Positions 1 to 64,000 of a stretch of DNA of 64,000 nt are shown here, in pieces; the stretch's first letter is position 1, and the number at the start of each line of letters is the position of its first letter. The position numbers were made by a program, and so were the translations under genes. The notes under the pieces are model-generated. The model did no database searches. It was not told the DNA's origin and saw only the letters and a list, made by a program, of their open reading frames with translations. This DNA comes from Polaromonas sp. (GTDB lineage: Bacteria > Pseudomonadota > Gammaproteobacteria > Burkholderiales > Burkholderiaceae_C), in contig NZ_JAQSDN010000039.1 in assembly GCF_029945925.1 (NCBI RefSeq), forward strand, positions 124,001 to 188,000, written 5' to 3'.

Positions 1-1
1 G

Positions 2-445
2 ATGATGCACCGCATGCTGTATTCACCCTTTGGCTACGCCATGCGTGCTGCACGCGATTCGGTGCTTCGCTCTGACGCGATCGGCATCGACGTCAAGCGC
101 ATGCAATGGGTGGCTTTTGTCATCGCCGGCACGTTCGCGGGCCTGGCCGGTGCGCTGTATGCCTTCTCCAAAGGCAGCATTTCCCCGGAAAGCCTGCATG
201 TGAGCAAATCCATCGACGGCCTGGTCATGGTGCTGCTGGGCGGCGTGCAGACGCTGGTGGGGCCCATCGTCGGCGCCGTCACCTTCACCTGGCTGCACGA
301 CACGGTGGCGCGCAACACCGACTACTGGCGCGCCATGCTGGGCGCCATCATCCTGATCCTGGTGCTGCTGTTTCCGCAAGGGATCGCCGGTTTTGTCCAG
401 CAACTGCTGTCGCGCCTGCGCGGCGCGAAGGAGGGGCAGTCATGA
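2..445 (+). CDS. livM: branched-chain-type ABC transporter permease LivM, 3' part
   Basis: C-terminal part of an inner-membrane permease of the LivM family, which imports branched-chain amino acids or related carboxylates. The gene enters the window already open, so the N-terminus lies outside and the first ATG here is probably internal. The visible part has the usual LivM elements: the SPFGYAMRAARDS stretch, the G(I/V)xVxxxK loop, then hydrophobic helices (WVAFVIAGTFAGLAGALYA, LVMVLLGGVQTLVGPIVG, AMLGAIILILVLLFPQG) and a basic tail. The stop codon overlaps the livG start as ATGA, so the two are translationally coupled. The substrate cannot be read from this fragment. The following nicotinamidase makes an N-heteroaromatic acid conceivable, but that is inference. 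Confidence 0.93.
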   Translation: MMHRMLYSPFGYAMRAARDSVLRSDAIGIDVKRMQWVAFVIAGTFAGLAGALYAFSKGSISPESLHVSKSIDGLVMVLLGGVQTLVGPIVGAVTFTWLHDTVARNTDYWRAMLGAIILILVLLFPQGIAGFVQQLLSRLRGAKEGQS

Positions 446-1224
446 GCTTGCTCAAAGTATCCGGTCTGGGAAAATCGTTCGGGGGCGTCAAGGCGGTGGA
501 CGGCATCAGTTTCGAACTGGCCGCCGGCGAGTTGCTGGCGCTGATCGGGCCCAACGGCGCCGGCAAGTCGACCACCTTCAACATGGTCAACGGCCAGTTG
601 CGGGCCGATGCCGGCTCGATCCAGCTCGGCGGCCAGGAGCTGATTGGCCTGGCCCCGCGCGACATCTGGCGGCTTGGCGTGAGCCGGACGTTCCAGATTG
701 CAGAGACCTTTTCGTCACTGACGGTCGTGGAGAACGTCCAGATGGCGCTGCTGTCATCTGACCGCAAGCTGTTTTCCATGTGGCGCCGCGCCGCCGACCA
801 CAAGCGCGAGGAGGCGCTGGTGCTGCTTGACCAGGTCGCCATGAAGGCTCAGGCCGACCGGCCCTGCAGCGTGCTGGCCTACGGCGACGTCAAGCGCGTG
901 GAACTCGCCATGGCCATGGCCAACAACCCCAAGCTGCTGCTAATGGACGAACCCACGGCCGGCATGGCGCCCAGGGAGCGCAACGACCTGATGGCCCTGA
1001 CCAAGCAGCTGGTCGTCGACCGCGGCATGGCTGTGCTGTTCACGGAGCACAGCATGGATGTGGTGTTTGCCTATGCCGACCGCATGATCGTGCTGGCGCG
1101 GGGGCGGCTGATTGCTGAAGGCAAGCCGCTGGAAATCCGCGACCACCCCAAAGTCCAGGAGGTCTATTTCGGCAGCGGCAAGACCTTCGAGAAAAAGACA
1201 CTGGAAAAGGATGCCGCCTCATGA
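442..1224 (+). CDS. livG: branched-chain-type ABC transporter ATP-binding protein LivG
   Basis: Cytoplasmic ATPase, 260 residues, the usual LivG length. It starts MSLLKVSGLGKSFGG. The Walker A is GPNGAGKST and the Walker B is LLLMDEPTAGM, followed by the EHSMDVVF switch-histidine region. The LivG-type long insertion after Walker A (SRTFQIAETF) is present. The ABC signature is atypical: LAYGDVKRVELAMAMA replaces the common LSGGQ-like LSYGEQR, which LivG proteins tolerate. The ATG at 442 overlaps the livM stop by four bases, and its own stop overlaps livF the same way. This is one transcription unit, livM-livG-livF. Confidence 0.95.
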   Translation: MSLLKVSGLGKSFGGVKAVDGISFELAAGELLALIGPNGAGKSTTFNMVNGQLRADAGSIQLGGQELIGLAPRDIWRLGVSRTFQIAETFSSLTVVENVQMALLSSDRKLFSMWRRAADHKREEALVLLDQVAMKAQADRPCSVLAYGDVKRVELAMAMANNPKLLLMDEPTAGMAPRERNDLMALTKQLVVDRGMAVLFTEHSMDVVFAYADRMIVLARGRLIAEGKPLEIRDHPKVQEVYFGSGKTFEKKTLEKDAAS

Positions 1225-1958
1225 GCGCTGTGAACGAAGTCTTGCTGCAGGCCCGGGGCCTGTGCGCCTGGTATGGCGCCGCCCAGATCCTCTACGACGT
1301 GGGCATCGAGGTGCGGCGCGGTGAAGTGGTGGCACTGATGGGCCGCAACGGCGCCGGAAAATCGACGACGCTCAAAACGCTGATCGGCATGCTGGACAAG
1401 CGGCGCGGCAGTGTTTCGTTTCTGGGTACCGACATCTCAAAAAGCGAACCCCACCATGCGGCGCGCATGGGCCTGGGCTTTGTACCGGAAGACAGGCGCA
1501 TCTTCACCGACCTGACGGTGATGGAGAACCTGGAAGTGGGGCGGCAGCCGCCGCGCCGCTGGCCCGACGGCAGCCAGGCGCCGGTCTGGACACCCGAGCG
1601 GCTGTTCAAGCTGTTCCCCAACCTCGGCGAGATGCCGGACCGCCAGGGGGGCCGCATGAGCGGCGGCGAACAGCAGATGCTGACCGTCGCGCGGACCCTG
1701 ATGGGCAACCCCTACCTGGTCCTGCTCGACGAGCCCTCGGAAGGGGTGGCGCCAGTGATCGTCGAGCAGATGGCGCACATGATCCTGGAGCTCAAGTCGC
1801 AGGGCGTCAGTATTTTGCTGTCCGAGCAGAACATGCATTTTGCGGAACTGGTGTCGGACCGGGCCTATGTGCTCGAAAAAGGCCAGATCCGTTACGAGGG
1901 TTCCATGGCCGAGCTGTCGGCCAACGAAGAGGTGCGGCGCGCCTACCTCAGCGTTTAG
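1221..1958 (+). CDS. livF: branched-chain-type ABC transporter ATP-binding protein LivF
   Basis: Second ATPase of the Liv-type importer, 245 residues. Visible motifs are Walker A GRNGAGKST, signature MSGGEQQML, Walker B YLVLLDEPSEGVAP and the SEQNMHFA switch region. The loop GFVPEDRRIFTDLTVMENL is typical of LivF. The start ATG overlaps the livG stop (ATGA). The next gene, a nicotinamidase, starts only 49 bp downstream with a Shine-Dalgarno and no terminator between, so transcription may continue into it. The substrate is not determined by sequence. Confidence 0.95.
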   Translation: MSAVNEVLLQARGLCAWYGAAQILYDVGIEVRRGEVVALMGRNGAGKSTTLKTLIGMLDKRRGSVSFLGTDISKSEPHHAARMGLGFVPEDRRIFTDLTVMENLEVGRQPPRRWPDGSQAPVWTPERLFKLFPNLGEMPDRQGGRMSGGEQQMLTVARTLMGNPYLVLLDEPSEGVAPVIVEQMAHMILELKSQGVSILLSEQNMHFAELVSDRAYVLEKGQIRYEGSMAELSANEEVRRAYLSV

Positions 1959-2007
1959 TGCGCCAGTTGTTGTCAACGTCATTCAACCCGTTCAAGGAGA
2001 TCGCATC

Positions 2008-2733
2008 ATGCATCCCGCTACCCGCAGAACCCTGTTGAAAACCCTGTCCGGCGCCGGCCTCGTGGCGGCTGCCGGCCTGGCCGGCCGCGTGGCCTTTGCC
2101 GCCGGCATCAAGCCCGACGCCAGAAGCGCGCTGATTGTGGTCGATGTGCAGAACTGTTTTGTGACCGGGGGCACCCTGCCGGTCAAGGGCGGCGAAGAGG
2201 TGGTGCCGGTCATCAACAAGCTCGCCGCGGCTTTCGAGAACATCGTGATCACGCAGGACTGGCACACCAAGGGCCATGCGTCCTTCGCCAGCACCCACGC
2301 GGGCAAGAAACCCTTCGAAGTCAAAAAACTGGCCTACGGCAACCAGGTGCTGTGGCCGGACCACTGCGTGCAGGGAACGGACGACGCGGCCCTGCACAAG
2401 GACCTGGCGCTGCCCACGGCCCAGGTCATCGTGCGCAAGGGCTACCACCAGGAAGTGGACAGTTATTCGGCCTTCACCGAGGCCGATGGCAAGACGCCGA
2501 CTGGCCTGGGTGGTTACCTCAAGCAGCGCGGCATCAAACGCGTTTTCGTGACCGGGCTGGCGACCGACTTCTGCGTCGCCTGGACGGCGATGGATGCGCG
2601 CAAGGCGGGTTTCGAGGTCTATGTGATCGAGGACGCCACGCGTGCCATTGACCTGAACGGATCGCTGGCGGCGGCCTGGAAGCAGATGACGGCCAGGGGC
2701 GTCAAACGAATCCAGTCCACCGACCTGGCCTGA
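2008..2733 (+). CDS. pncA: Tat-exported nicotinamidase (isochorismatase-like hydrolase)
   Basis: Hydrolyses nicotinamide to nicotinate and ammonia (family assignment). The 241-residue product carries the cysteine-hydrolase triad Asp46 (VVDVQ), Lys144 (VRKGYH) and Cys189 (ATDFCV). The metal site Asp84-x-His86-xxx-His90 (TQDWHTKGH) is typical of PncA rather than of isochorismatases. Unlike cytosolic PncA it begins with a twin-arginine signal (TRRTLLK, then a long Ala/Gly/Leu stretch ending near AFAAG), so it should act in the periplasm. The start at 2008 is chosen for that leader and for the AAGGAGA ribosome site. It follows livF by 49 bp and precedes the nicAB-like genes, which fits a nicotinamide-to-6-hydroxynicotinate route. 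Confidence 0.88.
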   Translation: MHPATRRTLLKTLSGAGLVAAAGLAGRVAFAAGIKPDARSALIVVDVQNCFVTGGTLPVKGGEEVVPVINKLAAAFENIVITQDWHTKGHASFASTHAGKKPFEVKKLAYGNQVLWPDHCVQGTDDAALHKDLALPTAQVIVRKGYHQEVDSYSAFTEADGKTPTGLGGYLKQRGIKRVFVTGLATDFCVAWTAMDARKAGFEVYVIEDATRAIDLNGSLAAAWKQMTARGVKRIQSTDLA

Positions 2734-2923
2734 AGCGCGACCTGACTTGCCAACAGTAGGCTGAATCAATGAAGTTCACCGTCACTCGACCGCCCCTCGC
2801 CGCGCCATGCGGCGTTGCAAATGCGCGCCGGGCCTGCGGGCCCGCCTGTGCTTTGCGCCTTGCCTGGCACACCGCTGGGCAGCCGCTTGCCGGCGATTTC
2901 ACTGATTCAGCCTACTAGATCCG

Positions 2924-3421
2924 ATGAGCTCGCAGATCGTGACCTTCAGCGTCAACCGCTTGACGCGGACGCTGACGGTCCCGGCGCAGGCCTCCCTGCT
3001 GGGGGTGCTGCGCAACGACCTCGAACTCAACAGCCCCAAATACGGCTGCGGCCTGGGTGAATGCGGGGCCTGCACGGTGCTGGTGGACGGCGTGGCCGCG
3101 CGAGCCTGCGTGATCCCGGCCACCGGTGTGGCCGGCCGCGAGATCACCACGCTGGAAGGTCTCGGGTCCCTGGCGGCGCTGCATCCGGTGCAACAGGCTT
3201 TTATCGAAGAGCAGGCCGCCCAGTGCGGTTACTGCCTGAGCGGCATGATCATGATGACCACTGCCTTGCTGGCGCGCAAGCCGGATCCGACGGACGATGA
3301 GATACGCCGCGAGTTGTCCGGCAATTTATGCCGCTGCGGTACCCATCTCGAAATCGTGAACGCCGTGCTGCGTGCGGCAGAGCTCACGCGGCAGGCCCGT
3401 GCCAAAGACCCCCGGCCATGA
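2924..3421 (+). CDS. nicA: nicotinate dehydrogenase-like 2Fe-2S subunit
   Basis: Small electron-transfer subunit of a xanthine-dehydrogenase-family hydroxylase, 165 residues. The N-terminal plant-type 2Fe-2S cluster uses Cys42, Cys47, Cys50 and Cys62 (YGCGLGECGACTV...RAC). The C-terminal cluster uses Cys101, Cys104, Cys136 and Cys138 (QCGYC...LCRC). Its stop overlaps the start of the molybdenum subunit (ATGA), so the two are made together. Name and substrate rest on pairing with a cytochrome-c-fused large subunit as in NicAB, and on the nicotinamidase upstream. Isoquinoline or aldehyde dehydrogenases of the same family are the alternatives. The 190 bp before it has no strong ribosome site. 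Confidence 0.85.
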   Translation: MSSQIVTFSVNRLTRTLTVPAQASLLGVLRNDLELNSPKYGCGLGECGACTVLVDGVAARACVIPATGVAGREITTLEGLGSLAALHPVQQAFIEEQAAQCGYCLSGMIMMTTALLARKPDPTDDEIRRELSGNLCRCGTHLEIVNAVLRAAELTRQARAKDPRP

Positions 3422-6400
3422 CCCGCCGCGCCGACACCCCCCTCACACGCGCCGACTTCCACGCAGCCGGCGGCGTGTTGCTGGTCACGCGTGAGCCGCC
3501 GCCTGCGCCGCCGCCCACCCCGGGCCAGCCCGCGCTGGTCAGCGGCAATCCGCTTGAAGGGGTGGAAATATTGCTGGCTGTCTGGGACGACGGCAGCGTG
3601 ACGGCCCTGAACGGCCATGTGGACCTGGGCACCGGCATCCGCACGGCGCTCGGCCAGATCGTCGCGGAAGAGCTCGACGTTGCGCTGGCCAGCGTCAACA
3701 TGGTGCTGGGCGATACCACCCGCGCGCCGAATCAAGGTGCCACGATTGCCAGCGCGTCGATACAGATTCACGCCGTGCCCTTGCGGGCGGCCGCCGCCCA
3801 GGCGCGCGCCTGGCTGGTGGACCGGGCCGCCGGTGTGTTGCAGGTGGACAGGGCGCTGCTGACGGTGCGTGACGGCCAGGTGTCGGTGATCGGCAGTGAA
3901 AACCGGTCGGTGGCCTACGGCGCCCTGGTGGCGCAGCAGCATGTGGAACTTTCACTGGCGCTGGATTCGCCGCTGAAATCCCCGGAGGACTACCGCATCG
4001 TCGGCACCAGCTCGGCGCGCGTTGACATTCCGGCCAAGGCCACCGGCGCGTTGACCTTTGTGCACGACATGCGGGTACCGGGCATGCTGCACGGCCGCGT
4101 GGTGCGGCCGCCGTATGCCGGGGCCGACCACGGCGACTTTATCGGCAACACGCTGGCGTCGGTCGATGAGTCCTCGATTGCGCATATTCCGGGCATTCGT
4201 GCGGTGGTGGTCATCCGCGATTTCATCGGCATCGTCGCCGAGCGCGAGGAACACGCCGAGCAGGCGCTGCGCGAGCTGCGTGTTCAATGGAAGCCCTGGC
4301 CGGGACTGACGAACCTCGACGATCTGGAAACGGCCATCCGCGCCAACCCGGCGACGCAGCGCAAGCTGATTGACGAGGGTGATGTGGATGCCGCGATGGC
4401 GGGCGCGACCCAGCGTTTGCCGCGCAACTATGTCTGGCCCTACCAGATGCACGGCTCCATCGGTCCTTCCTGTGCGCTGGCCGATTGGCGTGGAGAGTCT
4501 CTGACGGTCTGGGCCGGCAGCCAGAACCCGCACGTGCTGCGCGCCGACCTGTCGCGCCTCATGGGGCTGGCGGACATGGACATCGACGTCATCCGCATGG
4601 AGGCGGCCGGCTGTTACGGACGCAACTGTGCCGACGATGTGGCCGCCGATTCGGCCCTGCTCTCGCGCGCGGTCGGTGCGCCGGTGCGGGTGCAGCTGAC
4701 GCGCGAGCAGGAGCATGCCTGGGAGCCCAAGGGCGCTGCCCAGCTGATGCAGGTCAACGGCGGGCTCAATGCCGACGGCTCGGTCGCCGCCTATGACTTC
4801 CAGACCTCCTACCCGTCCAACGGCGCACCGACGCTGGCGCTGCTGCTCACGCGCACCGTCGAGCCGGTGGCGCGCGCCTACGAAATGGGCGACCGCAGCG
4901 CGCGCCCGCCTTACGACTACGAGAACCTGCGTGTGTCGGTCAACGACATGCCGCCCATGCTGCGCGCTTCGTGGCTGCGCGGTGTGTCGGCTTTGCCCAA
5001 TTCCTTTGCCCACGAGTCTTACATCGACGAGCTGGCTACAGCCGCCGGCGTGGACCCGGTCGAGTTCCGCCTGCGGTACCTGAGCGAGCCACGTGCCGCA
5101 GAACTGTTGCGTGCCACGGCCGATCGTGCTGGCTGGAAAGTGCATACCCAGCCGCAGCAACAGGCCGGGGAACAAGGTGAGGCGTCCGACATCGTGCACG
5201 GCCAGGGCGTCGCTTACGCGCGTTATGTGCACAGCAAATGGCCGGGCTACGGCGCGGCCTGGGCCGCCTGGGTGGCCGATGTCGAGGTCAACCGCAAGAC
5301 CGGTGAAGTGCAGGTCAGGCGTGTGGTGGTGGGGCATGACGCCGGCACGCTGATCAACCCCGCCGGTGTGCAGCACCAGATCCATGGCAACGTGGTGCAG
5401 ACCACCAGCCGGGCGCTGACCGAGCAGGTCACCTTGAATCCGAAGACCAACACCGTGGCCAGCCTGGAGTGGGGCAGCTACCCCATCCTGAGTTTCAGGG
5501 ATGTGCCGGTGATCGAGGTGGTGACCATGGCGCGCCCGGGTGAGCCGCCACTGGGCGCGGGGGAGTCGGCCTCGGTGCCCGGCACCGCTGCCATCGCCAA
5601 TGCGATTTTTGACGCGACCGGCGTGCGCTTTCGCCAGCCGCCGTTCACCGCGGAAGTGGTGCGTGCCGCACTGCAACCGGCGCCGGACCAGGTGCCGGCC
5701 GCATCGCCCGCCCTGGCCGCAGCGCCGCCGCTGGCCCGCCCGCCCGGCAACGCGCCCTGGCCCCAGGGCCTGGGCCGCTGGTCGCGTGCCGGCGCGATGC
5801 TGGCTGGCGTGTTTGGCCTGGCGGCGGCGCTGCTGGGCTGGCGGCCCGCGATTGCACCGGTGGTGTCCGGTGGTTCATCGATCTACACCGCGGCAACGAT
5901 TGAACGCGGCCGGCAACTGGCGGCGGTCGGTGACTGTGTGGTGTGCCACACCGCACCCGGCGGTAGTCCGAATACCGGCGGCCGCGCCATGGACACGCCC
6001 TTCGGCAAGATATTCACCACCAACCTGACGCCCGATGCACAGACCGGCATCGGCCTGTGGTCCTTCAGCGCCTTCCAGCGCGCCATGCGTGAGGGCATTT
6101 CGCGCGATGGCCACCACCTGTACCCGGCCTTTCCCTACACGGCCTTTGCCAAGACCAGTGATGAGGACCTGACCGCGCTGTACGCCTACCTGATGGCCCA
6201 GCCGGCCGTGTCTTCGGAGACGCCGGCCACACAGGTCGCATTCCCCTTCAATGTGCGTCCCCTGATGGCGGTCTGGAATGCGATGTTCCATGACCCTTCG
6301 CCCTACCAGGCGAACCCGGCGCAAACGGCCGAGTGGAATCGCGGCGCCTACCTGGTCAACGGCCTGGGGCATTGCGGTGCCTGCCACACGCCGCGCAATG

Positions 6401-7098
6401 CATTGGGTGCCGAACGCGGTGGCCCGGCCTTCCTGTCCGGCGCGGTGGTCGATGGCTGGGAGGCCCCTGCGCTGACGGCCCTGTCACGCGCGCCCGTGCC
6501 CTGGACCTCCGGCGAGTTGTACCGCTACCTGCGCCAGGGCTACAGCCTGCAGCATGGCGCTGCCGCCGGCCCGATGGGTCCTGTGGTCAAGGAACTCGGC
6601 GCCTTGCCCGACGACGATATCCGGGCCATGGCCAGCTACCTGACCTCGTTCAACCAGCCCCTTGCCGAGCCCGCGAGTGCCGAGCGTGCCAGGCAGGTGG
6701 TGCTGGCGGCGCAGCAGAGCGGCGCGGCGCTGCCCGGCCCCGGCCAGCGCCTGTTCAATGGCGCCTGCGCCTCCTGTCACCACGACGGGGACGGACCGAA
6801 GTTGCTGGGTGTCAACACGCCGCTGGCCTTGAACAGCAAGCTGCACAGCGAGCGGCCCGACAACCTGGTTCGTGTGATCCTGGACGGCATTCGCGCACCC
6901 GCGACGGCAGCGATTGGCTTCATGCCGGCTTTCCGCCATAGCCTGGACGATGACCAGATTGCCACGCTGGCAAGCTACATGCGCAGCCGGTATGCGCCGG
7001 ATCAGCCGGCCTGGCAAGACCTGCCGGCCGCCGTGTCGCGCCTGCGCGCCACGGCAGGAAGCCATGAGGGCACAGCTGATTTGCTATCGAATAAATAG
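3418..7098 (+). CDS. nicB: nicotinate dehydrogenase-like molybdenum subunit fused to triheme cytochrome c
   Basis: Large subunit of 1226 residues, close to the roughly 1190 known for NicB. Residues 1-780 are the molybdopterin-binding xanthine-dehydrogenase fold; the catalytic glutamate lies in the GAGES motif near residue 718. A single transmembrane segment (about 790-812, AMLAGVFGLAAALLGW) follows. The C-terminal part has three CxxCH heme sites at 840 (CVVCH), 986 (CGACH) and 1117 (CASCH). No N-terminal signal is seen, so the Mo domain is probably cytoplasmic and the hemes periplasmic, passing electrons to the respiratory chain. The start is the ATG overlapping nicA. The last residues (LLSNK) and the stop codon come from a repeat element. 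Substrate assignment is by family and context. Confidence 0.85.
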   Translation: MTRRADTPLTRADFHAAGGVLLVTREPPPAPPPTPGQPALVSGNPLEGVEILLAVWDDGSVTALNGHVDLGTGIRTALGQIVAEELDVALASVNMVLGDTTRAPNQGATIASASIQIHAVPLRAAAAQARAWLVDRAAGVLQVDRALLTVRDGQVSVIGSENRSVAYGALVAQQHVELSLALDSPLKSPEDYRIVGTSSARVDIPAKATGALTFVHDMRVPGMLHGRVVRPPYAGADHGDFIGNTLASVDESSIAHIPGIRAVVVIRDFIGIVAEREEHAEQALRELRVQWKPWPGLTNLDDLETAIRANPATQRKLIDEGDVDAAMAGATQRLPRNYVWPYQMHGSIGPSCALADWRGESLTVWAGSQNPHVLRADLSRLMGLADMDIDVIRMEAAGCYGRNCADDVAADSALLSRAVGAPVRVQLTREQEHAWEPKGAAQLMQVNGGLNADGSVAAYDFQTSYPSNGAPTLALLLTRTVEPVARAYEMGDRSARPPYDYENLRVSVNDMPPMLRASWLRGVSALPNSFAHESYIDELATAAGVDPVEFRLRYLSEPRAAELLRATADRAGWKVHTQPQQQAGEQGEASDIVHGQGVAYARYVHSKWPGYGAAWAAWVADVEVNRKTGEVQVRRVVVGHDAGTLINPAGVQHQIHGNVVQTTSRALTEQVTLNPKTNTVASLEWGSYPILSFRDVPVIEVVTMARPGEPPLGAGESASVPGTAAIANAIFDATGVRFRQPPFTAEVVRAALQPAPDQVPAASPALAAAPPLARPPGNAPWPQGLGRWSRAGAMLAGVFGLAAALLGWRPAIAPVVSGGSSIYTAATIERGRQLAAVGDCVVCHTAPGGSPNTGGRAMDTPFGKIFTTNLTPDAQTGIGLWSFSAFQRAMREGISRDGHHLYPAFPYTAFAKTSDEDLTALYAYLMAQPAVSSETPATQVAFPFNVRPLMAVWNAMFHDPSPYQANPAQTAEWNRGAYLVNGLGHCGACHTPRNALGAERGGPAFLSGAVVDGWEAPALTALSRAPVPWTSGELYRYLRQGYSLQHGAAAGPMGPVVKELGALPDDDIRAMASYLTSFNQPLAEPASAERARQVVLAAQQSGAALPGPGQRLFNGACASCHHDGDGPKLLGVNTPLALNSKLHSERPDNLVRVILDGIRAPATAAIGFMPAFRHSLDDDQIATLASYMRSRYAPDQPAWQDLPAAVSRLRATAGSHEGTADLLSNK

Positions 7099-7139
7099 CT
7101 GCTAGCGCCCGCCAGTATTGGGCTGGAGGCCATTTTTAT
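7081..7139 (+). repeat. Comamonadaceae-type ~60-bp repeat, copy 1
   Basis: Starts with a small palindrome (GCTAT, A/T-rich loop, ATAGC), followed by GCTAGCGCCCGC, then GGGCTGGAGGCC and ATTTTTAT. The same order of blocks recurs at about 11405-11453, 12976-13040, 39265-39316 and 50505-50569, and inside four genes. Here the repeat overlaps the end of nicB and supplies its stop codon. Confidence 0.8.
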
Positions 7140-7178
7140 CTCAAAGCGTAACTGCTCAGATCGTCTGGGCTGGTTTTA

Positions 7179-7203
7179 CGCCCTCTCCCCCTGGGAGAGG
7201 GCG
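7179..7203. terminator. bidirectional hairpin between convergent genes
   Basis: Perfect 11-bp stem (CGCCCTCTCCC and its complement) with a CCT loop, between the convergent ends of the nicB-like gene and gcdG. No long T-run follows on either side. The GCCCTCTCCC hairpin is also a widespread repeat unit in proteobacteria, so it may be a REP-like element that serves as terminator. Confidence 0.55.
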
Positions 7204-7232
7204 AGGGGGCAAGAATTTTCCGGTCCTGGCGC

Positions 7233-8444
7233 TCAGCCGGCTGTTGGTACACCCAGCCATTGCGTAAGCACTTCGGCCGTGTGTTCGCCCAGCATGGGCG
7301 GCGGCCGCTGGTAAGTCACTGGGGAGCCGGACAGCCGGATCGGGTTGGCCACCAGCGGCACGCTGCCCGCCAGCGCGTGCGGCATGTCAATGTGCAGGCC
7401 CCGCGATTGCACCTGCGGGTCCGCAAACACCTCATCGATGCGGTTGATCGGACCGCAAGGCACGCCAGCGGCTTCGAGTGCTGCAATCCATTCGGCCGAC
7501 GTCCGCATCACCGTGGCCTGGCGCAGCAAAGGCACCAGCACGGCGCGGTTTGCCACGCGCTGCGCGTTGGTGGAAAAACGTTCGTCGGCCGACCATTCGG
7601 GGTGGTCCGCGACCTTGCAGAATTTGGCGAACTGCTCGTCGTTGCCCACCGCGAGGATGATGTCGCCGTCGGCCGTCGGAAAGTCCTGGTAGGGCACGAT
7701 GTTCGGATGCGCATTGCCCATGCGGCGCGGCACGATATTTCCGGCCAGGTAGTTGGAGGCCTGGTTCGCCAGGCAGGCAATCTGCACGTCCAGCAGCGCT
7801 AGGTCGATGTGTTGTCCCAGGCCGGATTTTTCGCGCTCGGCCAGGGCGGCCTGCACGGCAATCGTGGCGTACAGGCCGGTCATGATGTCGGTCAGCGCCA
7901 CGCCGACTTTTTGCGGGCCGGCGCCGGGCTCGCCATCGGGTCGGCCGGTCACGCTCATCAACCCGCCCATGCCCTGGATCAAAAAGTCGTAACCGGCGCG
8001 CGCCGCGTAAGGACCGGTCTGGCCGAAGCCGGTGATCGAGCAGTAGACCAGGCGCGGGTTGGCCGCGCTCAGGCTCGCGTAGTCCAGCCCGTAACGCTTG
8101 AGCCCGCCGACCTTGAAGTTTTCCAGCACCACGTCGGCCCGCTGGGCCAGGGCGCGCACCTGCGCCTGCCCTGCGGGCGTGGCGATGTCGATGGCGACCG
8201 AACGCTTGTTGCGGTTGGCGCAGAGAAAGTAGGCGGCTTCGGTGGTGTCCCGGCCCGCGCCGTCCTTCAGGTAGGGCGGGCCCCAGGCGCGCGTGTCGTC
8301 ACCGCCCTGCGGTTTTTCGACCTTCACCACGTCGGCGCCCAGGTCGGCGAGCAGCTGCCCGGCCCAGGGGCCGGCGAGCACACGCGACAGATCCAGCACC
8401 CGGACGCCGGTCAGCGGCGGCGGGCGAACAGCGGGGCCTGTCAT
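7233..8444 (-). CDS. gcdG: CaiB/BaiF family CoA-transferase, probable succinyl-CoA:glutarate CoA-transferase
   Basis: Class III CoA-transferase of 403 residues. It shows the N-terminal LDLSRVLAGPWAGQLLADLGADVVKVE block, NRNKRSVAID, and the catalytic aspartate Asp186 in the LTDIMTG motif. It starts four bases after the stop of gcdH, so the two form an operon, and a LysR gene lies divergently upstream of gcdH. The arrangement gcdR/gcdH-gcdG matches the glutarate module of pseudomonads and burkholderias. The expected role is activation of glutarate (from lysine or related compounds) with succinyl-CoA. Specificity is inferred from context; the family is diverse. Confidence 0.85.
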   Translation of the reverse strand: MTGPAVRPPPLTGVRVLDLSRVLAGPWAGQLLADLGADVVKVEKPQGGDDTRAWGPPYLKDGAGRDTTEAAYFLCANRNKRSVAIDIATPAGQAQVRALAQRADVVLENFKVGGLKRYGLDYASLSAANPRLVYCSITGFGQTGPYAARAGYDFLIQGMGGLMSVTGRPDGEPGAGPQKVGVALTDIMTGLYATIAVQAALAEREKSGLGQHIDLALLDVQIACLANQASNYLAGNIVPRRMGNAHPNIVPYQDFPTADGDIILAVGNDEQFAKFCKVADHPEWSADERFSTNAQRVANRAVLVPLLRQATVMRTSAEWIAALEAAGVPCGPINRIDEVFADPQVQSRGLHIDMPHALAGSVPLVANPIRLSGSPVTYQRPPPMLGEHTAEVLTQWLGVPTAG

Positions 8445-8448
8445 GGCT

Positions 8449-9639
8449 TCAGGAAAACGCGGCGATGCCGGTGATCGCGCGGCCCAGGATCAGCGCATGC
8501 ACGTCGTGTGTGCCTTCGTAGGTGTTGACCACTTCGAGGTTGACCAGGTGCCGCGCCACGCCGAACTCGTCGCTGATGCCGTTGCCGCCCAGCATGTCGC
8601 GCGCCATGCGGGCGATGTCGAGTGCCTTGCCGCAGGAGTTGCGTTTCATTATGGAGGTCACTTCAACGGCAGCCGTGCCTTCATCCTTCATCCGGCCCAG
8701 GCGCAGGCAGCCCTGCAGGCCGAGCGCGATTTCGGTTTCCATGTCGGCGAGTTTTTTCTGGATCAGCTGGTTGGCGGCCAGCGGGCGGCCGAACTGCTTG
8801 CGGTCCAGCGTGTACTGGCGCGCCTTGTGGAAGCAGTCTTCGGCCGCACCCAGCGCGCCCCAGGCGATGCCGTAACGGGCGGAGTTGAGGCAGGTGAACG
8901 GGCCCTTGAGGCCGCGCACGTCGGGAAAAGCGTTTTCTTCCGGGCAGAAGACTTCGTCCATGACGATTTCGCCGGTGATGGAGGCGCGCAGGCCGACCTT
9001 GCCGTGCACGGCCGGTGCGCTCAGGCCTTTCCAGCCTTTTTCCAGCACAAAGCCGCGGATGGCGCCTTCATCGTCCTTGGCCCAGACCACAAACACGTCG
9101 GCGATCGGGCTGTTGGTGATCCACATCTTGGCGCCCGAGAGCTTGTAGCCGCCGTCCACCTTTTTGGCGCGCGTGATCATGCTGCCGGGGTCGGAGCCGT
9201 GGTTGGGTTCGGTCAGGCCGAAGCAGCCAATCCATTCGCCGGTGGCCAGTTTCGGCAGGTACTTCTGTTTCGTGGCTTCGTTGCCGAACTCGTTGATCGG
9301 CACCATCACCAGCGAGGACTGCACACTCATCATGGAGCGGTAGCCGGAGTCGACGCGTTCGACCTCGCGCGCGGCCAGACCGTAACAGACGTAGTTCAGG
9401 CCGGCGCCGCCGTAGGCTTCGGGAATCGTGCTGCCCAGCAGGCCGAGCGAGCCCATCTCGCGAAAAATCGCTACATCGGTTTTTTCATGGCGAAAGGCTT
9501 CCAGCACGCGCGGCGCCAGTTGCTCCTGGCAGTAGGCGCTGGCGGTGTCACGCACCATGCGTTCGTCGTCTGTCAGCTGCTGGTCGAGCAGCAAGGGGTC
9601 GGCCCAGTGGAAGCTGGCTTTTTGGGGGCTGGGGCTCAT
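8449..9639 (-). CDS. gcdH: glutaryl-CoA dehydrogenase
   Basis: FAD enzyme of 396 residues that oxidises and decarboxylates glutaryl-CoA to crotonyl-CoA. Glutaryl-CoA-dehydrogenase signatures are visible: [12 protein letters not shown] near residues 101-112, [12 protein letters not shown] (FAD binding), the [16 protein letters not shown] helix, and the catalytic Glu375 in YEGTHDVH. Length and the EGTHDVH end are typical for GcdH rather than other acyl-CoA dehydrogenases. It is the first gene of a two-gene operon with gcdG. The 181 bp up to the divergent LysR gene holds the shared control region. Confidence 0.93.
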
Positions 9640-9760
9640 GGGGAATCTCCAAAGGGGGTGGGAGGCCTGTCTGTGTGCATAAATCGCAACTCAGAAGGCC
9701 GGGGCAAGGATGACGATGGCTCAAGCATACGCTTAGCCAACCGCCGGGCGCAACCGATGA

Positions 9761-9780
9761 TTTGGCACGGGTTTGTGCAA
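9761..9780. promoter_or_regulatory. candidate LysR operator between gcdH and gcdR
   Basis: Short dyad GCAC-N6-GTGC (9765-9768 and 9775-9778) flanked by T-runs and A-runs, resembling the T-N11-A type of LysR site. It lies about 43 bp upstream of the gcdR start and 125 bp from gcdH. It is a weak palindrome, so this is only a candidate. Confidence 0.35.
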
Positions 9781-9820
9781 AAATGGAACTCCAACCAAGC
9801 CGCCCAGGCAGGAGCCCGCC

Positions 9821-10726
9821 ATGCGACGAAAAATCCCTTCCACCACGGCGCTGGCGTTGTTTGAATCAGCCGCGCGGCACCAGAGTTTTACCCAGGCGGC
9901 GCAGGAGCACGCTGTCACCCAAAGCGCGGTGTGCCGCCAGATCGCCGGTCTGGAAGACTTCCTGAGCGTCAAGCTGTTCAGGCGCACCAAACGCGGGGTG
10001 CTGCTCACCGAAGCGGGCACCAACTACGCGCGCAACGTGCGTGCACGCCTCGACGACGTGGAGCGCGACACGCTGGCATTGATGGCCAAGGGCGGTGCCG
10101 GCGGGGCGCTGGAGCTCGGTGTGGTGCCGACCTTTGCTGCCAAGTGGCTGGTGCCGCGGCTCGGTGATTTCCAGCGCCTGCACCCAGATATTGCGGTGCA
10201 CCTGTCGTCGCGCACCCGACCCTTCCTGTTTGCCGATACCGCGCTGGATGCGGCCATTTTTGCGGGCGACGCCGGCTGGCCGGGCACGGCGTCCTGTTTC
10301 CTGATGGACGAACGCCTGGTGGCGGTGGGCAGCCCGGCGCTGGTCAAGACGCGGCGCACGCTGAAGGCCGCCGACCTGGCGCACCTGCCGCTGCTGCAGA
10401 TGAGCACGCGGCCTTATGCCTGGCGACAGTGGTTTGAGTCGCTGGGCCTGCACATCGACAACGACCTGGCCGGCGCGCGCATGGAGCTGTTTTCCATCAC
10501 CACCGAGGCGGCCATTCACGGGCAGGGTCTGGCGCTGATTCCGCGCTTCCTGATTGAAGAGGAGTTGAAACAGGGCCGCCTGGTGCCGCTGATCGAGCAC
10601 GAGTTTGTCAGCGACCGGCGTTATTACTTCATTTACCCGGAACAGAAGTCCGACAACACGGTGCTGGCGCTGTTCCGCAGCTGGCTCGACGACCAGGCCA
10701 CCCGTTATCGCGAGGCGCAGCCCTAA
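9821..10726 (+). CDS. gcdR: LysR-family regulator of glutarate catabolism
   Basis: LysR-type regulator of 301 residues. The N-terminal winged helix (ALALFESAARHQSFTQAAQEHAVTQSAVCRQIAGLE, then LFRRTKRGVLLTEAG) is clear, and the rest fits the periplasmic-binding-like effector domain. It is transcribed divergently from gcdH-gcdG, the standard arrangement for a LysR activator of the neighbouring operon. The likely effector is glutarate or a related acid. The ATG at 9821 is preferred over upstream codons because it follows a GGAG ribosome site and gives the normal family length. Its 3' end overlaps the next gene on the other strand by four bases. Confidence 0.88.
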   Translation: MRRKIPSTTALALFESAARHQSFTQAAQEHAVTQSAVCRQIAGLEDFLSVKLFRRTKRGVLLTEAGTNYARNVRARLDDVERDTLALMAKGGAGGALELGVVPTFAAKWLVPRLGDFQRLHPDIAVHLSSRTRPFLFADTALDAAIFAGDAGWPGTASCFLMDERLVAVGSPALVKTRRTLKAADLAHLPLLQMSTRPYAWRQWFESLGLHIDNDLAGARMELFSITTEAAIHGQGLALIPRFLIEEELKQGRLVPLIEHEFVSDRRYYFIYPEQKSDNTVLALFRSWLDDQATRYREAQP

Positions 10727-11235
10727 CGCCTGTCACCGCTGGAGATGCGGCCCTGTTCGCGCCGGTTCTGCGCCTGCTCGCGCAGGGCGCGCTGGCCCAG
10801 CGACTCCTCGCTCTGCCGTTGCCGCTGGTCATCCTGGCGTGTCAGCTCGCGCTGCTGCCGCCATTGGTCCCGCTGCAGCTGCTGTTGTTCACGCCGGGCC
10901 TGCTCCTGGTCGCTCAGGCCGGGCCGCTGCGGCACCCAGTTGCCGTTGCGCTGCGCCTGCTCCCGCAGCGCCCGTTCGCCCAGGCTCTCCTGGCTCTGCC
11001 GGATCTGGGCATCCTGCTGGCGCGTCAGCTCACGCTGGCGCCGTTCCTGCTCGCGCTGCAGCTGCCATTGTTCCCACTGCGCTCGCTCGATGGCGCTGTA
11101 GTCCGGCGGCGGGCCGGTGCCGGTCCAGGTTTCGGTCCGGGTGGTGACGGTCGGCAGTTGAGCCCAGGCGGGCGCCAGCGCCAGCACCAGCAGGCCGGTG
11201 CCTAGCCACACATGCGATTTCAGAATGGGGGTCAT
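10723..11235 (-). CDS. secreted Q/R-rich protein with two tandem repeats
   Basis: Unrecognised 170-residue protein. The start at 11235 has a GGAGA ribosome site and gives a clear signal peptide (MTPILK, then a hydrophobic core, ending at APAWAQ). After a short TETWTGTGPPPDY segment the mature part is almost entirely Gln, Arg and Glu. It contains a duplicated unit of about 45 residues: (E/R)QW(Q/R)LQR(E/D)Q..RQRELTRQ.DA..RQS.ESLG.RALREQAQ occurs twice, separated by NWVPQRPGLSDQE. It should form a highly charged helix or coiled coil in the periplasm. No enzyme motif is seen. It is convergent with gcdR and functionally unlinked to it as far as I can tell. Confidence 0.7.
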   Translation of the reverse strand: MTPILKSHVWLGTGLLVLALAPAWAQLPTVTTRTETWTGTGPPPDYSAIERAQWEQWQLQREQERRQRELTRQQDAQIRQSQESLGERALREQAQRNGNWVPQRPGLSDQEQARREQQQLQRDQWRQQRELTRQDDQRQRQSEESLGQRALREQAQNRREQGRISSGDRR

Positions 11236-11404
11236 CAGTGTCTCCATCAGCCGCGCGCTGCGCATTTCAACACCCTACTGTACGCAAAGCGAGAAACAGC
11301 GTCGGCCACCCGGATGCCGGACCGGTCGCTTGCTGCGGTCGCTTTTGCCACGGCTGCGCGCCGCCCACCCGGCTTGCGGTGGCGTTTTACATGAAAAATA
11401 CCCT

Positions 11405-11453
11405 TCCAGCCCTTGCCCCACTAGCGGCAGCAGCTATTTAATTCATAGCAAAT
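11405..11453 (-). repeat. Comamonadaceae-type repeat, copy 2
   Basis: Reverse-oriented partial copy: on the minus strand it reads TTTGCTATGAATTAAATAGC, then GCTGCCGCTAGTGGGGCAAGGGCTGG. It lies in the gap between the Q/R-repeat gene and the next gene on the plus strand. Confidence 0.7.
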
Positions 11454-11477
11454 CGCCTGCCGACGCAATGTGCGACG

Positions 11478-12548
11478 ATGGCCCCCATGCAAAATTTCTG
11501 GCCTTCCAGCGGCTTCCACCAGCTTCAGATCACCCCACGGGGCTGGCTGGCGCCCACCGACGACTACCTGCGCCTGTTTCTGAACCGGCCCGAACTGGCC
11601 CCGGTGCCCGAGTCCTGCGCGGCCGAACGCGCGCTGCATGCGGCCTTGCTGGCCGCGCCGTCGCGGCCGGTGCCCGAGGCCGAACTGCAGGCCCTGCAGG
11701 ACGCAGACGCCCGCGAGAGTTACGGCCTGTTTTTGCGCTTTCGCGATGGTTTGCTGGCGGCCGGCACGCTGGAGGCTTATTACCTCGGTTTGTTCCGCAG
11801 CGGCAGCATCAGCATTCCACCGCTGTTCATCGACCTGCTGGCCCAGGCCATCCTGCGCAAGGTGCTGGACGAAACCACCGATGCCTACGAAGTGCGTGCC
11901 GCCGAGATGCTGTTTCGCGCCCAGCGCATCACCACGCAGGACGGCCAGGTGCTGGCCGGCGACCGCGACGTGCTGGACATGCTCAACGAAACCGGCGGGC
12001 TGGGCGACTTCGGGCGATTTCTGGCGGAAGCCCAGGCGCCCCTGCGCAGCATCGACATGCAGGTGCTGACGGACGCCAACGCGCCGGATTACTGGCCAGC
12101 CAGTGATCGCCACAACTTCCTGCTCGACCTGACGCATGAAATCAGCAACGACCTGAGCCACGGCCTGGTGTTCACCATGACGCGCGCCCGCTCGGGCCTG
12201 ACGGCGCTGGCCCGGGTGCTGGAAAAGTGGGTGCGGCATTTTCTCGGCGTGGACGTCAGCATCCGGCCGCTGCAAAAGGTCGATGACGCCGCCTGGCGCT
12301 GGCATGTGGGGCTGGACGTGGAGGCGACCGCGCTGCTCAACGACCTGTACGAAGGCCGGGAGGTGGAGGCCGAACGTTTGCAGCGCCTGGTCAGCCTCTT
12401 CCGGCTCGATTTTGCGGATCCGCAGGAGATGCGCGCCGATGTGGCCGGCAAGCCGGTCTACCTGGGCCTGATGATGAATGCCGGCCAGTCGGTGAAGCTC
12501 AAGCCGCAGAATCTGCTGCTGAATCTGCCGCTGGTGGGGGCGATGTAA
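11478..12548 (+). CDS. conserved hypothetical protein (possibly DUF6352 family)
   Basis: Cytosolic protein of 356 residues (353 if the ATG at 11487, MQNFW, is used); neither start has a strong ribosome site. It has no signal peptide, TM helix or catalytic motif that I recognise. The sequence is acidic and mainly helical, with runs such as WLAPTDDYLRLFL near the start, YYLGLFRSGSISIPPLFIDLLAQAILR in the middle and GLMMNAGQSVKLKPQNLLLNLPLVGAM at the end. From memory it resembles a betaproteobacterial domain-of-unknown-function family, perhaps DUF6352; I am not certain. It seems to be a single-gene unit and precedes a small basic protein gene by 96 bp. Confidence 0.75.
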   Translation: MAPMQNFWPSSGFHQLQITPRGWLAPTDDYLRLFLNRPELAPVPESCAAERALHAALLAAPSRPVPEAELQALQDADARESYGLFLRFRDGLLAAGTLEAYYLGLFRSGSISIPPLFIDLLAQAILRKVLDETTDAYEVRAAEMLFRAQRITTQDGQVLAGDRDVLDMLNETGGLGDFGRFLAEAQAPLRSIDMQVLTDANAPDYWPASDRHNFLLDLTHEISNDLSHGLVFTMTRARSGLTALARVLEKWVRHFLGVDVSIRPLQKVDDAAWRWHVGLDVEATALLNDLYEGREVEAERLQRLVSLFRLDFADPQEMRADVAGKPVYLGLMMNAGQSVKLKPQNLLLNLPLVGAM

Positions 12549-12644
12549 ATCGGTTCCGGACGGCCGGCTGGCCTTGCGCTGACCCAACCGGGGCGCGGTA
12601 GCTTAAAATGCCGGGTTCTGCCAATTTTTAATCCGGAGTCTTCC

Positions 12645-12809
12645 ATGTCCAAAAAAATCCGCGTCGAAGCCGACATCTGCGCACCCAAGCCCGTTCCCGC
12701 CCCCGGCATGACCCGCACGGCCGGCCGCGGTCAAAAAATCAGCCTGGAGCGCGGCACCTGGACCCGCAGCAAAAAGAACCCGGGCAAGCGCCCACACAAA
12801 GGCGGCTAA
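12645..12809 (+). CDS. 54-residue basic protein
   Basis: Short gene with a good ribosome site (GGAG, seven bases before the ATG). The product begins MSKKIRVEADICAPKPVPAP and ends in a Lys/Arg/Gly/Pro-rich tail (SKKNPGKRPHKGG). It has 14 Lys/Arg and only three acidic residues. Codon use is normal for the region (G/C in third positions), and the ORF ends cleanly at TAA. I do not recognise the family. The composition would suit a nucleic-acid-binding or ribosome-associated small protein, but that is inference. Confidence 0.6.
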   Translation: MSKKIRVEADICAPKPVPAPGMTRTAGRGQKISLERGTWTRSKKNPGKRPHKGG

Positions 12810-12975
12810 GCCCTTGGCCCCACCGGGGTGGCTTGAGCGCAAGCTGCCCACACCCGGGCCTCTGACATCGCGTCGGGGACGGGTTCTGTCTCCTGTTTTG
12901 CCTCATGCGCCCAGGGCGACATGACGGCCCTGCATTCCACGCCTGCCATTGCCGGACGGTCCGGGTCTGGTTGTG

Positions 12976-13040
12976 AAGCCAAATTGGCATCCAGCCCTTG
13001 ATGGACGGGCGCCGGTAGCTCCTGAATTCATAGTGAATCG
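12976..13040 (-). repeat. Comamonadaceae-type repeat, copy 3
   Basis: Minus-strand copy: ACTATGAATTCAGGAGCTAC, then CGGCGCCCGTCC, AAGGGCTGGATGCC and AATTTGGCTTCAC. It occupies part of the 287-bp gap between the 54-residue protein gene and the end of icmF. The rest of that gap (12810-12975) shows no other feature. Confidence 0.7.
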
Positions 13041-13096
13041 CGCCCGCCCTAGCGCAGGCGCGCGGCCGTGAGGCCGGGGTGCCGGGGTGCCGAAGC

Positions 13097-16000
13097 CTAC
13101 ATATTCCGCCGGTACTGCCCACCGACCTCGAACAGCGCGTGGGTGATCTGTCCGAGCGAGCAGACGCGTACCGCGTCCATCAGCACCTCGAACACGTTGT
13201 CGTTGGCAATCACCGCCTGTTGCAGGTGCTTGAGCATGGCCGGGGCTTCCTTGGCATGGCGCTGATGGAAGTCCTGCAGGCGTGCCAGCTGGCTCTGCTT
13301 TTCCTCGTCGGTGGAGCGGGCCAGCTCCAGCTTGTCCTGCACGGCGTCGCCGTGTGGGTTGCGGAAGGTGTTGACGCCGATGATGGGCAGCTCACCCGTG
13401 TGTTTGAGCATCTCGTAATGCATCGACTCGTCCTGGATGCGGCCACGCTGGTAGCCGGTTTCCATGGCGCCCAGCACGCCGCCGCGTTCGGCAATGCGCT
13501 CGAACTCGCTGAGCACCGCTTCTTCCAGCAGCTCGGTGAGTTCCTCGATGATGAACGCGCCCTGTGACGGGTTTTCGTTTTTCGCCAGGCCCCACTCGCG
13601 GTTGATGATGAGCTGGATCGCCATCGCGCGGCGCACCGACTCTTCGGTCGGTGTGGTGATGGCTTCGTCGAACGCATTGGTGTGCAGGGAGTTGCAGTTG
13701 TCGTAAATCGCAATCAGCGCCTGCAAGGTGGTGCGGATGTCGTTGAACTGGATCTCCTGCGCGTGCAGGCTGCGGCCACTGGTCTGGATGTGGTATTTGA
13801 GCTTCTGGCTGCGTTCGTTGGCACCGTATTTTTCCTTCATGGCGACGGCCCAGATGCGGCGCGCCACGCGGCCCATCACGGTGTATTCGGGGTCCATGCC
13901 GTTGCTGAAGAAAAAGCTCAGGTTGGGCGCGAAGTCGTCGATGTGCATGCCGCGCGCGAGGTAGGCTTCGACGAAGGTGAAACCATTCGACAGGGTGAAG
14001 GCCAGCTGGGAGATCGGGTTGGCGCCGGCTTCGGCGATGTGGTAACCGCTGATGGAAACGCTGTAGAAGTTGCGCACGCGGTTGTGCACAAAATACTCGG
14101 CGATGTCACCCATCACCTTGAGGCTGAACTCGGTCGAGAAGATGCAGGTGTTCTGGCCCTGGTCTTCTTTCAGGATATCGGCCTGCACCGTGCCGCGCAC
14201 GTTTTCCTGCACCCATTCGCGGATTTTTTCGGTTTCGGTGTCCGTCGGTTCGCGGCCGTTGTCGGCCCTGAATTTTTCGAGGTTCTGGTCGATGGCGGTG
14301 TTCATGAACATCGCCAGGATGGTGGGCGCCGGGCCGTTGATGGTCATGCTGACCGAGGTGCTGGGGCTGCACAGGTCAAACCCGTCGTAGAGCACCTTCA
14401 TGTCGTCGAGCGTGGCAATCGACACGCCGCTGTTGCCCACCTTGCCGTAAATGTCGGGCCGCAGGTCGGGATCGTTGCCGTACAGCGTGACCGAGTCAAA
14501 GGCCGTGCTCAGGCGTTTGGCGGCCATGCCCTGGCTCAGCAGCTTGAAGCGTGTGTTGGTACGGAAGGCGTCGCCTTCGCCGGCAAACATGCGGGTCGGG
14601 TCTTCGCCCTCGCGCTTGAAGGCGAAGGTGCCGGCGGTGTAGGGGTAGCTGCCCGGCACGTTGTCCAGCATCAGCCACTTGAGGATTTCTCCGTGGTCTT
14701 CGTACTGCGGCAGTGCCACCTTGCGGATGGTCGTGCCCGAGAGCGACTTGCTGGTCAGTGCCGTGCGGATTTCCCTGTCGCGGATTTTGACCACGTATTC
14801 TTCGCCGGCATAGGCCTGCTGCATGGCGGGCCACTGGGTCAGCAGCTTGCGTGCGGCCGGGTCCTGGACCTGCTCGCGCTGCACCGCCAGGTCAATGGCC
14901 GCTTCCGCGGCCCTGGCCTTGTCGGGCTTGCCGACGGTGAGCATGCCGGCGGCGGCCCGCAGCTGCTGGATTTCACGCGCCAGCGTGGCCTGTTCCCTGC
15001 CGCGTTTCTTGTAGCTGCGCACCGTGTCGGCAATTTCCGCGAGGTAACGCGTGCGCGCGGCAGGCACCACCGGCGTCTGGTTGGTGCTGTGGCGCACATC
15101 GACGGCGGGCAGGGCGCCTTCCGACAGCTTCAGGCCGAGCCCGACCAGGCGCGGTTTGAGGGCCTGGTACAGCGCGGTGACGCCGTCGTCGTTGAACCGC
15201 GCGGCCATGGTGCCGAACACCGGCATCTTGTCGGGCGCCGTGCCCCAGGCTTCCTTGTTGCGCTGGACCTGCTTGGCCACATCGCGCAAGGCGTCGAGCG
15301 AGCCCTTGCGGTCGAACTTGTTGATGGCGACAAACTCGGCGAAGTCCAGCATGTCGATTTTCTCGAGCTGGCTGGCGGCGCCGAACTCGGGCGTCATCAC
15401 ATACATGGGCACGTCTACCAGCGGCACGATGGCGGCATCGCCCTGGCCGATGCCCGAGGTTTCGACCACGATCAGGTCAAAGCCGGCCACCTTGCAGGCG
15501 GCAATCACTTCGGGCAGCGCCTTGCTGATCTCGCTGCCGAATTCACGCGTCGCCAGGCTGCGCATGAAGACGCGCTGGCCCTGCTGCCACGGACTGATGG
15601 CGTTCATGCGGATGCGGTCGCCGAGCAGCGCGCCGCCGCTCTTGCGCCGTGAGGGGTCGATGCTGATGACGGCCACGCGCAGCTGGTCGTTCTGGTCCAG
15701 CCGCAGGCGGCGTATCAGCTCGTCGGTCAGCGAGGACTTGCCGGCGCCGCCGGTGCCGGTGATGCCCAGCACCGGTATCTTTTTGATAGCAGCTTGCGCC
15801 CGCAGCGTCTCGACCAGCGCCGGATTGGCCTTGTCGTTTTCAAGCGCGGTGATGAGCTGGGCCAGCGCGCGCCAGGCCATCTCGCCGTGGCCTTCGATCA
15901 CCTGGATGTCCGCGGGGGCAAAGCCGGTCAGGTCCTTGTCGCAGCGCATGACCATCTCGCCGATCATGCCGGCCAGGCCCATTTTCTGGCCGTCTTCGGG

Positions 16001-16390
16001 GCTGTAGATGCGCGAGACGCCGTAGGCATGGAGCTCGCGGATCTCCGGCGGCACAATCACCCCGCCACCGCCGCCGAACACCTGGATGTGCTCGCCGCCG
16101 CGGCTCTTGAGCAGATCGACCATGTACTTGAAGTACTCGACATGGCCGCCCTGGTAGGAGCTGATGGCAATGCCCTGCGCGTCTTCCTGCAGCGCCGCCG
16201 TGACGACTTCATCCACGCTGCGGTTGTGGCCCAGGTGAATCACCTCGGCGCCCATGCCCTGCAGGATGCGCCGCATGATGTTGATGGCGGCGTCATGGCC
16301 GTCAAACAGCGAGGCGGCGGTGACAAAACGCACCTTGTGCGTGGGCCGGTAGCTGGCAAGGGCCTGGTATTCGGCGGACAGGTCGGTCAT
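13097..16390 (-). CDS. icmF: fused isobutyryl-CoA mutase IcmF
   Basis: Coenzyme-B12 enzyme of 1097 residues interconverting isobutyryl-CoA and n-butyryl-CoA. Domains in order: B12-binding domain with D30-G-H32 (LFDGHDAA) and the [11 protein letters not shown] loop; MeaI-type G-protein chaperone with Walker [10 protein letters not shown] near 212-220 and the NKFDRKGS motif; large mutase barrel from about 560. Two substrate-site residues separate it from methylmalonyl-CoA mutase: Phe602 (RMFAGEG, where MCM has Tyr) and Gln746 (GQNTCIFS, where MCM has Arg). They match Phe598 and Gln742 of characterised IcmF with a constant offset of four. It sits 46 bp behind ppk2 on the same strand. A repeat fragment lies in the linker before the G domain. 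Confidence 0.95.
15781..15806 (+). repeat. partial repeat copy inside icmF
   Basis: The plus strand reads GATAGCAGCTTGCGCCCGC, matching the second palindrome arm plus GCGCCCGC block of the repeat family. In icmF it encodes AQAAIKK in the linker just before the G-domain strand. It could be an in-frame relic or a chance match, since only half the repeat is recognisable. Confidence 0.45.
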
Positions 16391-16436
16391 GGCGGCGCTC
16401 TCTGGAGGTTGTCTCGTGGCTTGGGTGCGGGAGGGA

Positions 16437-17282
16437 TTATTCGATCTTCAATCCGGCCAGCGCCGGATCGTCAGGCGGGTAGCGCAGGTCCAGTGACTTC
16501 AGCTTGTCGCGTACCAGCGTGGCCACCATCAGGTTGCGGTGGGTCTTGGAATCAGCGGGCACCACGGTCCAGGGTGCCCAGGGGGTGCTGGTCGCCCCCA
16601 GCAACGCCTCGTAGGCCTTCTGATAGTCGGCCCACTGCTTGCGCACCTCCAGGTCGCCCATGCTGAACTTCCAGCGTTTGGTCGGGTCGTCCACCCGCTC
16701 CTGCAGGCGCTGGCCCTGTTCCTCGAAGCTGATGTGCAGCATGAACTTGAGGATCACCGTGCCGGTTTCGGCCAGCAGGCGTTCGAACTCGTTGATGTGG
16801 GCAAAACGCTGCGCGGTCTGCTCGGGGGTGATCCAGCCTTTGACCACCGGGACCAGCACGTCTTCGTAGTGGCTGCGGTTGAAAATCATGGTTTCGCCCG
16901 CCCCCGGCATCTGGCGGTGGATGCGCCACAGGTAGTCGTGTGCCCGCTCTTCCTCGCTCGGTGCCTTCCAGCCCACGGTGTGCACGCCCAGCGGGCTGGT
17001 TCGGCTGAACACGGCGCGAATCGTGCCGTCCTTGCCCGAGGTGTCGGTGCCTTGCAGCAGGACCAGCAGCTTGTAGCGCTTGTCGGCAAAAAACAGGTCC
17101 TGCAGGCCGTCAAGCTCCATCGCCAAGGCGTCCACGGCGGCCTTGTCATCGTCTTTATCCCCGGTCGTCAAAGGCTTGGCCGAGGCCTTGAGTTCGGACA
17201 GCCCAAACGGCCGGCCCTGCCCGGTGGTGGGTGGTTGCCAGGGGGCCAGCAGGGCCGCACGCTTGCTGTTGCCGTTGGACAT
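16437..17282 (-). CDS. ppk2: polyphosphate kinase 2 family protein
   Basis: PPK2-family phosphotransferase of 281 residues that moves phosphate between polyphosphate and nucleotides. Walker A is GTDTSGKDG (78-86), the lid-region motif is [13 protein letters not shown], and the second nucleotide/polyP motif is [10 protein letters not shown]. The single-domain length fits classes I and III; the extended N-terminus before the kinase fold resembles class III. Direction of reaction cannot be read from sequence. A GGAGA ribosome site precedes the ATG. A perfect 26-bp palindrome lies 18-44 bp upstream, and icmF follows after 46 bp, so both may be controlled together. Confidence 0.9.
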
Positions 17283-17300
17283 GGCTGTCTCCGTGTGGGT

Positions 17301-17326
17301 GATTGACGTTTACGTAAACGTCAATC
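17301..17326. promoter_or_regulatory. perfect 26-bp palindrome upstream of ppk2-icmF
   Basis: Two exact 13-base half-sites, GATTGACGTTTAC and its complement, joined without spacer. It lies directly upstream of the ppk2 ribosome site. A palindrome this long and perfect is far beyond chance and is a probable operator. The TTTACGTAAA core resembles what I remember of sites for MerR-family acyl-CoA/branched-chain degradation regulators of the LiuR type. The regulator itself is not in the window. Confidence 0.75.
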
Positions 17327-17344
17327 TTACCGTTTTTCCAAAAC

Positions 17345-17368
17345 AAAAGGGCGCCTGCGCGCCCCTTT
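17345..17368 (-). terminator. Rho-independent terminator after dctM
   Basis: Read on the minus strand: a 10-bp stem AAAGGGGCGC / GCGCCCTTTT with one G-U pair and a GCAG loop, followed by TTTTGTTTT. It starts about 27 bases past the dctM stop, so it should end the TRAP operon and separate it from ppk2. Confidence 0.8.
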
Positions 17369-17395
17369 GTTTCCCGACAGGTGGGCGGCCCCCGC

Positions 17396-19342
17396 TTATT
17401 TGTACAGCAGCTGCGGCAACCACAGGCCGATGGCAGGGAACTGGTACAGCAGGAAGATGGCCAGGATCTGGATGCCCATGAAGGGCAACATGCCGGCGAA
17501 GATCTGGTTCAGCGTGACGTGTTTCGGTGCCACGCCCTTGAGGTAGAACGCGGCCATGGCCACCGGCGGGCTCAGGAAAGCCGTCTGCAGGTTCAGGGCG
17601 ACCAGCAGGCCGAAGAACAGCGGATCGACGCCGAAGTTGTCCAGCAGCGGGATGAAGATGGGCATGAAGATCACGATGATCTCGGTCCACTCCAGCGGCC
17701 AGCCGAGAATGAAAATAATCGCCTGGCTCATCACGAGGAACTGCGTCTTGCTCAGGTTCATGCTGAGCACCCAGGTCTCCACCAGCTCCTGGCCGCCCAG
17801 CAGCGCAAAAGCCGCCGAGAAGATGGCCGAACCGACAAACAGCCAGCACACCATGGCCGAGGTTTTGGCCGTGAGGAACACCGACTCCTGCAGCACCGAC
17901 AGTGTGAGCCGCTTGTAGGCCGCCGCCAGCAAAAAACCGCCGAGGGCGCCCATCGCGGCCGCCTCGGTCGGAGTGGCCAGCCCCATCACGATGGACCCGA
18001 GTACCGAGATGATGAGAACCATCAGCGGAAAGAAGGAGGTCAGGAGCATCTTGAAGATTTCCAGCCGCGCAAAACTCAGGAACAGGTAGAAGAGGGCAAC
18101 CAGCGCGCCGAAAATGGCAAAACAGACCCACCACCAAGTGGGCGCGTCGCGTGTGGTTGCGGCGGCTGGCGCCTTGTCGGCGCTGACTGTGGCTAAGGCG
18201 GGAGGCGCGGCCACACTGGCTTCGGCGGCAGGTGGCTCCTTGACATCACCCGACGGGGGTTCCTGCAGGCCGCCCTCGGCAACCGGCTCTTTCAGGCCAC
18301 CTTCCTGGGGAGGTTCCTGCAAACCGCCGGTGTCAGCGCTTGGGGCGCTTGACGAGCTGGAGGCGCCTATCTGCTGGATGTCGTAGACCGCCTCGGCGTT
18401 GACGGTCGTGACCGCCCGATAGCTGGTCACGAGTACCAACAGGAATAACAAGCCCGGTAGCACCACAATCGCCAGTTGCCGCAGGATATGGCCAAGCGGC
18501 ACGTCGGCATTGCGTTTTCCCTTGAGTGCACCGAAGAGTCCTGTGAGCGCGTATTTGTCCGTGCCAGTGGTCAGCTGCTGTGTCAACGGCGGCAGCGTCA
18601 CCGCGCGGTCCGCGGCCGACAGCGGAGGGGCCCATTGGGGCTTGATCTTGGCGACCATGATGACGTAGAGGATATACAGGCCGGTCAGCATCAGGCCCGG
18701 GAAAAACGCACCAGCGTACAACTGAACGACGGAGACGCCGGCGGTGGCGCCGTACACGATCAGCAGCACCGAAGGCGGAATCAGGATGCCCAGGCAGCCG
18801 CCCGCCGTGATGGCGCCGGCCGCCAGCGGGACGCTGTAACCGGCACGCAGCATCGCCGGCAAGGCCAGCAGGCCCATCAGCGTGACCACCGCACCCACGA
18901 TGCCGGTGGCCGTCGCAAAAATCGCGCAGGTGACCAGGGTCGCCACAGCCAGTGAGCCGGGAATCCGGGCCATGGCCAGATGCAGGCTCTTGAAGAGTTT
19001 TTCAATCAGGTTGGCCCGTTCGACCAGGTAACCCATGAAAACAAACAACGGTATCGCAATCAGCACGTCGCTGGCCATGGTCTTGAAGGCCGCCTGCACC
19101 ATCAGGTCCAGCGTCTTCGTGGTGTCCCGGTTGTAGGCCAGCCAGGTGAAAATCATGCCCATGCCCATCAGCGTGAAGGCCGTCGGAAAACCCAGCATGA
19201 TGGCGGTCACCACCAGGGACAGCATCAGCAGCCCCAGGTGCCCGTTGGTGATTTTCTCGACGCTCAGAAGCAGCGTGGCGGCGCCGATGATGACCAGCGC
19301 CATGAAGGTCAGGCCGAACCAGAGTTCTTTGCGGATCTTCAT
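17396..19342 (-). CDS. dctM: TRAP transporter large permease DctM with a Pro/Glu-rich inserted loop
   Basis: Large membrane subunit of a tripartite ATP-independent periplasmic transporter, driven by an ion gradient. It has 648 residues, against about 430 for most DctM proteins. The start at 19342 overlaps the dctQ stop (ATGA). The N-terminal half carries the usual helices and GGCLGILIPPSV motif; the C-terminal half has GLATPTEAAAMGALGG and LNLQTAFLSPPV. Between them is an added helix pair and a hydrophilic loop, about residues 325-405, with a Ser run and repeats of GGL(Q/K)EP(P/V) near 336-375, then Ala/Pro-rich sequence. This enlarged form is commonest in the mannitol/chloroaromatic (FcbT3-like) group. 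The substrate is unknown, probably a carboxylate. Confidence 0.9.
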   Translation of the reverse strand: MKIRKELWFGLTFMALVIIGAATLLLSVEKITNGHLGLLMLSLVVTAIMLGFPTAFTLMGMGMIFTWLAYNRDTTKTLDLMVQAAFKTMASDVLIAIPLFVFMGYLVERANLIEKLFKSLHLAMARIPGSLAVATLVTCAIFATATGIVGAVVTLMGLLALPAMLRAGYSVPLAAGAITAGGCLGILIPPSVLLIVYGATAGVSVVQLYAGAFFPGLMLTGLYILYVIMVAKIKPQWAPPLSAADRAVTLPPLTQQLTTGTDKYALTGLFGALKGKRNADVPLGHILRQLAIVVLPGLLFLLVLVTSYRAVTTVNAEAVYDIQQIGASSSSSAPSADTGGLQEPPQEGGLKEPVAEGGLQEPPSGDVKEPPAAEASVAAPPALATVSADKAPAAATTRDAPTWWWVCFAIFGALVALFYLFLSFARLEIFKMLLTSFFPLMVLIISVLGSIVMGLATPTEAAAMGALGGFLLAAAYKRLTLSVLQESVFLTAKTSAMVCWLFVGSAIFSAAFALLGGQELVETWVLSMNLSKTQFLVMSQAIIFILGWPLEWTEIIVIFMPIFIPLLDNFGVDPLFFGLLVALNLQTAFLSPPVAMAAFYLKGVAPKHVTLNQIFAGMLPFMGIQILAIFLLYQFPAIGLWLPQLLYK

Positions 19343-19959
19343 TTGTGGTTCTCCTTGAGGGCCAGATCGCGCTCGAGCGCTGCCATGTCTTCGTCTTTCA
19401 CGTGCACCATTTCCTTGAGTTTTTCCACGTCCACTTCCTCCACGTCGCCTTCGCGCACCGGCCAGGCGCCGGTCTGTATGCACTGGATGCAGCGGATGAT
19501 TTCCACGATGCCCTGCAGCAGCAGCACAAAGCCCGACACCGGGATCACGAACTTGAACGGATAGACCGGAATCGGGTCGGCGTTGAAGGTCTGCTCGCGG
19601 ATCGCCAGCGACTCATTGGCATAGGTCCAGCCGGCCCAGGTCAGCGCGATGACGCCAGGCAGGAAAAAGAGGATGTACAGCGTCAGGTCGACGATCGCCT
19701 GCGTGCGCGGCCTGAGAAAGCCGTACAGCACGTCGCCGCGCACATGGCCGTTTTTGCTCAGGGTGTAGGCGCCCGCCATCATGAAGAGCAGGCCGTAAAG
19801 CATGATCTGGGCGTCGAGCACCCAGGCGTGGGGGCGGTTGAGCACGTAGCGGCTGAACACTTCCCAGCTGATCAGCAAGGTCAGCAGGACCACGCTCCAG
19901 GCGCAGGCCTTGCCGATCCAGGTGGAAAACCGGTCCACCGCCAGTAAAAACGATTGCAT
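19339..19959 (-). CDS. dctQ: TRAP transporter small permease DctQ
   Basis: Small membrane subunit of the TRAP system, 206 residues with four predicted helices (ACAWSVVLLTLLISWEVFSRY, AQIMLYGLLFMMAGAYTL, LYILFFLPGVIALTWAGW, FVIPVSGFVLLLQGIVEII). The DctQ family marks W-EVFSRYVLN and the HVRGDV loop are present. The start at 19959 follows a TAGGAG ribosome site; upstream in-frame codons lack one. The C-terminus extends as a charged tail (EEVDVEKLKEMVHVKDED). It is coupled to dctM by a four-base overlap and separated from dctP by a terminator-like hairpin. Confidence 0.92.
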   Translation of the reverse strand: MQSFLLAVDRFSTWIGKACAWSVVLLTLLISWEVFSRYVLNRPHAWVLDAQIMLYGLLFMMAGAYTLSKNGHVRGDVLYGFLRPRTQAIVDLTLYILFFLPGVIALTWAGWTYANESLAIREQTFNADPIPVYPFKFVIPVSGFVLLLQGIVEIIRCIQCIQTGAWPVREGDVEEVDVEKLKEMVHVKDEDMAALERDLALKENHK

Positions 19960-20001
19960 TGCAACTCCTAGCGCCGCCAAAGGACGGTCCCTGAAAAAAT
20001 A

Positions 20002-20024
20002 AAGGGGCACCCAAGGTGCCCCTT
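20002..20024 (-). terminator. intra-operon terminator/attenuator between dctP and dctQ
   Basis: On the minus strand a perfect 10-bp stem AAGGGGCACC / GGTGCCCCTT with a 3-base loop, followed directly by TATTTTTT. It lies 18 bp past the dctP stop and 42 bp before the dctQ start. Such hairpins limit read-through so that the binding protein is made in excess over the membrane subunits. Confidence 0.8.
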
Positions 20025-20041
20025 AGATGCCGAAGCTTGAT

Positions 20042-21163
20042 TTAAGCCTTTTTGCCTTTGCTGAAATAATGGTTATAAGCCATCTTGAAGTCGACCGTGT
20101 AGTCGTTTTGCCATTGGCCTGCACGTTCTGCAAAGACCTTCTGCGAGTCGAGCACCTTCTTGAACAGCGCGTTCTCTGCCCCCTTTTTGACCATGATCTT
20201 GTCCCAGGAAGCTAGCTGGGCGCGCAGGATGGCGTCGGGCGTCTTGTAAAACTTGACGCCGGCCTTCTTGAGCTCAATGTAGTCCTTGGAGTTGCGCTCA
20301 ATGGCCTTCCAGCTCATGTCTGCGCTGGCTGCCTGAACGGCGTAGTCGATGATGGCCTTGAGTTCGGCAGGAAGGGCGTTGAGCTTGGTCTTGTTGAACA
20401 GGATCTCGAACTGCTCGCCGGACTGGTGGAAGCTCTGCAGCATGCAGTTCTTGACCACGTCAGGGAAGCCCAGAAGCTTGTCCGATGAAGCGTTGTTGAA
20501 CTCGGCGCCATCGATCAGGCCGCGGTCCAGCGCCGGCACGATTTCGCCGCCCGGCAGCGGATTGACGGCCGCGCCCATGTCGGTGTACATGTCGACGGCT
20601 AGACCCACAGTACGGAACTTTATGCCCTGGATGTCAGAGACCTTGGAGATCGGCTTCTTGAACCAGCCGAACGGCTGGGTCGGCATGGGGCCATAGAGAT
20701 AGGACACCACGTCCATGTTGATCGATTTGTAGATCTCTTCCAGCAGGGCCTTGCCGCCGCCATAGTTGTGCCAGGCCAGCAGCATGTTGGGGTCCATGCC
20801 GAAGGACGGGCCGGAACCCCACAGCGCGAGCGCCGAATTCTTGCCGTAGTGGTAAGCAACCACGCCGTGACCGCCGTCCAGCGTGCCCTTGTTGACGGCT
20901 TCGAGCAGTTGGAAGGCAGGAACGACAGCGCCCGCAGGCAACACTTCGATCTTGAGCTTGCCGCTCGCCATGTCATTGACTTTTTTGGCGAAGTCGGAGG
21001 CGTACTCGTGGAAGATGTCTTTCGACGGCCACGTGCTCTGGAAGCGCAGCGTGGTGGCGGTTTGCGCGGTTGCCAGCATCGGTGCGGACATGGCTCCGGC
21101 GCCAGCGGCGACGGCTGCACCCTTGAGCAGGCTGCGGCGGCGAGGGGTCTTGATATCGGTCAT
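20042..21163 (-). CDS. dctP: TRAP transporter substrate-binding protein DctP, Tat signal
   Basis: Periplasmic binding protein of 373 residues, first gene of the dctP-dctQ-dctM operon. The start at 21163 has an AGGAGA ribosome site and yields a twin-arginine leader (PRRRSLLKGAAVAAG...ATAQ). The mature part shows TRAP-binding-protein features: RFQSTWPSKDIFHEYASDFAKKV near the start, the conserved Arg in IKFRTVGLAVDMY that normally binds a substrate carboxylate, PGGEIVPALDRGLIDGAEFNNASSD, and the WNDY end. It fits the FcbT1/TakP-like group (COG4663), which takes keto acids and chloroaromatic acids. The precise ligand is unknown. Confidence 0.9.
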   Translation of the reverse strand: MTDIKTPRRRSLLKGAAVAAGAGAMSAPMLATAQTATTLRFQSTWPSKDIFHEYASDFAKKVNDMASGKLKIEVLPAGAVVPAFQLLEAVNKGTLDGGHGVVAYHYGKNSALALWGSGPSFGMDPNMLLAWHNYGGGKALLEEIYKSINMDVVSYLYGPMPTQPFGWFKKPISKVSDIQGIKFRTVGLAVDMYTDMGAAVNPLPGGEIVPALDRGLIDGAEFNNASSDKLLGFPDVVKNCMLQSFHQSGEQFEILFNKTKLNALPAELKAIIDYAVQAASADMSWKAIERNSKDYIELKKAGVKFYKTPDAILRAQLASWDKIMVKKGAENALFKKVLDSQKVFAERAGQWQNDYTVDFKMAYNHYFSKGKKA

Positions 21164-21542
21164 GGCTTGTCTCCTGTTGTGAAAGAACGTTAGCGCACTA
21201 TCTTTTGTCATCAACGCTTTACGCGTAAGAGGGTTTTTACCAACGGCCCGGTGCAAATTGCGCCTAATTGGGGTGAAACTGTTTATCAGGACTCTGCCAA
21301 ATGATGCGCTGTCAGCTTTCCGTCAAGTTTTGGGGCCGGTGCCCGTGGCTGACCCGGCGACCGGGGGTGGCGTCCCTTTATGAACTATTTTTGCCTGCAG
21401 CCCTTATCCGGCGCGCGCCAGCAGCTACTGAAAGTGGAGCAGCCGGAACAAGGGTCAAACTTTGCAGCAGCGAGCCCCGAGGTTCTAAACTTGCTGTGTA
21501 TGCCGGTCGGCCTGTTGCCTGTCCCGGCCCTGGAAACATGCC
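21164..21542. other. divergent intergenic region, dctP / persulfide dioxygenase
   Basis: 379 bp without a supported gene between two outward-facing genes, so it should hold both promoters. The only symmetric element I see is TTACGCGTAA (21219-21228), about 56 bp upstream of the dctP start and thus a possible operator for the TRAP operon. No repeat element was recognised. Confidence 0.4.
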
Positions 21543-22664
21543 ATGACACCCATTCAACTTTTTGACCCTGCCTCCAGCACCTATACCTATGTCCTGTTCG
21601 ATCCGTCCACGCGTGAGGCCCTGATCATCGATCCGGTGGACCAGCAGGTCGAGCGCGACCTCGCGGCGCTGCGGGAGCACAAGCTCAAGCTGTTGTGGAC
21701 GGTGGAGACGCATGCCCATGCCGACCACATCACCAGCGCCGGGCAACTGGCGGAACACACCGGCGCCCGCACGGCGGCGCCGCAAGGCTGTGGCATTGCA
21801 ACGGCCGCCCGACAGCTCGGCGACGGTGATGTGCTGCAGGTCGGCGGTGAACAGGTCCGCGTCCTGCACACCCCGGGGCACACGGCCGGCAGCGTGAGCT
21901 ACCTCTGGCGCAACCATGTGTTCACCGGCGATACGCTGCTGATCAACGGCTGCGGCCGCACCGACTTCCAGTCCGGCAGCGCCGAAGACCTCTACCAAAG
22001 CATCACCGGGCGGCTGTTCACGCTGCCGGACGACACCGTGGTCTGGCCGGGCCACGACTACCAGGGCCGGACCCATTCGACGATTGCGGCCGAGAAGACC
22101 GGCAATGCCCGCATCGCCGGCAAAAGCCTGGCCGAATTTGTGGCCACCATGGCGCAACTCCAGCTGCCCCGGCCCGCGCGCATGGACGAAGCGCTTCCTG
22201 CCAACCAGAGTTCCGGCATGGGAACCGGCCGCCACGATGCCGGTGGGGCCGACGTGTTTCAGGTTCTGCCGGCCGATGGTTATGCCGGCAATGTGTCGCC
22301 CGAACTGGCCTGCCAGTGGTGGCAGGCCGGCCAGGCGGTGCTGGTCGATGTACGCACCGATGCGGAGCGTGAATGGGTGGGTTTTGTGCCTGGTGCGGTG
22401 CCGCTGGCCTGGAAACAATGGCCGGGCATGGCCATGAACCCGCAGTTCGACGAGGGCCTGCAGGTCGCCGTGCCGGCCGGCCAGAAGGCCGTGCTGCTTT
22501 GCCGCAGCGGTGTACGTTCGATTGCCGCCGCCAGACGTGCCACCGAACTGGGGCTGGAGGCCTACAACATCCTGGAGGGGTTCGAAGGCGACCCCGATGC
22601 GCAGGCCCATCGTGGTGCACGCGGCGGCTGGCGCTACCGCGGCCTGCCGTGGCGGCAGAACTAG
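21543..22664 (+). CDS. persulfide dioxygenase-rhodanese fusion (ETHE1-like)
   Basis: Two-domain protein of 373 residues. The N-terminal metallo-beta-lactamase domain has His57-x-His59-x-Asp61-His62 (THAHADH), HTPGHTAGS, GDTLLINGCGRTDFQ and PGHDYQG, the ETHE1 persulfide-dioxygenase pattern with mononuclear iron. After a linker of about 60 residues comes a rhodanese domain (VLVDVRTDAEREWVGFVPGA) whose active-site Cys320 is in LLCRSGVRS. Together they would oxidise glutathione persulfide to sulfite and handle sulfane sulfur. Similar fusions are known in Burkholderia relatives. The ATG at 21543 lacks a strong ribosome site. The gene stands alone. Confidence 0.9.
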   Translation: MTPIQLFDPASSTYTYVLFDPSTREALIIDPVDQQVERDLAALREHKLKLLWTVETHAHADHITSAGQLAEHTGARTAAPQGCGIATAARQLGDGDVLQVGGEQVRVLHTPGHTAGSVSYLWRNHVFTGDTLLINGCGRTDFQSGSAEDLYQSITGRLFTLPDDTVVWPGHDYQGRTHSTIAAEKTGNARIAGKSLAEFVATMAQLQLPRPARMDEALPANQSSGMGTGRHDAGGADVFQVLPADGYAGNVSPELACQWWQAGQAVLVDVRTDAEREWVGFVPGAVPLAWKQWPGMAMNPQFDEGLQVAVPAGQKAVLLCRSGVRSIAAARRATELGLEAYNILEGFEGDPDAQAHRGARGGWRYRGLPWRQN

Positions 22665-22667
22665 AGC

Positions 22668-22740
22668 CCCCACGCTCCCCACTGCGTGTGGTCGCTGCCC
22701 CCGAGGGGGCGCTGCGCCTGCGGACTGGCATAGCCAGATC
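22668..22740 (+). repeat. intergenic repeat with CCCCCGAGGGGGCGC core
   Basis: Sequence just after the dioxygenase stop: CCCACGCTCCCCACTGCGTG, then GTGGTCGCTGCCCCCGAGGGGGCGCTGCGCC. The core is a GC palindrome (GCCCCCGAGGGGGC, 22698-22711). From memory this is a recurrent intergenic element in Burkholderiales. A related stretch occurs at 57045-57090. Confidence 0.5.
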
Positions 22741-22784
22741 CGCGGCCCCGGCTTGTAAAGAGCAAGCCACGCTGGTCGCTTGGA

Positions 22785-22810
22785 CCGTTCGCCTTGAGCC
22801 TGTCGAAGGG
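22785..22810 (+). repeat. proteobacterial repeat CCGTTCGCCTTGAGCCTGTC-type
   Basis: CCGTTCGCCTTGAGCCTGTC followed by GAAGGG. This 26-bp unit is a common interspersed repeat in environmental proteobacteria. Diverged copies lie at 50413-50436 (with a partner arm at 50440-50460) and 57105-57128. Confidence 0.6.
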
Positions 22811-22874
22811 TGCCCCCGAGCCGCGAATGGAACCGCCGCGAGACAGCGCGGCCTGGTTCCCCTAAACTGGCTGC

Positions 22875-24185
22875 ATGAACAATGACAGCCTGCTCAAACG
22901 CATTGAATCGAAACGCGACGAGGTGATTGCGCTCACCCAGGACCTGGTTCGCATTCCCACCATCAACCCGCCAGGGGACGCTTACGAAGCCTGCGCCCGC
23001 CTGCTTGGCGAGCGGCTGAAAAAGCGGGGCTTTGCCGTCGAATACATCCGGGCCGACGGTGCACCGGGCGACCGCAACTCCCATCCGCGCATCAATGTGG
23101 TGGCGCGTTACGAGGGTCAGCCCGGCGGGGAGTGTGTGCATTTCAACAGCCACATCGACGTGGTGGAAGCCGGTTCCGGCTGGACCACCGATCCCTTCGG
23201 CGGCGAGGTCAGGGACGGCAAGGTCTACGGCCGCGGCACCTGCGACATGAAAGGCGGACTGGCGTCCAGCGTGATTGCCTGCGAGGCGATTCTCGAAGAA
23301 GGCCTGCCGTTTGCCGGCGCGCTGGAAATTTCGGGCACGGTCGATGAGGAGTCGGGCGGCTTCGCCGGCGTGGGCTACCTGGCCGAGCGCGGTTATTTCA
23401 CGAAACCGCGCGTGCACCATGTGATCATCCCCGAGCCGCTGGGCGTGGACCGCATCTGCCTGGGCCACCGCGGCGTCTGGTGGGGTGAGGTCGAGACCCT
23501 GGGACGGATTGCCCATGGCTCCATGCCTTTTCTGGGCGACAGTGCCATCAGCCACATGAGCGCCTTCATCCATCTGCTGGAGACGCAGCTGCAGCCGCGG
23601 CTGTCCGGGCGCCATACGGCCGAACCGGTGGAGCCGCCCGGCGCGAGGGTCAGCACGCTCAACATCAACAGCCTGCACGGCGGACAGGTGGAGCAGCTGT
23701 TTTCCCTGGACGCGTACGGCCGCCCCACCGGCGACCTGCCGGCACCGGTGGTGGCGCATTCCTGTCGCGCCGTGCTGGACCGCCGCTTCATTGCTGAAGA
23801 AAACCTGGAGGCCGTGAAGGCCGAGATTGTGGCCATGCTCGACGAACTCAAGCGTAGCCGCCCCGGCTTTGACTACGGCATCCGGGACATCATGAGTTTT
23901 GTGCCGACGGCCACGCCCAGGGACGCGCCGGTGGTGCTGGCCACCGCGCGTGCCATTGCCCGGGTGCTGGGCCGCGAAGCCAGCTACATCTCCAGTCCTG
24001 GCACTTACGACCAGAAACACATCGTGCGCACCGGCAAGCTCGATGCTTGTATTGCCTACGGCCCGGGCATTCTCGATCTGGCGCACCAGCCCGACGAATA
24101 TGTGGGCATTCAGGAGCTGGTGGACAGCGCGAAAATCATGGCACTGGCCGCTTTAAGCCTGACCAGTGGTCGCCAACCAACATAA
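22875..24185 (+). CDS. M20 family metallo-deacylase (ArgE/DapE-like)
   Basis: Zinc-dependent amidohydrolase of 436 residues in the acetylornithine deacetylase / succinyl-diaminopimelate desuccinylase family. Metal and catalytic elements are visible: NSHIDVV (first zinc His and the catalytic Asp), YGRGTCDMKGGL (bridging Asp), DEESGG (catalytic Glu and zinc Glu), and a C-terminal His in DLAHQPDEYV. The dimerisation domain sits in the middle. It is longer than true ArgE and is not with arginine genes; a separate ArgE-type gene lies at 57.2 kb. It probably removes an acyl group from an amino-acid-like compound; the substrate is unknown. Confidence 0.85.
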   Translation: MNNDSLLKRIESKRDEVIALTQDLVRIPTINPPGDAYEACARLLGERLKKRGFAVEYIRADGAPGDRNSHPRINVVARYEGQPGGECVHFNSHIDVVEAGSGWTTDPFGGEVRDGKVYGRGTCDMKGGLASSVIACEAILEEGLPFAGALEISGTVDEESGGFAGVGYLAERGYFTKPRVHHVIIPEPLGVDRICLGHRGVWWGEVETLGRIAHGSMPFLGDSAISHMSAFIHLLETQLQPRLSGRHTAEPVEPPGARVSTLNINSLHGGQVEQLFSLDAYGRPTGDLPAPVVAHSCRAVLDRRFIAEENLEAVKAEIVAMLDELKRSRPGFDYGIRDIMSFVPTATPRDAPVVLATARAIARVLGREASYISSPGTYDQKHIVRTGKLDACIAYGPGILDLAHQPDEYVGIQELVDSAKIMALAALSLTSGRQPT

Positions 24186-24248
24186 AAGTAATACCAAGGT
24201 AGTGATTTAGGGCAATCACTACACCGGAATCTGACTTTCCGGCACCGA

Positions 24249-24271
24249 CCCCTGTCAATGTTGACAGGGGG
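24249..24271 (+). promoter_or_regulatory. lux-box-like operator upstream of the autoinducer synthase gene
   Basis: Perfect inverted repeat with two 10-base arms (CCCCTGTCAA and its complement) and a 2-base spacer. The core fits the LuxR-family pattern CTG-N10-CAG. Read toward the synthase gene it is CTGTCAATGTTGACAGGGGG, and 19 of these 20 bases recur at 28015-28034. The right arm contains a consensus -35 hexamer TTGACA, and the synthase ATG is 73 bp from the centre, the geometry of an activator site overlapping -35. No strong -10 is visible. Confidence 0.75.
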
Positions 24272-24332
24272 GGCAACCCTGAATTTGTTAAATTCATCTT
24301 CAATGGTGGTACTTTTTCACAAGGTAACCACC

Positions 24333-25592
24333 ATGCACGCTCAACTTCTCGAAAAATCCCCTGCACAACTCGTAACAAAAACTGTTACCAACCCGGGCAT
24401 CTCCCCGCATCTGCAGCAGCGCATTGCGCGCGAATTCACGCCCCGCTGGCAACAGCAATGGGGTGGCAAGTTTGTCCTTCACGGCAGAACGGCCGGTCCC
24501 GATGCCGTTCGGCTCGACGGCAACGATTACCTCAGCGTGACCGGCCACCCCGACATCGTCAGCGCCCAGGTGGCGGCCCTGCGCAACGACCGGGAGTTCG
24601 TGATCCAGTCCGGCGTGTTTGTGCATGGCGAACATCCCGCCCGGACACTGGAAAAAAACCTGGCCCAGTGGGTCGGAAAGGAAGACGGGTTTGTCTGCCA
24701 GTCCGGTTATGCGGCCAATGTGGGTTTGCTGCAGGCGATTGCCGACCCGCAAACCCCGGTGTACCTCGATACCCTGGCGCACACATCGCTGTGGGAAGGT
24801 GCGCATGCGGCGCGCGCCCCGGCGCATCCGTTTCGCCACAACGACCCGGACCACCTGGACCGGGTGTTGTCGCGGCACGGTCCGGGTGTGGTGGTGGTGG
24901 ACTCGGTGTACAGCACCACCGGCGCCTTGTGTCCCCTGCGCGAGATGGTGGAAGTGGCCGAGCGCCACGGCTGCATGATCCTGGTGGACGAGTCGCATTC
25001 GCTCGGCACCCATGGACCCGGCGGTGCCGGGCTGTGCGCCGAACTCGGTCTGACGGACCGGGTGCATTTCATCACGGCCAGTCTGGCCAAGGCCTTTGCC
25101 GGACGTGGTGGTTTTTTCACGGCGCCCGCCGAGTTGCGTTACTACATCCTCAGTTCCAGCTACCCCAATATCTTCAGCTCCTGCCTGCTGCCCCACGAGA
25201 TCGCCGGCCTCGGCGCCACACTCGCCGTGATCGGCAAACGCGATGAACAACGCCAGCGCCTGCGGGCCCATACGCTGCGGCTGCGCCGCAGCCTGTCTGA
25301 CATGGGTTACCCGATCCACCAGGGGACGGAGCAGATCATTTCCCTGGAGGCCGGCACCGAGCCTGACACCATGGTGCTGCGCGACCACCTGGAGGAACGC
25401 GGTGTTTTTGGTGCTGTGTTCTGTGCCCCGGCGACCAGCCGCAACCGGGCCATGGTGCGCCTGACCCTGCACGCGGGGCTGACCGATGCGGAGCTCAGCC
25501 ACGTGGAAGCGGTCGCTTACGAGGTCGCGCCGCTGGTGAAGCCCTGGGACTGGCCGATTGCCAGGCGGGCACGGACCGCTGAAACCAGTTAA
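24333..25592 (+). CDS. cqsA: alpha-hydroxyketone autoinducer synthase (CqsA/LqsA/JqsA family)
   Basis: PLP-dependent alpha-oxoamine-synthase-fold enzyme of 419 residues. By family it condenses an acyl-CoA with an amino-acid substrate (S-adenosylmethionine in Vibrio) to give the precursor of a CAI-1/LAI-1-type alpha-hydroxyketone signal. Residues seen: pyridine-ring Asp219 and His222 in VDESHSLG, and the PLP lysine Lys253 in ASLAKAFAGRGG. The N-terminal WGGKFVLHGR and LDGNDYLSVTGHP, IQSGVFVHGEHP and SYPNIFSSCLLPHE segments fit CqsA rather than biotin or heme synthases of the same fold. The neighbouring CqsS/LqsS-like kinase and LqsR-like regulator confirm the assignment. The ATG at 24333 follows AAGGT; ATG 24303 is a weaker alternative. 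It carries an upstream operator and ends 23 bp from the convergent regulator gene. Confidence 0.92.
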   Translation: MHAQLLEKSPAQLVTKTVTNPGISPHLQQRIAREFTPRWQQQWGGKFVLHGRTAGPDAVRLDGNDYLSVTGHPDIVSAQVAALRNDREFVIQSGVFVHGEHPARTLEKNLAQWVGKEDGFVCQSGYAANVGLLQAIADPQTPVYLDTLAHTSLWEGAHAARAPAHPFRHNDPDHLDRVLSRHGPGVVVVDSVYSTTGALCPLREMVEVAERHGCMILVDESHSLGTHGPGGAGLCAELGLTDRVHFITASLAKAFAGRGGFFTAPAELRYYILSSSYPNIFSSCLLPHEIAGLGATLAVIGKRDEQRQRLRAHTLRLRRSLSDMGYPIHQGTEQIISLEAGTEPDTMVLRDHLEERGVFGAVFCAPATSRNRAMVRLTLHAGLTDAELSHVEAVAYEVAPLVKPWDWPIARRARTAETS

Positions 25593-25615
25593 GTCTGCTG
25601 GAAGGCTCCGGAAGA

Positions 25616-26593
25616 CTAGTCCCGCACGGTGCGCCGGCCGTGTTTTTTGAGCCAGTGTTTGTAGCCGGTCAATCCCGGTGGACTGGCGGCCAGCTCGACC
25701 GGAAACAGGGCCCCCAGCACCGTGCCTTCGTGACCAATGGAAAACGCCGGAATCAGCCGCGCCGGTCCGGGTTGCCCCAGGGCTTGCTGAAGCTCGAGGT
25801 CCACCAGGTGGCGGCCGGCCCGGATGTCCTCAGCAGCGGCCGCCTTCAGGCCCTGCGACTCTGCCAGCTCCGCCAGATCGGCCAGGCCCGCGGCAGACTC
25901 CAGCTGCAGCCAGCTGGCGCGTCCGTCGGCGTCCATGCCCAGAATGCCGAAGGGCTGGCCAATGACCACATGTTCGACCCAGTGGCTGCTGGCCAGACTG
26001 GCGAGCTGGCGGGCCACCGACGGCACCTGCAGCAGGGCGTGCTGGGGCTGGGTCAGCGCGGCGCGCCAGATCTGCGAATGGCGCATTTGCGGCTGGGCCA
26101 GCATGCGCTGGATGACGGTGATCAGGTGCTGGGAGATATCGACGGTCTGCTTGGCAATGAACTGGTCGATCAGCCCCCGGTTGAAGGCGCTCACCGCCAC
26201 ATGTTCATCGGCCTGTCCGGTCAGCAGCACCCGGCCTCCCGGCCAGTCGGTCAACTCGCCCAGTGCCTGCAGGCCGTCCATGCCGGGCATGGCGTAATCG
26301 AACACGCAGACCCTGGCCAGACCGAAACGTTCGGTATGGTTGGCCCAGTAGTTCAGGATTTGCGGAATCAGCGGACTGCCGGCGCGCCAGCGCTCGATCA
26401 TCTCCTGCTGCGTCCATGCGTCGGCCTCCCACAGCGGCGGCTCCTGTTGCAGCTGGTTGATGCAGGTCTGCGGCCGCAGATACAGTTTGACGTGCCACTG
26501 GCGCGGCAACACCATCGCCAGCATCTCCAGATAAGCCGGGTCATCGTCAAGAAAAACGATGGCGCCCGGGCGATGGAACAAGGGAAAACTCAT
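25616..26593 (-). CDS. lqsR: LqsR-like response regulator without DNA-binding domain
   Basis: Phosphorylation-dependent regulator of 325 residues. The receiver domain starts with the acidic triad in VFLDDDP (16-18), has the phospho-acceptor Asp99 in VFDYAMPGMDG, Thr in LLTGQAD and Lys148 in FIAKQ. The acceptor lies some 45 residues later than in ordinary receivers because of an inserted helix-rich segment (QLQQEPPLWEADAW...). LqsR of Legionella is similar (acceptor near 108, from memory). The remaining 170 residues hold no helix-turn-helix or enzyme motif that I recognise, so the output is not obvious DNA binding. The gene follows the kinase gene by 20 bp on the same strand. The start at 26593 (MSFPLF) was chosen because the extra upstream residues are low-complexity shadow sequence. 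Confidence 0.87.
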   Translation of the reverse strand: MSFPLFHRPGAIVFLDDDPAYLEMLAMVLPRQWHVKLYLRPQTCINQLQQEPPLWEADAWTQQEMIERWRAGSPLIPQILNYWANHTERFGLARVCVFDYAMPGMDGLQALGELTDWPGGRVLLTGQADEHVAVSAFNRGLIDQFIAKQTVDISQHLITVIQRMLAQPQMRHSQIWRAALTQPQHALLQVPSVARQLASLASSHWVEHVVIGQPFGILGMDADGRASWLQLESAAGLADLAELAESQGLKAAAAEDIRAGRHLVDLELQQALGQPGPARLIPAFSIGHEGTVLGALFPVELAASPPGLTGYKHWLKKHGRRTVRD

Positions 26594-26613
26594 GGGTGCG
26601 CGTGTGGGTTGTG

Positions 26614-27969
26614 TTACCTGAGAACCGGAAGCTCGATGATGAAGATGGCGCCGCGTCCGGGTTCCGACTTCACCCGGATGGTGCCGCCGGCACTTTCCAC
26701 CACCTGCTGGCAAAAAGCCAGTCCCAGGCCGTGGCCGGTACCGCGATCGGTTGAGAAAAACGGCTCGAAAATGCGCGCCTGCAATTCCGGCGCGATGCCG
26801 GTGCCCTGGTCGGTGACGATGATGCGCCCGTAACCGTTGAGCACCCCGACTTCGATGCGCAGGTCGCCGGGTTTGGCTGCCGAACTGGTTGCCGCCAGCG
26901 CGCGAAAGGCGTTTTTGAGCAGGTTGTTGATGACCTGCGCGAACAACCGGTAGGACGACTCGAAGGAAAAATCCTTGCGCAGCACCAGCACCACGCTTTC
27001 GCGTTCCCGCGAATTGCGATAAGGGTAGTCCTTGACCACATTGCGCAGCAGCGCAGCGGCGGCCACGGATTCCCGGTGCGTCGGCAGGCGCAGCAGGCGT
27101 GCGTTGGCAATCTGCGTGTCGATCTGCTGGTTCATGTTGCGCACGAGGGTGTGCAGCCTGACGACCAGCTGGTCCAGCCGCTGGCCGCCACCGGGCTCCG
27201 TGACCTGCCGGCTTTCATTGCGCACGGCGTCGCCGATCAGCGACATCGTGGCCAGCGGCGTACGCAGTTCGTGCGCCATGATGCCCATGGTGGTCAGCGT
27301 GTGCTGCAGGTGCTCGCGCCGCAGGTTGGCCGACGACAGTCCCAGCAGCAGGGCGCTGGCCCAGCTGAACGCGATGACGACGGCGTTGATGGAAAACTGC
27401 TGCTCACTCATGGAAGGAAGGGCCGGGCCGAAGGCCTTGAACAGCGTCCAGGCCAGCAGGGCGCCGCTGACCGTCCCCAGGGTGGCCGCACGCCAGTCGG
27501 TCACATGGTAATAAATCAGCACCATGGCGCAAAAGCTGGCCAGCCAGACCGTGTTGCCGTTGTTGCAAAGATACATCCAGCTGAAAAAAACCGGCAGCTG
27601 GATCCAGAAAACCACGGAAAAAATCCGCGCCGAAAGTTTGCTGGAAGGATCGTTGGTGATGCTCTCCGAGATCAGCAGCAAGCCCAGCGTGCCCATGACA
27701 GCGCGAAGCGCGGGGCTCTCGTAGGGCTGGGGTAACCACTGTCCCCAGATCCACCCAAACAGGGGATGTCCCACCAGCGTGAACAGCCCGAGCCAGCGCA
27801 GGCGCCAGCGCGACGGGTGCAAAATGAGAACCAGCTGCTCCTGGAGCAGTTCAGCCCTGATTCGCGCAAACCACAGCCGCGCCCACGCGCCGGGGCTGCT
27901 CCACAGCGTGCGAATCTTTTGTTTGATCCTGGCGGGTACTCCGGAAGTCATGCGTAAATTTTCGAACAT
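26614..27969 (-). CDS. lqsS: membrane sensor histidine kinase (CqsS/LqsS/JqsS-like)
   Basis: Sensor of 451 residues for the neighbouring synthase's signal. The N-terminal half has about six TM segments (residues 60-78, 86-101, 117-134, 140-154, 161-178, 193-212) with almost no periplasmic domain, as in CqsS. The phospho-acceptor is His233 in MAHELRTPL. The ATPase domain shows an N-box NNLLKNAFRA, G1 VTDQGTGIAP, F-box FEPFFST and G2 GHGLGLAFC. There is no C-terminal receiver, unlike Vibrio CqsS, so phosphate presumably goes to the LqsR-like protein encoded 20 bp downstream. The start is uncertain: ATG 27969 or ATG 27951, neither with a good ribosome site. A lux-box-like operator lies about 57 bp upstream. 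Confidence 0.9.
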   Translation of the reverse strand: MFENLRMTSGVPARIKQKIRTLWSSPGAWARLWFARIRAELLQEQLVLILHPSRWRLRWLGLFTLVGHPLFGWIWGQWLPQPYESPALRAVMGTLGLLLISESITNDPSSKLSARIFSVVFWIQLPVFFSWMYLCNNGNTVWLASFCAMVLIYYHVTDWRAATLGTVSGALLAWTLFKAFGPALPSMSEQQFSINAVVIAFSWASALLLGLSSANLRREHLQHTLTTMGIMAHELRTPLATMSLIGDAVRNESRQVTEPGGGQRLDQLVVRLHTLVRNMNQQIDTQIANARLLRLPTHRESVAAAALLRNVVKDYPYRNSRERESVVLVLRKDFSFESSYRLFAQVINNLLKNAFRALAATSSAAKPGDLRIEVGVLNGYGRIIVTDQGTGIAPELQARIFEPFFSTDRGTGHGLGLAFCQQVVESAGGTIRVKSEPGRGAIFIIELPVLR

Positions 27970-27972
27970 ATC

Positions 27973-27984
27973 ACAATGCATTGT
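27973..27984. promoter_or_regulatory. 12-bp palindrome between kinase and LuxR genes
   Basis: ACAATGCATTGT, a perfect palindrome, in the 33-bp space between the divergent ATGs of the kinase and the LuxR-type gene. With so little room the promoters must overlap the coding ends. The palindrome might be an operator or an RNA element near the kinase start. Confidence 0.4.
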
Positions 27985-28002
27985 CACAGTTCCGGAGCAA
28001 GA

Positions 28003-28677
28003 ATGACGATGCGTCCCCCTGTCAACTTTGACAGTATTGCGCTGGACAGCATGTTGAGCGACTGGATCTCCGCATTGCGCGAATTTTCCGTCGAGGCGGT
28101 GGTGGTCCTGAGCCCGGACCCGTTTGGCCAGCGGCAGGACCGGCTGGTGGCAGCAGTCCACCCACCCCGCTTTATCGACGCAGCGCTTGCGCTGGCAGAA
28201 AGCCAGGACTTCGGCGCGCCGTGGCGCGAATCGGATGCATCCCTCGTGGCCTGGCAGCACATTGGCAAGGCAGAGGCCGGCAACACCAGCCGCTGGCGCC
28301 TGTTATGGCTGGCCCACGGTTTCCAGAGTGTGGTGCGCATCGAGTTTCCCCTGCCATCAGGGCGGGCCTTCGAGTGTTTCATTTTCAGTCCACGCCAGTT
28401 TCACGACCGCGCCGAGGCTGCGGCGCTGGTCTGGTCGGCCCTCAATATCTGGCCCTTGTTCAAGCGCACGATGGCCCAGGCCAGCAGCCCGCTGAGCCCG
28501 CGCGAGGGCGAATGCCTGGCGCTGGCCTTTGAAGGCCTGACGGCGCGCCAGAGCGCCGAGCGCCTGCATTGCGCCGAACGTACGGTGAACTACCACCTGT
28601 CCAACGCCATGGCCAAACTCAAGGTGGACAACAAGATGTCGGCGATTCAACGCGCCTGCTGGCTCGGCGTGATCTGA
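28003..28677 (+). CDS. LuxR-type transcriptional regulator
   Basis: DNA-binding regulator of 224 residues. The C-terminal 65 residues are a clear LuxR/GerE helix-turn-helix: LSPREGECLALAFEGLTARQSAERLHCAERTVNYHLSNAMAKL. The N-terminal 155 residues have the size and loose pattern of the LuxR ligand domain (WLAHGFQSVVRIEFPLPSGRAFECFIFS), but I cannot pick out the canonical acyl-homoserine-lactone residues, and no LuxI is near. It is divergent from the kinase gene with 33 bp between starts; a GGAG ribosome site sets the start at 28003 (ATG 28009 also possible). A lux-box-like element lies inside its codons 5-11. It is the natural candidate to bind the two identical boxes of this locus. Confidence 0.87.
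   Translation: MTMRPPVNFDSIALDSMLSDWISALREFSVEAVVVLSPDPFGQRQDRLVAAVHPPRFIDAALALAESQDFGAPWRESDASLVAWQHIGKAEAGNTSRWRLLWLAHGFQSVVRIEFPLPSGRAFECFIFSPRQFHDRAEAAALVWSALNIWPLFKRTMAQASSPLSPREGECLALAFEGLTARQSAERLHCAERTVNYHLSNAMAKLKVDNKMSAIQRACWLGVI
28015..28034 (-). promoter_or_regulatory. second lux-box-like operator, upstream of the kinase gene and inside luxR
   Basis: On the minus strand it reads CTGTCAAAGTTGACAGGGGG, identical to the element before the synthase gene at 19 of 20 positions and in the same orientation relative to the downstream gene. It is centred 57 bp upstream of the kinase ATG and also carries TTGACA in the proximal arm. It lies within codons 5-11 of the divergent LuxR-type gene. 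Confidence 0.75.
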
Positions 28678-30119
28678 AGGATGTCCTGCGCCACACCTTC
28701 GTAGGCCTGCGCCAGTTGCAGCACGGCCCGGTCGCCCCGCGGTTTGCCGATCAGCTGCAGGCCCATCGGCAGGCCGTGCGGGCCGAAGCCCGCGGGCACG
28801 CTGATGCAGGGCAGGCCGGCGAAGGTGGCGTAGATCACCACTTCCATCCAGCGGTGGTAAGTGTCCATGGGGTGACCGTTGATCTGGGTAGGCCAGCGCT
28901 CGCCCGCATCGAAGGGCCACACCTGCGCCGCCGGCAGGGCCAGAAAGTCATACCGCTCGAACAGCGTGAGCATGTGCTGGTAGAACGCGGTGCGCTGGGC
29001 ACTTGCCGCTGAAAACCCGCTGGCGCTCTGGCCCTGGGCCTGGTCGTATTCCCACAGCGCTTCCGGCTTGATCTTTTCGCGGTTGCTGCCCTGGACCAGA
29101 AACGGCGCAATGCGCGAGGCGACGAGGGCACGCCGCCACACCAGCCAGGCCTGCCAGACCCGGTCGGCGGGCGTGCCCAGCGCCGCTGCCTCCACCGCAC
29201 AGCCGAGCTGCTCAAAACGCCGCAGGGCCTGCTCGCAGGTGGCCAGGATGCCGTGCTCCATCGGCAGGTAGGCCCCGAGGTCGCCCAGCCAGCCAATCCG
29301 GAGCTTGGTGGCGTCCAGCGCAGGCAAGGTCAGGAACTGGGTACCGTCTTCCGCAATCGACAGCGGCGAACGCGCATCCCAGCCGGCCTGGATGCTCAGC
29401 AGCCTGGCGACGTCCTCGACGGTTCGGCCCATGGGCCCTTCGGTCCCCAACTGGCTGAGATACACATCCTGCACCGGCCACATCGGCACACGGCCCTGGC
29501 TGGGCCGCAGGCCAAACACGTTGTTCCAGGCGGCCGGGTTGCGCAGGCTGCCCATGAAGTCACTGCCATCGGCCACCGGCAGCATGCGTGTGGCAAGCGC
29601 CACCGCCGCACCGCCGCTGCTGCCGCCCGCGCTTTTTGACGGGTCATACGCATTGCGCGTGACGCCGAACACCTCATTGAAGGTGTGCGAGCCCAGCCCG
29701 AACTCCGGGGTGTTGCTTTTGCCGATCACGATGCAGCCCGCGGCTTTCATGCGCGACGCCATGAGGCCGTCCTCCCGGGAGACAAACGCCCGCATCAGGG
29801 GCGAGCCCAGCGTGGTGGGCAGACCCTGCACGGCGGCCAGGTCCTTGATGGCCTGGGGCATGCCGTGCATCCAGCCCATGCTTCCCGTGCGCGACTTGCC
29901 GGGCGCAAGCTGTGCATCGCGTGCGTCGGCCTGCGCCAGCAGATTGTCCGGTTCCTGCAGGCTGACCAGCGCGTTGTGAAGGGGGTTGACCTGGGCGATG
30001 CGTTCCAGGTAGGCCTGCATCACTTCGCGGCAGGAAACCCGGCGTGCATGGATGGCGCGTGACAGTTCGGTGGCGGTCCAGGTGGTGACGGGGTTGCCGG
30101 GCTGTGTGCTGTTTTTCAT
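28647..30119 (-). CDS. amidase signature family protein
   Basis: Amidase of 490 residues with the Ser-cisSer-Lys triad region visible: Lys in QAIKDLAAVQG, the Gly/Ser-rich SAGGSSGGAAVALAT, and the nucleophile Ser in DGSDFMGSLRNPAAW. The C-terminus has CISVPAGFGPHGLPMGLQLIG, typical of GatA-type amidases. It is not with gatB/gatC, so it is probably a catabolic amidase; the substrate is unknown. Its 3' end overlaps that of the LuxR-type gene by 31 bp on the opposite strand. It is divergent from the peptide-type ABC operon, with 99 bp between starts, so a shared promoter region is likely. The start ATG 30119 or 30137 is unclear; neither has a good ribosome site. Confidence 0.88.
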   Translation of the reverse strand: MKNSTQPGNPVTTWTATELSRAIHARRVSCREVMQAYLERIAQVNPLHNALVSLQEPDNLLAQADARDAQLAPGKSRTGSMGWMHGMPQAIKDLAAVQGLPTTLGSPLMRAFVSREDGLMASRMKAAGCIVIGKSNTPEFGLGSHTFNEVFGVTRNAYDPSKSAGGSSGGAAVALATRMLPVADGSDFMGSLRNPAAWNNVFGLRPSQGRVPMWPVQDVYLSQLGTEGPMGRTVEDVARLLSIQAGWDARSPLSIAEDGTQFLTLPALDATKLRIGWLGDLGAYLPMEHGILATCEQALRRFEQLGCAVEAAALGTPADRVWQAWLVWRRALVASRIAPFLVQGSNREKIKPEALWEYDQAQGQSASGFSAASAQRTAFYQHMLTLFERYDFLALPAAQVWPFDAGERWPTQINGHPMDTYHRWMEVVIYATFAGLPCISVPAGFGPHGLPMGLQLIGKPRGDRAVLQLAQAYEGVAQDILQITPSQQAR

Positions 30120-30218
30120 ATGGCTTGAATATTGCATCAAAAGTGTGGTTACATTACGAAGCAGCTTTCTGATTGCTGCCTGACTGTCCCCAACTCTTGT
30201 TGCCAAGGAAAAATTGTC

Positions 30219-31802
30219 ATGAAACGTCGCTCCCTTTTCACCCTGGCCGCTTCGGTGGCCCTGGTTTCCGGCCTGCTGTTGCCGCTTGCGGCGCAGGCCC
30301 AGGCAAAAACGCTCAAGGTCGTGCCGCATTCGAATATCACCATTCTGGACCCGATCTGGACCACCGCGTTTGTGACCCGCAACCACGGCTACATGATTTA
30401 TGACACGCTGTTCGGCACCGACCTGACAGGCAAGGTCAAACCGCAGATGGTGGACACCTGGAGCGCTTCCAAGGACAACAAGGTCTGGACCTTCACGCTG
30501 CGTGACGGCCTGGAGTTCCACGACGGCAAACCCGTCACCAGCGAGGACGTGGTGGCATCGCTCAAGCGCTGGGCCAGCCGCGACAGTTTCGGCGGCGTCA
30601 TGGCCAAGAGCCTGGCGAGTTACGAAACCCCCAATGCCAAGACCTTTGTCGTGAAGTTCAACCAGCCCTTTGGCGTGATGCTCGAGGCGCTGGGCAAACC
30701 TTCGTCGAACGTTCCCTTCATCATGCCTGCCCGCATCGCGGCCACACCCGGCAGCGAGCAGATCAAGGAAAACATCGGCTCCGGTCCCTACAAGTTCGTC
30801 ACGGCCGAGTACAAGCCGGGCGAGAAACTGGTTTACGTCAAGAACGACAAGTACAAGCCCCGTGCCGAAGCGCCGGACGGCACCACCGGCGGCAAGGTTG
30901 TTTACCTCGACCGGGTCGAGTGGATCATCATCCGCGATCCGCAGACCCAGTTCAATGCCCTGATTGCCGGCGAGGTCGACCTCATCGAGCAGCCCGCGTT
31001 TGAGCAGTACGCCTCCCTGAAGGCCGCCAAGGATGTGCAGATTGTGGATGCCCAGCCGGCCGGCCTGCAGTACATCTTCCGCTTCAATCACCTGCATGCA
31101 CCGTTTGACAACGTGAAGATCCGCCAGGCCGCCATGGTGGCGATGGGCCAGGAGGCTTTCCTGAGAACACAGGTGGGCGCGCCCGGCATGTACAAGTTCT
31201 GCAAGAGCATGTTCCCCTGCGGCACGCCTTATGCCAGCGACAACACCGGTATCTACACCGGCATGGCCAATCCGGCCAAGGCCAAGCAGATGCTGGCCGA
31301 GGCCGGTTACAAGGGCGAGCCCATCGTGCTGATGCGGCCAACCGACCTGGCCTCGATTGCCAAGTTGCCGCTGGTGGCCAAGCAGCAGCTCGAAGCCGCC
31401 GGCTTCAAGGTGGACATGCAGCAGTCAGACTGGGCCACGCTGCTGGCCCGCCGCGCCAAGAAAGATGCACCGGACAAGGGCGGCTGGAACGCCTTCATGA
31501 CGGCCTGGACCGCCGGCGACATCCAGAACCCGCTGACCATGGCCATGCTCAACGCCACCGGCGACAAGGGCTGGTTTGGCTGGCAGGATGACAAGGTCAT
31601 TGAAGAGCTGAAGGTCAAATTTTCCCAGGCCGGCACCGAGGCCGAGAAGAAAAAACTTGCCGAACAACTGCAGTTGCGTGCGATCGAGACCGCCACGCAC
31701 GTGCATCTTGGGCAATACAACAACCCGGCGGCTTTGCGCAGCAATATCTCCGGCCTGGTTCCAGGCGGTGCGCAGGTGTACTGGAACATCAAAAAGAACT
31801 GA
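30219..31802 (+). CDS. peptide-type ABC transporter substrate-binding protein (family 5)
   Basis: Periplasmic binding protein of 527 residues, DppA/OppA-like. A Sec signal peptide is evident (MKRRSLFTLAASVALVSGLLLPLAAQAQA). Family-5 marks follow: LKVVPHSNITILDPIWTT, WTFTLRDGLEFHDGKPVTSEDVVASLKRW, GSGPYKFVTAEYKPGEKLVYVKN. The ATG at 30219 has an AAGGA ribosome site. It is first in an operon with two permeases, a fused ATPase, a MlrC-like peptidase and an amidase. That context suggests import and breakdown of peptides or amides. Ligand specificity cannot be read. Confidence 0.92.
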   Translation: MKRRSLFTLAASVALVSGLLLPLAAQAQAKTLKVVPHSNITILDPIWTTAFVTRNHGYMIYDTLFGTDLTGKVKPQMVDTWSASKDNKVWTFTLRDGLEFHDGKPVTSEDVVASLKRWASRDSFGGVMAKSLASYETPNAKTFVVKFNQPFGVMLEALGKPSSNVPFIMPARIAATPGSEQIKENIGSGPYKFVTAEYKPGEKLVYVKNDKYKPRAEAPDGTTGGKVVYLDRVEWIIIRDPQTQFNALIAGEVDLIEQPAFEQYASLKAAKDVQIVDAQPAGLQYIFRFNHLHAPFDNVKIRQAAMVAMGQEAFLRTQVGAPGMYKFCKSMFPCGTPYASDNTGIYTGMANPAKAKQMLAEAGYKGEPIVLMRPTDLASIAKLPLVAKQQLEAAGFKVDMQQSDWATLLARRAKKDAPDKGGWNAFMTAWTAGDIQNPLTMAMLNATGDKGWFGWQDDKVIEELKVKFSQAGTEAEKKKLAEQLQLRAIETATHVHLGQYNNPAALRSNISGLVPGGAQVYWNIKKN

Positions 31803-31829
31803 TCCACCGGACCGGTCCGGCGATTTTCA

Positions 31830-31859
31830 CCACAGGCCAGGCCGCAGCCCGGCCTGTGG
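31830..31859 (+). terminator. stem-loop between binding-protein and permease genes
   Basis: Perfect 9-base arms CCACAGGCC / GGCCTGTGG with a 12-base loop, no T-run. Preceded by the perfect palindrome CCGGACCGGTCCGG (31807-31820) just after the stop codon. Such structures between binding-protein and permease genes usually stabilise the upstream message or attenuate transcription. Confidence 0.5.
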
Positions 31860-31899
31860 ATAGCCAGACCTTGTCCCCAGTTGTCATGCCCGTCCCCCC

Positions 31900-32853
31900 A
31901 TGCTGAGATTTCTACTGCAGCGCCTGCTCGCGACTATTCCCGTCCTGTTGGTCGTGGCCGTCGTGGTGTTCCTGATCCTGCGGCTGACGCCCGGTGATCC
32001 GGCCGCCGTGATTGCGGGCAACAACTCGACCAACGAAGACATCGAGAAGATCCGCGAGACCCTGGGCTTGAGCAAACCTCTGCTGACCCAGTTCTGGATC
32101 TGGTTCAGCGGTGTCTTGCAGGGTGATCTGGGCTACTCGTTTTACCTGAACAAGCCGGTCACCGAACTGATCACCCAGAGGCTGGAGCCCACGCTCAGCC
32201 TGGCGGCGGGCACGCTTGTGCTGGCGGTGCTGGTGGCCGTGCCGCTGGGCACCATTGCCGCCTGGCGCATGGGGGGCTGGCTGGACCGGGTGCTGTCGGG
32301 CTTTTCGGTGGCCGGGTTTTCGATTCCGGTGTTTGTCACCGGCTACCTGCTGATTTACGTCTTTGCGGTGCAACTCGAATGGTTCCCCGTGCAGGGTTAC
32401 CGCCGGTTGTTCGGCGCCGACGGGCAGGGCGTCTGGGCCTGGGCGCGCCAGCTGGCCTTGCCCTGGCTCACGCTGGCCATGATTTACGTGGCGCTGATCG
32501 CCCGAGTCACCCGCGCCAGCGTTTCCGAGGCGCTGACCGAAGACTACATCCGCACGGCACGGGCCAAGGGTCTGGCTGAATCGACCGTGCTGATGCGCCA
32601 TGCGCTGGCCAATGCGGCGGTGCCCATCGTCACCGTGATCGGCATCGGCGTCGCGCTGCTCATCGGCGGCGTGGTGGTAACTGAAACGGTTTACGCCATT
32701 CCCGGCCTCGGCTCGCTCACGGTGGACGCCGTGCTGAACCGCGACTTTCCGGTGATCCAGGGGCTGGTGCTGTTTTTCAGCCTGCTTTATGTGGGGGTCA
32801 ATCTGCTGGTTGACGTGAGTTACCTGTTTCTGGACCCGAGGATCCGTTACTGA
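31900..32853 (+). CDS. peptide-type ABC transporter permease (DppB-like)
   Basis: Inner-membrane permease of 317 residues. The DppB N-terminus (MLRFLLQRLLATIPVLLVVAVVVFLILRLTPGDPA), a periplasmic loop, and five further helices are visible, with the coupling motif EALTEDYIRTARAKGLAESTVLMRHALAN (the EAA loop that contacts the ATPase). It ends in TGATG, overlapping the second permease by one base, so the two are translated together. Confidence 0.93.
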   Translation: MLRFLLQRLLATIPVLLVVAVVVFLILRLTPGDPAAVIAGNNSTNEDIEKIRETLGLSKPLLTQFWIWFSGVLQGDLGYSFYLNKPVTELITQRLEPTLSLAAGTLVLAVLVAVPLGTIAAWRMGGWLDRVLSGFSVAGFSIPVFVTGYLLIYVFAVQLEWFPVQGYRRLFGADGQGVWAWARQLALPWLTLAMIYVALIARVTRASVSEALTEDYIRTARAKGLAESTVLMRHALANAAVPIVTVIGIGVALLIGGVVVTETVYAIPGLGSLTVDAVLNRDFPVIQGLVLFFSLLYVGVNLLVDVSYLFLDPRIRY

Positions 32854-33740
32854 TGCCCGTCTGGCAACTTCTTTCCCAGCGGCTCTGGCGCAACAGCGCT
32901 TTCCGCTTCGGCGTGCTGGTGCTGGGCGTGTTGCTGGCGCTGGCCGCGCTGGCGCCCTTTCTCGGCACGGTGGACCCGGCGGCCATGGATTCGGCCCATA
33001 TCAACACCGCCGCCGGGGTGCGCGGCGAGTTTGCGCAGCTCGACGGCACGGTGGTGGCGCACACCTTCTGGATGGGCGCCGACAACTTCGGTCGCGACAT
33101 TTTCAGCCGCGTGTTGTACGGCACGCGCACCTCGCTACTGGTGGCTGCCTTTACCGCGGCGGTGGCGATTGGCGTGGGTGCGCTGCTGGGCATGCTGGCC
33201 GGCTACTTTCGAGCCGTGGATGCCGTGCTGATGCGTTTCATGGACGGGCTGATGGCCATACCGGCCATCCTGTTGGCGATCGCACTGGTGGCGGCGCTGG
33301 GCGCGCAGCTGTGGACGGTGGTGGTGGCGATTGCGATTCCTGAAATCCCGCGCGTGACGCGCCTGGTGCGGGCCATGGTGCTGACCCTGCGCGAAGAACC
33401 GTTTGTGGAAGCCGCACGGGCGTTGGCCACGCCGACGCCGGTGATTTTGTGGCGGCACATTTTGCCCAATGCCATGGCGCCGCTGATCGTGCAGGGTACT
33501 TTTGTGGCGGCCTCCGCCGTGTTGACCGAAGCCATTTTGAGTTTCCTGGGCCTGGGCCTGCCGGCCGACATTCCGACCTGGGGCAACATCATGGCTGAGG
33601 GCCGGGTGCAGTTCACCCAGTACCCGGGCAATGTGCTGTTTCCCGCGCTGTTCCTGGTGCCCACGGTGCTGGCCATCAACCTTCTGGGTGACGGGCTGCG
33701 CGATGTGCTGGACCCGAAATTTTCGAAACGTACTCCATGA
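32853..33740 (+). CDS. peptide-type ABC transporter permease (DppC-like)
   Basis: Second permease, 295 residues. DppC features: N-terminal cytoplasmic stretch then a single helix (FGVLVLGVLLALAALAPFLG), DNFGRDIFSRVLYGTRTSLLVA, and the EAA loop EEPFVEAARALATPTPVILWRHILPN. The C-terminus LLGDGLRDVLDPKF is characteristic. It overlaps the upstream permease by one base and the downstream ATPase gene by four (ATGA). Confidence 0.93.
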   Translation: MPVWQLLSQRLWRNSAFRFGVLVLGVLLALAALAPFLGTVDPAAMDSAHINTAAGVRGEFAQLDGTVVAHTFWMGADNFGRDIFSRVLYGTRTSLLVAAFTAAVAIGVGALLGMLAGYFRAVDAVLMRFMDGLMAIPAILLAIALVAALGAQLWTVVVAIAIPEIPRVTRLVRAMVLTLREEPFVEAARALATPTPVILWRHILPNAMAPLIVQGTFVAASAVLTEAILSFLGLGLPADIPTWGNIMAEGRVQFTQYPGNVLFPALFLVPTVLAINLLGDGLRDVLDPKFSKRTP

Positions 33741-35383
33741 CCGACAACTTGGCGCCTGTCCTGGTCATCGACAAACTGCATGTGGCCTTGCCGCCCGGCA
33801 GCGACCGGCCTTATGCGATCGAGAACGTCAGCCTGAGCATCCATCCGGGTAAAACGCTGTGTGTGGTGGGGGAATCCGGTTCCGGAAAATCGGTCATGGC
33901 TACGGCGATCATGGGATTGCTGCCCCGCGAGCTCCAGCCGGGCCCGGGCCGTATTCTGCTGCGCGGCGAGTCGCTGCTGGACGCGCCGGCGCAGCACCTG
34001 CGCGCCTTGCGCGGCCAGGCCATGGGCATGGTGTTCCAGGAGCCGATGACCGCGCTGAACCCGGTGATGACCTGCGGCGACCAGATCGACGAGCTGTTGC
34101 AACAGCACACCGACTGGGGTGCCAAACGCCGCAGCGAAGCGGTGCTGGACATCCTGCGGCGCGTCAAGCTGCCCGAGCCTGAACGCATGATGCGCAGCTA
34201 CCCGCACCAGCTCTCGGGCGGTCAGCGCCAGCGCATCGTGATTGCCATGGCCGTCATTTTGCAGCCGGCCCTGCTGATCTGCGACGAGCCGACCACGGCT
34301 CTCGATGTCACCACGCAAAAGGAAATTCTCCGGCTGATCGAGGAGCTGCAGGCGGACCTGTCGGGTGGCCACCGCTGCGCTGTGCTGTTCATCACGCACG
34401 ACATGGGCGTCGTCGCCGAGATTGCCGATGACGTCCTGGTCATGCACCAGGGCAGGGCGGTCGAATACGGCACGCGTGATGCGGTGCTGCAGACACCGCA
34501 GGCCGACTACACCAAGATGCTGCTGGCGGCCGTGCCCAGCATGACGCCGCCGCCGGCCCGGCCGGCGCCGCTGGGCGCGCCGCTGCTGCGCGGCCAGGAC
34601 GTCAGCAAAACCTACAGCGCCCGCGACTGGCTGGGCCGCAGCCGGCTGACGCATGCGCTGAAGGCCGCGTCGGTGGCCGTGTCGGCCGGGGAAACCGTCG
34701 GCATTGTCGGCGAGTCCGGGTCGGGCAAGTCGACGCTGGCGCGCTGCCTGATCCGGCTGATCGACCCGACCGGTGGCCAGGTCCTGTGGCGCCAGAACGC
34801 ACGAGGCGGGGACGATGCCCTGCTCGACGTGGCCCGGTTCAGCGAAGGCCGGCTCCGGCCGCTGCGCAGCCAGGTGCAGGTAGTGTTCCAGGACCCGAAT
34901 CGCTCGCTCAACCCGCGCCGCAAGGTCGGTGATTCCATCATCGAAGGCGCTATGAATTTCGGAGCTACCCGCGCAGAAGCCATGGCGCTTGCAGCCAGTT
35001 TGATGGATAAGGTCCGGTTGCCCGCCGACGGCCTGCAACGTTACCCCAGCCAGTTCTCGGGCGGGCAGCGCCAGCGCATCGCGATTGCGCGCGCGCTGGC
35101 CTGCCGCCCGCGTGTGCTGGTGGCCGACGAAGCGGTCAGCGCCCTCGACGTGAGTGTGCAGGCGCAAATTTTGAAACTGCTGCGCGAGATCCAGACCGAG
35201 CTGGGCCTGGGCATGCTGTTCATCACACACGACCTGCGCGTGGCGGCGCAACTGTGCGACCGTGTGATCGTCATGCACCAGGGCGAAATTGTGGAAGAGG
35301 GCCCGACCACCGGGCTGTATGCGCGACCGCAACACGAGTACACACGCCGGCTGTTTGCGGCCGCACCCGGAGCGATATTTTGA
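33737..35383 (+). CDS. fused peptide-type ABC transporter ATPase (DppD-DppF)
   Basis: Single chain of 548 residues carrying two complete ABC domains, replacing separate DppD and DppF. Domain 1 (about 1-265): Walker A GESGSGKS, signature LSGGQRQR, Walker B LLICDEPTTALD, switch THDMG. Domain 2 (about 280-548): Walker A GESGSGKST, signature FSGGQRQR, Walker B VLVADEAVSALD, switch THDLR. Start and stop both overlap neighbours. A repeat element is embedded in domain 2 at 34949-35005, where it encodes EGAMNFGATRAEAMALAASL between the Q-loop and signature. Confidence 0.94.
   Translation: MTDNLAPVLVIDKLHVALPPGSDRPYAIENVSLSIHPGKTLCVVGESGSGKSVMATAIMGLLPRELQPGPGRILLRGESLLDAPAQHLRALRGQAMGMVFQEPMTALNPVMTCGDQIDELLQQHTDWGAKRRSEAVLDILRRVKLPEPERMMRSYPHQLSGGQRQRIVIAMAVILQPALLICDEPTTALDVTTQKEILRLIEELQADLSGGHRCAVLFITHDMGVVAEIADDVLVMHQGRAVEYGTRDAVLQTPQADYTKMLLAAVPSMTPPPARPAPLGAPLLRGQDVSKTYSARDWLGRSRLTHALKAASVAVSAGETVGIVGESGSGKSTLARCLIRLIDPTGGQVLWRQNARGGDDALLDVARFSEGRLRPLRSQVQVVFQDPNRSLNPRRKVGDSIIEGAMNFGATRAEAMALAASLMDKVRLPADGLQRYPSQFSGGQRQRIAIARALACRPRVLVADEAVSALDVSVQAQILKLLREIQTELGLGMLFITHDLRVAAQLCDRVIVMHQGEIVEEGPTTGLYARPQHEYTRRLFAAAPGAIF
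34949..35005 (+). repeat. in-gene repeat copy in the fused ATPase gene
   Basis: GCTATGAATTTCGGAGCTAC, then CCGCGCAGAAGCC, GCGCTTGCAGCCAG and TTTGATGG. It closely matches the intergenic copy at 12976-13040 (ACTATGAATTCAGGAGCTAC on the minus strand). It is in frame and does not disturb the reading frame. Confidence 0.6.
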
Positions 35384-36888
35384 AAAGCCTGAAAGTCCTC
35401 GTCGCTGGCTACCAGCATGAAACCAACACCTTTGCGCCCTCCAAGGCCGACTGGGCGGCGTTCAACCGGGGCGATGACTTCCCTGCCTTTATCCATGGCC
35501 AGGCGATGCTGGACAGGCTCACCGGCGTCAATCTGCCGGCGGGGGGCTTCATCGATGCTGCCAAAACCCGGGGCTGGCAACTGGTGCCCAGCAGCTGGTG
35601 CGGCGCATCGCCCTCGTCCTATGTGACGCAGGATGCGTTCGAACGTATCAGCGCGGCCGTGCTGTCCGACGTGGGCCGGGGCGGCTTCGACGCGGTTTAC
35701 CTGGACCTGCACGGGGCCGGCGTGGCAGAACATGTGGACGACACCGAAGGCGAGCTGATCACGCGCATCCGCCAGGTGGTGGGCCAGGACATTCCCATCG
35801 TCGCCAGCCTGGACCTGCATGCCAATGTGACGCAGCGCATGCTGCAGCAGGCCGATGCGCTGGTCTCCTACCGGACCTATCCCCACATCGACATGGCAGC
35901 AACCGGCGAACTGGCGGCGCAACTGCTGGCACGCCGCCTTCAGCTGGGCCGCAAGGAGCCGCTGCACTACCGGCGTCTGCCTTTCCTGATTCCGCTGAAC
36001 GCACAGAGCACCTGGATGCAGCCCGCCGCAGACCTCTACGATGCCTTGCCGGAGCTGGACCGCGATTTCGGCACCTGCCTGAGTTTTTGCATGGCGTTTC
36101 CGGCGTCCGACTTTGCTGAGTGTGGACCCATGGTCTGGGCGCATGGCGAACATGCGGCAGAAGCAGTGGATCGCCTGTTTGCCCTGGTGGCCGAGCCGAC
36201 ACAGTGGACCCTTGAATTTCTTTCTGCCCGTGACGCCGTCGCGCAATCACTGGCGCGGGCGGAGCGGGCGGGCAAACCGCTGGTCATTGCCGATACGCAG
36301 GACAACCCCGGCGCCGGCGGCGACAGCAACACCACCGGCCTGTTGCATGCGCTGCTGCAACAGGGCGCCGGGAAAAAATTTCCCGGCCAGATTGCGCTGG
36401 GGCTGATGTTCGACCCGCAGGCTGCACAGGCCGCGGCCGCCGCCGGGGTGGGGGCGACGATTTCGATCACCCTGGGGACGGCGGTGCCCACCTTCACCGG
36501 TCAACACAGCGACCCGCCGGTACAGAGCCAGTTCAAGGTGCGCGCTGTCAGCGATGGCACGGTCACGCTCAAGGGGCGGATGATGACCGGGCACACGGCG
36601 AACCTCGGTCCCTGTGCCTGTCTGGAAGTTGACGGCATCCTGGTGGCGGTGGCCAGCGGGCAGATGCAGATGCTGGACCGCGAGCTGTTTCGCATGGTCG
36701 GCATCACGCCGGAGGCGATGAAAATCATCGTCGTCAAAAGCTCCAACCACTTCCGCGCGGACTTCACGCCGCTGGTGGAGAATGCGGCGACCGACATCCT
36801 GATTGCCAAAGCCGCGGGGCCGATGGCGGCGGACCCGGCCGACCTGCCCTGGAAAAACCTGCCCAATTCGATCCGGCGCCGTCCTTGA
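35380..36888 (+). CDS. M81 family metallopeptidase (MlrC-like)
   Basis: Zinc hydrolase of 502 residues, related to MlrC, which completes degradation of the cyclic peptide microcystin. Conserved stretches: GYQHETNTFAPSKADW at the N-terminus, LDLHGAGVAEHVDDTEGELI, SLDLHANVT and SYRTYPHIDMA, and the C-terminal NPGAGGDSNTTG and KSSNHFRADF. The start is a TTG at 35380 overlapping the ATPase stop (TTGA); no ATG gives a complete N-terminus. Family members are widespread outside toxin degraders, usually beside peptide transporters, so the substrate is probably a peptide or amide of unknown type. Confidence 0.9.
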   Translation: MKSLKVLVAGYQHETNTFAPSKADWAAFNRGDDFPAFIHGQAMLDRLTGVNLPAGGFIDAAKTRGWQLVPSSWCGASPSSYVTQDAFERISAAVLSDVGRGGFDAVYLDLHGAGVAEHVDDTEGELITRIRQVVGQDIPIVASLDLHANVTQRMLQQADALVSYRTYPHIDMAATGELAAQLLARRLQLGRKEPLHYRRLPFLIPLNAQSTWMQPAADLYDALPELDRDFGTCLSFCMAFPASDFAECGPMVWAHGEHAAEAVDRLFALVAEPTQWTLEFLSARDAVAQSLARAERAGKPLVIADTQDNPGAGGDSNTTGLLHALLQQGAGKKFPGQIALGLMFDPQAAQAAAAAGVGATISITLGTAVPTFTGQHSDPPVQSQFKVRAVSDGTVTLKGRMMTGHTANLGPCACLEVDGILVAVASGQMQMLDRELFRMVGITPEAMKIIVVKSSNHFRADFTPLVENAATDILIAKAAGPMAADPADLPWKNLPNSIRRRP

Positions 36889-36928
36889 AGGACGGGTCGT
36901 CCTGACCAAGCAACGACTGGAGTAGCTG

Positions 36929-38383
36929 ATGACCCCTTCCCCCACTTCCCCCACTTTGCCTGATCTGGCCGACTGCACGGCGACCGAACTGTTGCAGCTG
37001 TACCAAAGCGGCCAGGCCTCACCGGTCGAAGCCACCCGCGCCGTGCTGGCGCGTATTGACGCGCTCAACCCCGCCCTCAACGCCTTCTGCCTGGTGGCGC
37101 AGGAGTCCGCGCTGCAAAGCGCCCGGGACAGCGAGGCACGCTGGCAGCGTTATCGTCAGGGTGGTGCGCCCTGCGGCGAACTCGACGGTGTACCGGTGTC
37201 CATCAAGGACCTGATCCTGACCCGCGGCATGCCTACCCTGCGCGGCAGCCACACGGTGGACGCCAGCCAGCCCTGGGAGGTGGACGCACCGGCCACCGCG
37301 CGGCTGCGCGAAGCCGGTGCGGTGATTCTCGGCAAAACCACCACGCCGGAGTTCGGCTGCAAGGGCGAAACCAATTCACCGCGCACCGGCATCACGCGCA
37401 ACCCCTGGGATGTCAGCAAGACCCCGGGCGGCTCCTCCGGCGGCGCGGCGGCGGCGGTGGCGTCCGGCATGGGGCCGCTGGCCATAGGCACAGACGGCGC
37501 CGGCTCGGTGCGCATTCCGGCGGCGTTTTGCGGCAACTTTGGCCTCAAGCCCAGTTTTGGTCGCGTACCGGCCTACCCGCTGTCGCCGTTCGGTTCGGTC
37601 GCGCACCTGGGCCCGCACAGCCGCAGCGTGTCTGATGCGGCCCTGATGATGAACGTGCTCAAAAAGCCGGATGCCCGGGACTGGACCTCGCTGCCGCCTG
37701 ACAGCAGCAACTACCTGCAGGGGCTGGAAGACGGCATCCGCGGCCTGCGCATCGCCTGGTCGCCGGCGCTCGGTTATGCGCGCAACGTGGATCCCGAAGT
37801 GGCCCAATCCGTGGCCCGTGCCGTGGCGCTGCTGGCCGACCTTGGCGCGTTGGTGGAGCAGATCGATCCGGGCTTTGAAGACCCGCTGGAGATCACCACC
37901 GGCCTGTGGTTTGCCGGCGCGTGGACCGTCTGGAACACGCTCACCCCCGCGCAGCAGGCGCTGACCGACCCCGACTTTCGCGCCGAGGCGCTGCTCGGTG
38001 AAAAATTCAGCCTGCTCGACATCCAGCGCCTGCACCTGCAACGCGGCGCGCTGGGCTCGCACATGCGCCAGTTCATGCAGCGCTTCGACCTGCTGGTCAC
38101 GCCCAGCGTGGCGGTGCCGGCATTTGAGGCGCGGCCCGCCGGGCACAGCCCCATGGACCCGGCCGCCATGCTGGGCTGGACGCCGTTTTCCTACCCCTTC
38201 AACCTGACCCAGCAGCCGGCCAGCACGGTGCCCTGCGGCCTGACAGCGGCGGGCCTGCCCATCGGCCTGCAGTTTGTCGGGCCGATGTTTGGTGACGCGC
38301 TGGTGCTGCGTGCCTCGCGCGCCTACGAAGCCGCACGGCCTGCCGATGTTGATTTCAAGCGACCGGTGATCGTTGCACCCTGA
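36929..38383 (+). CDS. amidase (GatA-like signature family)
   Basis: Amidase of 484 residues, last gene of the peptide-type operon, 40 bp after the MlrC-like gene with a GGAG ribosome site. The catalytic triad is visible: Lys in PVSIKDLILTRG, cis-Ser in TPGGSSGGAAAAVASG, nucleophile Ser in GTDGAGSVRIPAAFCG. The C-terminal STVPCGLTAAGLPIGLQFVG is standard. With the ABC importer and the M81 peptidase it likely forms a scavenging route for amide-containing compounds. A second, divergent amidase gene flanks the operon on the other side. Confidence 0.9.
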   Translation: MTPSPTSPTLPDLADCTATELLQLYQSGQASPVEATRAVLARIDALNPALNAFCLVAQESALQSARDSEARWQRYRQGGAPCGELDGVPVSIKDLILTRGMPTLRGSHTVDASQPWEVDAPATARLREAGAVILGKTTTPEFGCKGETNSPRTGITRNPWDVSKTPGGSSGGAAAAVASGMGPLAIGTDGAGSVRIPAAFCGNFGLKPSFGRVPAYPLSPFGSVAHLGPHSRSVSDAALMMNVLKKPDARDWTSLPPDSSNYLQGLEDGIRGLRIAWSPALGYARNVDPEVAQSVARAVALLADLGALVEQIDPGFEDPLEITTGLWFAGAWTVWNTLTPAQQALTDPDFRAEALLGEKFSLLDIQRLHLQRGALGSHMRQFMQRFDLLVTPSVAVPAFEARPAGHSPMDPAAMLGWTPFSYPFNLTQQPASTVPCGLTAAGLPIGLQFVGPMFGDALVLRASRAYEAARPADVDFKRPVIVAP

Positions 38384-38471
38384 AGGGCCCGCGGTTTGCG
38401 CCGCCATTTACTGGAAAACCTCTAGGCCTGCCGCCGCCCCAGACCCCAGAAGCTGTTCATAATCGGGTGGC

Positions 38472-39245
38472 ATGACTTTTTTAGCACTCGATGTGGGCAA
38501 CACCCGGTTGAAGTGGGCCCATTACGCGGCCCCGGTGGTCGGGTCGCCCGTGCTGGCCCATGGCGCGGTGTTTCTGGAAAACATCGACAAGCTGGCGGAC
38601 GAGGAGTGGCGCGGCCTGCCCACGCCGTCGCACATCCTGGGCTGCGTCGTGGCCGGCGACGCGGTCAAACGCCGTGTCGAGGAGCAGATGGAGCTCTGGG
38701 ATGTCATGCCGCGCTGGGTCGTTTCCAGCGCCCAGGAGGCCGGCGTGACCAACGGCTACGACCACCCGACCCGTCTTGGTGCCGACCGCTGGGTCGCGAT
38801 GATAGGGGCGCGGCACCGGCTTCTGGGCCGCGGCATCCGCAAACCCTGCGTGGTGGTGATGGTGGGCACGGCGGTCACGGTCGAGGCCATCGACGCCTCC
38901 GGCAAATTTCTGGGCGGCATCATCCTGCCTGGCCACGGCATCATGCTGCGTGCGCTCGAGTCCGGCACCGCCGGGCTGCATGTGCCCACGGGCGAGGTGA
39001 AAGACTTCCCCACCAACACCAGCGACGCACTGACCAGCGGCGGCACCTTTGCAATTGCGGGCGCCGTGCAGCGCATGGTGGAAAACACCACCCGGCATTG
39101 CGGTGAGGCGCCCGAATGCATCATGACCGGCGGCGCGGGCTGGAAGATGGCGCCCAGCATGTCGGTCCAGGTGGAGCTGGTGGAAAGCCTGATTTTCGAC
39201 GGCCTGCTGGAAATCGCCGCACAACGGTTTGCCGTCTCCGCCTGA
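38472..39245 (+). CDS. coaX: type III pantothenate kinase
   Basis: First enzyme of coenzyme A synthesis, ATP + pantothenate to phosphopantothenate; 257 residues, typical of CoaX. ASKHA-fold motifs: [13 protein letters not shown] (phosphate 1), [11 protein letters not shown] (substrate site), [14 protein letters not shown] (phosphate 2), [15 protein letters not shown] and the C-terminal GGAGW. No birA gene is adjacent, although BirA-CoaX pairs are common in betaproteobacteria; the 88 bp upstream shows no gene. Confidence 0.95.
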
Positions 39246-39264
39246 CTGATTGACTGCGGCGCCG

Positions 39265-39316
39265 ATTGCTATAAATTCAATAGCTGGTTGCGCTTGTTCC
39301 ATAAGGGCTGGAGCCC
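39265..39316 (+). repeat. Comamonadaceae-type repeat, copy 4
   Basis: TTGCTATAAATTCAATAGCT, then GGTTGCGCTTG, and AAGGGCTGGAGCC, in the 85-bp gap between the convergent ends of coaX and the wax-ester synthase gene. It may act as a terminator hairpin for one or both. Confidence 0.75.
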
Positions 39317-39330
39317 GGAAACACTGACAA

Positions 39331-40863
39331 TCACGACGCGTCGTCACCCCAGGGCAGCATCAGCGTCACGATGGACAGCTTGGCAAACTCCGGCACAAAC
39401 TCGTCAATGATGCGCTGCGGCTCCGGGCACAGCGTGCTGTCGGTGATCACGCCGAACTGCACGCTCCCCCCGTAACTCAGGATGGACACGCCCAGCCCGA
39501 CATCACCCGACTGCGGCACCCAGAACATGCTTTGCTCCAGCGTGGCGCCGCAGAACCTGAGTTTTTCGCGCGGGCCCGGCACATTGGTCATCACCGCCGT
39601 GGTCTTTTTCGAGAACAGGTTGAGCATCGCGTCCTGCGCCGGCTTGATCAGCAGGCCGGCAATCGCCAGCAGGCTGAAAGCCAGCAGCGGCTGGTAGCTG
39701 CCCTTGAGTGCCGCCATGCGCCGCCGCACCTCGTAGACACGCTCCACCGGGTTGTCCACGCCGATGGGCAGCACCAGCGGCACCAGGCCGAAGCGGTTGC
39801 CGAGTTTGTAGGCGTGCTCGATGGGCCGCAGATTCACCGGCACCATGGCGCGTATCTCCTGGCCTTTCACGTCGTCGCCGTGCGACTTGAGGTATTCGCC
39901 AATCGCACCGGCCACGCAACTGAGCAGCACATCGTTGATCGAGCAGTTCAGCGCCTTGCCGATGGCCCGGACTTCGTCCAGCGGTATCGGCTGGCACCAG
40001 GCCACTTTTTTGGTGGTGCCCGGCTTGCCCTTGAGCCGGGTTTTTGAGTCGTCGGGCATCAGCGCGAGGGCGGCGCTGTCCTTGAGCACCTGCAGCATGA
40101 CCTTGGCCATGTCGATCGAGCCGGCCATGCCTTTGTGCGGGTCGCTCAGCAGGTGCAGCGACCTGGCGGCACCCTCACCGGCGGCGCCCAGCGCCTTGAC
40201 CGTCAGATCGGTGAAGGGTTTGAGCAGGGTCTCGGCGATCCAGTCGTCGGTGCCGCCGCCGGCTTCTTTCTTGCGCCGCTCGGGGGGGGGCGCGCCGCCA
40301 TCGACCAGTGACATGGTCACCGAAATCAGCGCAATGCCGTCGGCAATGCAGTGGTGGATGCGCACAATCATGGCGCTGCCCTTGACGCCATCGGGGCCGG
40401 TGTAGTCCTCGACCAGGTGGATTTGCCAGAGCGGGCGCTTGCGGTCCAGCGGCTGCATGGCGAGTTCGGCCACGCGGTCCTGCAGCGCTTCCTGCTCCTT
40501 GCCCTTCGCCACCTTCGGCAGCCTGTCGGCAACCACGTGGTTCTGCAGGTCGAAGTAGCGGTCCTCGACCCAGGTCGCGCCGGCGGCGTCTTCCATCACC
40601 CGCTGGCGAAAGCGCGCGTACTTGAGCAGGCTGGCCTCGATGCGCTCGCAGACCACCGCATGGCTCACGCCCGGCTGCAGGGACCAGACGCCGACAATCA
40701 TCATCAGGTTGGACGGCGTGTCCATGCGCAGCCAGGCCGTGTCGACCTTGCTCATGCGCTCACCCGACAGGCCCAGCGTGCCCGAGACGGCGCGCTTGAC
40801 GTTTTTCCGGACGTTCTTCGCGACTTTTTTGCCTGCGGCCTGGGCCGAAACGCGTGTGACCAT
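39331..40863 (-). CDS. wax ester synthase/diacylglycerol acyltransferase (WS/DGAT)
   Basis: Acyl-CoA-dependent O-acyltransferase of 510 residues making wax esters or triacylglycerol. The condensing motif HHxxxDG is at 170-176 (IHHCIADG). The conserved PLW region (RPLWQIHLVEDY), NDVLL segment and VMTNVPGPREKLRFCGA near the C-terminus are present. A basic N-terminal extension (AAGKKVAKNVRKNVKR) precedes the usual start MSKVDTAWLRMDTP. The ATG at 40863 has a GGAG ribosome site. It is divergent from an acyl-CoA-binding protein gene, a functionally matching neighbour. It ends convergently with coaX. Confidence 0.92.
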   Translation of the reverse strand: MVTRVSAQAAGKKVAKNVRKNVKRAVSGTLGLSGERMSKVDTAWLRMDTPSNLMMIVGVWSLQPGVSHAVVCERIEASLLKYARFRQRVMEDAAGATWVEDRYFDLQNHVVADRLPKVAKGKEQEALQDRVAELAMQPLDRKRPLWQIHLVEDYTGPDGVKGSAMIVRIHHCIADGIALISVTMSLVDGGAPPPERRKKEAGGGTDDWIAETLLKPFTDLTVKALGAAGEGAARSLHLLSDPHKGMAGSIDMAKVMLQVLKDSAALALMPDDSKTRLKGKPGTTKKVAWCQPIPLDEVRAIGKALNCSINDVLLSCVAGAIGEYLKSHGDDVKGQEIRAMVPVNLRPIEHAYKLGNRFGLVPLVLPIGVDNPVERVYEVRRRMAALKGSYQPLLAFSLLAIAGLLIKPAQDAMLNLFSKKTTAVMTNVPGPREKLRFCGATLEQSMFWVPQSGDVGLGVSILSYGGSVQFGVITDSTLCPEPQRIIDEFVPEFAKLSIVTLMLPWGDDAS

Positions 40864-40987
40864 GAAAACTCCGTGTACCAAGCACCCCGGATGGGGTGAA
40901 TTCCCTATTCTGCAGGCAAGGCAGTGGCTAAGATACCGGGCAGTTACCCGAATTCATCCTGACTTTCAACCGCAACGGAGCACTCTC

Positions 40988-41242
40988 ATGGCAGACATCA
41001 AGGCAGCATTCGACAAGGCAATGGCCGATTCCAAGAACCTCAGTGAGCGCCCCGACAACGCCACGCTGCTGAAGATCTACGCGCTCTACAAGCAGGGCAG
41101 CAGCGGTGACAACGCCGACAAGAAGCCCGGCTTTAGCGACATGGTGGCACGCGCCAAGTGGGATGCGTGGAACAAGCTCAAGGGCACCTCGCAGGAAGAT
41201 GCGATGCAGCAGTACATCGACCTGATCGAATCACTGAGCTGA
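40988..41242 (+). CDS. acyl-CoA-binding protein
   Basis: ACBP of 84 residues, the normal size of a free-standing four-helix acyl-CoA carrier. Family residues are visible: FDKAMADSKNLSERPDN, LLKIYALYKQGSSGDN, KPGFSDMVARAKWDAWNKLKGTSQEDAMQQYIDLI, including the conserved Tyr and Lys that contact the CoA. A CGGAG ribosome site lies before the ATG. It is divergent from the wax-ester synthase, with 124 bp between starts, so co-regulation and delivery of acyl-CoA to that enzyme are plausible. Confidence 0.95.
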   Translation: MADIKAAFDKAMADSKNLSERPDNATLLKIYALYKQGSSGDNADKKPGFSDMVARAKWDAWNKLKGTSQEDAMQQYIDLIESLS

Positions 41243-41561
41243 AAATCAAGAAGTTACTTGTCAAGCTTTGCTGCTATTGCAAGTGATCGAGTGTTTGGAA
41301 CGGCAACGAGTACTTGCAAGCCTGTTTTCTATCAGGTTGCATTTGTTCTGCTTTTTTTCAGAGTTCTTGGGATTCTCGATATGCTTTCCCATGTGGGAGC
41401 CGGCATCTCGCTCTACACTTGTCCGAAGATTATTTCGCTATCATTTTTGATAGAAGCGAAATTTCACGCGCTTTGCGGTCCGATGCGGCATCGCCGGCAG
41501 CTTTTTGTGCCGGTTAACTGATTTCGTTGAATTTCGGACGTGCTTCCGAGTCAAGATATAT
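41243..41561. other. AT-richer intergenic region at the left edge of the glycan island
   Basis: 319 bp with no supported gene; base composition changes here from GC-rich to visibly AT-richer. One imperfect inverted repeat, TTCGCTATCA with TGATAGAAGCGAA (41434-41460), resembles the small palindrome of the repeat family and could also terminate the ACBP transcript. The island promoter should lie in this stretch; no clear -35/-10 pair was picked. Confidence 0.4.
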
Positions 41562-42353
41562 ATGAACGCACTAATTGGATTTTCAGGATTTGTAGGAAAT
41601 ACGCTTCTTAGGCAGGCGCACTTCGAGGCCCTCTATCGATCAACCAATATATCTGATATCGACCATCTTTCGTTCGATACTGTTGTGTGCGCCGGTGCCC
41701 CTGCACAAAAGTGGATCGCAAATCGCGAGCCCGACGCAGATCGCCGGAAGATTGAAGGGCTGATTTCGCACTTGAAAACTATCCAGTGCAAAACTTTTGT
41801 CCTGATTAGCACAGTCGATGTGTTTAAAAGCGCGATAGGGGTTGATGAAAACACGGTTGTTGACGAGTCCGGTCTTAACGCTTACGGCCTGAATCGTCGT
41901 CGACTTGAAAAATTTGTGGAAAATAATTTTGAAAATTATCTGATCGTTCGCCTGCCGGGTCTGGTTGGTCCCGGTCTACGTAAGAACGTGATTTATGATT
42001 TTCTAAATGGCATCAATCTCGACGCGATTGATAGTCGCAGCATTTTCCAGTTTTACCCGATGGTCAATCTCTGGTGCGATATCCAAATTTCTCTCAACGC
42101 CGGTTTGAAGGTGGTGCATCTCACTGCAGAACCGGTCAGTGTGGCCGATGTTTCAAAACAGGGCTTTGGCATAGTTTTTGACAATACCTTGGGTAGCACT
42201 CCGGCGAGCTACGACATGCGCACCGTTCATGCTCAAATTTTTGGTTCCGGGGGGCATTGCCAGTACAGTGCACGTGAAACCATGCAAGCCGTTAGGGCTT
42301 ACGCGCAGTCTGAGCCACTCGCGATCAAGTTCAACCCGGAGGTAAGCGCATGA
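41562..42353 (+). CDS. NAD-dependent epimerase/dehydratase-like protein
   Basis: Rossmann-fold protein of 263 residues related to sugar-nucleotide epimerases. The N-terminal GFSGFVG fits the GxxGxxG dinucleotide motif and VLISTVDVF the usual second block, but the catalytic YxxxK is YGLNR, with Arg in place of Lys, and the C-terminal substrate domain is short. It may therefore be a reductase or a non-standard epimerase. The start at 41562 has no strong ribosome site. Codon use is AT-richer than outside the island. It overlaps the sugar isomerase-like gene by four bases and opens a run of coupled genes. Confidence 0.7.
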   Translation: MNALIGFSGFVGNTLLRQAHFEALYRSTNISDIDHLSFDTVVCAGAPAQKWIANREPDADRRKIEGLISHLKTIQCKTFVLISTVDVFKSAIGVDENTVVDESGLNAYGLNRRRLEKFVENNFENYLIVRLPGLVGPGLRKNVIYDFLNGINLDAIDSRSIFQFYPMVNLWCDIQISLNAGLKVVHLTAEPVSVADVSKQGFGIVFDNTLGSTPASYDMRTVHAQIFGSGGHCQYSARETMQAVRAYAQSEPLAIKFNPEVSA

Positions 42354-43186
42354 GACTAGCAATTTCAAACATTGCTTGGGATATCGATGAGGATGAAGCC
42401 GTAGCTAAATTACTTCATCGGTATCATGTTGATGCGATCGATGTTGCACCGGGTAAATATTTTCGCGAACCAGCCAAGGCCAGAGACAAGGATATCGTTT
42501 GCATCAAGAATTGGTGGGCTGAACAGGGCATTGAAATCACGGGCATGCAGTCGCTTTTGTTTGGTACAAGTGGTTTGAGTATCTTCGGCTCATCGGAAGT
42601 CGAAGATGCCACGCTACAGCATCTCACGGCAGTTTGCCGCTTTGGGGCAGGTCTGGGTGCCAAACGATTGGTGTTTGGTTCGCCCAAGAATCGAGACCGC
42701 ACTGGCTTAAGTGATCAACAAGCCATGGATTTAGCCGTCTCTTTTTTTCAACGCCTCGGTAATGTTGCCAAAAAATGTGGTGTGGTGATCTGTCTGGAGC
42801 CAAACCCAAGCTGCTACGGTGCCAATTTCATGATCAACAGCGCTGAAACGGCCCAGGTGGTGAGACAGATCGCCCACCCAGCGATCAGAATGCAATTGGA
42901 TACTGGTGCTCTCGCAATTAACGAGGAAGATCCCGGTGCTGTGCTAAAAGACAGCGCCTCCCTTATTGGGCATATTCATGCCAGTGAACCGAACTTGCTT
43001 CCTTTGGGGGACGGGGGAGCTGACCATGCCAAAGTGGTTGTAGCTCTGGTTGAGCATCTGCCCAATCATCTGGTTTCCATCGAGATGCTGGCGACAAAAA
43101 ATGAACCCCACCAGCAGTCGATCGAGCGCGCACTGAATGTGGCGATCCGACACTACCGAAATAGCGAAGTTGGGGCCAGCGCGTGA
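42350..43186 (+). CDS. sugar phosphate isomerase/epimerase (xylose isomerase-like TIM barrel)
   Basis: TIM-barrel enzyme of 278 residues. Metal-ligand segments typical of the family are seen: CLEPNPSCYG (Glu), QLDTGAL (Asp), GHIHASEPNLLPLG (His and Glu neighbours) and SIEMLATKNE (final Glu). It starts in the stop of the preceding gene (ATGA) and ends in a GTGA overlap with the next. In this cluster it may process a sugar or polyol building block; the substrate is unknown. Confidence 0.8.
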   Translation: MRLAISNIAWDIDEDEAVAKLLHRYHVDAIDVAPGKYFREPAKARDKDIVCIKNWWAEQGIEITGMQSLLFGTSGLSIFGSSEVEDATLQHLTAVCRFGAGLGAKRLVFGSPKNRDRTGLSDQQAMDLAVSFFQRLGNVAKKCGVVICLEPNPSCYGANFMINSAETAQVVRQIAHPAIRMQLDTGALAINEEDPGAVLKDSASLIGHIHASEPNLLPLGDGGADHAKVVVALVEHLPNHLVSIEMLATKNEPHQQSIERALNVAIRHYRNSEVGASA

Positions 43187-43539
43187 AGTGGCTGATTCTG
43201 GGTTTCGGTATCGCCTTCAACGCCTCGGCCAGTGTTCTGATAAAAATGGCTGTGACGCCACCTCGAAAGATTCCTTCTCTTGCCGACATGATGGCGGCGC
43301 TGGGCAACTGGCCATTCTGGCTCGGGCTGGGACTATACGGTGCATCCTTCCTGCTCTACGCTGCCGCCTTAGAGCGGCTCCCTTTAAATGTTGCGCATCC
43401 TGTCCTGACATCGGGCGCGGTCGCAACAGTTGCAATCCTTTCGGCGGTTATTTTCAGAGAGCCTTTCCACTGGACAACAGGAGCCGGGATTGCACTTGTC
43501 CTGGCTGGTGTTGTACTGATTACGGTTAAAGTGACCTGA
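43183..43539 (+). CDS. small multidrug-resistance-like membrane protein (EamA/ArnE-type)
   Basis: Four-helix membrane protein of 118 residues: LILGFGIAFNASASVLIKMAV, FWLGLGLYGASFLLYAAAL, VAHPVLTSGAVATVAILSAVIF, GAGIALVLAGVVLITVKV. The alternate start GTG at 43183 overlaps the upstream stop. The PLNVAHPVLTSG stretch resembles ArnE/ArnF flippase subunits more than drug exporters. Between sugar enzymes and a polyprenyl-phosphate-type GT2, it probably helps flip a lipid-linked sugar. It would need a partner or a homodimer. Confidence 0.75.
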   Translation: MKWLILGFGIAFNASASVLIKMAVTPPRKIPSLADMMAALGNWPFWLGLGLYGASFLLYAAALERLPLNVAHPVLTSGAVATVAILSAVIFREPFHWTTGAGIALVLAGVVLITVKVT

Positions 43540-43560
43540 TTGGCACCGGGACAAACAACA

Positions 43561-44376
43561 ATGACGCTTGGCATTACCCCGGAAATTATTGCTAGTTGGG
43601 AAGTTCCCGCGTTTGAGACGCCCCTATGGCTTGGGCGACAGCACCTTTGGTGCGTCGTGATCCCGGTCATTAACGAAGGCGCAAGAATTAAGAACTTACT
43701 TTCTAGAATGGCGAGCCTCAAAATCAACGAAATTGCCGACATTGTCATCATCGACGGCGGCAGTACGGATGATTCGCTTGGACTGGAGTTGCTGCGACAA
43801 AAAAGCGTGCGCGGGCTGCTGGTTAAAACCGGCCCTGGAAAATTGAGTGCACAGCTCCGTTGCGCCTATGCTTTTGTGCTTGAGCAAGGCTATGAAGGCG
43901 TCGTCACAATTGACGGTAACGACAAGGACGATCCTGAAGCCATACCTCGCTTCATCGATGCTCTCAAGCAGGGGGTGAGTTTTGTCCAAGCATCACGCTT
44001 TGTTGCGGGAGGCGTGGCGGAAAACACGCCCAGATTGCGAAATTTCGCCATCCGATTCATTCATGCGCCGATGCTGAGTCTGTTTTCTGGCTTTAGGTGG
44101 ACCGACACCACCCAGGGTTTTCGCGCCTACAGCCGAAAAATGATGCTTGATCCCAATATCGCGCCTTTCCGCGATCTATTCATGACTTACGAGTTGCTTG
44201 CGTATTTTTCCTATCGAGCGCCTAAACTTGGCTACTGCTGTCAAGAATTACCGACGATTCGTCGCTATCCCAAAGGGGAAGTGCCTACCAAAATCAGCAG
44301 CTTAAAGGGGAATCTTTCGGTTCTGTACGTTCTTTTTCGAGCCTGTTTCGGTTTCTTTAACCCAAAAATCAGTTGA
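43561..44376 (+). CDS. GT2 glycosyltransferase (DPM1/GtrB-like)
   Basis: Family-2 transferase of 271 residues. VVIPVINEG opens the nucleotide-sugar fold, VIIDGGSTDDS follows, and VTIDGNDKDDPEAI holds the metal-binding Asp region. WTDTTQGFRAYSRKMM is the usual acceptor-side block. There are no strong TM helices, as in DPM1-type polyprenyl-phosphate glycosyltransferases. An in-frame TTG at 43540 directly after the previous stop is an alternative start; ATG 43561 gives a normal N-terminus. It is adjacent to the small flippase-like gene, consistent with lipid-linked sugar synthesis. Confidence 0.85.
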   Translation: MTLGITPEIIASWEVPAFETPLWLGRQHLWCVVIPVINEGARIKNLLSRMASLKINEIADIVIIDGGSTDDSLGLELLRQKSVRGLLVKTGPGKLSAQLRCAYAFVLEQGYEGVVTIDGNDKDDPEAIPRFIDALKQGVSFVQASRFVAGGVAENTPRLRNFAIRFIHAPMLSLFSGFRWTDTTQGFRAYSRKMMLDPNIAPFRDLFMTYELLAYFSYRAPKLGYCCQELPTIRRYPKGEVPTKISSLKGNLSVLYVLFRACFGFFNPKIS

Positions 44377-44556
44377 TTGTGACTACTCTATGCCCAACTC
44401 GATTCTTGATAACTATGAACGCCGGAGAGTTGACTGAGTTTTATTTGATTGCAGGTGAAATTATTTTGTGGGTGGAGTTTCGAACGTGGCGAAAGAAAGA
44501 AATAATGTCAACACAGGCAAGCTCAGCGAACAATTTTCAGAGAAAGAGCGTTAACC

Positions 44557-45615
44557 ATGCCGGTGGGGTTTGAAAAGGTGGGGGGCATGATGGAATTTTT
44601 TCCTGTTTTTTTGTCTGTTGTGTTCGTCGTGCGCAACCAATCGGACTGCATTGAAAAAATGCTGTCAGAGGCTGCTGCCGGTATTTCCTCTCTCGTTTGT
44701 GATTACGAGCTCATAGTCATAGACAACGCATCAGATGATGACAGTGTGTTTGTTTTTAAGAATCTAACAGGGGAAAACGGACAGCCCAATTTGCAAGTTT
44801 TTGCTTTGACCAAGGAAGTGGATGCTGACACAGCAGCATGGGTTGGGTTGGAAAATGCATTGGGTGACTTTGTTGCCATCATTGATCCGTTGGCGGATGA
44901 CATTGGCTTTCTCCCGGAGATGCTGGATAGGGCGGTCAATGGCGCTGATGTGGTGTTCGCCAACAATATGCAAAAATCTGCTCAGAGCCTTGCCTACCGA
45001 AGCGCTTACGCTGTTTTTAACGGACTCTACAAGCGGTTCAATGGTATTCATTTGGCCAATGAGGCGCCTCAGTATCGTGTCCTGAGCAAACGTGTCATTA
45101 ACTTCATTCTTCAACATCCCCAACCGGGCATGACTTATCGCCACCTTCCGGCGACTGGGGGCTTTGCACGCGTTAACCTCAGCTACAGTGCAATGCCGAA
45201 GGTGTCACGCGCAAAGCAGTTGGGGGAAAGTGTTGACCGGGGCATGCGGCTATTGGTTTCTACAACTCGCGCGCCGATGCGTCTTGTTACCTCGCTTTCT
45301 TTGTTTGGGGCCGTTGCCAACCTTGTCTACTCCATCTACGTTGTAGCAGTGGGGCTCCTGAAGACAGATGTTGCCCCTGGCTGGATTAGCTTGTCCCTCC
45401 AGCAGTCTGGCATGTTCTTCTTGATCTCACTCGTACTTCTCGTGCTCGGCGAGTACATCCTGCACATGGTCAGTCTGTCGAACGAAGGCCCGCTCTACCA
45501 TGTCGGCCAAGAATTTACCAGTGCCCGTATGACCCGGCGCGAGAAGCTGAATATCGAGGAAGCGGATCCAAAGACGCACCATGAGCCGGACGCTGACCCT
45601 GAACGTGCTGCCTGA
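44557..45615 (+). CDS. GT2 glycosyltransferase with two C-terminal TM helices
   Basis: GtrB-like enzyme of 352 residues. The N-terminal SVVFVVRNQSDCIEKML and LIVIDNASDDDSV are typical, but the usual DADLQDP is IDPLADDIG, so metal-site geometry may differ. Two helices near the C-terminus (LFGAVANLVYSIYVVAVGLL, GMFFLISLVLLVLGEYILHMV) match the GtrB/PglC-type membrane anchor. The start is ATG 44557; ATG 44587, after an AAGGTGGGG, is a good alternative. The 180 bp upstream holds no convincing gene. It ends in TGATG, overlapping the FAD oxidoreductase gene. Confidence 0.82.
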   Translation: MPVGFEKVGGMMEFFPVFLSVVFVVRNQSDCIEKMLSEAAAGISSLVCDYELIVIDNASDDDSVFVFKNLTGENGQPNLQVFALTKEVDADTAAWVGLENALGDFVAIIDPLADDIGFLPEMLDRAVNGADVVFANNMQKSAQSLAYRSAYAVFNGLYKRFNGIHLANEAPQYRVLSKRVINFILQHPQPGMTYRHLPATGGFARVNLSYSAMPKVSRAKQLGESVDRGMRLLVSTTRAPMRLVTSLSLFGAVANLVYSIYVVAVGLLKTDVAPGWISLSLQQSGMFFLISLVLLVLGEYILHMVSLSNEGPLYHVGQEFTSARMTRREKLNIEEADPKTHHEPDADPERAA

Positions 45616-46745
45616 TGTCTACCGCAGACGACGTAAGCCAACAAGATGCGGTCATTATCGGAGGAGGGTTTTACGGTGCTGCAATTGCCGTTTACTTGGC
45701 CAAGCAGCGTGGGTTGAAGCGCATACTTCTTGTAGAGCGAGAGCCTACGCTTCTTGCGCGTGCATCCCTCAATAATCAGGCTCGCGTACACAATGGATAT
45801 CATTACCCACGCAGCTTTACAACTGCTTATCGAAGTCGGGTAAATCTCCCAAAGTTTGTGCGCGACTGGCCAGAGGCCGTCCGGGGAGACTTTACCAAGC
45901 TATACGCAATTGCCCGCCACAACTCCAAGGTCACTGGCAGGCAGTTTGAACGCTTCTGCCACGAGATTGGGGCCAGGATTCAGCCTGCAGAGCCGACGCT
46001 ACGAGCAATCTTCGAACCGCGTCTCATCGAGGATGTATTTCTCGTCGAAGAATACTCTTTCGATTCTTCGAAGCTTGCAAGTTGGGCTGAACGTGAACTG
46101 AGTATATGTGGCGTACATATCCGGGTTGAAACGCGCGCGACCAAAATCTCGAAGGGAATGAATGGCTCGCTAAGCGTTGCCGTACAGCCCAATCGCGGGC
46201 CCGAAGATTTAATCTCCTGCCGGTACGTGTTTAACTGTACTTATAGCGGACTCAATCAGTTCAAGGGAGATTTTCCCGGGACTCGAACGGCCCTTAAACA
46301 GGAAATTGCTGAGATGGCACTCATACAGGTGCCACCGATGCTCCAGGGCCTAGGCATTACGGTAATGGATGGCCCGTTTTTTTCGATGATGCCGTTTCCC
46401 ACTCGCGGCCTGCACACGCTTTCGCATGTCCGTTATACCCCGCACATGCATTGGAAAGACGTGAAAGATGTCGATCCCTATTCAAAACTTCTGCAATACC
46501 AAAGGGCAACACGTGTGGACCGGATGCTTAGAGATGTTGGCCGCTATCTTCCGGCAATCTTCGATGCCAAATATATCGACTCATTATTCGAAATAAAAAC
46601 CGTTCTTGTGACGAACGAGGCTGATGACGGGAGGCCTATTCTGTTTGAGAAGCATCCAGAGTTACCCGGTTGCTACTCAATATTGGGAGGAAAAATAGAC
46701 AATATCTACGATGTTCTAGAAAAGCTGGATGCGGAGAAATTTTAG
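45615..46745 (+). CDS. FAD-dependent oxidoreductase (DAO family)
   Basis: Flavoprotein of 376 residues. The ADP-binding GxGxxG is IIGGGFYGAAIAVYLA, with the ribose-binding Glu in LLVERE and RASLNNQARVHNGYHYPRS where DAO-family enzymes contact the flavin. The C-terminus has CYSILGGKIDNIYDVLE, a variant of the final FAD motif. It is translationally coupled to the GT2 upstream. Members next to glycosyltransferases are often annotated only as oxidoreductases; the substrate might be a sugar or amino sugar. This one is unassigned. Confidence 0.8.
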   Translation: MSTADDVSQQDAVIIGGGFYGAAIAVYLAKQRGLKRILLVEREPTLLARASLNNQARVHNGYHYPRSFTTAYRSRVNLPKFVRDWPEAVRGDFTKLYAIARHNSKVTGRQFERFCHEIGARIQPAEPTLRAIFEPRLIEDVFLVEEYSFDSSKLASWAERELSICGVHIRVETRATKISKGMNGSLSVAVQPNRGPEDLISCRYVFNCTYSGLNQFKGDFPGTRTALKQEIAEMALIQVPPMLQGLGITVMDGPFFSMMPFPTRGLHTLSHVRYTPHMHWKDVKDVDPYSKLLQYQRATRVDRMLRDVGRYLPAIFDAKYIDSLFEIKTVLVTNEADDGRPILFEKHPELPGCYSILGGKIDNIYDVLEKLDAEKF

Positions 46746-46910
46746 AACACGACCCATAAAGCACCTTTTTTGACTTCCGGTCTAATAAACTCCCTAGTTC
46801 GAGCTTGGTGCTTGACTTCATTCCCGGGAGGCTGGCGAACCAACACGGGGGAGATTCCGAATAGTGGGGAAGCTTGCGATCATGAATAATATTTTTTTGA
46901 ATGAATCCAT

Positions 46911-48305
46911 ATGAATATTAAAAACAGCTTTGAAAAAAACGGTCATATTGTATTATTCTGCCTAGTATCTGCGGTTATTGCATTTTCAACGAGCCTAACC
47001 TCTACCGTCATTGATACCTTCCACGAAGGTGAGTATTTGGGGTTTCTATGGCATATGCGCGCTTATTACAATGGGATTGGAGAATTCCCATTGTTGATTC
47101 ACGGTGCGGTTGACTATATTCCTTCAATAATCGCATCCCTAATATACGGGGATGAACGAATTATTGTCGGAACTCGACAAATCGGATCGATTTTGCTATG
47201 GCTGGGGTGGGTACTGTTCCTGGACTTGGGTCACACAATTATTCCAAAATCTAGTCGAAAAGTATTTTGGACCGCTGCGCTAGTTTTGGTTTTTGTCGCA
47301 TTGACTCCAAAATTGGGCTCTGACTATTTGACAATGCAGGGAGCAATTGTTGGCGCAAGAGATTTCTTTCTTGTTGTCACGATATGGGCTGTTGCCAGAT
47401 ACATAGATGCAGCATCGAAATCTGCGAGATTTCTATTCCTCTGGATCGCCTCGTTTGCTGCAATGACGTCCATATTCTGGTGCTATGACAGGGGGCTAAT
47501 GGCGGTAGCATTTTTTGGTATCTGTGTTTTGGGATGTTTCCTCACAAAGCGAACAGTAGAAGGATGGTTCTTGGTTTTTTCATCCGCGCTGTCTTTGCTC
47601 TTAATTGAATATTCAAATATCTTTGGTTCAATCACCAGCAATATCGATAATATTATTTATTGGATTAAATATGGAGAAGATCTCTGGAGTTATCCTCTTA
47701 AAGAGCAACTGATTCCGTATATTGGCGGAGGGATCATGGTTTTGTTTAGTGTGGTAGTCATATCGATTGCTTTTTTGCAGAAGTTTGATCGAGGACAGGA
47801 GCGCTATCTGATCATTGGATTGATAGTTGTTCAGCTGCTTCTTCTGAAAACAACCATGAATCGTCCTGGAGGCAGCCGCACCCTGGCAGCGATTTGGCCG
47901 CCAATTTTATTGATGTTCCATTATGGTGCTGCTCTATTTCCGGTTTCAAACTTCGATTGGCGAAAATATTTGAAATCAAATACGTCCATTTCACACTATG
48001 TGTACTTCGCTTCATTTGCCCTTCTATTTTTTGCCACGACAAATGTTCAGACGCTGTATATCGTAGGGTTGAAATACGGCAGTTTTTTTAAAAACATGAT
48101 AATGCCTCATAAAGATTTTGAATTGGTATCTGCTGATATGAATCAGCTGGCTGATCAATTGAGGAAATCGAATGTCAGCTGCTTTGTCGGGTGGACAAGT
48201 GAGGGAGTGATTGCTTTAATGGCGAATAAAAGATTTTGTACTAAATATACCTACGCGGCATATATTTCTCCAAAGGAAGAGTTGAATTTCCTGACTCAAC
48301 TGTAA
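46911..48305 (+). CDS. polytopic membrane protein, GT-C-like, probably truncated by an in-frame stop
   Basis: About ten hydrophobic helices in 464 residues, with the early motif DTFHEGEYLG. An acidic-His-Glu motif in the first loop is a mark of lipid-sugar-using GT-C glycosyltransferases. Strongly AT-rich codon use. The frame ends at TAA (48303-48305), but the very next codons stay open in the same frame for 56 more (to 48476) and read like the natural soluble C-terminus of such proteins (MIIDGVKIKDRLPAVNQYIE). The TAA is therefore probably a nonsense mutation or sequence error. The unbroken product would be about 521 residues. Confidence 0.7.
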   Translation: MNIKNSFEKNGHIVLFCLVSAVIAFSTSLTSTVIDTFHEGEYLGFLWHMRAYYNGIGEFPLLIHGAVDYIPSIIASLIYGDERIIVGTRQIGSILLWLGWVLFLDLGHTIIPKSSRKVFWTAALVLVFVALTPKLGSDYLTMQGAIVGARDFFLVVTIWAVARYIDAASKSARFLFLWIASFAAMTSIFWCYDRGLMAVAFFGICVLGCFLTKRTVEGWFLVFSSALSLLLIEYSNIFGSITSNIDNIIYWIKYGEDLWSYPLKEQLIPYIGGGIMVLFSVVVISIAFLQKFDRGQERYLIIGLIVVQLLLLKTTMNRPGGSRTLAAIWPPILLMFHYGAALFPVSNFDWRKYLKSNTSISHYVYFASFALLFFATTNVQTLYIVGLKYGSFFKNMIMPHKDFELVSADMNQLADQLRKSNVSCFVGWTSEGVIALMANKRFCTKYTYAAYISPKEELNFLTQL

Positions 48306-48476
48306 AAGGAGTCGCCCACTATAATTGTTTCCGATGCTGCTGTGAATTCCAATCATTCGTCTATGATCATCGATGGTGTAAAGATCAAAGACCGCTTGCC
48401 TGCAGTTAATCAGTACATTGAACGGACATACACTACGATAAAAGTAGAGGGAACTTATACCGTCGTCAATCGCTAG
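48306..48476 (+). pseudogene. in-frame continuation of the GT-C-like gene after a premature TAA
   Basis: 56 codons without a stop, in the frame of the preceding gene, ending at TAG. Starts KESPTIIVSDAAV and ends GTYTVVNR. No ribosome site or plausible own start (the only ATG is at codon 20), so it is not an independent gene. Confidence 0.65.
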
Positions 48477-48554
48477 TTAACAGTCCGAGCGCTATGTGTC
48501 CGGGTTGGAGGAGTCCCTTCCCCCCGTGATATTTGCGATACCACCGATGATATT

Positions 48555-48975
48555 CAGGTGAGCAACGACTTGATTTGCAAGGTCGTTGAAATCGCACGAC
48601 TGCGCCGATGTTTTTGCTACTGGCGCATCCACGATGTGAGCCATAAATGGGCGACGCGACTGCGCAGGAAGAATGCAGAACTGCCGTTAAATGAGGGCAC
48701 ACCGATGCAACTTGCCGTAGGTGTCAGGGGGGGGCACGGTGAGTGGACTTCAGTCAGCGACACGCCTGCTCTACCATCGGCGCATCAGATGTTTGACTGG
48801 TGTTGATGATGGTGGCCATGAGCTTTTTTTGAGGGGTACTGAGCATTTCAGGCCTCTAAGTCTCTCCCATTGATCTGGTTTTGCTCGATCGGGACGGTTA
48901 CGTCGAGAGCACCAACAGCGAGTGGAGGGGATGTACAACAATCGGCATCATTTTGAGACGCTACTGATCCGCCGC
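48555..48975 (+). mobile_element. degenerate IS3-family transposase (orfB) remnant
   Basis: Pieces of an IS3-type DDE transposase in changing frames. VVEIARLRRCFCYWRIHD...VSHKWATRLRRK matches the RYGYRRIH...VNHKRVYRL block. NEGTPMQLAVGV...EWTSVSDT matches the region with the first Asp. After a frame change IRCLTGVDDGGHE matches KCLTVVDDFTHE. Further on GYVESTNSEWR and, in another frame, NRHHFETL match the final-Glu block IESFNGxxRxExLNEHWFETL. No intact ORF, no terminal inverted repeats and no target duplication are recognisable. It is a decayed insertion at the island's core. Confidence 0.7.
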
Positions 48976-49257
48976 CCTCGGCAATACAGCGAGACCAGTC
49001 CGCTTGGCAGTGCGTGACGTGTATCGCCAGCTGCGTTCGACGAGCGGCATCGCCAGCGCATTGTGATGCTGTTCAATTCTCGAGAATCGCAAGGGGAAAT
49101 CATTTAATCCTGGGGTGTCGAATATTTTTACTTCAATTTGGTCGAACAACAAAGGTAGCTCAATGTCACCGTCCATGGAATCGGCCGCAGTCTCAGCTAC
49201 CAACCAAAGATTTTTATTTTCTAAATCCCATTATTGTTTTGGAAGTGGATATTAATA
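48976..49257. other. uncharacterised stretch between the IS remnant and the acyltransferase gene
   Basis: 282 bp. An 80-codon minus-strand frame (48961-49203) exists but has no ribosome site and no family resemblance I can see. The GC-richer left half looks like more decayed mobile DNA, and the AT-rich right half is the leader of the acyltransferase gene. Confidence 0.35.
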
Positions 49258-50256
49258 ATGCTTGGAACGTGGCGCTTCTTCTTGGCTATTTGTGTTGTTG
49301 CCTCTCACCTTTGTCCGAGGGTTTTTGGAGTGCATTTTGGATCGTATGCGGTATTTGCTTTCTACATTTGCAGTGGATATTTAATGACAAAAATAATAAA
49401 CGAAACCTATGGGTATTCCATTTTGGGTGTTGCAAGGTTTATTTTGAACAGATTTCTGAGAATATATCCAACATACTGGACTCTTCTTGCATTGGCACTG
49501 TTGCTTGGGGCGGTAAATGGACTGCTGATAAGGGCAACCGTATGGACTGCGCCTTATATGCCCATAACAATGCAGGACTGGCTTAAAAATCTGCTAATCA
49601 TCGGTTTAAACCCGGGATTAACCACACCGATTGAGAGCAACCCGGCTGCACTCACAACGGCCTGGTCGCTTTCGGTTGAGTTGATCTTTTATGCGCTAAT
49701 ATCGCTGGGGTTCTCCCGTAGTCGTGTCGTGACCATAATATGGTTTGCATGCAGCTTGGTTGTTACGTGTGCCATGATTTTTTTGGAGTATGATTTTGCA
49801 CATCGATATTTTCCCTTTGCCGCTGCAAGCTTGCCGTTTTCAATGGGGGCAATATTGCATTGGTGGCGGCCAAAGTTACCATCCTGGAGTCTTGGGTGCT
49901 TATTGCTGAGTTTCATTCTAATTCTTGTTCTTGGAGCTAATGGGACCGTAAATAGTACCTTTGCCGGGATGTATATTGCATTGTTTTTGAGCTTTTTGAT
50001 TCAAGGCGAGTTGATCAAGGTTTCTTGCGCTAATACTAAAATTAAAGAGACAGATAATATTCTTGGTGATTTATCATATCCAATTTTCTTGATTCATATG
50101 GTCGCTGGTTTTTTCGCCGTGGCGATTGTCGGTGTAAAAACTGATCTTTGGATTTTGGGTCTAGGTCTTTGTACAAGTATGGCGGTGGGATTTCTTGTCA
50201 TAACTTTCATTGAAAAACCCATAAAGAGAATACGTGCTCAAGTCCGGTCTGGCTGA
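49258..50256 (+). CDS. membrane acyltransferase (acyltransferase 3 / OafA-like)
   Basis: Polytopic O-acyltransferase of 332 residues with about ten helices. AT3 features: the start RFFLAICVVASHLCP with the conserved His in the first helix region, FYICSGYLMTK, RFLRIYPTYWT (Arg-x-x-Arg-x-x-Pro type), and TAWSLSVELIFYAL with the conserved Ser/Glu. It would acetylate or otherwise acylate a surface glycan. ATG 49258 is preferred over TTG 49234 because GGAAGTGG precedes it. AT-rich like the rest of the island. It is the last island gene. Confidence 0.85.
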   Translation: MLGTWRFFLAICVVASHLCPRVFGVHFGSYAVFAFYICSGYLMTKIINETYGYSILGVARFILNRFLRIYPTYWTLLALALLLGAVNGLLIRATVWTAPYMPITMQDWLKNLLIIGLNPGLTTPIESNPAALTTAWSLSVELIFYALISLGFSRSRVVTIIWFACSLVVTCAMIFLEYDFAHRYFPFAAASLPFSMGAILHWWRPKLPSWSLGCLLLSFILILVLGANGTVNSTFAGMYIALFLSFLIQGELIKVSCANTKIKETDNILGDLSYPIFLIHMVAGFFAVAIVGVKTDLWILGLGLCTSMAVGFLVITFIEKPIKRIRAQVRSG

Positions 50257-50574
50257 GCTGGGGATGGTGTTCCTGACTTACGGCCAAGGTAAGTATGAGA
50301 TCGTTAATTTCAGGCGATAAGTGCAGTGGACGATTCTATAAAACCCCGAAATTTTTGTGCGCCAACGTGGGGTTTAAACGCTGGGCCTGCTATCGCTGCT
50401 ATCGCTGCTATCGTTCGCCCTGAGCTTGTCTAAGGGCATTGACGGGCTCAGCATGAACGGTGTGGCGGCATGAATGGCGAAAACCTCACTAGATTGGCAT
50501 GATGTATAGAAAAATGTGTTTCTGGCCCTTATTCCACTGTCGTAAGAAGCTATCAATAAAGTAGCAAAAAACTC
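50257..50574. other. repeat-rich gap at the right edge of the glycan island
   Basis: 318 bp without a gene. Contents in order: an AAACCCC/GGGGTTT inverted repeat (50341-50375) that may terminate the acyltransferase transcript; three near-perfect 9-bp tandem units TGCTATCGC (about 50388-50413); a diverged GTTCGCCCTGAGCTTGTC repeat with a partner arm (50413-50460); and a full ~65-bp Comamonadaceae-type repeat (50505-50569). Confidence 0.6.
50505..50569 (-). repeat. Comamonadaceae-type repeat, copy 5
   Basis: On the minus strand: TTGCTACTTTATTGATAGCT, then TCTTACGACAG, AAGGGCCAGAAAC and ATTTTTCTATAC. The block order equals the copy at 7081. It lies 6 bp past the stop of the CoA-transferase gene and so may serve as its 3' end. 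Confidence 0.75.
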
Positions 50575-51780
50575 TCACCCAACAATGCCGCGCTGTCTTA
50601 ACGCACCGATCTGCGCCTCCGTCAGCCCGACCTCCCGCAGCACCGCATCGGTGTCCTGGCCCAGGGCCGGCGCGTTGCGGCGCTGGCTGCCGGGGGTGGC
50701 TGAGAGTTTGGGGACAAAGCCGGGCACGGCGATTTCCGAGCCGTCGTCCATCTGCACTTTTTGCAGCATGCCTCGCGCGGCGTAGTGGGGGTCGGCGGCG
50801 ATGTCGGCGACGGTGTAGATTTTTCCCGCGGGCACCCCGGCGCTTTCCAGCGCCGTCAGCACTTCTTCCACCGTCAGGCCGGCGGTCCATTGGCCGATCG
50901 CGGCGTCGATCTCCTGCACACGCGCCACGCGGCCTGCGTTGTCGGACAGCGCGGGGTCATTGCCCAGGTCCTGTCGATTCATCACCGTCATCAGGCGTTT
51001 GAAGATGCTGTCGCCATTGCCGGCGATGAGGGCGTAACCACCGTCGCTGCAGCGGTAGGCGTTGCTGGGCGCGATGCCGGGCAGGGCGCTGCCGGCCGGC
51101 CCGCGCACTGCGCCGAAGGCGCTGTATTCGGGCAGCAGGCTTTCCATGCAGTTGAACACGGCCTCGTACAGCGCCACATCCACGACTTGACCTTTGCCCG
51201 AAGCATGGCGGTGTTGCAGCGCCAGCAGGATGCCGATCACGCCGTGTAGCGCGGCCAGCGTGTCGCCTATGCTCACGCCGACGCGCACCGGCACGCGGCC
51301 GGGCTCGCCGGTCAGGTGGCGCAGGCCGCTCATGGCTTCGGCCACCACGCCGAAACCCGGGCGGTCGCGGTAGGGGCCGGTCTGGCCGTAGCCGCTGATA
51401 CGCAGCATGATGAGCCGCGGGTTGAGTTTGAGCAGCTCGTCGGGGCCCAGGCCCCAGCCTTCCATGGCGCCAGGCCGGAAGTTCTCGATCAGCACGTCGG
51501 CGTCCTGCGCGAGTTTGCGGACGATCTCCTGCGCTTCGGCCTGGCGCAAATCGAGCGCCACCGAGCGCTTGTTGCGCGACTGCACCTGCCACCAGACCGA
51601 GGTGCCATCTTTGAGCAGGCGCCATTTGCGCAGCGGGTCACCTGTGCGGGGCGCTTCGATCTTGATGACGTCGGCGCCGAAGTCGGCCAGCGTCTTGGCG
51701 GCAAAGGGCCCGGCGATGAGCTGGCCCAGTTCCACCACCTTCAGGCCCGCCAGCGGGCCCGGGTGGGCCGTCGCCGTCAT
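50575..51780 (-). CDS. CaiB/BaiF family CoA-transferase
   Basis: Class III CoA-transferase of 401 residues: VVELGQLIAGPFAAKTLADFGADVIKIE, SRNKRSVALDL, and catalytic Asp173 in VSIGDTLAALHG. It is the last of three overlapping genes (aminopeptidase, PHA-granule protein, this one) read on the minus strand; its ATG overlaps the stop of the PHA-granule gene. No dehydrogenase is adjacent, so the acyl group transferred is unknown. It resembles gcdG (7.2 kb) only at family level. Confidence 0.87.
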   Translation of the reverse strand: MTATAHPGPLAGLKVVELGQLIAGPFAAKTLADFGADVIKIEAPRTGDPLRKWRLLKDGTSVWWQVQSRNKRSVALDLRQAEAQEIVRKLAQDADVLIENFRPGAMEGWGLGPDELLKLNPRLIMLRISGYGQTGPYRDRPGFGVVAEAMSGLRHLTGEPGRVPVRVGVSIGDTLAALHGVIGILLALQHRHASGKGQVVDVALYEAVFNCMESLLPEYSAFGAVRGPAGSALPGIAPSNAYRCSDGGYALIAGNGDSIFKRLMTVMNRQDLGNDPALSDNAGRVARVQEIDAAIGQWTAGLTVEEVLTALESAGVPAGKIYTVADIAADPHYAARGMLQKVQMDDGSEIAVPGFVPKLSATPGSQRRNAPALGQDTDAVLREVGLTEAQIGALRQRGIVG

Positions 51781-52103
51781 TTCGGCGCAGGCTTCTTTTT
51801 GGCGGCGGGCTTTTTCTGGGCCAGCAGCGTGTCGAGGTTTTTCACGATCTCGCCCTCGATCCGGTCCTTGAAGGCGCCGAGCAGAAAGCCCAGCTTCGCG
51901 TCAAGCTCGAAGACGTCCTTGCTCACCTTGAGCGTGCCGCTGACGCCCGAGCGGGTGAAGCTGACTTCGTCGCAGGTGTCGCCTTCCTCGTAGGTGCAAC
52001 TCATGTCGAACTTTTCCTCGACCTGTTCAGCCCACTGGAAGGCGATCTTGCGTGCCTGGGCCAGGCCCAGGCTGTGCTCGCGTTCGATATGGATGTCAGC
52101 CAT
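51777..52103 (-). CDS. polyhydroxyalkanoic acid granule-associated family protein
   Basis: Small protein of 108 residues, PHA_gran_rgn family (PF09650, from memory). It starts MADIHIEREHSLGLAQARKIAF, then WAEQVEEKFDMSCTYEEGD, SGTLKVSKDVFELDAKLGFLLGAFKDRIEGEI, and ends in a Lys/Pro/Ala tail (KKPAAKKKPAPK). The family is linked to polyhydroxyalkanoate systems, though a direct role is not established. It overlaps the upstream aminopeptidase gene by 8 bp and the downstream CoA-transferase gene by 4 bp. Confidence 0.85.
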   Translation of the reverse strand: MADIHIEREHSLGLAQARKIAFQWAEQVEEKFDMSCTYEEGDTCDEVSFTRSGVSGTLKVSKDVFELDAKLGFLLGAFKDRIEGEIVKNLDTLLAQKKPAAKKKPAPK

Positions 52104-53205
52104 GGGGTGTTTCCTCGGTTTTTGTGGTGATGGAAGGACGGAGGGCGTCGTGCCGCTCCTGCTTGGGCAGGGCGGCCAGCCGCCTGACCGCATCATAAAA
52201 CCGCGGCCAGTTGCTGCCTTCGCGCGCAAACAGCGCCTCGAAGCCCGGCACCAGTTCATCATAGGCGGCCAGCGCGCCCAGCGAGGCGTTGTTGGTGCGG
52301 GCCACCCAGGGGTCGTAACCGGAGTAGCCGTCCCAGCCGGCCTTGAGGGCGGCGTAACGCGTGTGGAAGGTCTGCATTGCTACACTTTTCATAGCTGCCT
52401 GCGCACGGCGGTCGGGGGCTGGGGCCGTTTTTGGCTCATAAATTTCGCTGAGCTCGCGGCGCAGCCCCAGCGTCAGCGTGCGAAACTGCTGGCGGCGCTC
52501 GCTGTACAGCGCGTACTCCTTGCGGACGGCGGCGCTGCCGTGGGTGTCCAGCCAGCGTGCGCTGCCCAGGCGTTCCACGGCGGTGGCAAAGGATTCGTTG
52601 AAGTCCATGTCGCCGGCGGCATACACCACCTGATGCGCCAGCTCATGAAAGATCAGCCGCGCCAGTTCGCCCTCGGGGTAGCCGATGAAGGTGCTGAGCA
52701 GCGGGTCGCCGCCGGCCCAGTTCATCCAGCCCAGGGTGGAGTAGGCCGGCACGCCGTAAACGCTGACTTCCAGCCCCTGCGCGCTGAGCTTGTCGGCTTC
52801 GGCGCGCGCCTGGGCCTCGTCAAAATAACCCTTGTAGCCCACGCAGCCGGTGACCGGAAAACACCAGGTCTGCAGGGTCAGTGAAAACTCCGGCGCGGCC
52901 GACACATTCCAGACCACGGCCTTGCGCCGCAGGTCGGCGTAGCGCTGGTAGCTGGCGTTGTCGGGCAGCTTCAGTTCGTTCACCGCAAAGCGGCGGATCT
53001 GCTGGGTCAGGGCCAGCCTGGCCTTGAGTTTGTCGGGGGTGTCGCTGTCCTGCAGCCAGTCATCAATCGGCCGGGCGGCATTCATCAGCTGCAGATGGCC
53101 GCTGACCGACTGCCAGTAATAACCGAGGCTGGCGCAACCGGACAGGCCCAGCAGGACGCCCGCAAGCAGGGCCGCTGTTTTGGGGGAGCACCGGAAGGAG
53201 GGCAT
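52096..53205 (-). CDS. lipoprotein zinc aminopeptidase (COG4324 type)
   Basis: Predicted outer- or inner-membrane lipoprotein of 369 residues with a lipobox LSGC at Cys24. The zinc motif HExxH is at 187-191 (IFHELAHQVVY), with a third ligand likely in NESFATAVE. The family is a proteobacterial predicted aminopeptidase; the substrate is unproven. A ~60-bp repeat copy lies inside the gene at 52376-52440 and encodes TAPAPDRRAQAAMKSVAM, a stretch that may be an insertion relative to homologues. Its 3' end overlaps the next gene by 8 bp. Confidence 0.85.
   Translation of the reverse strand: MPSFRCSPKTAALLAGVLLGLSGCASLGYYWQSVSGHLQLMNAARPIDDWLQDSDTPDKLKARLALTQQIRRFAVNELKLPDNASYQRYADLRRKAVVWNVSAAPEFSLTLQTWCFPVTGCVGYKGYFDEAQARAEADKLSAQGLEVSVYGVPAYSTLGWMNWAGGDPLLSTFIGYPEGELARLIFHELAHQVVYAAGDMDFNESFATAVERLGSARWLDTHGSAAVRKEYALYSERRQQFRTLTLGLRRELSEIYEPKTAPAPDRRAQAAMKSVAMQTFHTRYAALKAGWDGYSGYDPWVARTNNASLGALAAYDELVPGFEALFAREGSNWPRFYDAVRRLAALPKQERHDALRPSITTKTEETPHG
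52376..52440 (+). repeat. in-gene repeat copy in the aminopeptidase gene
   Basis: ATTGCTACACTTTTCATAGC, then TGCCTGCGCACGG, GGGGCTGGGGCC and GTTTTTGGCTCATAA on the plus strand, block for block like the intergenic copies. It lies antisense within the aminopeptidase gene, in frame, with no disruption. Confidence 0.7.
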
Positions 53206-53210
53206 CCAGA

Positions 53211-55325
53211 TCAGAGTGCTGGCGCGGCGTCAAGTTGCACCTCGACCAGGCAGTCGTAGAACACTGGGCCGCGTCCCAGGTCGGTCAGGTGCTGGCTGGT
53301 CAGCTCGTTGACATTGGTGCCGTCCAGGCCGAACTTGCGCCACCAGATGCCCAGGCCGTGCACCACGCCGGCGCGCGCCCGGTCGGACACCCTGGCCTTG
53401 CAGCGGTAGGTGCCGCGCTGGTTGAACACCTTCACCACGCTGCCGGTGCTGATGCCGCGCGCGGCGGCGTCCAGGGCGTTGATCTCCAGCAGCGGTTCGC
53501 CCTCGATGTCGCGCAGGCTTTTGACGTTGACGAAGGTGGAGTTCAGGAAGTTGCGCGCCGGCGGCGAGATCATCGCCAGCGGGTAGCTGGCCGAGGTGCC
53601 GGCCACCTCGTGATTGGGCACATGGTCGGGCAGGCCGTCCAGTCCCTGCGCGGCGAGCCGCTCGCTGAAAAATTCGCATTTGCCCGAAGGGGTCAGAAAG
53701 CGGCCCTCGGCAAACGGCGCGTCGGGGCCGGGCAGCGTGGCAAAACCCTTGTCCAGCAGTTCGTTGAAATCAATCTTGTCGCCGTCCGGGTGGCTGAAGG
53801 CCGTGCGGCACAGGGTTTCGTCGTCATCCGCAAAACACGGGTCGGTAAAACCCATGCGGGCCGCGAGTCCGCGGAAGATCTCGGTGTTGGGCCGGGCCTG
53901 CCCCACGGGGGCGATGGCCGGGCGGTTCAGCAGCACATCGGTGTGGCCGTAGGCGCTGTGCACGTCCCAGTGTTCGAGCTGGGTGGTGGCCGGCAGGATG
54001 AAGTCGGCGTAGTCAGCGGTGTCGGTCTGGAAATGCTCCAGCACCACGGTGAACAGGTCCTCGCGCGCAAAACCCTGCACCACCTTGCCAGACTCCGGGG
54101 CCACCGCCACCGGGTTGCTGTTGTAGACGATCAGCGCCTCGATCTTCGGGCCGAAAGCCGCTGAACTGTCCCGCAGCAGGTCGTCGCCGATGGTGATCAT
54201 GTTGAGCGTGCGCGGCTGCCGGCCGGCACGCAACTCGGGCCGCTGCAGCGCGGCCTGGTTGACCGGGAACATGCCCGAGCTCGACAGCAGCATGCCGCCG
54301 CCGCGGTGCCGCCAGGCCCCGGTCAGCGCGGGCAGGCAGGCCACCGCGCGTGTGGCGTTGCCGCCGCCGCGCGCGCGCTGCATGCCGTAGTTCAGGCGGA
54401 TCGCCGCCGGTTGCCCGTTCGCGCCGCACTCGCCGTAGTCGCGCGCCAGAGACCGGACCTGCTCCGCAGGCACACCGCAGACCTGCGCCACGCGCCCCGG
54501 ATTCCATAGCAGTGCACGCTCGCGCAGCAAGGGCCAGCCGATGGTATGGCTTTCAATGTAGGCGTGGTCCAGCCAGTCGTGGACGATCAGTTCATGCATG
54601 ATGCCCAGTGCCAGTGCGGCGTCGGTGCCGGGCTGCAGGGCAATGTGTTCGTGGCACTTTTCAGCGGTTTCGGTCTTGCGCGGATCGATGCAGATGATTT
54701 TGGCGCCCTGGCGCTTGGCCTCCTGCACGTAACGCCAGAAGTGCAGGTTGCTGGCGATCGAGTTGCTGCCCCAGATGAGGATCAACCTGGCTTCGGCAAA
54801 AAACTGAACCTTCATGCCGGCCTTGCGCCCCAGCGTTTGCGTCAGGCCCTCGCCGCCGGCGGCCGAACAGATGGTGCGCTCCAGCAGAGAGGCGCCCAGC
54901 TTGTTGAAAAAGCGCGCCGCCATGCTTTCACTCTGCACCAGGCCCATGGTGCCGGCGTAGCTGTAGGGCGCGATGGCTTCGGGGTTGCGCGCGGCGATCG
55001 CCTGCAGGCGGGTCGTGATCTCACCGAGCGCGTTGTCCCAGCTGACAGGCTCGAACTGTCCCGAACCCTTGGGCCCCACCCGCTTGAGCGGCTGCAGGAT
55101 GCGTTCCGGGTGGTAGCTGCGCTCGGTGTAGCGCGAGACCTTGGTGCAGAGCACGCCGCCGGTTTGGGGGTGGTCGGGATTGCCCTGGACCTTGATGGCC
55201 ACGCCACCCTCCACCGTGGTGAGCAGGGCACAGGTGTCCGGGCAGTCATGCGGGCAGGCGCCCCGCACCTTGATGGCGTCCTGCACGGGGTTGGCACTAG
55301 GGGAGATGCTGATGGAGGCGGGCAT
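53211..55325 (-). CDS. molybdopterin oxidoreductase (DMSO reductase family, single subunit)
   Basis: Cytoplasmic Mo-bis-MGD enzyme of 704 residues with an N-terminal 4Fe-4S cluster: Cys24, Cys28, Cys32 and Cys60 (CPHDCPDTC...LCTK). No Tat signal. Mo-cofactor blocks follow: ERTICSAAGGEG (possible Mo-ligand region), LILIWGSNSIASNLHFW, IDPRKTET, QPGTDAALALG, and C-terminal MISPPARNFLNSTF, VKVFNQRG. No partner subunit is adjacent. Close relatives are annotated as formate dehydrogenase-like or thiosulfate/polysulfide-type reductases without proof. The gene follows the aminopeptidase cluster on the same strand, 5 bp upstream of it, so the four may be one operon. Confidence 0.85.
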   Translation of the reverse strand: MPASISISPSANPVQDAIKVRGACPHDCPDTCALLTTVEGGVAIKVQGNPDHPQTGGVLCTKVSRYTERSYHPERILQPLKRVGPKGSGQFEPVSWDNALGEITTRLQAIAARNPEAIAPYSYAGTMGLVQSESMAARFFNKLGASLLERTICSAAGGEGLTQTLGRKAGMKVQFFAEARLILIWGSNSIASNLHFWRYVQEAKRQGAKIICIDPRKTETAEKCHEHIALQPGTDAALALGIMHELIVHDWLDHAYIESHTIGWPLLRERALLWNPGRVAQVCGVPAEQVRSLARDYGECGANGQPAAIRLNYGMQRARGGGNATRAVACLPALTGAWRHRGGGMLLSSSGMFPVNQAALQRPELRAGRQPRTLNMITIGDDLLRDSSAAFGPKIEALIVYNSNPVAVAPESGKVVQGFAREDLFTVVLEHFQTDTADYADFILPATTQLEHWDVHSAYGHTDVLLNRPAIAPVGQARPNTEIFRGLAARMGFTDPCFADDDETLCRTAFSHPDGDKIDFNELLDKGFATLPGPDAPFAEGRFLTPSGKCEFFSERLAAQGLDGLPDHVPNHEVAGTSASYPLAMISPPARNFLNSTFVNVKSLRDIEGEPLLEINALDAAARGISTGSVVKVFNQRGTYRCKARVSDRARAGVVHGLGIWWRKFGLDGTNVNELTSQHLTDLGRGPVFYDCLVEVQLDAAPAL

Positions 55326-55436
55326 AAATAGAACTGGATTTTCTTACAAGGAACCGTTCCCGGCTGCGAATCAGAGGCTGAGCGTTTTTTGCTCGTGCCC
55401 GAGTAGCGCGTCTAAAGACTCTCAGCCTCTCAGTCA

Positions 55437-55690
55437 GGGCAAACATCACGAAAAATTACAGACTCTGGGGCAAGCCCTCATCGTAGCCGCCTTGCTGCTG
55501 ACAGGCACAGCGGGGCGCAGCCAGGACGGCGTGAGCAAGACCGGCATGGTGCCCGGCCAGCCGCTGGCGCTGACCGGCCCGGGCTCCTCGCTGGCCCAGC
55601 CTTTCACCAGGGCGCGAAGTTGTACTTCGACAGCGCGAACGCGGCCGGCGGCATCAACGGCCGTCAGGGGCCACTTCGCGGACGACCGCG
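55437..55690 (+). pseudogene. decayed LivK-type substrate-binding protein gene
   Basis: A relic of a gene like the intact one at 55911. In one frame it keeps a signal-peptide-like LIVAALLLTGTAGRSQ and GQPLALTGPGSSLAQPF. After a frame change it continues FHQGAKLYFDSANAAGGINGRQ, aligned to GQSAAFTGPAAQLGIQFYQG and AKVYFDQVNAQGG of the intact neighbour. The start codon and everything after about 80 residues are gone. The gap from 55326 to 55436 shows nothing else. Confidence 0.7.
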
Positions 55691-55910
55691 TGGGTTCCCG
55701 GCTGGTCGGGCTCGGTTTGATCGATTCGCAGGGGCGGGTGCGCGAACAGTGGGGGCCCCGCGACAGAGTCTGACAAATTGCTGACAAAAAATAGCGGGTT
55801 TACCTTTTATAGGGTTAATTCTTAAAACTAAAGTAGTGTGTTTTCGAAAGAAGGCCGATGGCCTGGCCGGGCGGCTGATTCGCTGGCCCATCTTTGACGA
55901 GAATGTCAGC

Positions 55911-57044
55911 ATGCTTATTTCTCGCAGAAAACTCTCCCTCACTGCCGGCGCCGCCATGCTGGCCGGTTTCAACATTGCCCGGGCCCAGTCCGACAGCAAG
56001 ATCATCCTCGGTCAGTCGGCCGCCTTTACCGGTCCTGCTGCGCAACTGGGCATCCAGTTTTACCAGGGTGCCAAGGTTTATTTTGACCAGGTCAACGCCC
56101 AGGGCGGCGTGGGCAAGCGCCAGATTGAAATCCGCAACCTGGACGATGGTTACGAGCCGGACCGCTGCGCCGAGAACACCCGCAAGCTGATTGCCGACGA
56201 CGTGTTTGCGCTGTTTGGCTACATCGGTACCCCGACCAGCCTGGTGGCCCTGCCGCTGGCGACCAGGGACAAGGTGCCTTTTATTGCCCCATTCACCGGC
56301 GCCATGGGCCTGCGCGAGCCGTTCAACAAATACGCCTTTCACGTGCGCGCTTCGTACAACGACGAAACCGGCCTGATCGTCAAGCAGCTGACCAGCCTGG
56401 GACTGAAAAAAATCGCGGTGTTCTACCAGAACGACGCCTACGGCAAGGCCGGTCTGGACGGCGTGACGCTGGCCCTGAACGGCCTGGGGCTCAAGACGGT
56501 GGCGCAGGCCACGGTGGAGCGCAATTCCGTCGATGTGGCCAAGGCGGTCCAGACCCTGGTCGCCGCGGCCCCCGATGCCGTGGTGCAGATCAGCGCCTAC
56601 AAATCCTGTGCCGCCTTCATACGCGCTGCGCGCAAGGCCGGGTACGGCGGCACGTTCTACAACGTGTCTTTTGTCGGTACGCAGGCGCTGGCCGACGAGC
56701 TGGGCAAGGACGGTGCGGGCGTGGTGGTGTCCCAGGTCATGCCTTCACCCTACAACGCGGCGCGCCCGATTGCGCGCGAGTTTGCCGATGCCGTCAAGGC
56801 CGCCGGCAAGGATGCCCAGGTCAACTTCTCCAGCATGGAAGGGTATGTGGCCGCCAAACTGTTTGTCGAGGGCCTCAAGCGCGCCAGCGGCAAGCTCAGC
56901 CGCGAGTCACTGATCGCCGGCCTGGAGGGCATAGGCAGCCAGTCGCTGGGTGGTTTTTCCGTGTCCTTCTCGCCGACCGACCATGTGGCCTCGAGCTTTG
57001 TGGAGTTGTCCATGCTGACCGGCGACGGGCGCGTGAGAACCTGA
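55911..57044 (+). CDS. LivK-type ABC transporter substrate-binding protein
   Basis: Periplasmic binding protein of 377 residues (leucine/isoleucine/valine-binding family). An N-terminal export signal (MLISRRKLSLTAGAAMLAGFNIARAQ, twin arginine) precedes the fold: IILGQSAAFTGPAAQLG, YFDQVNAQGGVGKRQIE, LDDGYEPDRCAENTRKL, GYIGTPTSLVALPLA. The start is ATG 55911, after GAGA. No permease or ATPase is next to it; it may serve a transporter elsewhere, possibly livM'-livG-livF at the window start, though that is far away. A decayed paralogue lies directly upstream, which suggests tandem duplication and loss. Confidence 0.9.
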   Translation: MLISRRKLSLTAGAAMLAGFNIARAQSDSKIILGQSAAFTGPAAQLGIQFYQGAKVYFDQVNAQGGVGKRQIEIRNLDDGYEPDRCAENTRKLIADDVFALFGYIGTPTSLVALPLATRDKVPFIAPFTGAMGLREPFNKYAFHVRASYNDETGLIVKQLTSLGLKKIAVFYQNDAYGKAGLDGVTLALNGLGLKTVAQATVERNSVDVAKAVQTLVAAAPDAVVQISAYKSCAAFIRAARKAGYGGTFYNVSFVGTQALADELGKDGAGVVVSQVMPSPYNAARPIAREFADAVKAAGKDAQVNFSSMEGYVAAKLFVEGLKRASGKLSRESLIAGLEGIGSQSLGGFSVSFSPTDHVASSFVELSMLTGDGRVRT

Positions 57045-57128
57045 CTCCCCCCCGAAGCGGCCTACGGCCACGTCCCCCTCTGGGGCGCGCCACCAGCGGC
57101 CCGGCCCTTCGACAGGCTCGGGACAGGC
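57045..57128 (+). repeat. intergenic repeat pair after the binding-protein gene
   Basis: TCCCCCCCGAAGCGGCC with CCCCCTCTGGGGCGCGCC (related to the element at 22668), then CCCTTCGACAGGCTCGGGAC (57105-57128), a diverged copy of the TTCGACAGGCTC family. It fills most of the 124-bp gap before the convergent end of argE. Confidence 0.5.
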
Positions 57129-57168
57129 CAAGGCCGGTTCCGCGGTGGCCTGCGCGAAAGCCCGCCTC

Positions 57169-58356
57169 CTAGCGAAGCTCGCTCGTGGCCGCCAGGCCTT
57201 GCAGGAAGGCCTCGCAGCGTGCGAGCTGTTCCAGGCTGACAAACTCGTCGGGCTGGTGCGCCTGCGTGATGCTGCCCGGTCCGCAGACCACGGTGGAAAT
57301 GCCGGAGTTCTTGAAGATGCCGGCCTCGGTGCCGAACGCCACCTGCGTGGTGCGCGCCTCGCCGCTCAGGCGCTGCGCCAGCCGCGTCACCGCGTCAGTG
57401 GCGGAACCCAGAAAACTCGGAACTTCGCAAATCGTCTCGAAGCTGAAGCCGGCTTCGGGCGCTATCTTTTTCATAGCTGGTTCCGCTTGCCGGGCGTAGG
57501 CCAGCACCTCTTTTTGCATCGCGGCCGCGTCGGCCGTGGGCAGGTCCCGGAATTCGTAGCGGAACTCGGCATCACGCGGCACCACATTGTCGGCAATGCC
57601 GCCATGGAACTGGCCGACGCTGGCGGTGCTGAACGGCACATCGAAACCCTCGTAGCGCGGCTCGTCGCGCTCGAACCCTTCGGCCATGTCGCGCAGCTTG
57701 CCCACCACCCGCGCGGCCATCTCGATGGCGTTGACCGATTGCGGCGTCAGCGACGAATGGGCTTCCTTGCCGCGCACGCAGCACCGGTAGCGGTAGACGC
57801 CCTTGTGGGCGATAGCCGGCACCATGCTGGTGGGCTCGCCCACGATGCAGGCCAGCGGTGCGATGCCGGCGTCTTTCATGTCGGCCACCAGCTCACGAAC
57901 GCCAAAACAGCCGACCTCTTCGTCGTAGCTGAGTGCCAGGTGAATCGCAAAAGGCGCGGGGCTGTTCAAAAAGGCGTCTGCCTGGGCCAGCGCCAGCGCG
58001 ATGAAACTTTTCATGTCGGCGCTGCCGCGCCCGTAAAGCTTGCCATCGCGGACCAGGGCCGACAGCGGGTCGACCGACCAGTCCTGCCCGTCCCAGGGCA
58101 CGGTGTCGGTGTGGCCCGACAGGATCACTCCGGCAGGTTTGCCTTCCCCCAGCGTGGCAAACAGGTTGGCCTTGGTTTTATCTGCGTTCCAGGTGATGCG
58201 GCTGTCCACGCCGGACTTTTTCAGCGTGTCGCGCACGAAATGGATCAGCTCCAGGTTGGAGTTGCGGCTGACGGTGTTCATGCGCACCAGCGTTTGTGCG
58301 AGCGCCAAGGCCGCAGCGGACAGGCCGGAAGGGGACAGGGAGTTTGGGAGAGTCAT
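57169..58356 (-). CDS. argE: acetylornithine deacetylase
   Basis: M20 zinc deacetylase of 395 residues, the normal ArgE length, converting N-acetylornithine to ornithine. Metal-site motifs: LSGHTDTVPW, LYGRGSADMKSF, SYDEEVGCFGVREL, the GEPTSM block and C-terminal TQAHQPDEFVS. ArgE-type features such as GVYRYRCCVRGKEAHSS and FGTEAGIFKNSGI support the name over other M20 enzymes. It is a single gene; other arg genes are not nearby. A repeat copy (57460-57518) is embedded in frame and encodes AEPAMKKIAPEAG. Confidence 0.9.
   Translation of the reverse strand: MTLPNSLSPSGLSAAALALAQTLVRMNTVSRNSNLELIHFVRDTLKKSGVDSRITWNADKTKANLFATLGEGKPAGVILSGHTDTVPWDGQDWSVDPLSALVRDGKLYGRGSADMKSFIALALAQADAFLNSPAPFAIHLALSYDEEVGCFGVRELVADMKDAGIAPLACIVGEPTSMVPAIAHKGVYRYRCCVRGKEAHSSLTPQSVNAIEMAARVVGKLRDMAEGFERDEPRYEGFDVPFSTASVGQFHGGIADNVVPRDAEFRYEFRDLPTADAAAMQKEVLAYARQAEPAMKKIAPEAGFSFETICEVPSFLGSATDAVTRLAQRLSGEARTTQVAFGTEAGIFKNSGISTVVCGPGSITQAHQPDEFVSLEQLARCEAFLQGLAATSELR
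57460..57518 (+). repeat. in-gene repeat copy in argE
   Basis: CGCTATCTTTTTCATAGCTG on the plus strand, then GTTCCGCTTGCC, GGCGTAGGCCAGCACC and TCTTTTTGCAT. The block order matches the intergenic repeats. The element lies antisense in argE, in frame, in the region linking the dimerisation and catalytic domains. Confidence 0.65.
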
Positions 58357-58470
58357 GCCTGATTCTGGCCCAATTGCGTCCGCTGCGGGGGCGGTTATGC
58401 TTGAACCCGACCGCGCGCACGTGGTCTATGCTTGCCCCGCCCGACCGCCCCAACCGACTTTCTTCCGCCC

Positions 58471-59325
58471 ATGCGTTTATTGTTCCGCCTCGTCACCTTG
58501 ATGCGCCCCCACCAATGGCTGAAAAACGCCTTTGTGTTTGCCGGGCTGGTGTTCAGCGAGACCTGGGGCAACGGCCCGTTGGCGCTGGCCGTGCTCAAGG
58601 CCTTTGCCGCGTTCTGCTGTTTTTCGAGCATGGTCTACATCCTCAATGACTGGCTGGACCGCGCCAGCGATGGCCGCCATCCGGTCAAGCGCCACCGGCC
58701 GCTGGCCAGCGGCGCCGTGTTGCCCGCGATGGCGCTGGTGCTGGCTGCGCTGCTGCTGGCCGCGGGACTGGCGTTTGCCGCCGGCAACGGCGCCTTGCTG
58801 GCGCTGCTTGGCATCTACGTTGCGCTGAACCTGGCCTATTCCTGGCGGCTCAAACATGTGCCCGTGGTCGATGTGTCCATCATTGCCTCGGGCTTCATGC
58901 TCAGGCTGCTGGCCGGCACCCTGGCGGTGGGGATTCCACCTTCGCGCTGGATGCTGCTGGCCGGCCTGTTCGTGGCCCTGTTCCTGGGATTTTCAAAACG
59001 CAAGGCCGAAACCTTTCACGACGAGGCCGCCAAGCGCGCCGTGCTCGATCACTACCCGCCGGCCCTGCTGGACATGTTCATGGCCGTGACCATGACGGCC
59101 AGCCTCATGACCTATGGCCTCTTTGCCACCAGCGCCGAAGCGCAGCTGCAGCACGGCAACCGGCTGGTCTACAGCGTGCCCATCGTCGTTTTTGCCATGT
59201 TGCGGTACGCCTACCAGGTGCACAGGGGGCGTGGCGAGGACGTGTCGCGCGACCTGGTGCGCGACCCCTGGATTCTGGCGGCGCTGGCAGCCTGGCTGCT
59301 GGTGTTTCTGGGGCGCCGCTTTTGA
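58471..59325 (+). CDS. UbiA-family prenyltransferase, decaprenyl-phosphate phosphoribosyltransferase-like
   Basis: Polytopic enzyme of 284 residues with about eight helices. MRPHQWLKNAFVFAGLVFSE at the start and the Asp-rich site NDWLDRASDGRHPVKRHRP (Asn59-Asp60-xx-Asp63-xxx-Asp67) are signatures of the DPPR-synthase branch of UbiA, which moves phosphoribose from PRPP to polyprenyl phosphate. The second Asp region is GFSKRKAETFHDEA. The frame opens earlier, at a TTG (58432), but ATG 58471 gives the canonical N-terminus. It is the first gene of a tight four-gene operon for envelope glycosylation. Confidence 0.85.
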   Translation: MRLLFRLVTLMRPHQWLKNAFVFAGLVFSETWGNGPLALAVLKAFAAFCCFSSMVYILNDWLDRASDGRHPVKRHRPLASGAVLPAMALVLAALLLAAGLAFAAGNGALLALLGIYVALNLAYSWRLKHVPVVDVSIIASGFMLRLLAGTLAVGIPPSRWMLLAGLFVALFLGFSKRKAETFHDEAAKRAVLDHYPPALLDMFMAVTMTASLMTYGLFATSAEAQLQHGNRLVYSVPIVVFAMLRYAYQVHRGRGEDVSRDLVRDPWILAALAAWLLVFLGRRF

Positions 59326-60248
59326 TGCCGCCGGCCCGGCCGGCACCACGCCTGCCGCTCAAGCCGCTGCTGCTGGTTCTGGGCATGGCCGCCACGGCGT
59401 ATGCGGTGGCGCTGGCCGTTTTCGGCGAAGGCAGCGCCCTGGCGACCCTGCAGCGGCTGGGGTCGCTCGCGGGCTTGCAAGCGGCCGCCCTGTGCCTGTT
59501 GAACTACCTGCTGCGCGGCCTGCGCTGGCGGATGTGGATGGCCCACTACGGGCGTGTGCTTGGTCTCGCGGAGGGTCTGCGCCTGTACCTGGCGGGTTAC
59601 ACCTTCACGCCGACGCCCGGCAACATCGGCGAGGCGGCGCGTGGTCTGATGCTGGCGCGCCGTCCGCTGAGTGCGGCGCAAAGCCTGGCGGTTTTCGGTG
59701 CGGAACGCCTGGCCGACCTGCTGTGCCTGCTGCTGATGTGTCTGCCGGTGGCCTGGTGGCTGGCGGCGCTGGGCGGTCCCGTGGCTTACCGCCTGGCGCT
59801 GGGCAGCGGCGTTGCCGCGCTCGCCCTGCTGGTGTTTCTTTTCGCGTTCCGGCGGCGCCTGTTGCTGCGGCTGTCCTGGCTGCATGATGCCTGGCAGTGC
59901 CTGGCGACCCGTCCGGCTGTCTGGCTGGCGCTGACCGGGGTAGCCTGGGCCGCGCAGGGCCTGGCCGTCTGGCTGCTGTGCCGCGAGGCGGGCCTGTCCA
60001 TTGGCATGCTGCAGGCCGCCGGTTTTTACGCCGTCGCCATGGTGGGCGGCGCGCTTTCCCTGTTGCCGGCGGGCCTGGGCGGCATGGAGGCGCTGCTGAC
60101 CGGCCTGCTGGTGCTCCACGGCGCCGGCGCGGCGCAGGCGCTGGGCATCACCGTGCTGGTCCGGGTGCTGACCCTGTGGCTGGCCGTGGCCATCGGTGCG
60201 CTGGCGCTGGTCTATAGTGCCGCCATTCGCGACATCAGTTTCAAATAA
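59325..60248 (+). CDS. flippase-like membrane protein (UPF0104/LPG synthase TM family)
   Basis: Membrane protein of 307 residues with eight or so helices. The N-terminal SLAGLQAAALCLLNYLLRGLRWRMWM, GYTFTPTPGNIGEAARGLMLAR and C-terminal SLLPAGLGGMEALLTGLLVLHG match the lysylphosphatidylglycerol-synthase TM / flippase-like family (PF03706). ATG 59325 overlaps the previous stop (TGATG). Between a polyprenyl-phosphate sugar enzyme and a GT39 gene it could transfer the lipid-linked sugar across the membrane. That function is inferred. Confidence 0.85.
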   Translation: MPPARPAPRLPLKPLLLVLGMAATAYAVALAVFGEGSALATLQRLGSLAGLQAAALCLLNYLLRGLRWRMWMAHYGRVLGLAEGLRLYLAGYTFTPTPGNIGEAARGLMLARRPLSAAQSLAVFGAERLADLLCLLLMCLPVAWWLAALGGPVAYRLALGSGVAALALLVFLFAFRRRLLLRLSWLHDAWQCLATRPAVWLALTGVAWAAQGLAVWLLCREAGLSIGMLQAAGFYAVAMVGGALSLLPAGLGGMEALLTGLLVLHGAGAAQALGITVLVRVLTLWLAVAIGALALVYSAAIRDISFK

Positions 60249-60260
60249 TTCTTCCTGCCC

Positions 60261-61808
60261 ATGCTTGAACGTTCCGCCGCCCCGGCTGCCCCCCTTCTTT
60301 CCCCTTTCCTGGTGCGCTGGCTGGTCGCTGCCGGTGCGTTGTCGCTGGCTTTTCGGCTGTGGATCTCCGCAACCTTCCCGATCACCGGCGACGAGGCCTT
60401 TTTCTACTGGTGGGGCGTCTACCCCGACTGGGGTTATTACGACCATCCGCCCATGGTCGGCTGGCTGATTGCCCTGGTGCGCGCGACACTGGGCGACACG
60501 ACCTGGGCGATACGCCTGCCGGTGGTCCTGCTGCCGCTGGCACTCGGCGGCCTGGTGGCTTGGGCGCTGGCCCCGCTGGACCGCGTGCGTGCGGCCTGGG
60601 CCGTGCTGTTTTTCTGGCTGGCCCCGATCAACTGGCTCAACGTGCTGATCACCACCGACACGCCACTGATATTCTGGTCGGTGCTGTCGGTGGCCCTGCT
60701 GCTGCGGGCCGAGCGGCGCGAGCGCATGGATCGCACGGCCTGGGGGCTGTACGCGCTGTCGGGGCTGGCGCTGGGCTGCGCCTTTCTGTCCAAGTACTTC
60801 TCGGTGGTGCTGGGCCTGACCTACCTCGTTTATTTCGCGCTCTACCGGCGCGAACGCTGGGCGGCGTTTGCGTTGCTGGTGCTGTGCGCCTTGCCCGGCC
60901 CGGCCATCAACATCGCCTGGAACATGTCGCACGGCTGGTCGAACATCATGTTCAACCTCTACAACCGCAACGAAGGCGAAAGCTTCGCCTGGAACAAACC
61001 GCTGCTCTACCTGGCCATGCTGGTCTACCTGGTCACGCCGGTGGCGGCCTGGTTGACCTGGAAGCAGCGCGGGGCGCTGGCCGCCGCGACGCTGCAGCAA
61101 CGGCTGCTGGCCTGCGTGGTGGTCGTGCCGCTGCTGTTTTTTGCGCTGCTGTCGCTGAAAAAAGTGGTGGGGCTGCACTGGGTGTTGTCGTTTTACCCCT
61201 TCGGCTTTGCGCTGCTGGCCTTTGCCCTGCCGTGGGACAAACTCAAGACCTGTGCACTGGGCATGGCCGCGTTTGCCGCCCTGCATGTGCTGGTGGTCGC
61301 CGGCCTTTACGCCAGTTCGCTGGATAACTGGAAAAGCACAAAGCTCTATCCGCAAATCATTCGCAGCTACAAGACCGCCGAGATGCTGCAACAGGTGGCG
61401 GCTCCCGGCGTGGAATTGATGGCCAGTGCCTACACGCCCGCGTCCATCTATGGCTACACGCTGCGCAAGTACGTGCCGGTGTTCGGCCCGGGAAATTTCC
61501 ATGCACGGCAGGACGACATGCTGGTTGATTTTTCGCTGTACCAGGGGAAAACCGTGCGCATCCTGCGCATGGACGCCCCGCGCATCGAGGAGTACCGGCC
61601 TTACTTCGACAGCGTGCAGGTGCTCAGCTTTTCGCAGAACGGTGTGCCCTTTTACGCGGTCGAGGGAAGGGGCTTCAACTACGCCGCCTATAAAAACGGC
61701 GTGCTCGCCACCATTCACAGCCGCTACTACAACATCCCGGCCTGGTTGCCCATGACCGGCTGCCCGTTTTGCGAGCGCCTTTGCGGCCAGGTGCGATGCA
61801 CGAAGTAG
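60261..61808 (+). CDS. GT39/ArnT-like glycosyltransferase
   Basis: Membrane glycosyltransferase of 515 residues with around twelve helices. The first periplasmic loop carries ITGDEAFFYWWGVYPDWGYYDHPPMVGW, the catalytic Asp-Glu motif of ArnT/PMT-type enzymes (PF13231), followed by a periplasmic C-terminal domain (YTPASIYGYTLRKYVPVFG). It should move a sugar from a polyprenyl-phosphate donor onto lipid A, protein or another envelope acceptor. It sits 12 bp after the flippase-like gene and overlaps the HAD gene by 13 bp. Confidence 0.9.
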   Translation: MLERSAAPAAPLLSPFLVRWLVAAGALSLAFRLWISATFPITGDEAFFYWWGVYPDWGYYDHPPMVGWLIALVRATLGDTTWAIRLPVVLLPLALGGLVAWALAPLDRVRAAWAVLFFWLAPINWLNVLITTDTPLIFWSVLSVALLLRAERRERMDRTAWGLYALSGLALGCAFLSKYFSVVLGLTYLVYFALYRRERWAAFALLVLCALPGPAINIAWNMSHGWSNIMFNLYNRNEGESFAWNKPLLYLAMLVYLVTPVAAWLTWKQRGALAAATLQQRLLACVVVVPLLFFALLSLKKVVGLHWVLSFYPFGFALLAFALPWDKLKTCALGMAAFAALHVLVVAGLYASSLDNWKSTKLYPQIIRSYKTAEMLQQVAAPGVELMASAYTPASIYGYTLRKYVPVFGPGNFHARQDDMLVDFSLYQGKTVRILRMDAPRIEEYRPYFDSVQVLSFSQNGVPFYAVEGRGFNYAAYKNGVLATIHSRYYNIPAWLPMTGCPFCERLCGQVRCTK

Positions 61809-62455
61809 GGGCCGCGGGTGAAGCGCCGGTCGTTGTCGCCGCTTTCGACTTCGACGGCACCCTGACCCGGCGCGATACCCTGCTTCCCTACCTGCGCCGC
61901 AGCCTGGGCTGGCCGCGGTTTCTGCTCGCCCTGCTGCGCAGCAGCCCCTGGCTGGCCGCCTACGCCTGCCGGCTCACCAGCAACCACCGGGCGAAGGCGC
62001 GTTTGCTGCAGGCCAGCCTGGGTGGGTGCAGCGTAGCGCAGATCGAGCGCTGGTCGGCCGACTTTGTGGCGCAGTACCTGCCCCGGCAATGGCAGGAAGA
62101 GACGCTGGCACGGCTGCGTTGGCACCAGCAGCAGGGCCATGGCTGCGTGATCGTGAGCGCCTCGCCCGGCATTTATCTGCATGGCGTGGGTGAGGTACTG
62201 CGCATGGATGCGGTGCTCTGCACCGAGCTCGAAGTCCGGGAGGGTACGCTCACCGGCCGCATGGCGACGCGCAACTGCCACGGCGAGGAAAAAGTGCTGC
62301 GCCTGCAGGCCTGGCTCGCAGGCCGCGGCTCCCCTGCCGCGTCGGTTGTTTTGCATGCGTATGGCGATTCGCGCGGCGACGTGCCGCTGCTAAATCTGGC
62401 AGACTATGCGCACTACCAAGGTCAACCCTGGGTCCGCCCACCAGCCGAACAATAG
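61796..62455 (+). CDS. HAD-superfamily IB phosphatase
   Basis: Hydrolase of 219 residues with motif I AFDFDGTLT (nucleophile Asp18, acid Asp20), motif II VIVSASPG, motif III Lys in EEKVLRL and motif IV YGDSRGDVPLL. SerB-like HAD-IB type. The start at 61796 lies inside the end of the GT39 gene (13-bp overlap). In this operon it could dephosphorylate polyprenyl-phosphate-linked 5-phosphoribose, the step after the UbiA-family enzyme. Phosphoserine or other phosphatases are possible alternatives. Confidence 0.85.
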   Translation: MHEVGAAGEAPVVVAAFDFDGTLTRRDTLLPYLRRSLGWPRFLLALLRSSPWLAAYACRLTSNHRAKARLLQASLGGCSVAQIERWSADFVAQYLPRQWQEETLARLRWHQQQGHGCVIVSASPGIYLHGVGEVLRMDAVLCTELEVREGTLTGRMATRNCHGEEKVLRLQAWLAGRGSPAASVVLHAYGDSRGDVPLLNLADYAHYQGQPWVRPPAEQ

Positions 62456-62489
62456 CGGATGGGGCAGGCCTGATCACCCAAAGGTTTTC

Positions 62490-63686
62490 ATGAAAGTCAT
62501 TGATTCCATCGTCACCCAGGCCGCCGGCATTGCCGCCGTGCGCCGCGATATCCACGCTCACCCGGAGCTGTGTTTTGAAGAGGTACGCACCGCCGACGTG
62601 GTGGCGCAAAAATTGACCGAGTGGGGCATTCCCATTCACCGCGGCATGGGCACCACCGGGGTGGTCGGCATCATCAAGAACGGCACCTCCAGCCGCGCCA
62701 TCGGCCTGCGCGCCGACATGGACGCGCTGCCCATGCAGGAGTTCAACACCTTTGAACATGCCAGCAAGACCCAGGGCAAGATGCACGCCTGCGGCCACGA
62801 CGGACACACCGCCATGCTGCTGGCCGCCGCGCAGCACTTTGCGAAAAACCGCAATTTCGACGGCACGGTTTACCTGATTTTCCAGCCGGCCGAGGAGGGC
62901 GGCGGTGGCGCGCGCGAGATGATCAAGGACGGCCTGTTCGACAAGTTCCCCATGGACGCGGTGTTCGGCATGCACAACTGGCCCGGCACGCAGGTCGGCA
63001 AGTTTGCTGCCAGCACCGGCCCGGTGATGGCTTCGAGCAACGAGTTCAAGATCACCATTCGCGGCAAGGGCGGCCACGCTGCCCTGCCGCACAACGGTGT
63101 CGACCCGGTGCCGGTGGCCTGCCAGATGGTGCAGGCCTTCCAGACCATCATCAGCCGCAACAAGAAGCCGGTGGATGCCGGTGTGATTTCGGTCACCATG
63201 ATCCACGCCGGCGAGGCCACCAATGTGATCCCAGACAGCTGCGAGCTGCAGGGCACGGTGCGCACCTTCACGCTGGAAGTGCTGGACCTGATCGAAAAAC
63301 GCATGCAGCAGATCGCCGAGCACCTCTGCGCTGCGCATGATGCCCAGTGCGAATTTTCCTTTGTGCGCAACTACCCGCCCACCATCAACCATGCAAAGGA
63401 GACCGAGTTTGCGCGCAAGGTGATGGCCGAGATCGTTGGCGAGGCCAACGTGATTGCCCAGGAGCCGACCATGGGCGCGGAAGACTTTTCCTACATGCTG
63501 CAGGCCAAGCCGGGCTGTTACGTCTTTATTGCCAACGGCGACGGCGCGCACCGCGAGATGGGCCACGGCGGAGGGCCTTGCATGCTGCACAACCCGAGTT
63601 ATGACTTCAACGACGACCTGATTCCGCTGGGGGCCACCTTCTGGGTGCGCCTGAGCGAAAGCTGGCTGGCCCAGGACGCGGCATGA
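62490..63686 (+). CDS. M20 family amidohydrolase (hippurate hydrolase / HipO-like)
   Basis: Amidohydrolase of 398 residues in the M20D branch. AVRRDIHAHPELCFEE at the start, the metal-binding KMHACGHDGHTAMLL, QPAEEGGGGAREMI (catalytic Glu), GMHNWPGTQVG, and C-terminal MGAEDFSYMLQAKPG are all typical. It cleaves N-acyl amino acids such as hippurate or acetyl amino acids. The start ATG 62490 has AAAGG before it. It overlaps the next gene (ATGA), a DUF2817 peptidase-like gene, so the two may act in one peptide or acyl-amino-acid route. Confidence 0.92.
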   Translation: MKVIDSIVTQAAGIAAVRRDIHAHPELCFEEVRTADVVAQKLTEWGIPIHRGMGTTGVVGIIKNGTSSRAIGLRADMDALPMQEFNTFEHASKTQGKMHACGHDGHTAMLLAAAQHFAKNRNFDGTVYLIFQPAEEGGGGAREMIKDGLFDKFPMDAVFGMHNWPGTQVGKFAASTGPVMASSNEFKITIRGKGGHAALPHNGVDPVPVACQMVQAFQTIISRNKKPVDAGVISVTMIHAGEATNVIPDSCELQGTVRTFTLEVLDLIEKRMQQIAEHLCAAHDAQCEFSFVRNYPPTINHAKETEFARKVMAEIVGEANVIAQEPTMGAEDFSYMLQAKPGCYVFIANGDGAHREMGHGGGPCMLHNPSYDFNDDLIPLGATFWVRLSESWLAQDAA

Positions 63687-64000
63687 GCGGAGTGACTGAA
63701 GCTTTTTCCGGCACCTATGCCGAGGCGCGCGGCAAATTCCTCGAAGCGGCCGCTGCGGCCGGCCTGCAGGTGGATTCGCACCTGCACCCCGAAGCCGGCC
63801 GCGAGGGGGAAGTGCTGGCCATGGACGTGGTGCTGGACGGCCCGGCCGACGCCCGTTCGCTGCTGATCCTCAGCAGCGCCTGCCATGGCGTCGAGGGGTA
63901 TTGCGGCTCCGGCGTGCAGGTGTTTGCCCTGCAGGACGCCGAGTGGCGCGACAGGGCCAGGGCGCAGGGGGTGGCGGTGCTGTATGTGCATGCGCTCAAC
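63683..64000 (+). CDS. DUF2817 family protein (M14-like carboxypeptidase fold), 5' part
   Basis: First 106 codons of a gene cut by the window end. MSGVTEAFSGTYAEARGKFLEAA, then LQVDSHLHPEAGREGE, LAMDVVLDGPADARSLLILSSACHGVEGYCGSGVQ. The last segment is the DUF2817 mark, where His and Glu of S-x-x-HGVEG correspond to zinc ligands of M14 carboxypeptidases. It starts inside the stop of the M20 gene (ATGA). Activity in this family is not established. Confidence 0.85.
   Translation, partial: MSGVTEAFSGTYAEARGKFLEAAAAAGLQVDSHLHPEAGREGEVLAMDVVLDGPADARSLLILSSACHGVEGYCGSGVQVFALQDAEWRDRARAQGVAVLYVHALN

Follow-up and report, generated by a model that had tools for sequence, protein, structure and literature searches.

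In the 64,000-nucleotide stretch of DNA that we analysed (the window), a Polaromonas-type bacterium has four genes at positions 24249-28677 that encode a CqsA/LqsA-type synthase, an LqsR-like regulator, a histidine kinase and a LuxR-type protein. We propose that this is probably an Lqs/Cqs-type alpha-hydroxyketone locus with its own LuxR transcription arm, gated by the kinase and the LqsR-like protein. What is added here to the known hydroxyketone signalling genes is a LuxR-type DNA-binding protein together with conserved sites, which suggests a link from sensing to gene activity. The lqs genes, the LuxR-type gene and the operator-like sites all lie within 4.5 kb, as follows.

24252..24267, no strand: box 1, a lux-box-like palindrome, CTGTCAATGTTGACAG, which ends 65 bp before the start codon of the synthase gene
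24299..24304, plus strand: TTCAAT, putative -10 element for the synthase gene, whose spacing to box 1 hardly varies
24333..25592, plus strand: alpha-hydroxyketone synthase (LqsA/CqsA/JqsA type), 419 aa, supported by NF005526, CqsA structures, Lys253 and Asp219
25616..26593, minus strand: LqsR-like response regulator, 325 aa, receiver Asp99, supported by the LqsR structure 6sy9
26614..27969, minus strand: membrane histidine kinase (LqsS/CqsS type), 451 aa, HATPase_c E 7.3e-26, His233
27980..27985, minus strand: GACAAT, putative -10 element for the kinase-lqsR operon, lying 44 bp away from the box 2 centre
28009..28677, plus strand: LuxR-type (GerE HTH) regulator, 222 aa, GerE (PF00196) E 3.1e-16
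28019..28034, no strand: box 2, palindrome CTGTCAACTTTGACAG, in luxR codons 4-9 and upstream of the divergent kinase-lqsR genes

The set of four genes named in a preliminary description of this DNA is real, on profile, structure-match and residue evidence. The synthase scores 581.9 bits against the NCBIfam profile NF005526, "alpha-hydroxyketone-type quorum-sensing autoinducer synthase" (cut-off 428), its closest solved structures are those of CqsA (3hqt/2wk8, E about 1e-106), and the residues first proposed, Lys253 and Asp219, are correct when counted from the start at 24333. The LqsR-like protein aligns with the solved Legionella LqsR (6sy9, E 3.2e-16), including the phospho-site region, and the expected Asp99 is present. 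Its only Pfam match is to Response_reg, at 28.3 bits slightly below the cut-off of 30.2; Pfam recognises no DNA-binding domain in it. The kinase has the predicted His233 and, as first described, no Pfam match to a receiver domain; its HisKA score is 21.9 bits, under the Pfam cut-off of 26.9, and a simple hydropathy scan with a threshold of 1.3 does not cleanly separate six membrane helices. The lqsR-like and kinase genes are separated by 20 bp that contain no gene. The luxR gene had been called divergent, which holds relative to kinase-lqsR and fails relative to the synthase gene, which runs in the same direction. Its longest reading frame opens at 27976, and the start at 28009 is the one supported by most of the relatives shown. 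No RNA family reaches its gathering threshold in the window.

The synthase-kinase-LqsR-like-LuxR arrangement is found across the family, beyond this one genome. As relatives we took 75 of the 79 loci formed by the best 80 of 117 matches, a sample biased toward near relatives because only the best 80 were taken; the other four, L084-L087, come from other phyla, have no LqsR-like or LuxR match and do not enter the counts of synteny and boxes. All four genes are present in 68 of these 75, and five more reach a contig end before or inside luxR; this is the conserved synteny that the preliminary description had proposed as a check. In a sample of 398 genomes of the family, 35 have the synthase, 40 have this LuxR and 32 have both (Fisher p about 3e-36, with genomes treated as independent of shared ancestry), where the 40 leave out G068, whose protein is 30% identical to LuxR. 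The co-occurrence on which the original proposal depended is strong, at 32 of the 35 synthase genomes. A search for LuxR in 300 genomes of the order has three matches, all from the same family. Judged by gene content, the family keeps the four genes together.

The strongest evidence comes from two palindromes that are absent from the preliminary description. A search of the window for CTGTCAANNTTGACAG with at most two mismatches finds only boxes 1 and 2; shuffled windows have a mean of 0.16 matches, and 2 of 100 shuffles reached two. In the 4.78-Mb genome, the exact pattern CTGTCAN4TGACAG has four sites, two of them at the lqs locus, and the reversed-pattern control has none. In 65 of the 72 relatives with enough upstream sequence (from the best 80 of 117 matches), CTGTnAnnnnTnACAG precedes the synthase; box 1 is missing or degenerate in the other seven, and a LuxR match is nevertheless present in six of these. 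The flanks of the relatives' box 1 copies have a pairwise identity of only about 30%. The box arms are 98% identical and the centre 36%, values that are partly by construction because the sites were picked by the pattern. Across the 75 loci (1.14 Mb, from the best 80 of 117), the strict CTGTCA-N4-TGACAG has 90 sites: 58 precede the synthase, 32 lie at the luxR start, and there are none elsewhere in these loci. Five other 6-N4-6 palindromes used as controls do not occur in them at all. With one arm base relaxed on either side, the same loci give 115 sites: 65 before the synthase, 49 at the luxR start, and one elsewhere, in L080, about where luxR would start. Under a stricter palindrome rule, box 1 is found in 64/77 sequences and box 2 in 54/69. 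Chance as the origin of the boxes is disfavoured by the shuffles, by the reversed-pattern and other-palindrome controls, and by the placement counts.

Box 2 lies in coding sequence, and its codons are unusual. In 69 luxR genes (the window included), the proline in the box is CCT in 68, compared with 8.7% in the rest of the genes, the phenylalanine is TTT in 68 (37% in the rest), and the serine is AGT in 50 (9% in the rest). Mere coding conservation is disfavoured by this synonymous-site test; judged by codon choice, box 2 is nearly fixed at synonymous sites and is constrained at the DNA level. Both boxes also have a -10-like element downstream. In 63 of 66 sequences (the window included; relatives from the best 80 of 117), TTCAAT is found at +44 to +56 from the start of box 1, nearly always starting at +46 or +47, and no conserved -35 is seen. 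For box 2, GACAAT is found at +42 to +62 from the box start in 46/67 sequences (ACAAT in 54/67), with distances that fall into two classes, +47 to +50 and +55 to +57. CTG-N10-CAG is the geometry of LuxR-family boxes; box 1 has it upstream of the synthase promoter, and both boxes are candidate operators. In these sequences, operator-like sites are conserved at the synthase promoter and upstream of the kinase-lqsR operon.

Such palindromes could be operators of another regulator encoded elsewhere, with LuxR as a mere neighbour, a reading we consider improbable. It can point to the 63 of 358 LuxR-less family genomes in which the strict box occurs, 3-5 times in a few of them, and in particular to three synthase genomes without this LuxR that have one (G008 and G123) or two (G392) strict sites genome-wide. 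However, the presence of LuxR predicts the presence of sites: a strict box is found in 30 of the 40 LuxR genomes, and the mean number of strict sites per genome is 2.1 with LuxR and 0.24 without it, locus sites included. The stretches read around the synthase of the three LuxR-less genomes (L179-L181) have no strict box, and Polaromonas sp. OV174 (L044), in which the synthase, the LqsR-like gene and the kinase are kept and LuxR has no match at E<=1e-8, is without any box site. The geometry of the palindrome is, again, that of the LuxR family. Against our main reading, ten of the 40 LuxR genomes have no strict site, among them the same-genus G264 and G324; G264 has near matches at both box places. 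In the two genomes behind L029 and L037, where LuxR has diverged (54 and 56% identity), there is no site, which means either that protein and box co-evolve or that the box is not essential. The co-occurrence of the genes, the boxes at both lqs promoters and the site-less, LuxR-less OV174 support, at the level of comparative sequence, the original suggestion that LuxR would be a built-in transcription arm.

The protein itself bears on what LuxR responds to. The best matches of its HTH are to quorum-sensing LuxR proteins (RhlR), and a weak alignment to CviR reaches into the N-terminal half. Autoind_bind (PF03472) does not match it even at E<=10 in a search of its own genome, and the W-x3-Y-x8-DP residues found in two Autoind_bind proteins are absent from the four rows of this LuxR family shown, where the alignment is weak. 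LuxI synthases (Autoind_synth, PF00765) have no match in the own genome and none over the cut-off in any of 41 same-genus genomes. The Autoind_bind and LuxI results disfavour an AHL receptor. That LuxR is a solo for an AHL or another signal, beside the lqs genes by happenstance, is in our view very unlikely: many of the listed relatives' proteins are labelled "SolR" by JGI, SolR being the name of an AHL regulator, the sole sub-threshold LuxI match among the 41 genomes is in G264 (21.6 bits, cut-off 24), and Autoind_bind is over its cut-off in one of 21 genomes (G713), but the domain and LuxI searches above and the placement of the boxes at the lqs promoters speak against it.

We give somewhat more weight, though still little, to LuxR as an intracellular receptor of the hydroxyketone or a related metabolite, acting in parallel to the kinase and the LqsR-like protein, much as LuxI/LuxR does with another signal class. 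The association of the LuxR gene with the synthase, the RhlR-like HTH and the alignment to CviR would fit; the N-terminal domain, however, is not recognised as Autoind_bind, and the distribution of the genes argues for a different partner. The LqsR-like gene is present in 40/40 LuxR genomes and the synthase in 32/40, and 9 of the 49 genomes with an LqsR-like gene are without this LuxR. In the eight LuxR genomes with no synthase anywhere in the genome, LuxR is divergently adjacent to the LqsR-like gene, with no kinase beside them. Since all eight keep this pair together, the firmest partner of LuxR, by its genomic company, is the LqsR-like gene rather than the maker of the signal.

In the mechanism we propose for the kinase- and LqsR-gated LuxR arm, the synthase would make a hydroxyketone, and the membrane kinase would sense it and alter the phosphorylation of Asp99 in the LqsR-like protein, which, having no recognised DNA-binding domain, would gate the LuxR-type protein. 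A LuxR dimer would bind CTGTCA-N4-TGACAG, centred about 42-44 bp upstream of the TTCAAT or GACAAT -10 element (centre to centre), and would activate both the synthase gene and the kinase-lqsR operon, with feedback on signal production and sensing. We infer DNA binding, the sign of regulation, the LqsR-LuxR step and the identity of the signal; it is the promoter geometry that points to an activator and not a repressor. LuxR may also activate a few outside targets in close relatives. We searched the own genome and 12 selected close relatives, and read 20 of the relatives' 24 outside sites. A box lies before the gene of a type I secretion ABC transporter in six of these genomes, and before a small-protein gene of unknown function in six. 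Ten of the 20 sites read are at these two recurring targets, two are before a glyA-like gene, where the usual flanks are absent, and eight are single.

A wider reading, which we hold only tentatively and think somewhat doubtful, is that the LqsR-like protein and LuxR form a portable two-part output module in which a receiver gates its partner, a transcription factor of the LuxR type. Such a module would be plugged into hydroxyketone signalling here and would occur without a synthase in the eight sampled genomes. In L215 and L216, an LqsR-like and LuxR-type pair adjoins a LuxI/LuxR acyl-homoserine-lactone pair, perhaps a module assembled separately. The phospho-site Asp is kept in L216 and replaced in L215 (by eye; no Pfam match), which slightly lowers the odds of the portable module. 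If true, the idea would account for the way in which regulators of the LqsR family reach DNA in these bacteria, and would suggest seeking LuxR-type partners for them elsewhere.

For the route from hydroxyketone sensing to DNA by way of LqsR-family regulators, these environmental bacteria supply a candidate DNA-binding partner, and because that candidate and its operator-like sites lie within 4.5 kb, the question is directly testable. The locus also yields predicted target genes, and variants that naturally lack either LuxR or the synthase are available for comparison. According to the accessible part of PMC10653808 (2023), lqs clusters with PhcX/LqsR are widespread in Alpha-, Beta- and Gammaproteobacteria, with Hydrogenophaga named, and the LqsR output domain resembles that of a diguanylate cyclase, though its signature is degenerate and it showed no activity in vitro; the main text does not mention LuxR and does not describe the fourth gene or the boxes. 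Polaromonas is already among the genera in the available portion of a 2012 review (PMC3376566). In a literature with few subscription journals, we found no report on LqsR with a lux box or on cqsA, Comamonadaceae and LuxR together, and, apart from the review PMC3376566, none of the listed reports on LqsR and LuxR is evidently about this locus.

Compared with known systems, the locus resembles Legionella Lqs (LqsA, LqsR, LqsS) in its cluster of synthase, LqsR-type regulator and kinase, and in the match to 6sy9, and differs in the LuxR-type gene and the conserved operator-like boxes, which belong to the Polaromonas locus. In Legionella, hdeD lies between the lqsR and kinase genes (PMC3376566, in part), where the Polaromonas locus has no gene, and LvbR is the transcription factor named with Lqs (PMC11237717, in part). 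Jqs of Janthinobacterium and Duganella is likewise a betaproteobacterial cluster of synthase, kinase and response regulator, but the accessible parts of PMC3566124 and PMC5080296 describe no LuxR gene in it, and the motif that they report, TTGA-N6/7-TCAA, is a different palindrome from CTGTCA-N4-TGACAG. Vibrio Cqs (CqsA/CqsS) has a synthase of the same family, with the closest solved structures; its cluster lacks an LqsR homologue (PMC3566124, in part) and it signals via LuxU/LuxO (PMC3376566, in part), whereas Polaromonas has a receiver-less kinase, an LqsR-like protein and a LuxR-type protein. With LuxI/LuxR AHL systems the locus shares a LuxR-type HTH protein near a signal synthase and a CTG-N10-CAG-type box at the synthase promoter. 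Unlike those systems, its LuxR has no recognised autoinducer-binding domain, its synthase belongs to the hydroxyketone family of PLP enzymes, and the unit includes a kinase and an LqsR-like protein.

The locus comprises four genes in the window:

24333-25592, + strand: CqsA/LqsA-type alpha-hydroxyketone synthase (NF005526, 581.9 bits)
25616-26593, - strand: LqsR-like response regulator (Response_reg just below its cut-off; match to the LqsR structure)
26614-27969, - strand: membrane histidine kinase (HATPase_c)
28009-28677, + strand: LuxR-type protein (GerE; the open reading frame opens at 27976)

These family scans bear out the gene identities given in the preliminary description, and the residues it named are right: Lys253 and Asp219 in the synthase, Asp99 in the LqsR-like protein and His233 in the kinase. 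Among solved structures, the synthase matches CqsA (~1e-106), and for the LqsR-like protein the match is Legionella LqsR (6sy9, 3.2e-16). The preliminary description did not include two lux-box-like palindromes, one before the synthase (box 1, 24252-24267, CTGTCAATGTTGACAG) and the other in codons 4-9 of luxR, facing the kinase-lqsR operon (box 2, 28019-28034, CTGTCAACTTTGACAG). They are the sole matches in the window to CTGTCAANNTTGACAG at up to two mismatches. The strict box, CTGTCA-N4-TGACAG, has four exact sites in the 4.78 Mb of the same genome, two of them at the locus; the pattern read backwards, as a control, has none. A near-palindrome, TCACAATGCATTGTCA, at 27971-27986 overlaps a putative -10 element of the kinase.

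The best 79 loci from 117 matches of a synthase scan, with mostly Comamonadaceae titles, left 75 relatives after removal of four loci of other phyla. All four genes are present in 68 of these 75 best matches; L044 is without LuxR, L067 has the synthase and a partial LuxR alone, and the contig ends before or inside luxR in L019, L065, L070, L080 and L082. L015, assigned by its label to a Brevundimonas MAG, is a contig with a Polaromonas-like locus (synthase 86% identity) and is probably mis-binned. Of the 72 relatives with sufficient upstream sequence, 65 have box 1, as CTGTnAnnnnTnACAG, ahead of the synthase, in flanks of just ~30% pairwise identity. Box 1 is absent from L029, L037, L044, L054, L060, L077 and L079, with a degenerate form visible by eye in L054, L060 and L077. 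Across the 1.14 Mb of the 75 relatives' loci there are 90 strict boxes: 58 stand in front of the synthase, 32 at the 5' end of luxR and none anywhere else; five control palindromes of identical shape do not occur. Relaxing one arm base gives 115 matches (65, 49 and 1), the one elsewhere lying in L080 about where luxR would be expected to begin. Mere coding conservation of box 2 is countered by its codon choice in 69 luxR genes: CCT encodes Pro in 68 (vs 8.7% elsewhere in these genes), TTT encodes Phe in 68 (vs 37%), and AGT encodes Ser in 50 (vs 9%).

Of 66 sequences, 63 have TTCAAT at +44 to +56 from box 1. Towards the kinase, box 2 is followed at +42 to +62, in two distance classes, by GACAAT in 46 of 67 sequences and by ACAAT in 54. 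From this spacing, each box resembles an activator site placed ahead of a promoter that has no conserved -35 element, activation being the suggested sign.

The preliminary description took the LuxR protein for a built-in transcription arm, and the expected co-occurrence with the synthase holds. In 398 family genomes, drawn evenly and at least 80% complete, 40 have LuxR (E<=1e-20, excluding G068 at 30% identity), 35 have the synthase (above its cut-off), and 32 have both. An LqsR-like gene matches (E<=1e-59) in 49 genomes, among them every one of the 40 with LuxR; the nine others are G008, G034, G068, G126, G168, G234, G244, G306 and G361. In all eight LuxR genomes lacking the synthase (G053, G067, G156, G167, G243, G262, G305 and G360), LuxR divergently adjoins the LqsR-like gene, and the stretches read at the locus have no kinase match beside the pair. 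An order-wide search of 300 genomes found LuxR in three, every one from the same family.

LuxR presence also goes with the box. By raw counts that ignore kinship and include locus sites, the strict box is in 30 of 40 LuxR genomes vs 63 of 358 others, at 2.1 vs 0.24 sites per genome. A natural variant, Polaromonas sp. OV174 (L044), keeps the synthase, LqsR-like gene and kinase; in its genome, LuxR is unmatched at E<=1e-8 and box sites are absent. Sites are present in the LuxR-bearing genomes behind L043 and L083, and there are none in the diverged-LuxR genomes behind L029 and L037. Against the link, the LuxR-less synthase genomes G008, G123 and G392 have 1, 1 and 2 sites somewhere, none within the 10-13 kb read around their synthases (L179-L181).

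As for what LuxR senses, RhlR is the best solved-structure likeness of its helix-turn-helix; the CviR alignment is longer but weak. Family scans recognise no AHL-binding domain, four LuxR family rows show no AHL pocket motif in an alignment that is weak in this region, and LuxI is above the cut-off in 0 of 41 same-genus genomes, with one sub-threshold match. The most economical reading of these sequences is that the LqsR-like protein would provide the input to LuxR. An independent hint comes from two family genomes (G126, L215:5673-8690; G034, L216:6106-9139), where a distant LqsR-like gene (39% identity) adjoins LuxI and an Autoind_bind-type LuxR, apparently an AHL system fitted with an LqsR-like protein. 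Pfam assigns the LuxR of both loci and the LuxI of L215; the LuxI of L216 is assigned by resemblance only. The hint is weakened by L215, whose LqsR-like protein by eye seems to have lost the phospho-site Asp.

Twelve close genomes hold 44 sites, 24 outside the locus; we read 20 of these 24 and the two outside sites of the window's own genome. In 6 of 13 genomes, a box precedes a type I secretion ABC transporter gene (HlyB-like, 581.6 bits, below the 725.55 cut-off), in the promoter, with the ORF present in 5 of these 6; in the window's own genome an HlyD-type adaptor, above its cut-off, lies downstream. Also in 6 of 13, a box precedes the gene of a ~105-aa protein with no Pfam or NCBIfam family (L088:1501-2572; L157-L161), which in the window's own genome adjoins a receiver-domain gene; in L088, the next gene encodes a stand-alone receiver domain. 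Eight of the sites read are single. In two close relatives (L170:2500, L171:2514) the strict box stands before a glyA-like (serine hydroxymethyltransferase) gene without ACCC/GGGT flanks, perhaps by coincidence.

Parts of the locus also occur apart. LuxR-type and LqsR-like genes lie on a Polaromonas sp. P1-6 plasmid (L239, CP087967.1; kinase matches in two annotated pieces) and on conjugative plasmid pPNAP01 of P. naphthalenivorans CJ2 (L240, NC_008757.1); neither stretch has a synthase match, and these may be receiver-only copies. Remote relatives of the LuxR-type protein (31-32%) are encoded on plasmids of Polaromonas sp. JS666 (L241:4465-5103) and Comamonadaceae bacterium OS-4 (L242:4459-5145), in stretches without lqs matches. 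In genus g69 (L209-L213; G244, G068, G361, G306 and G168), an LqsR-like gene adjoins the amidase gene also found beside luxR in the window, and LuxR, kinase and synthase are unmatched in these stretches. Synthase relatives at 43-50% identity (L084-L087) occur in two Chlorobiaceae MAGs, Streptomyces natalensis and Nonomuraea endophytica, with no LqsR-like or LuxR match nearby.

Among the open-licence papers listed in our searches, we found no description of the LuxR gene or the box of this locus. Published work already reports Lqs clusters of Polaromonas and other Betaproteobacteria (PMC3376566; PMC10653808) and the Jqs system with its motif TTGA-N6/7-TCAA (PMC5080296; PMC3566124). We therefore count the locus as a variant of the known Lqs kind.
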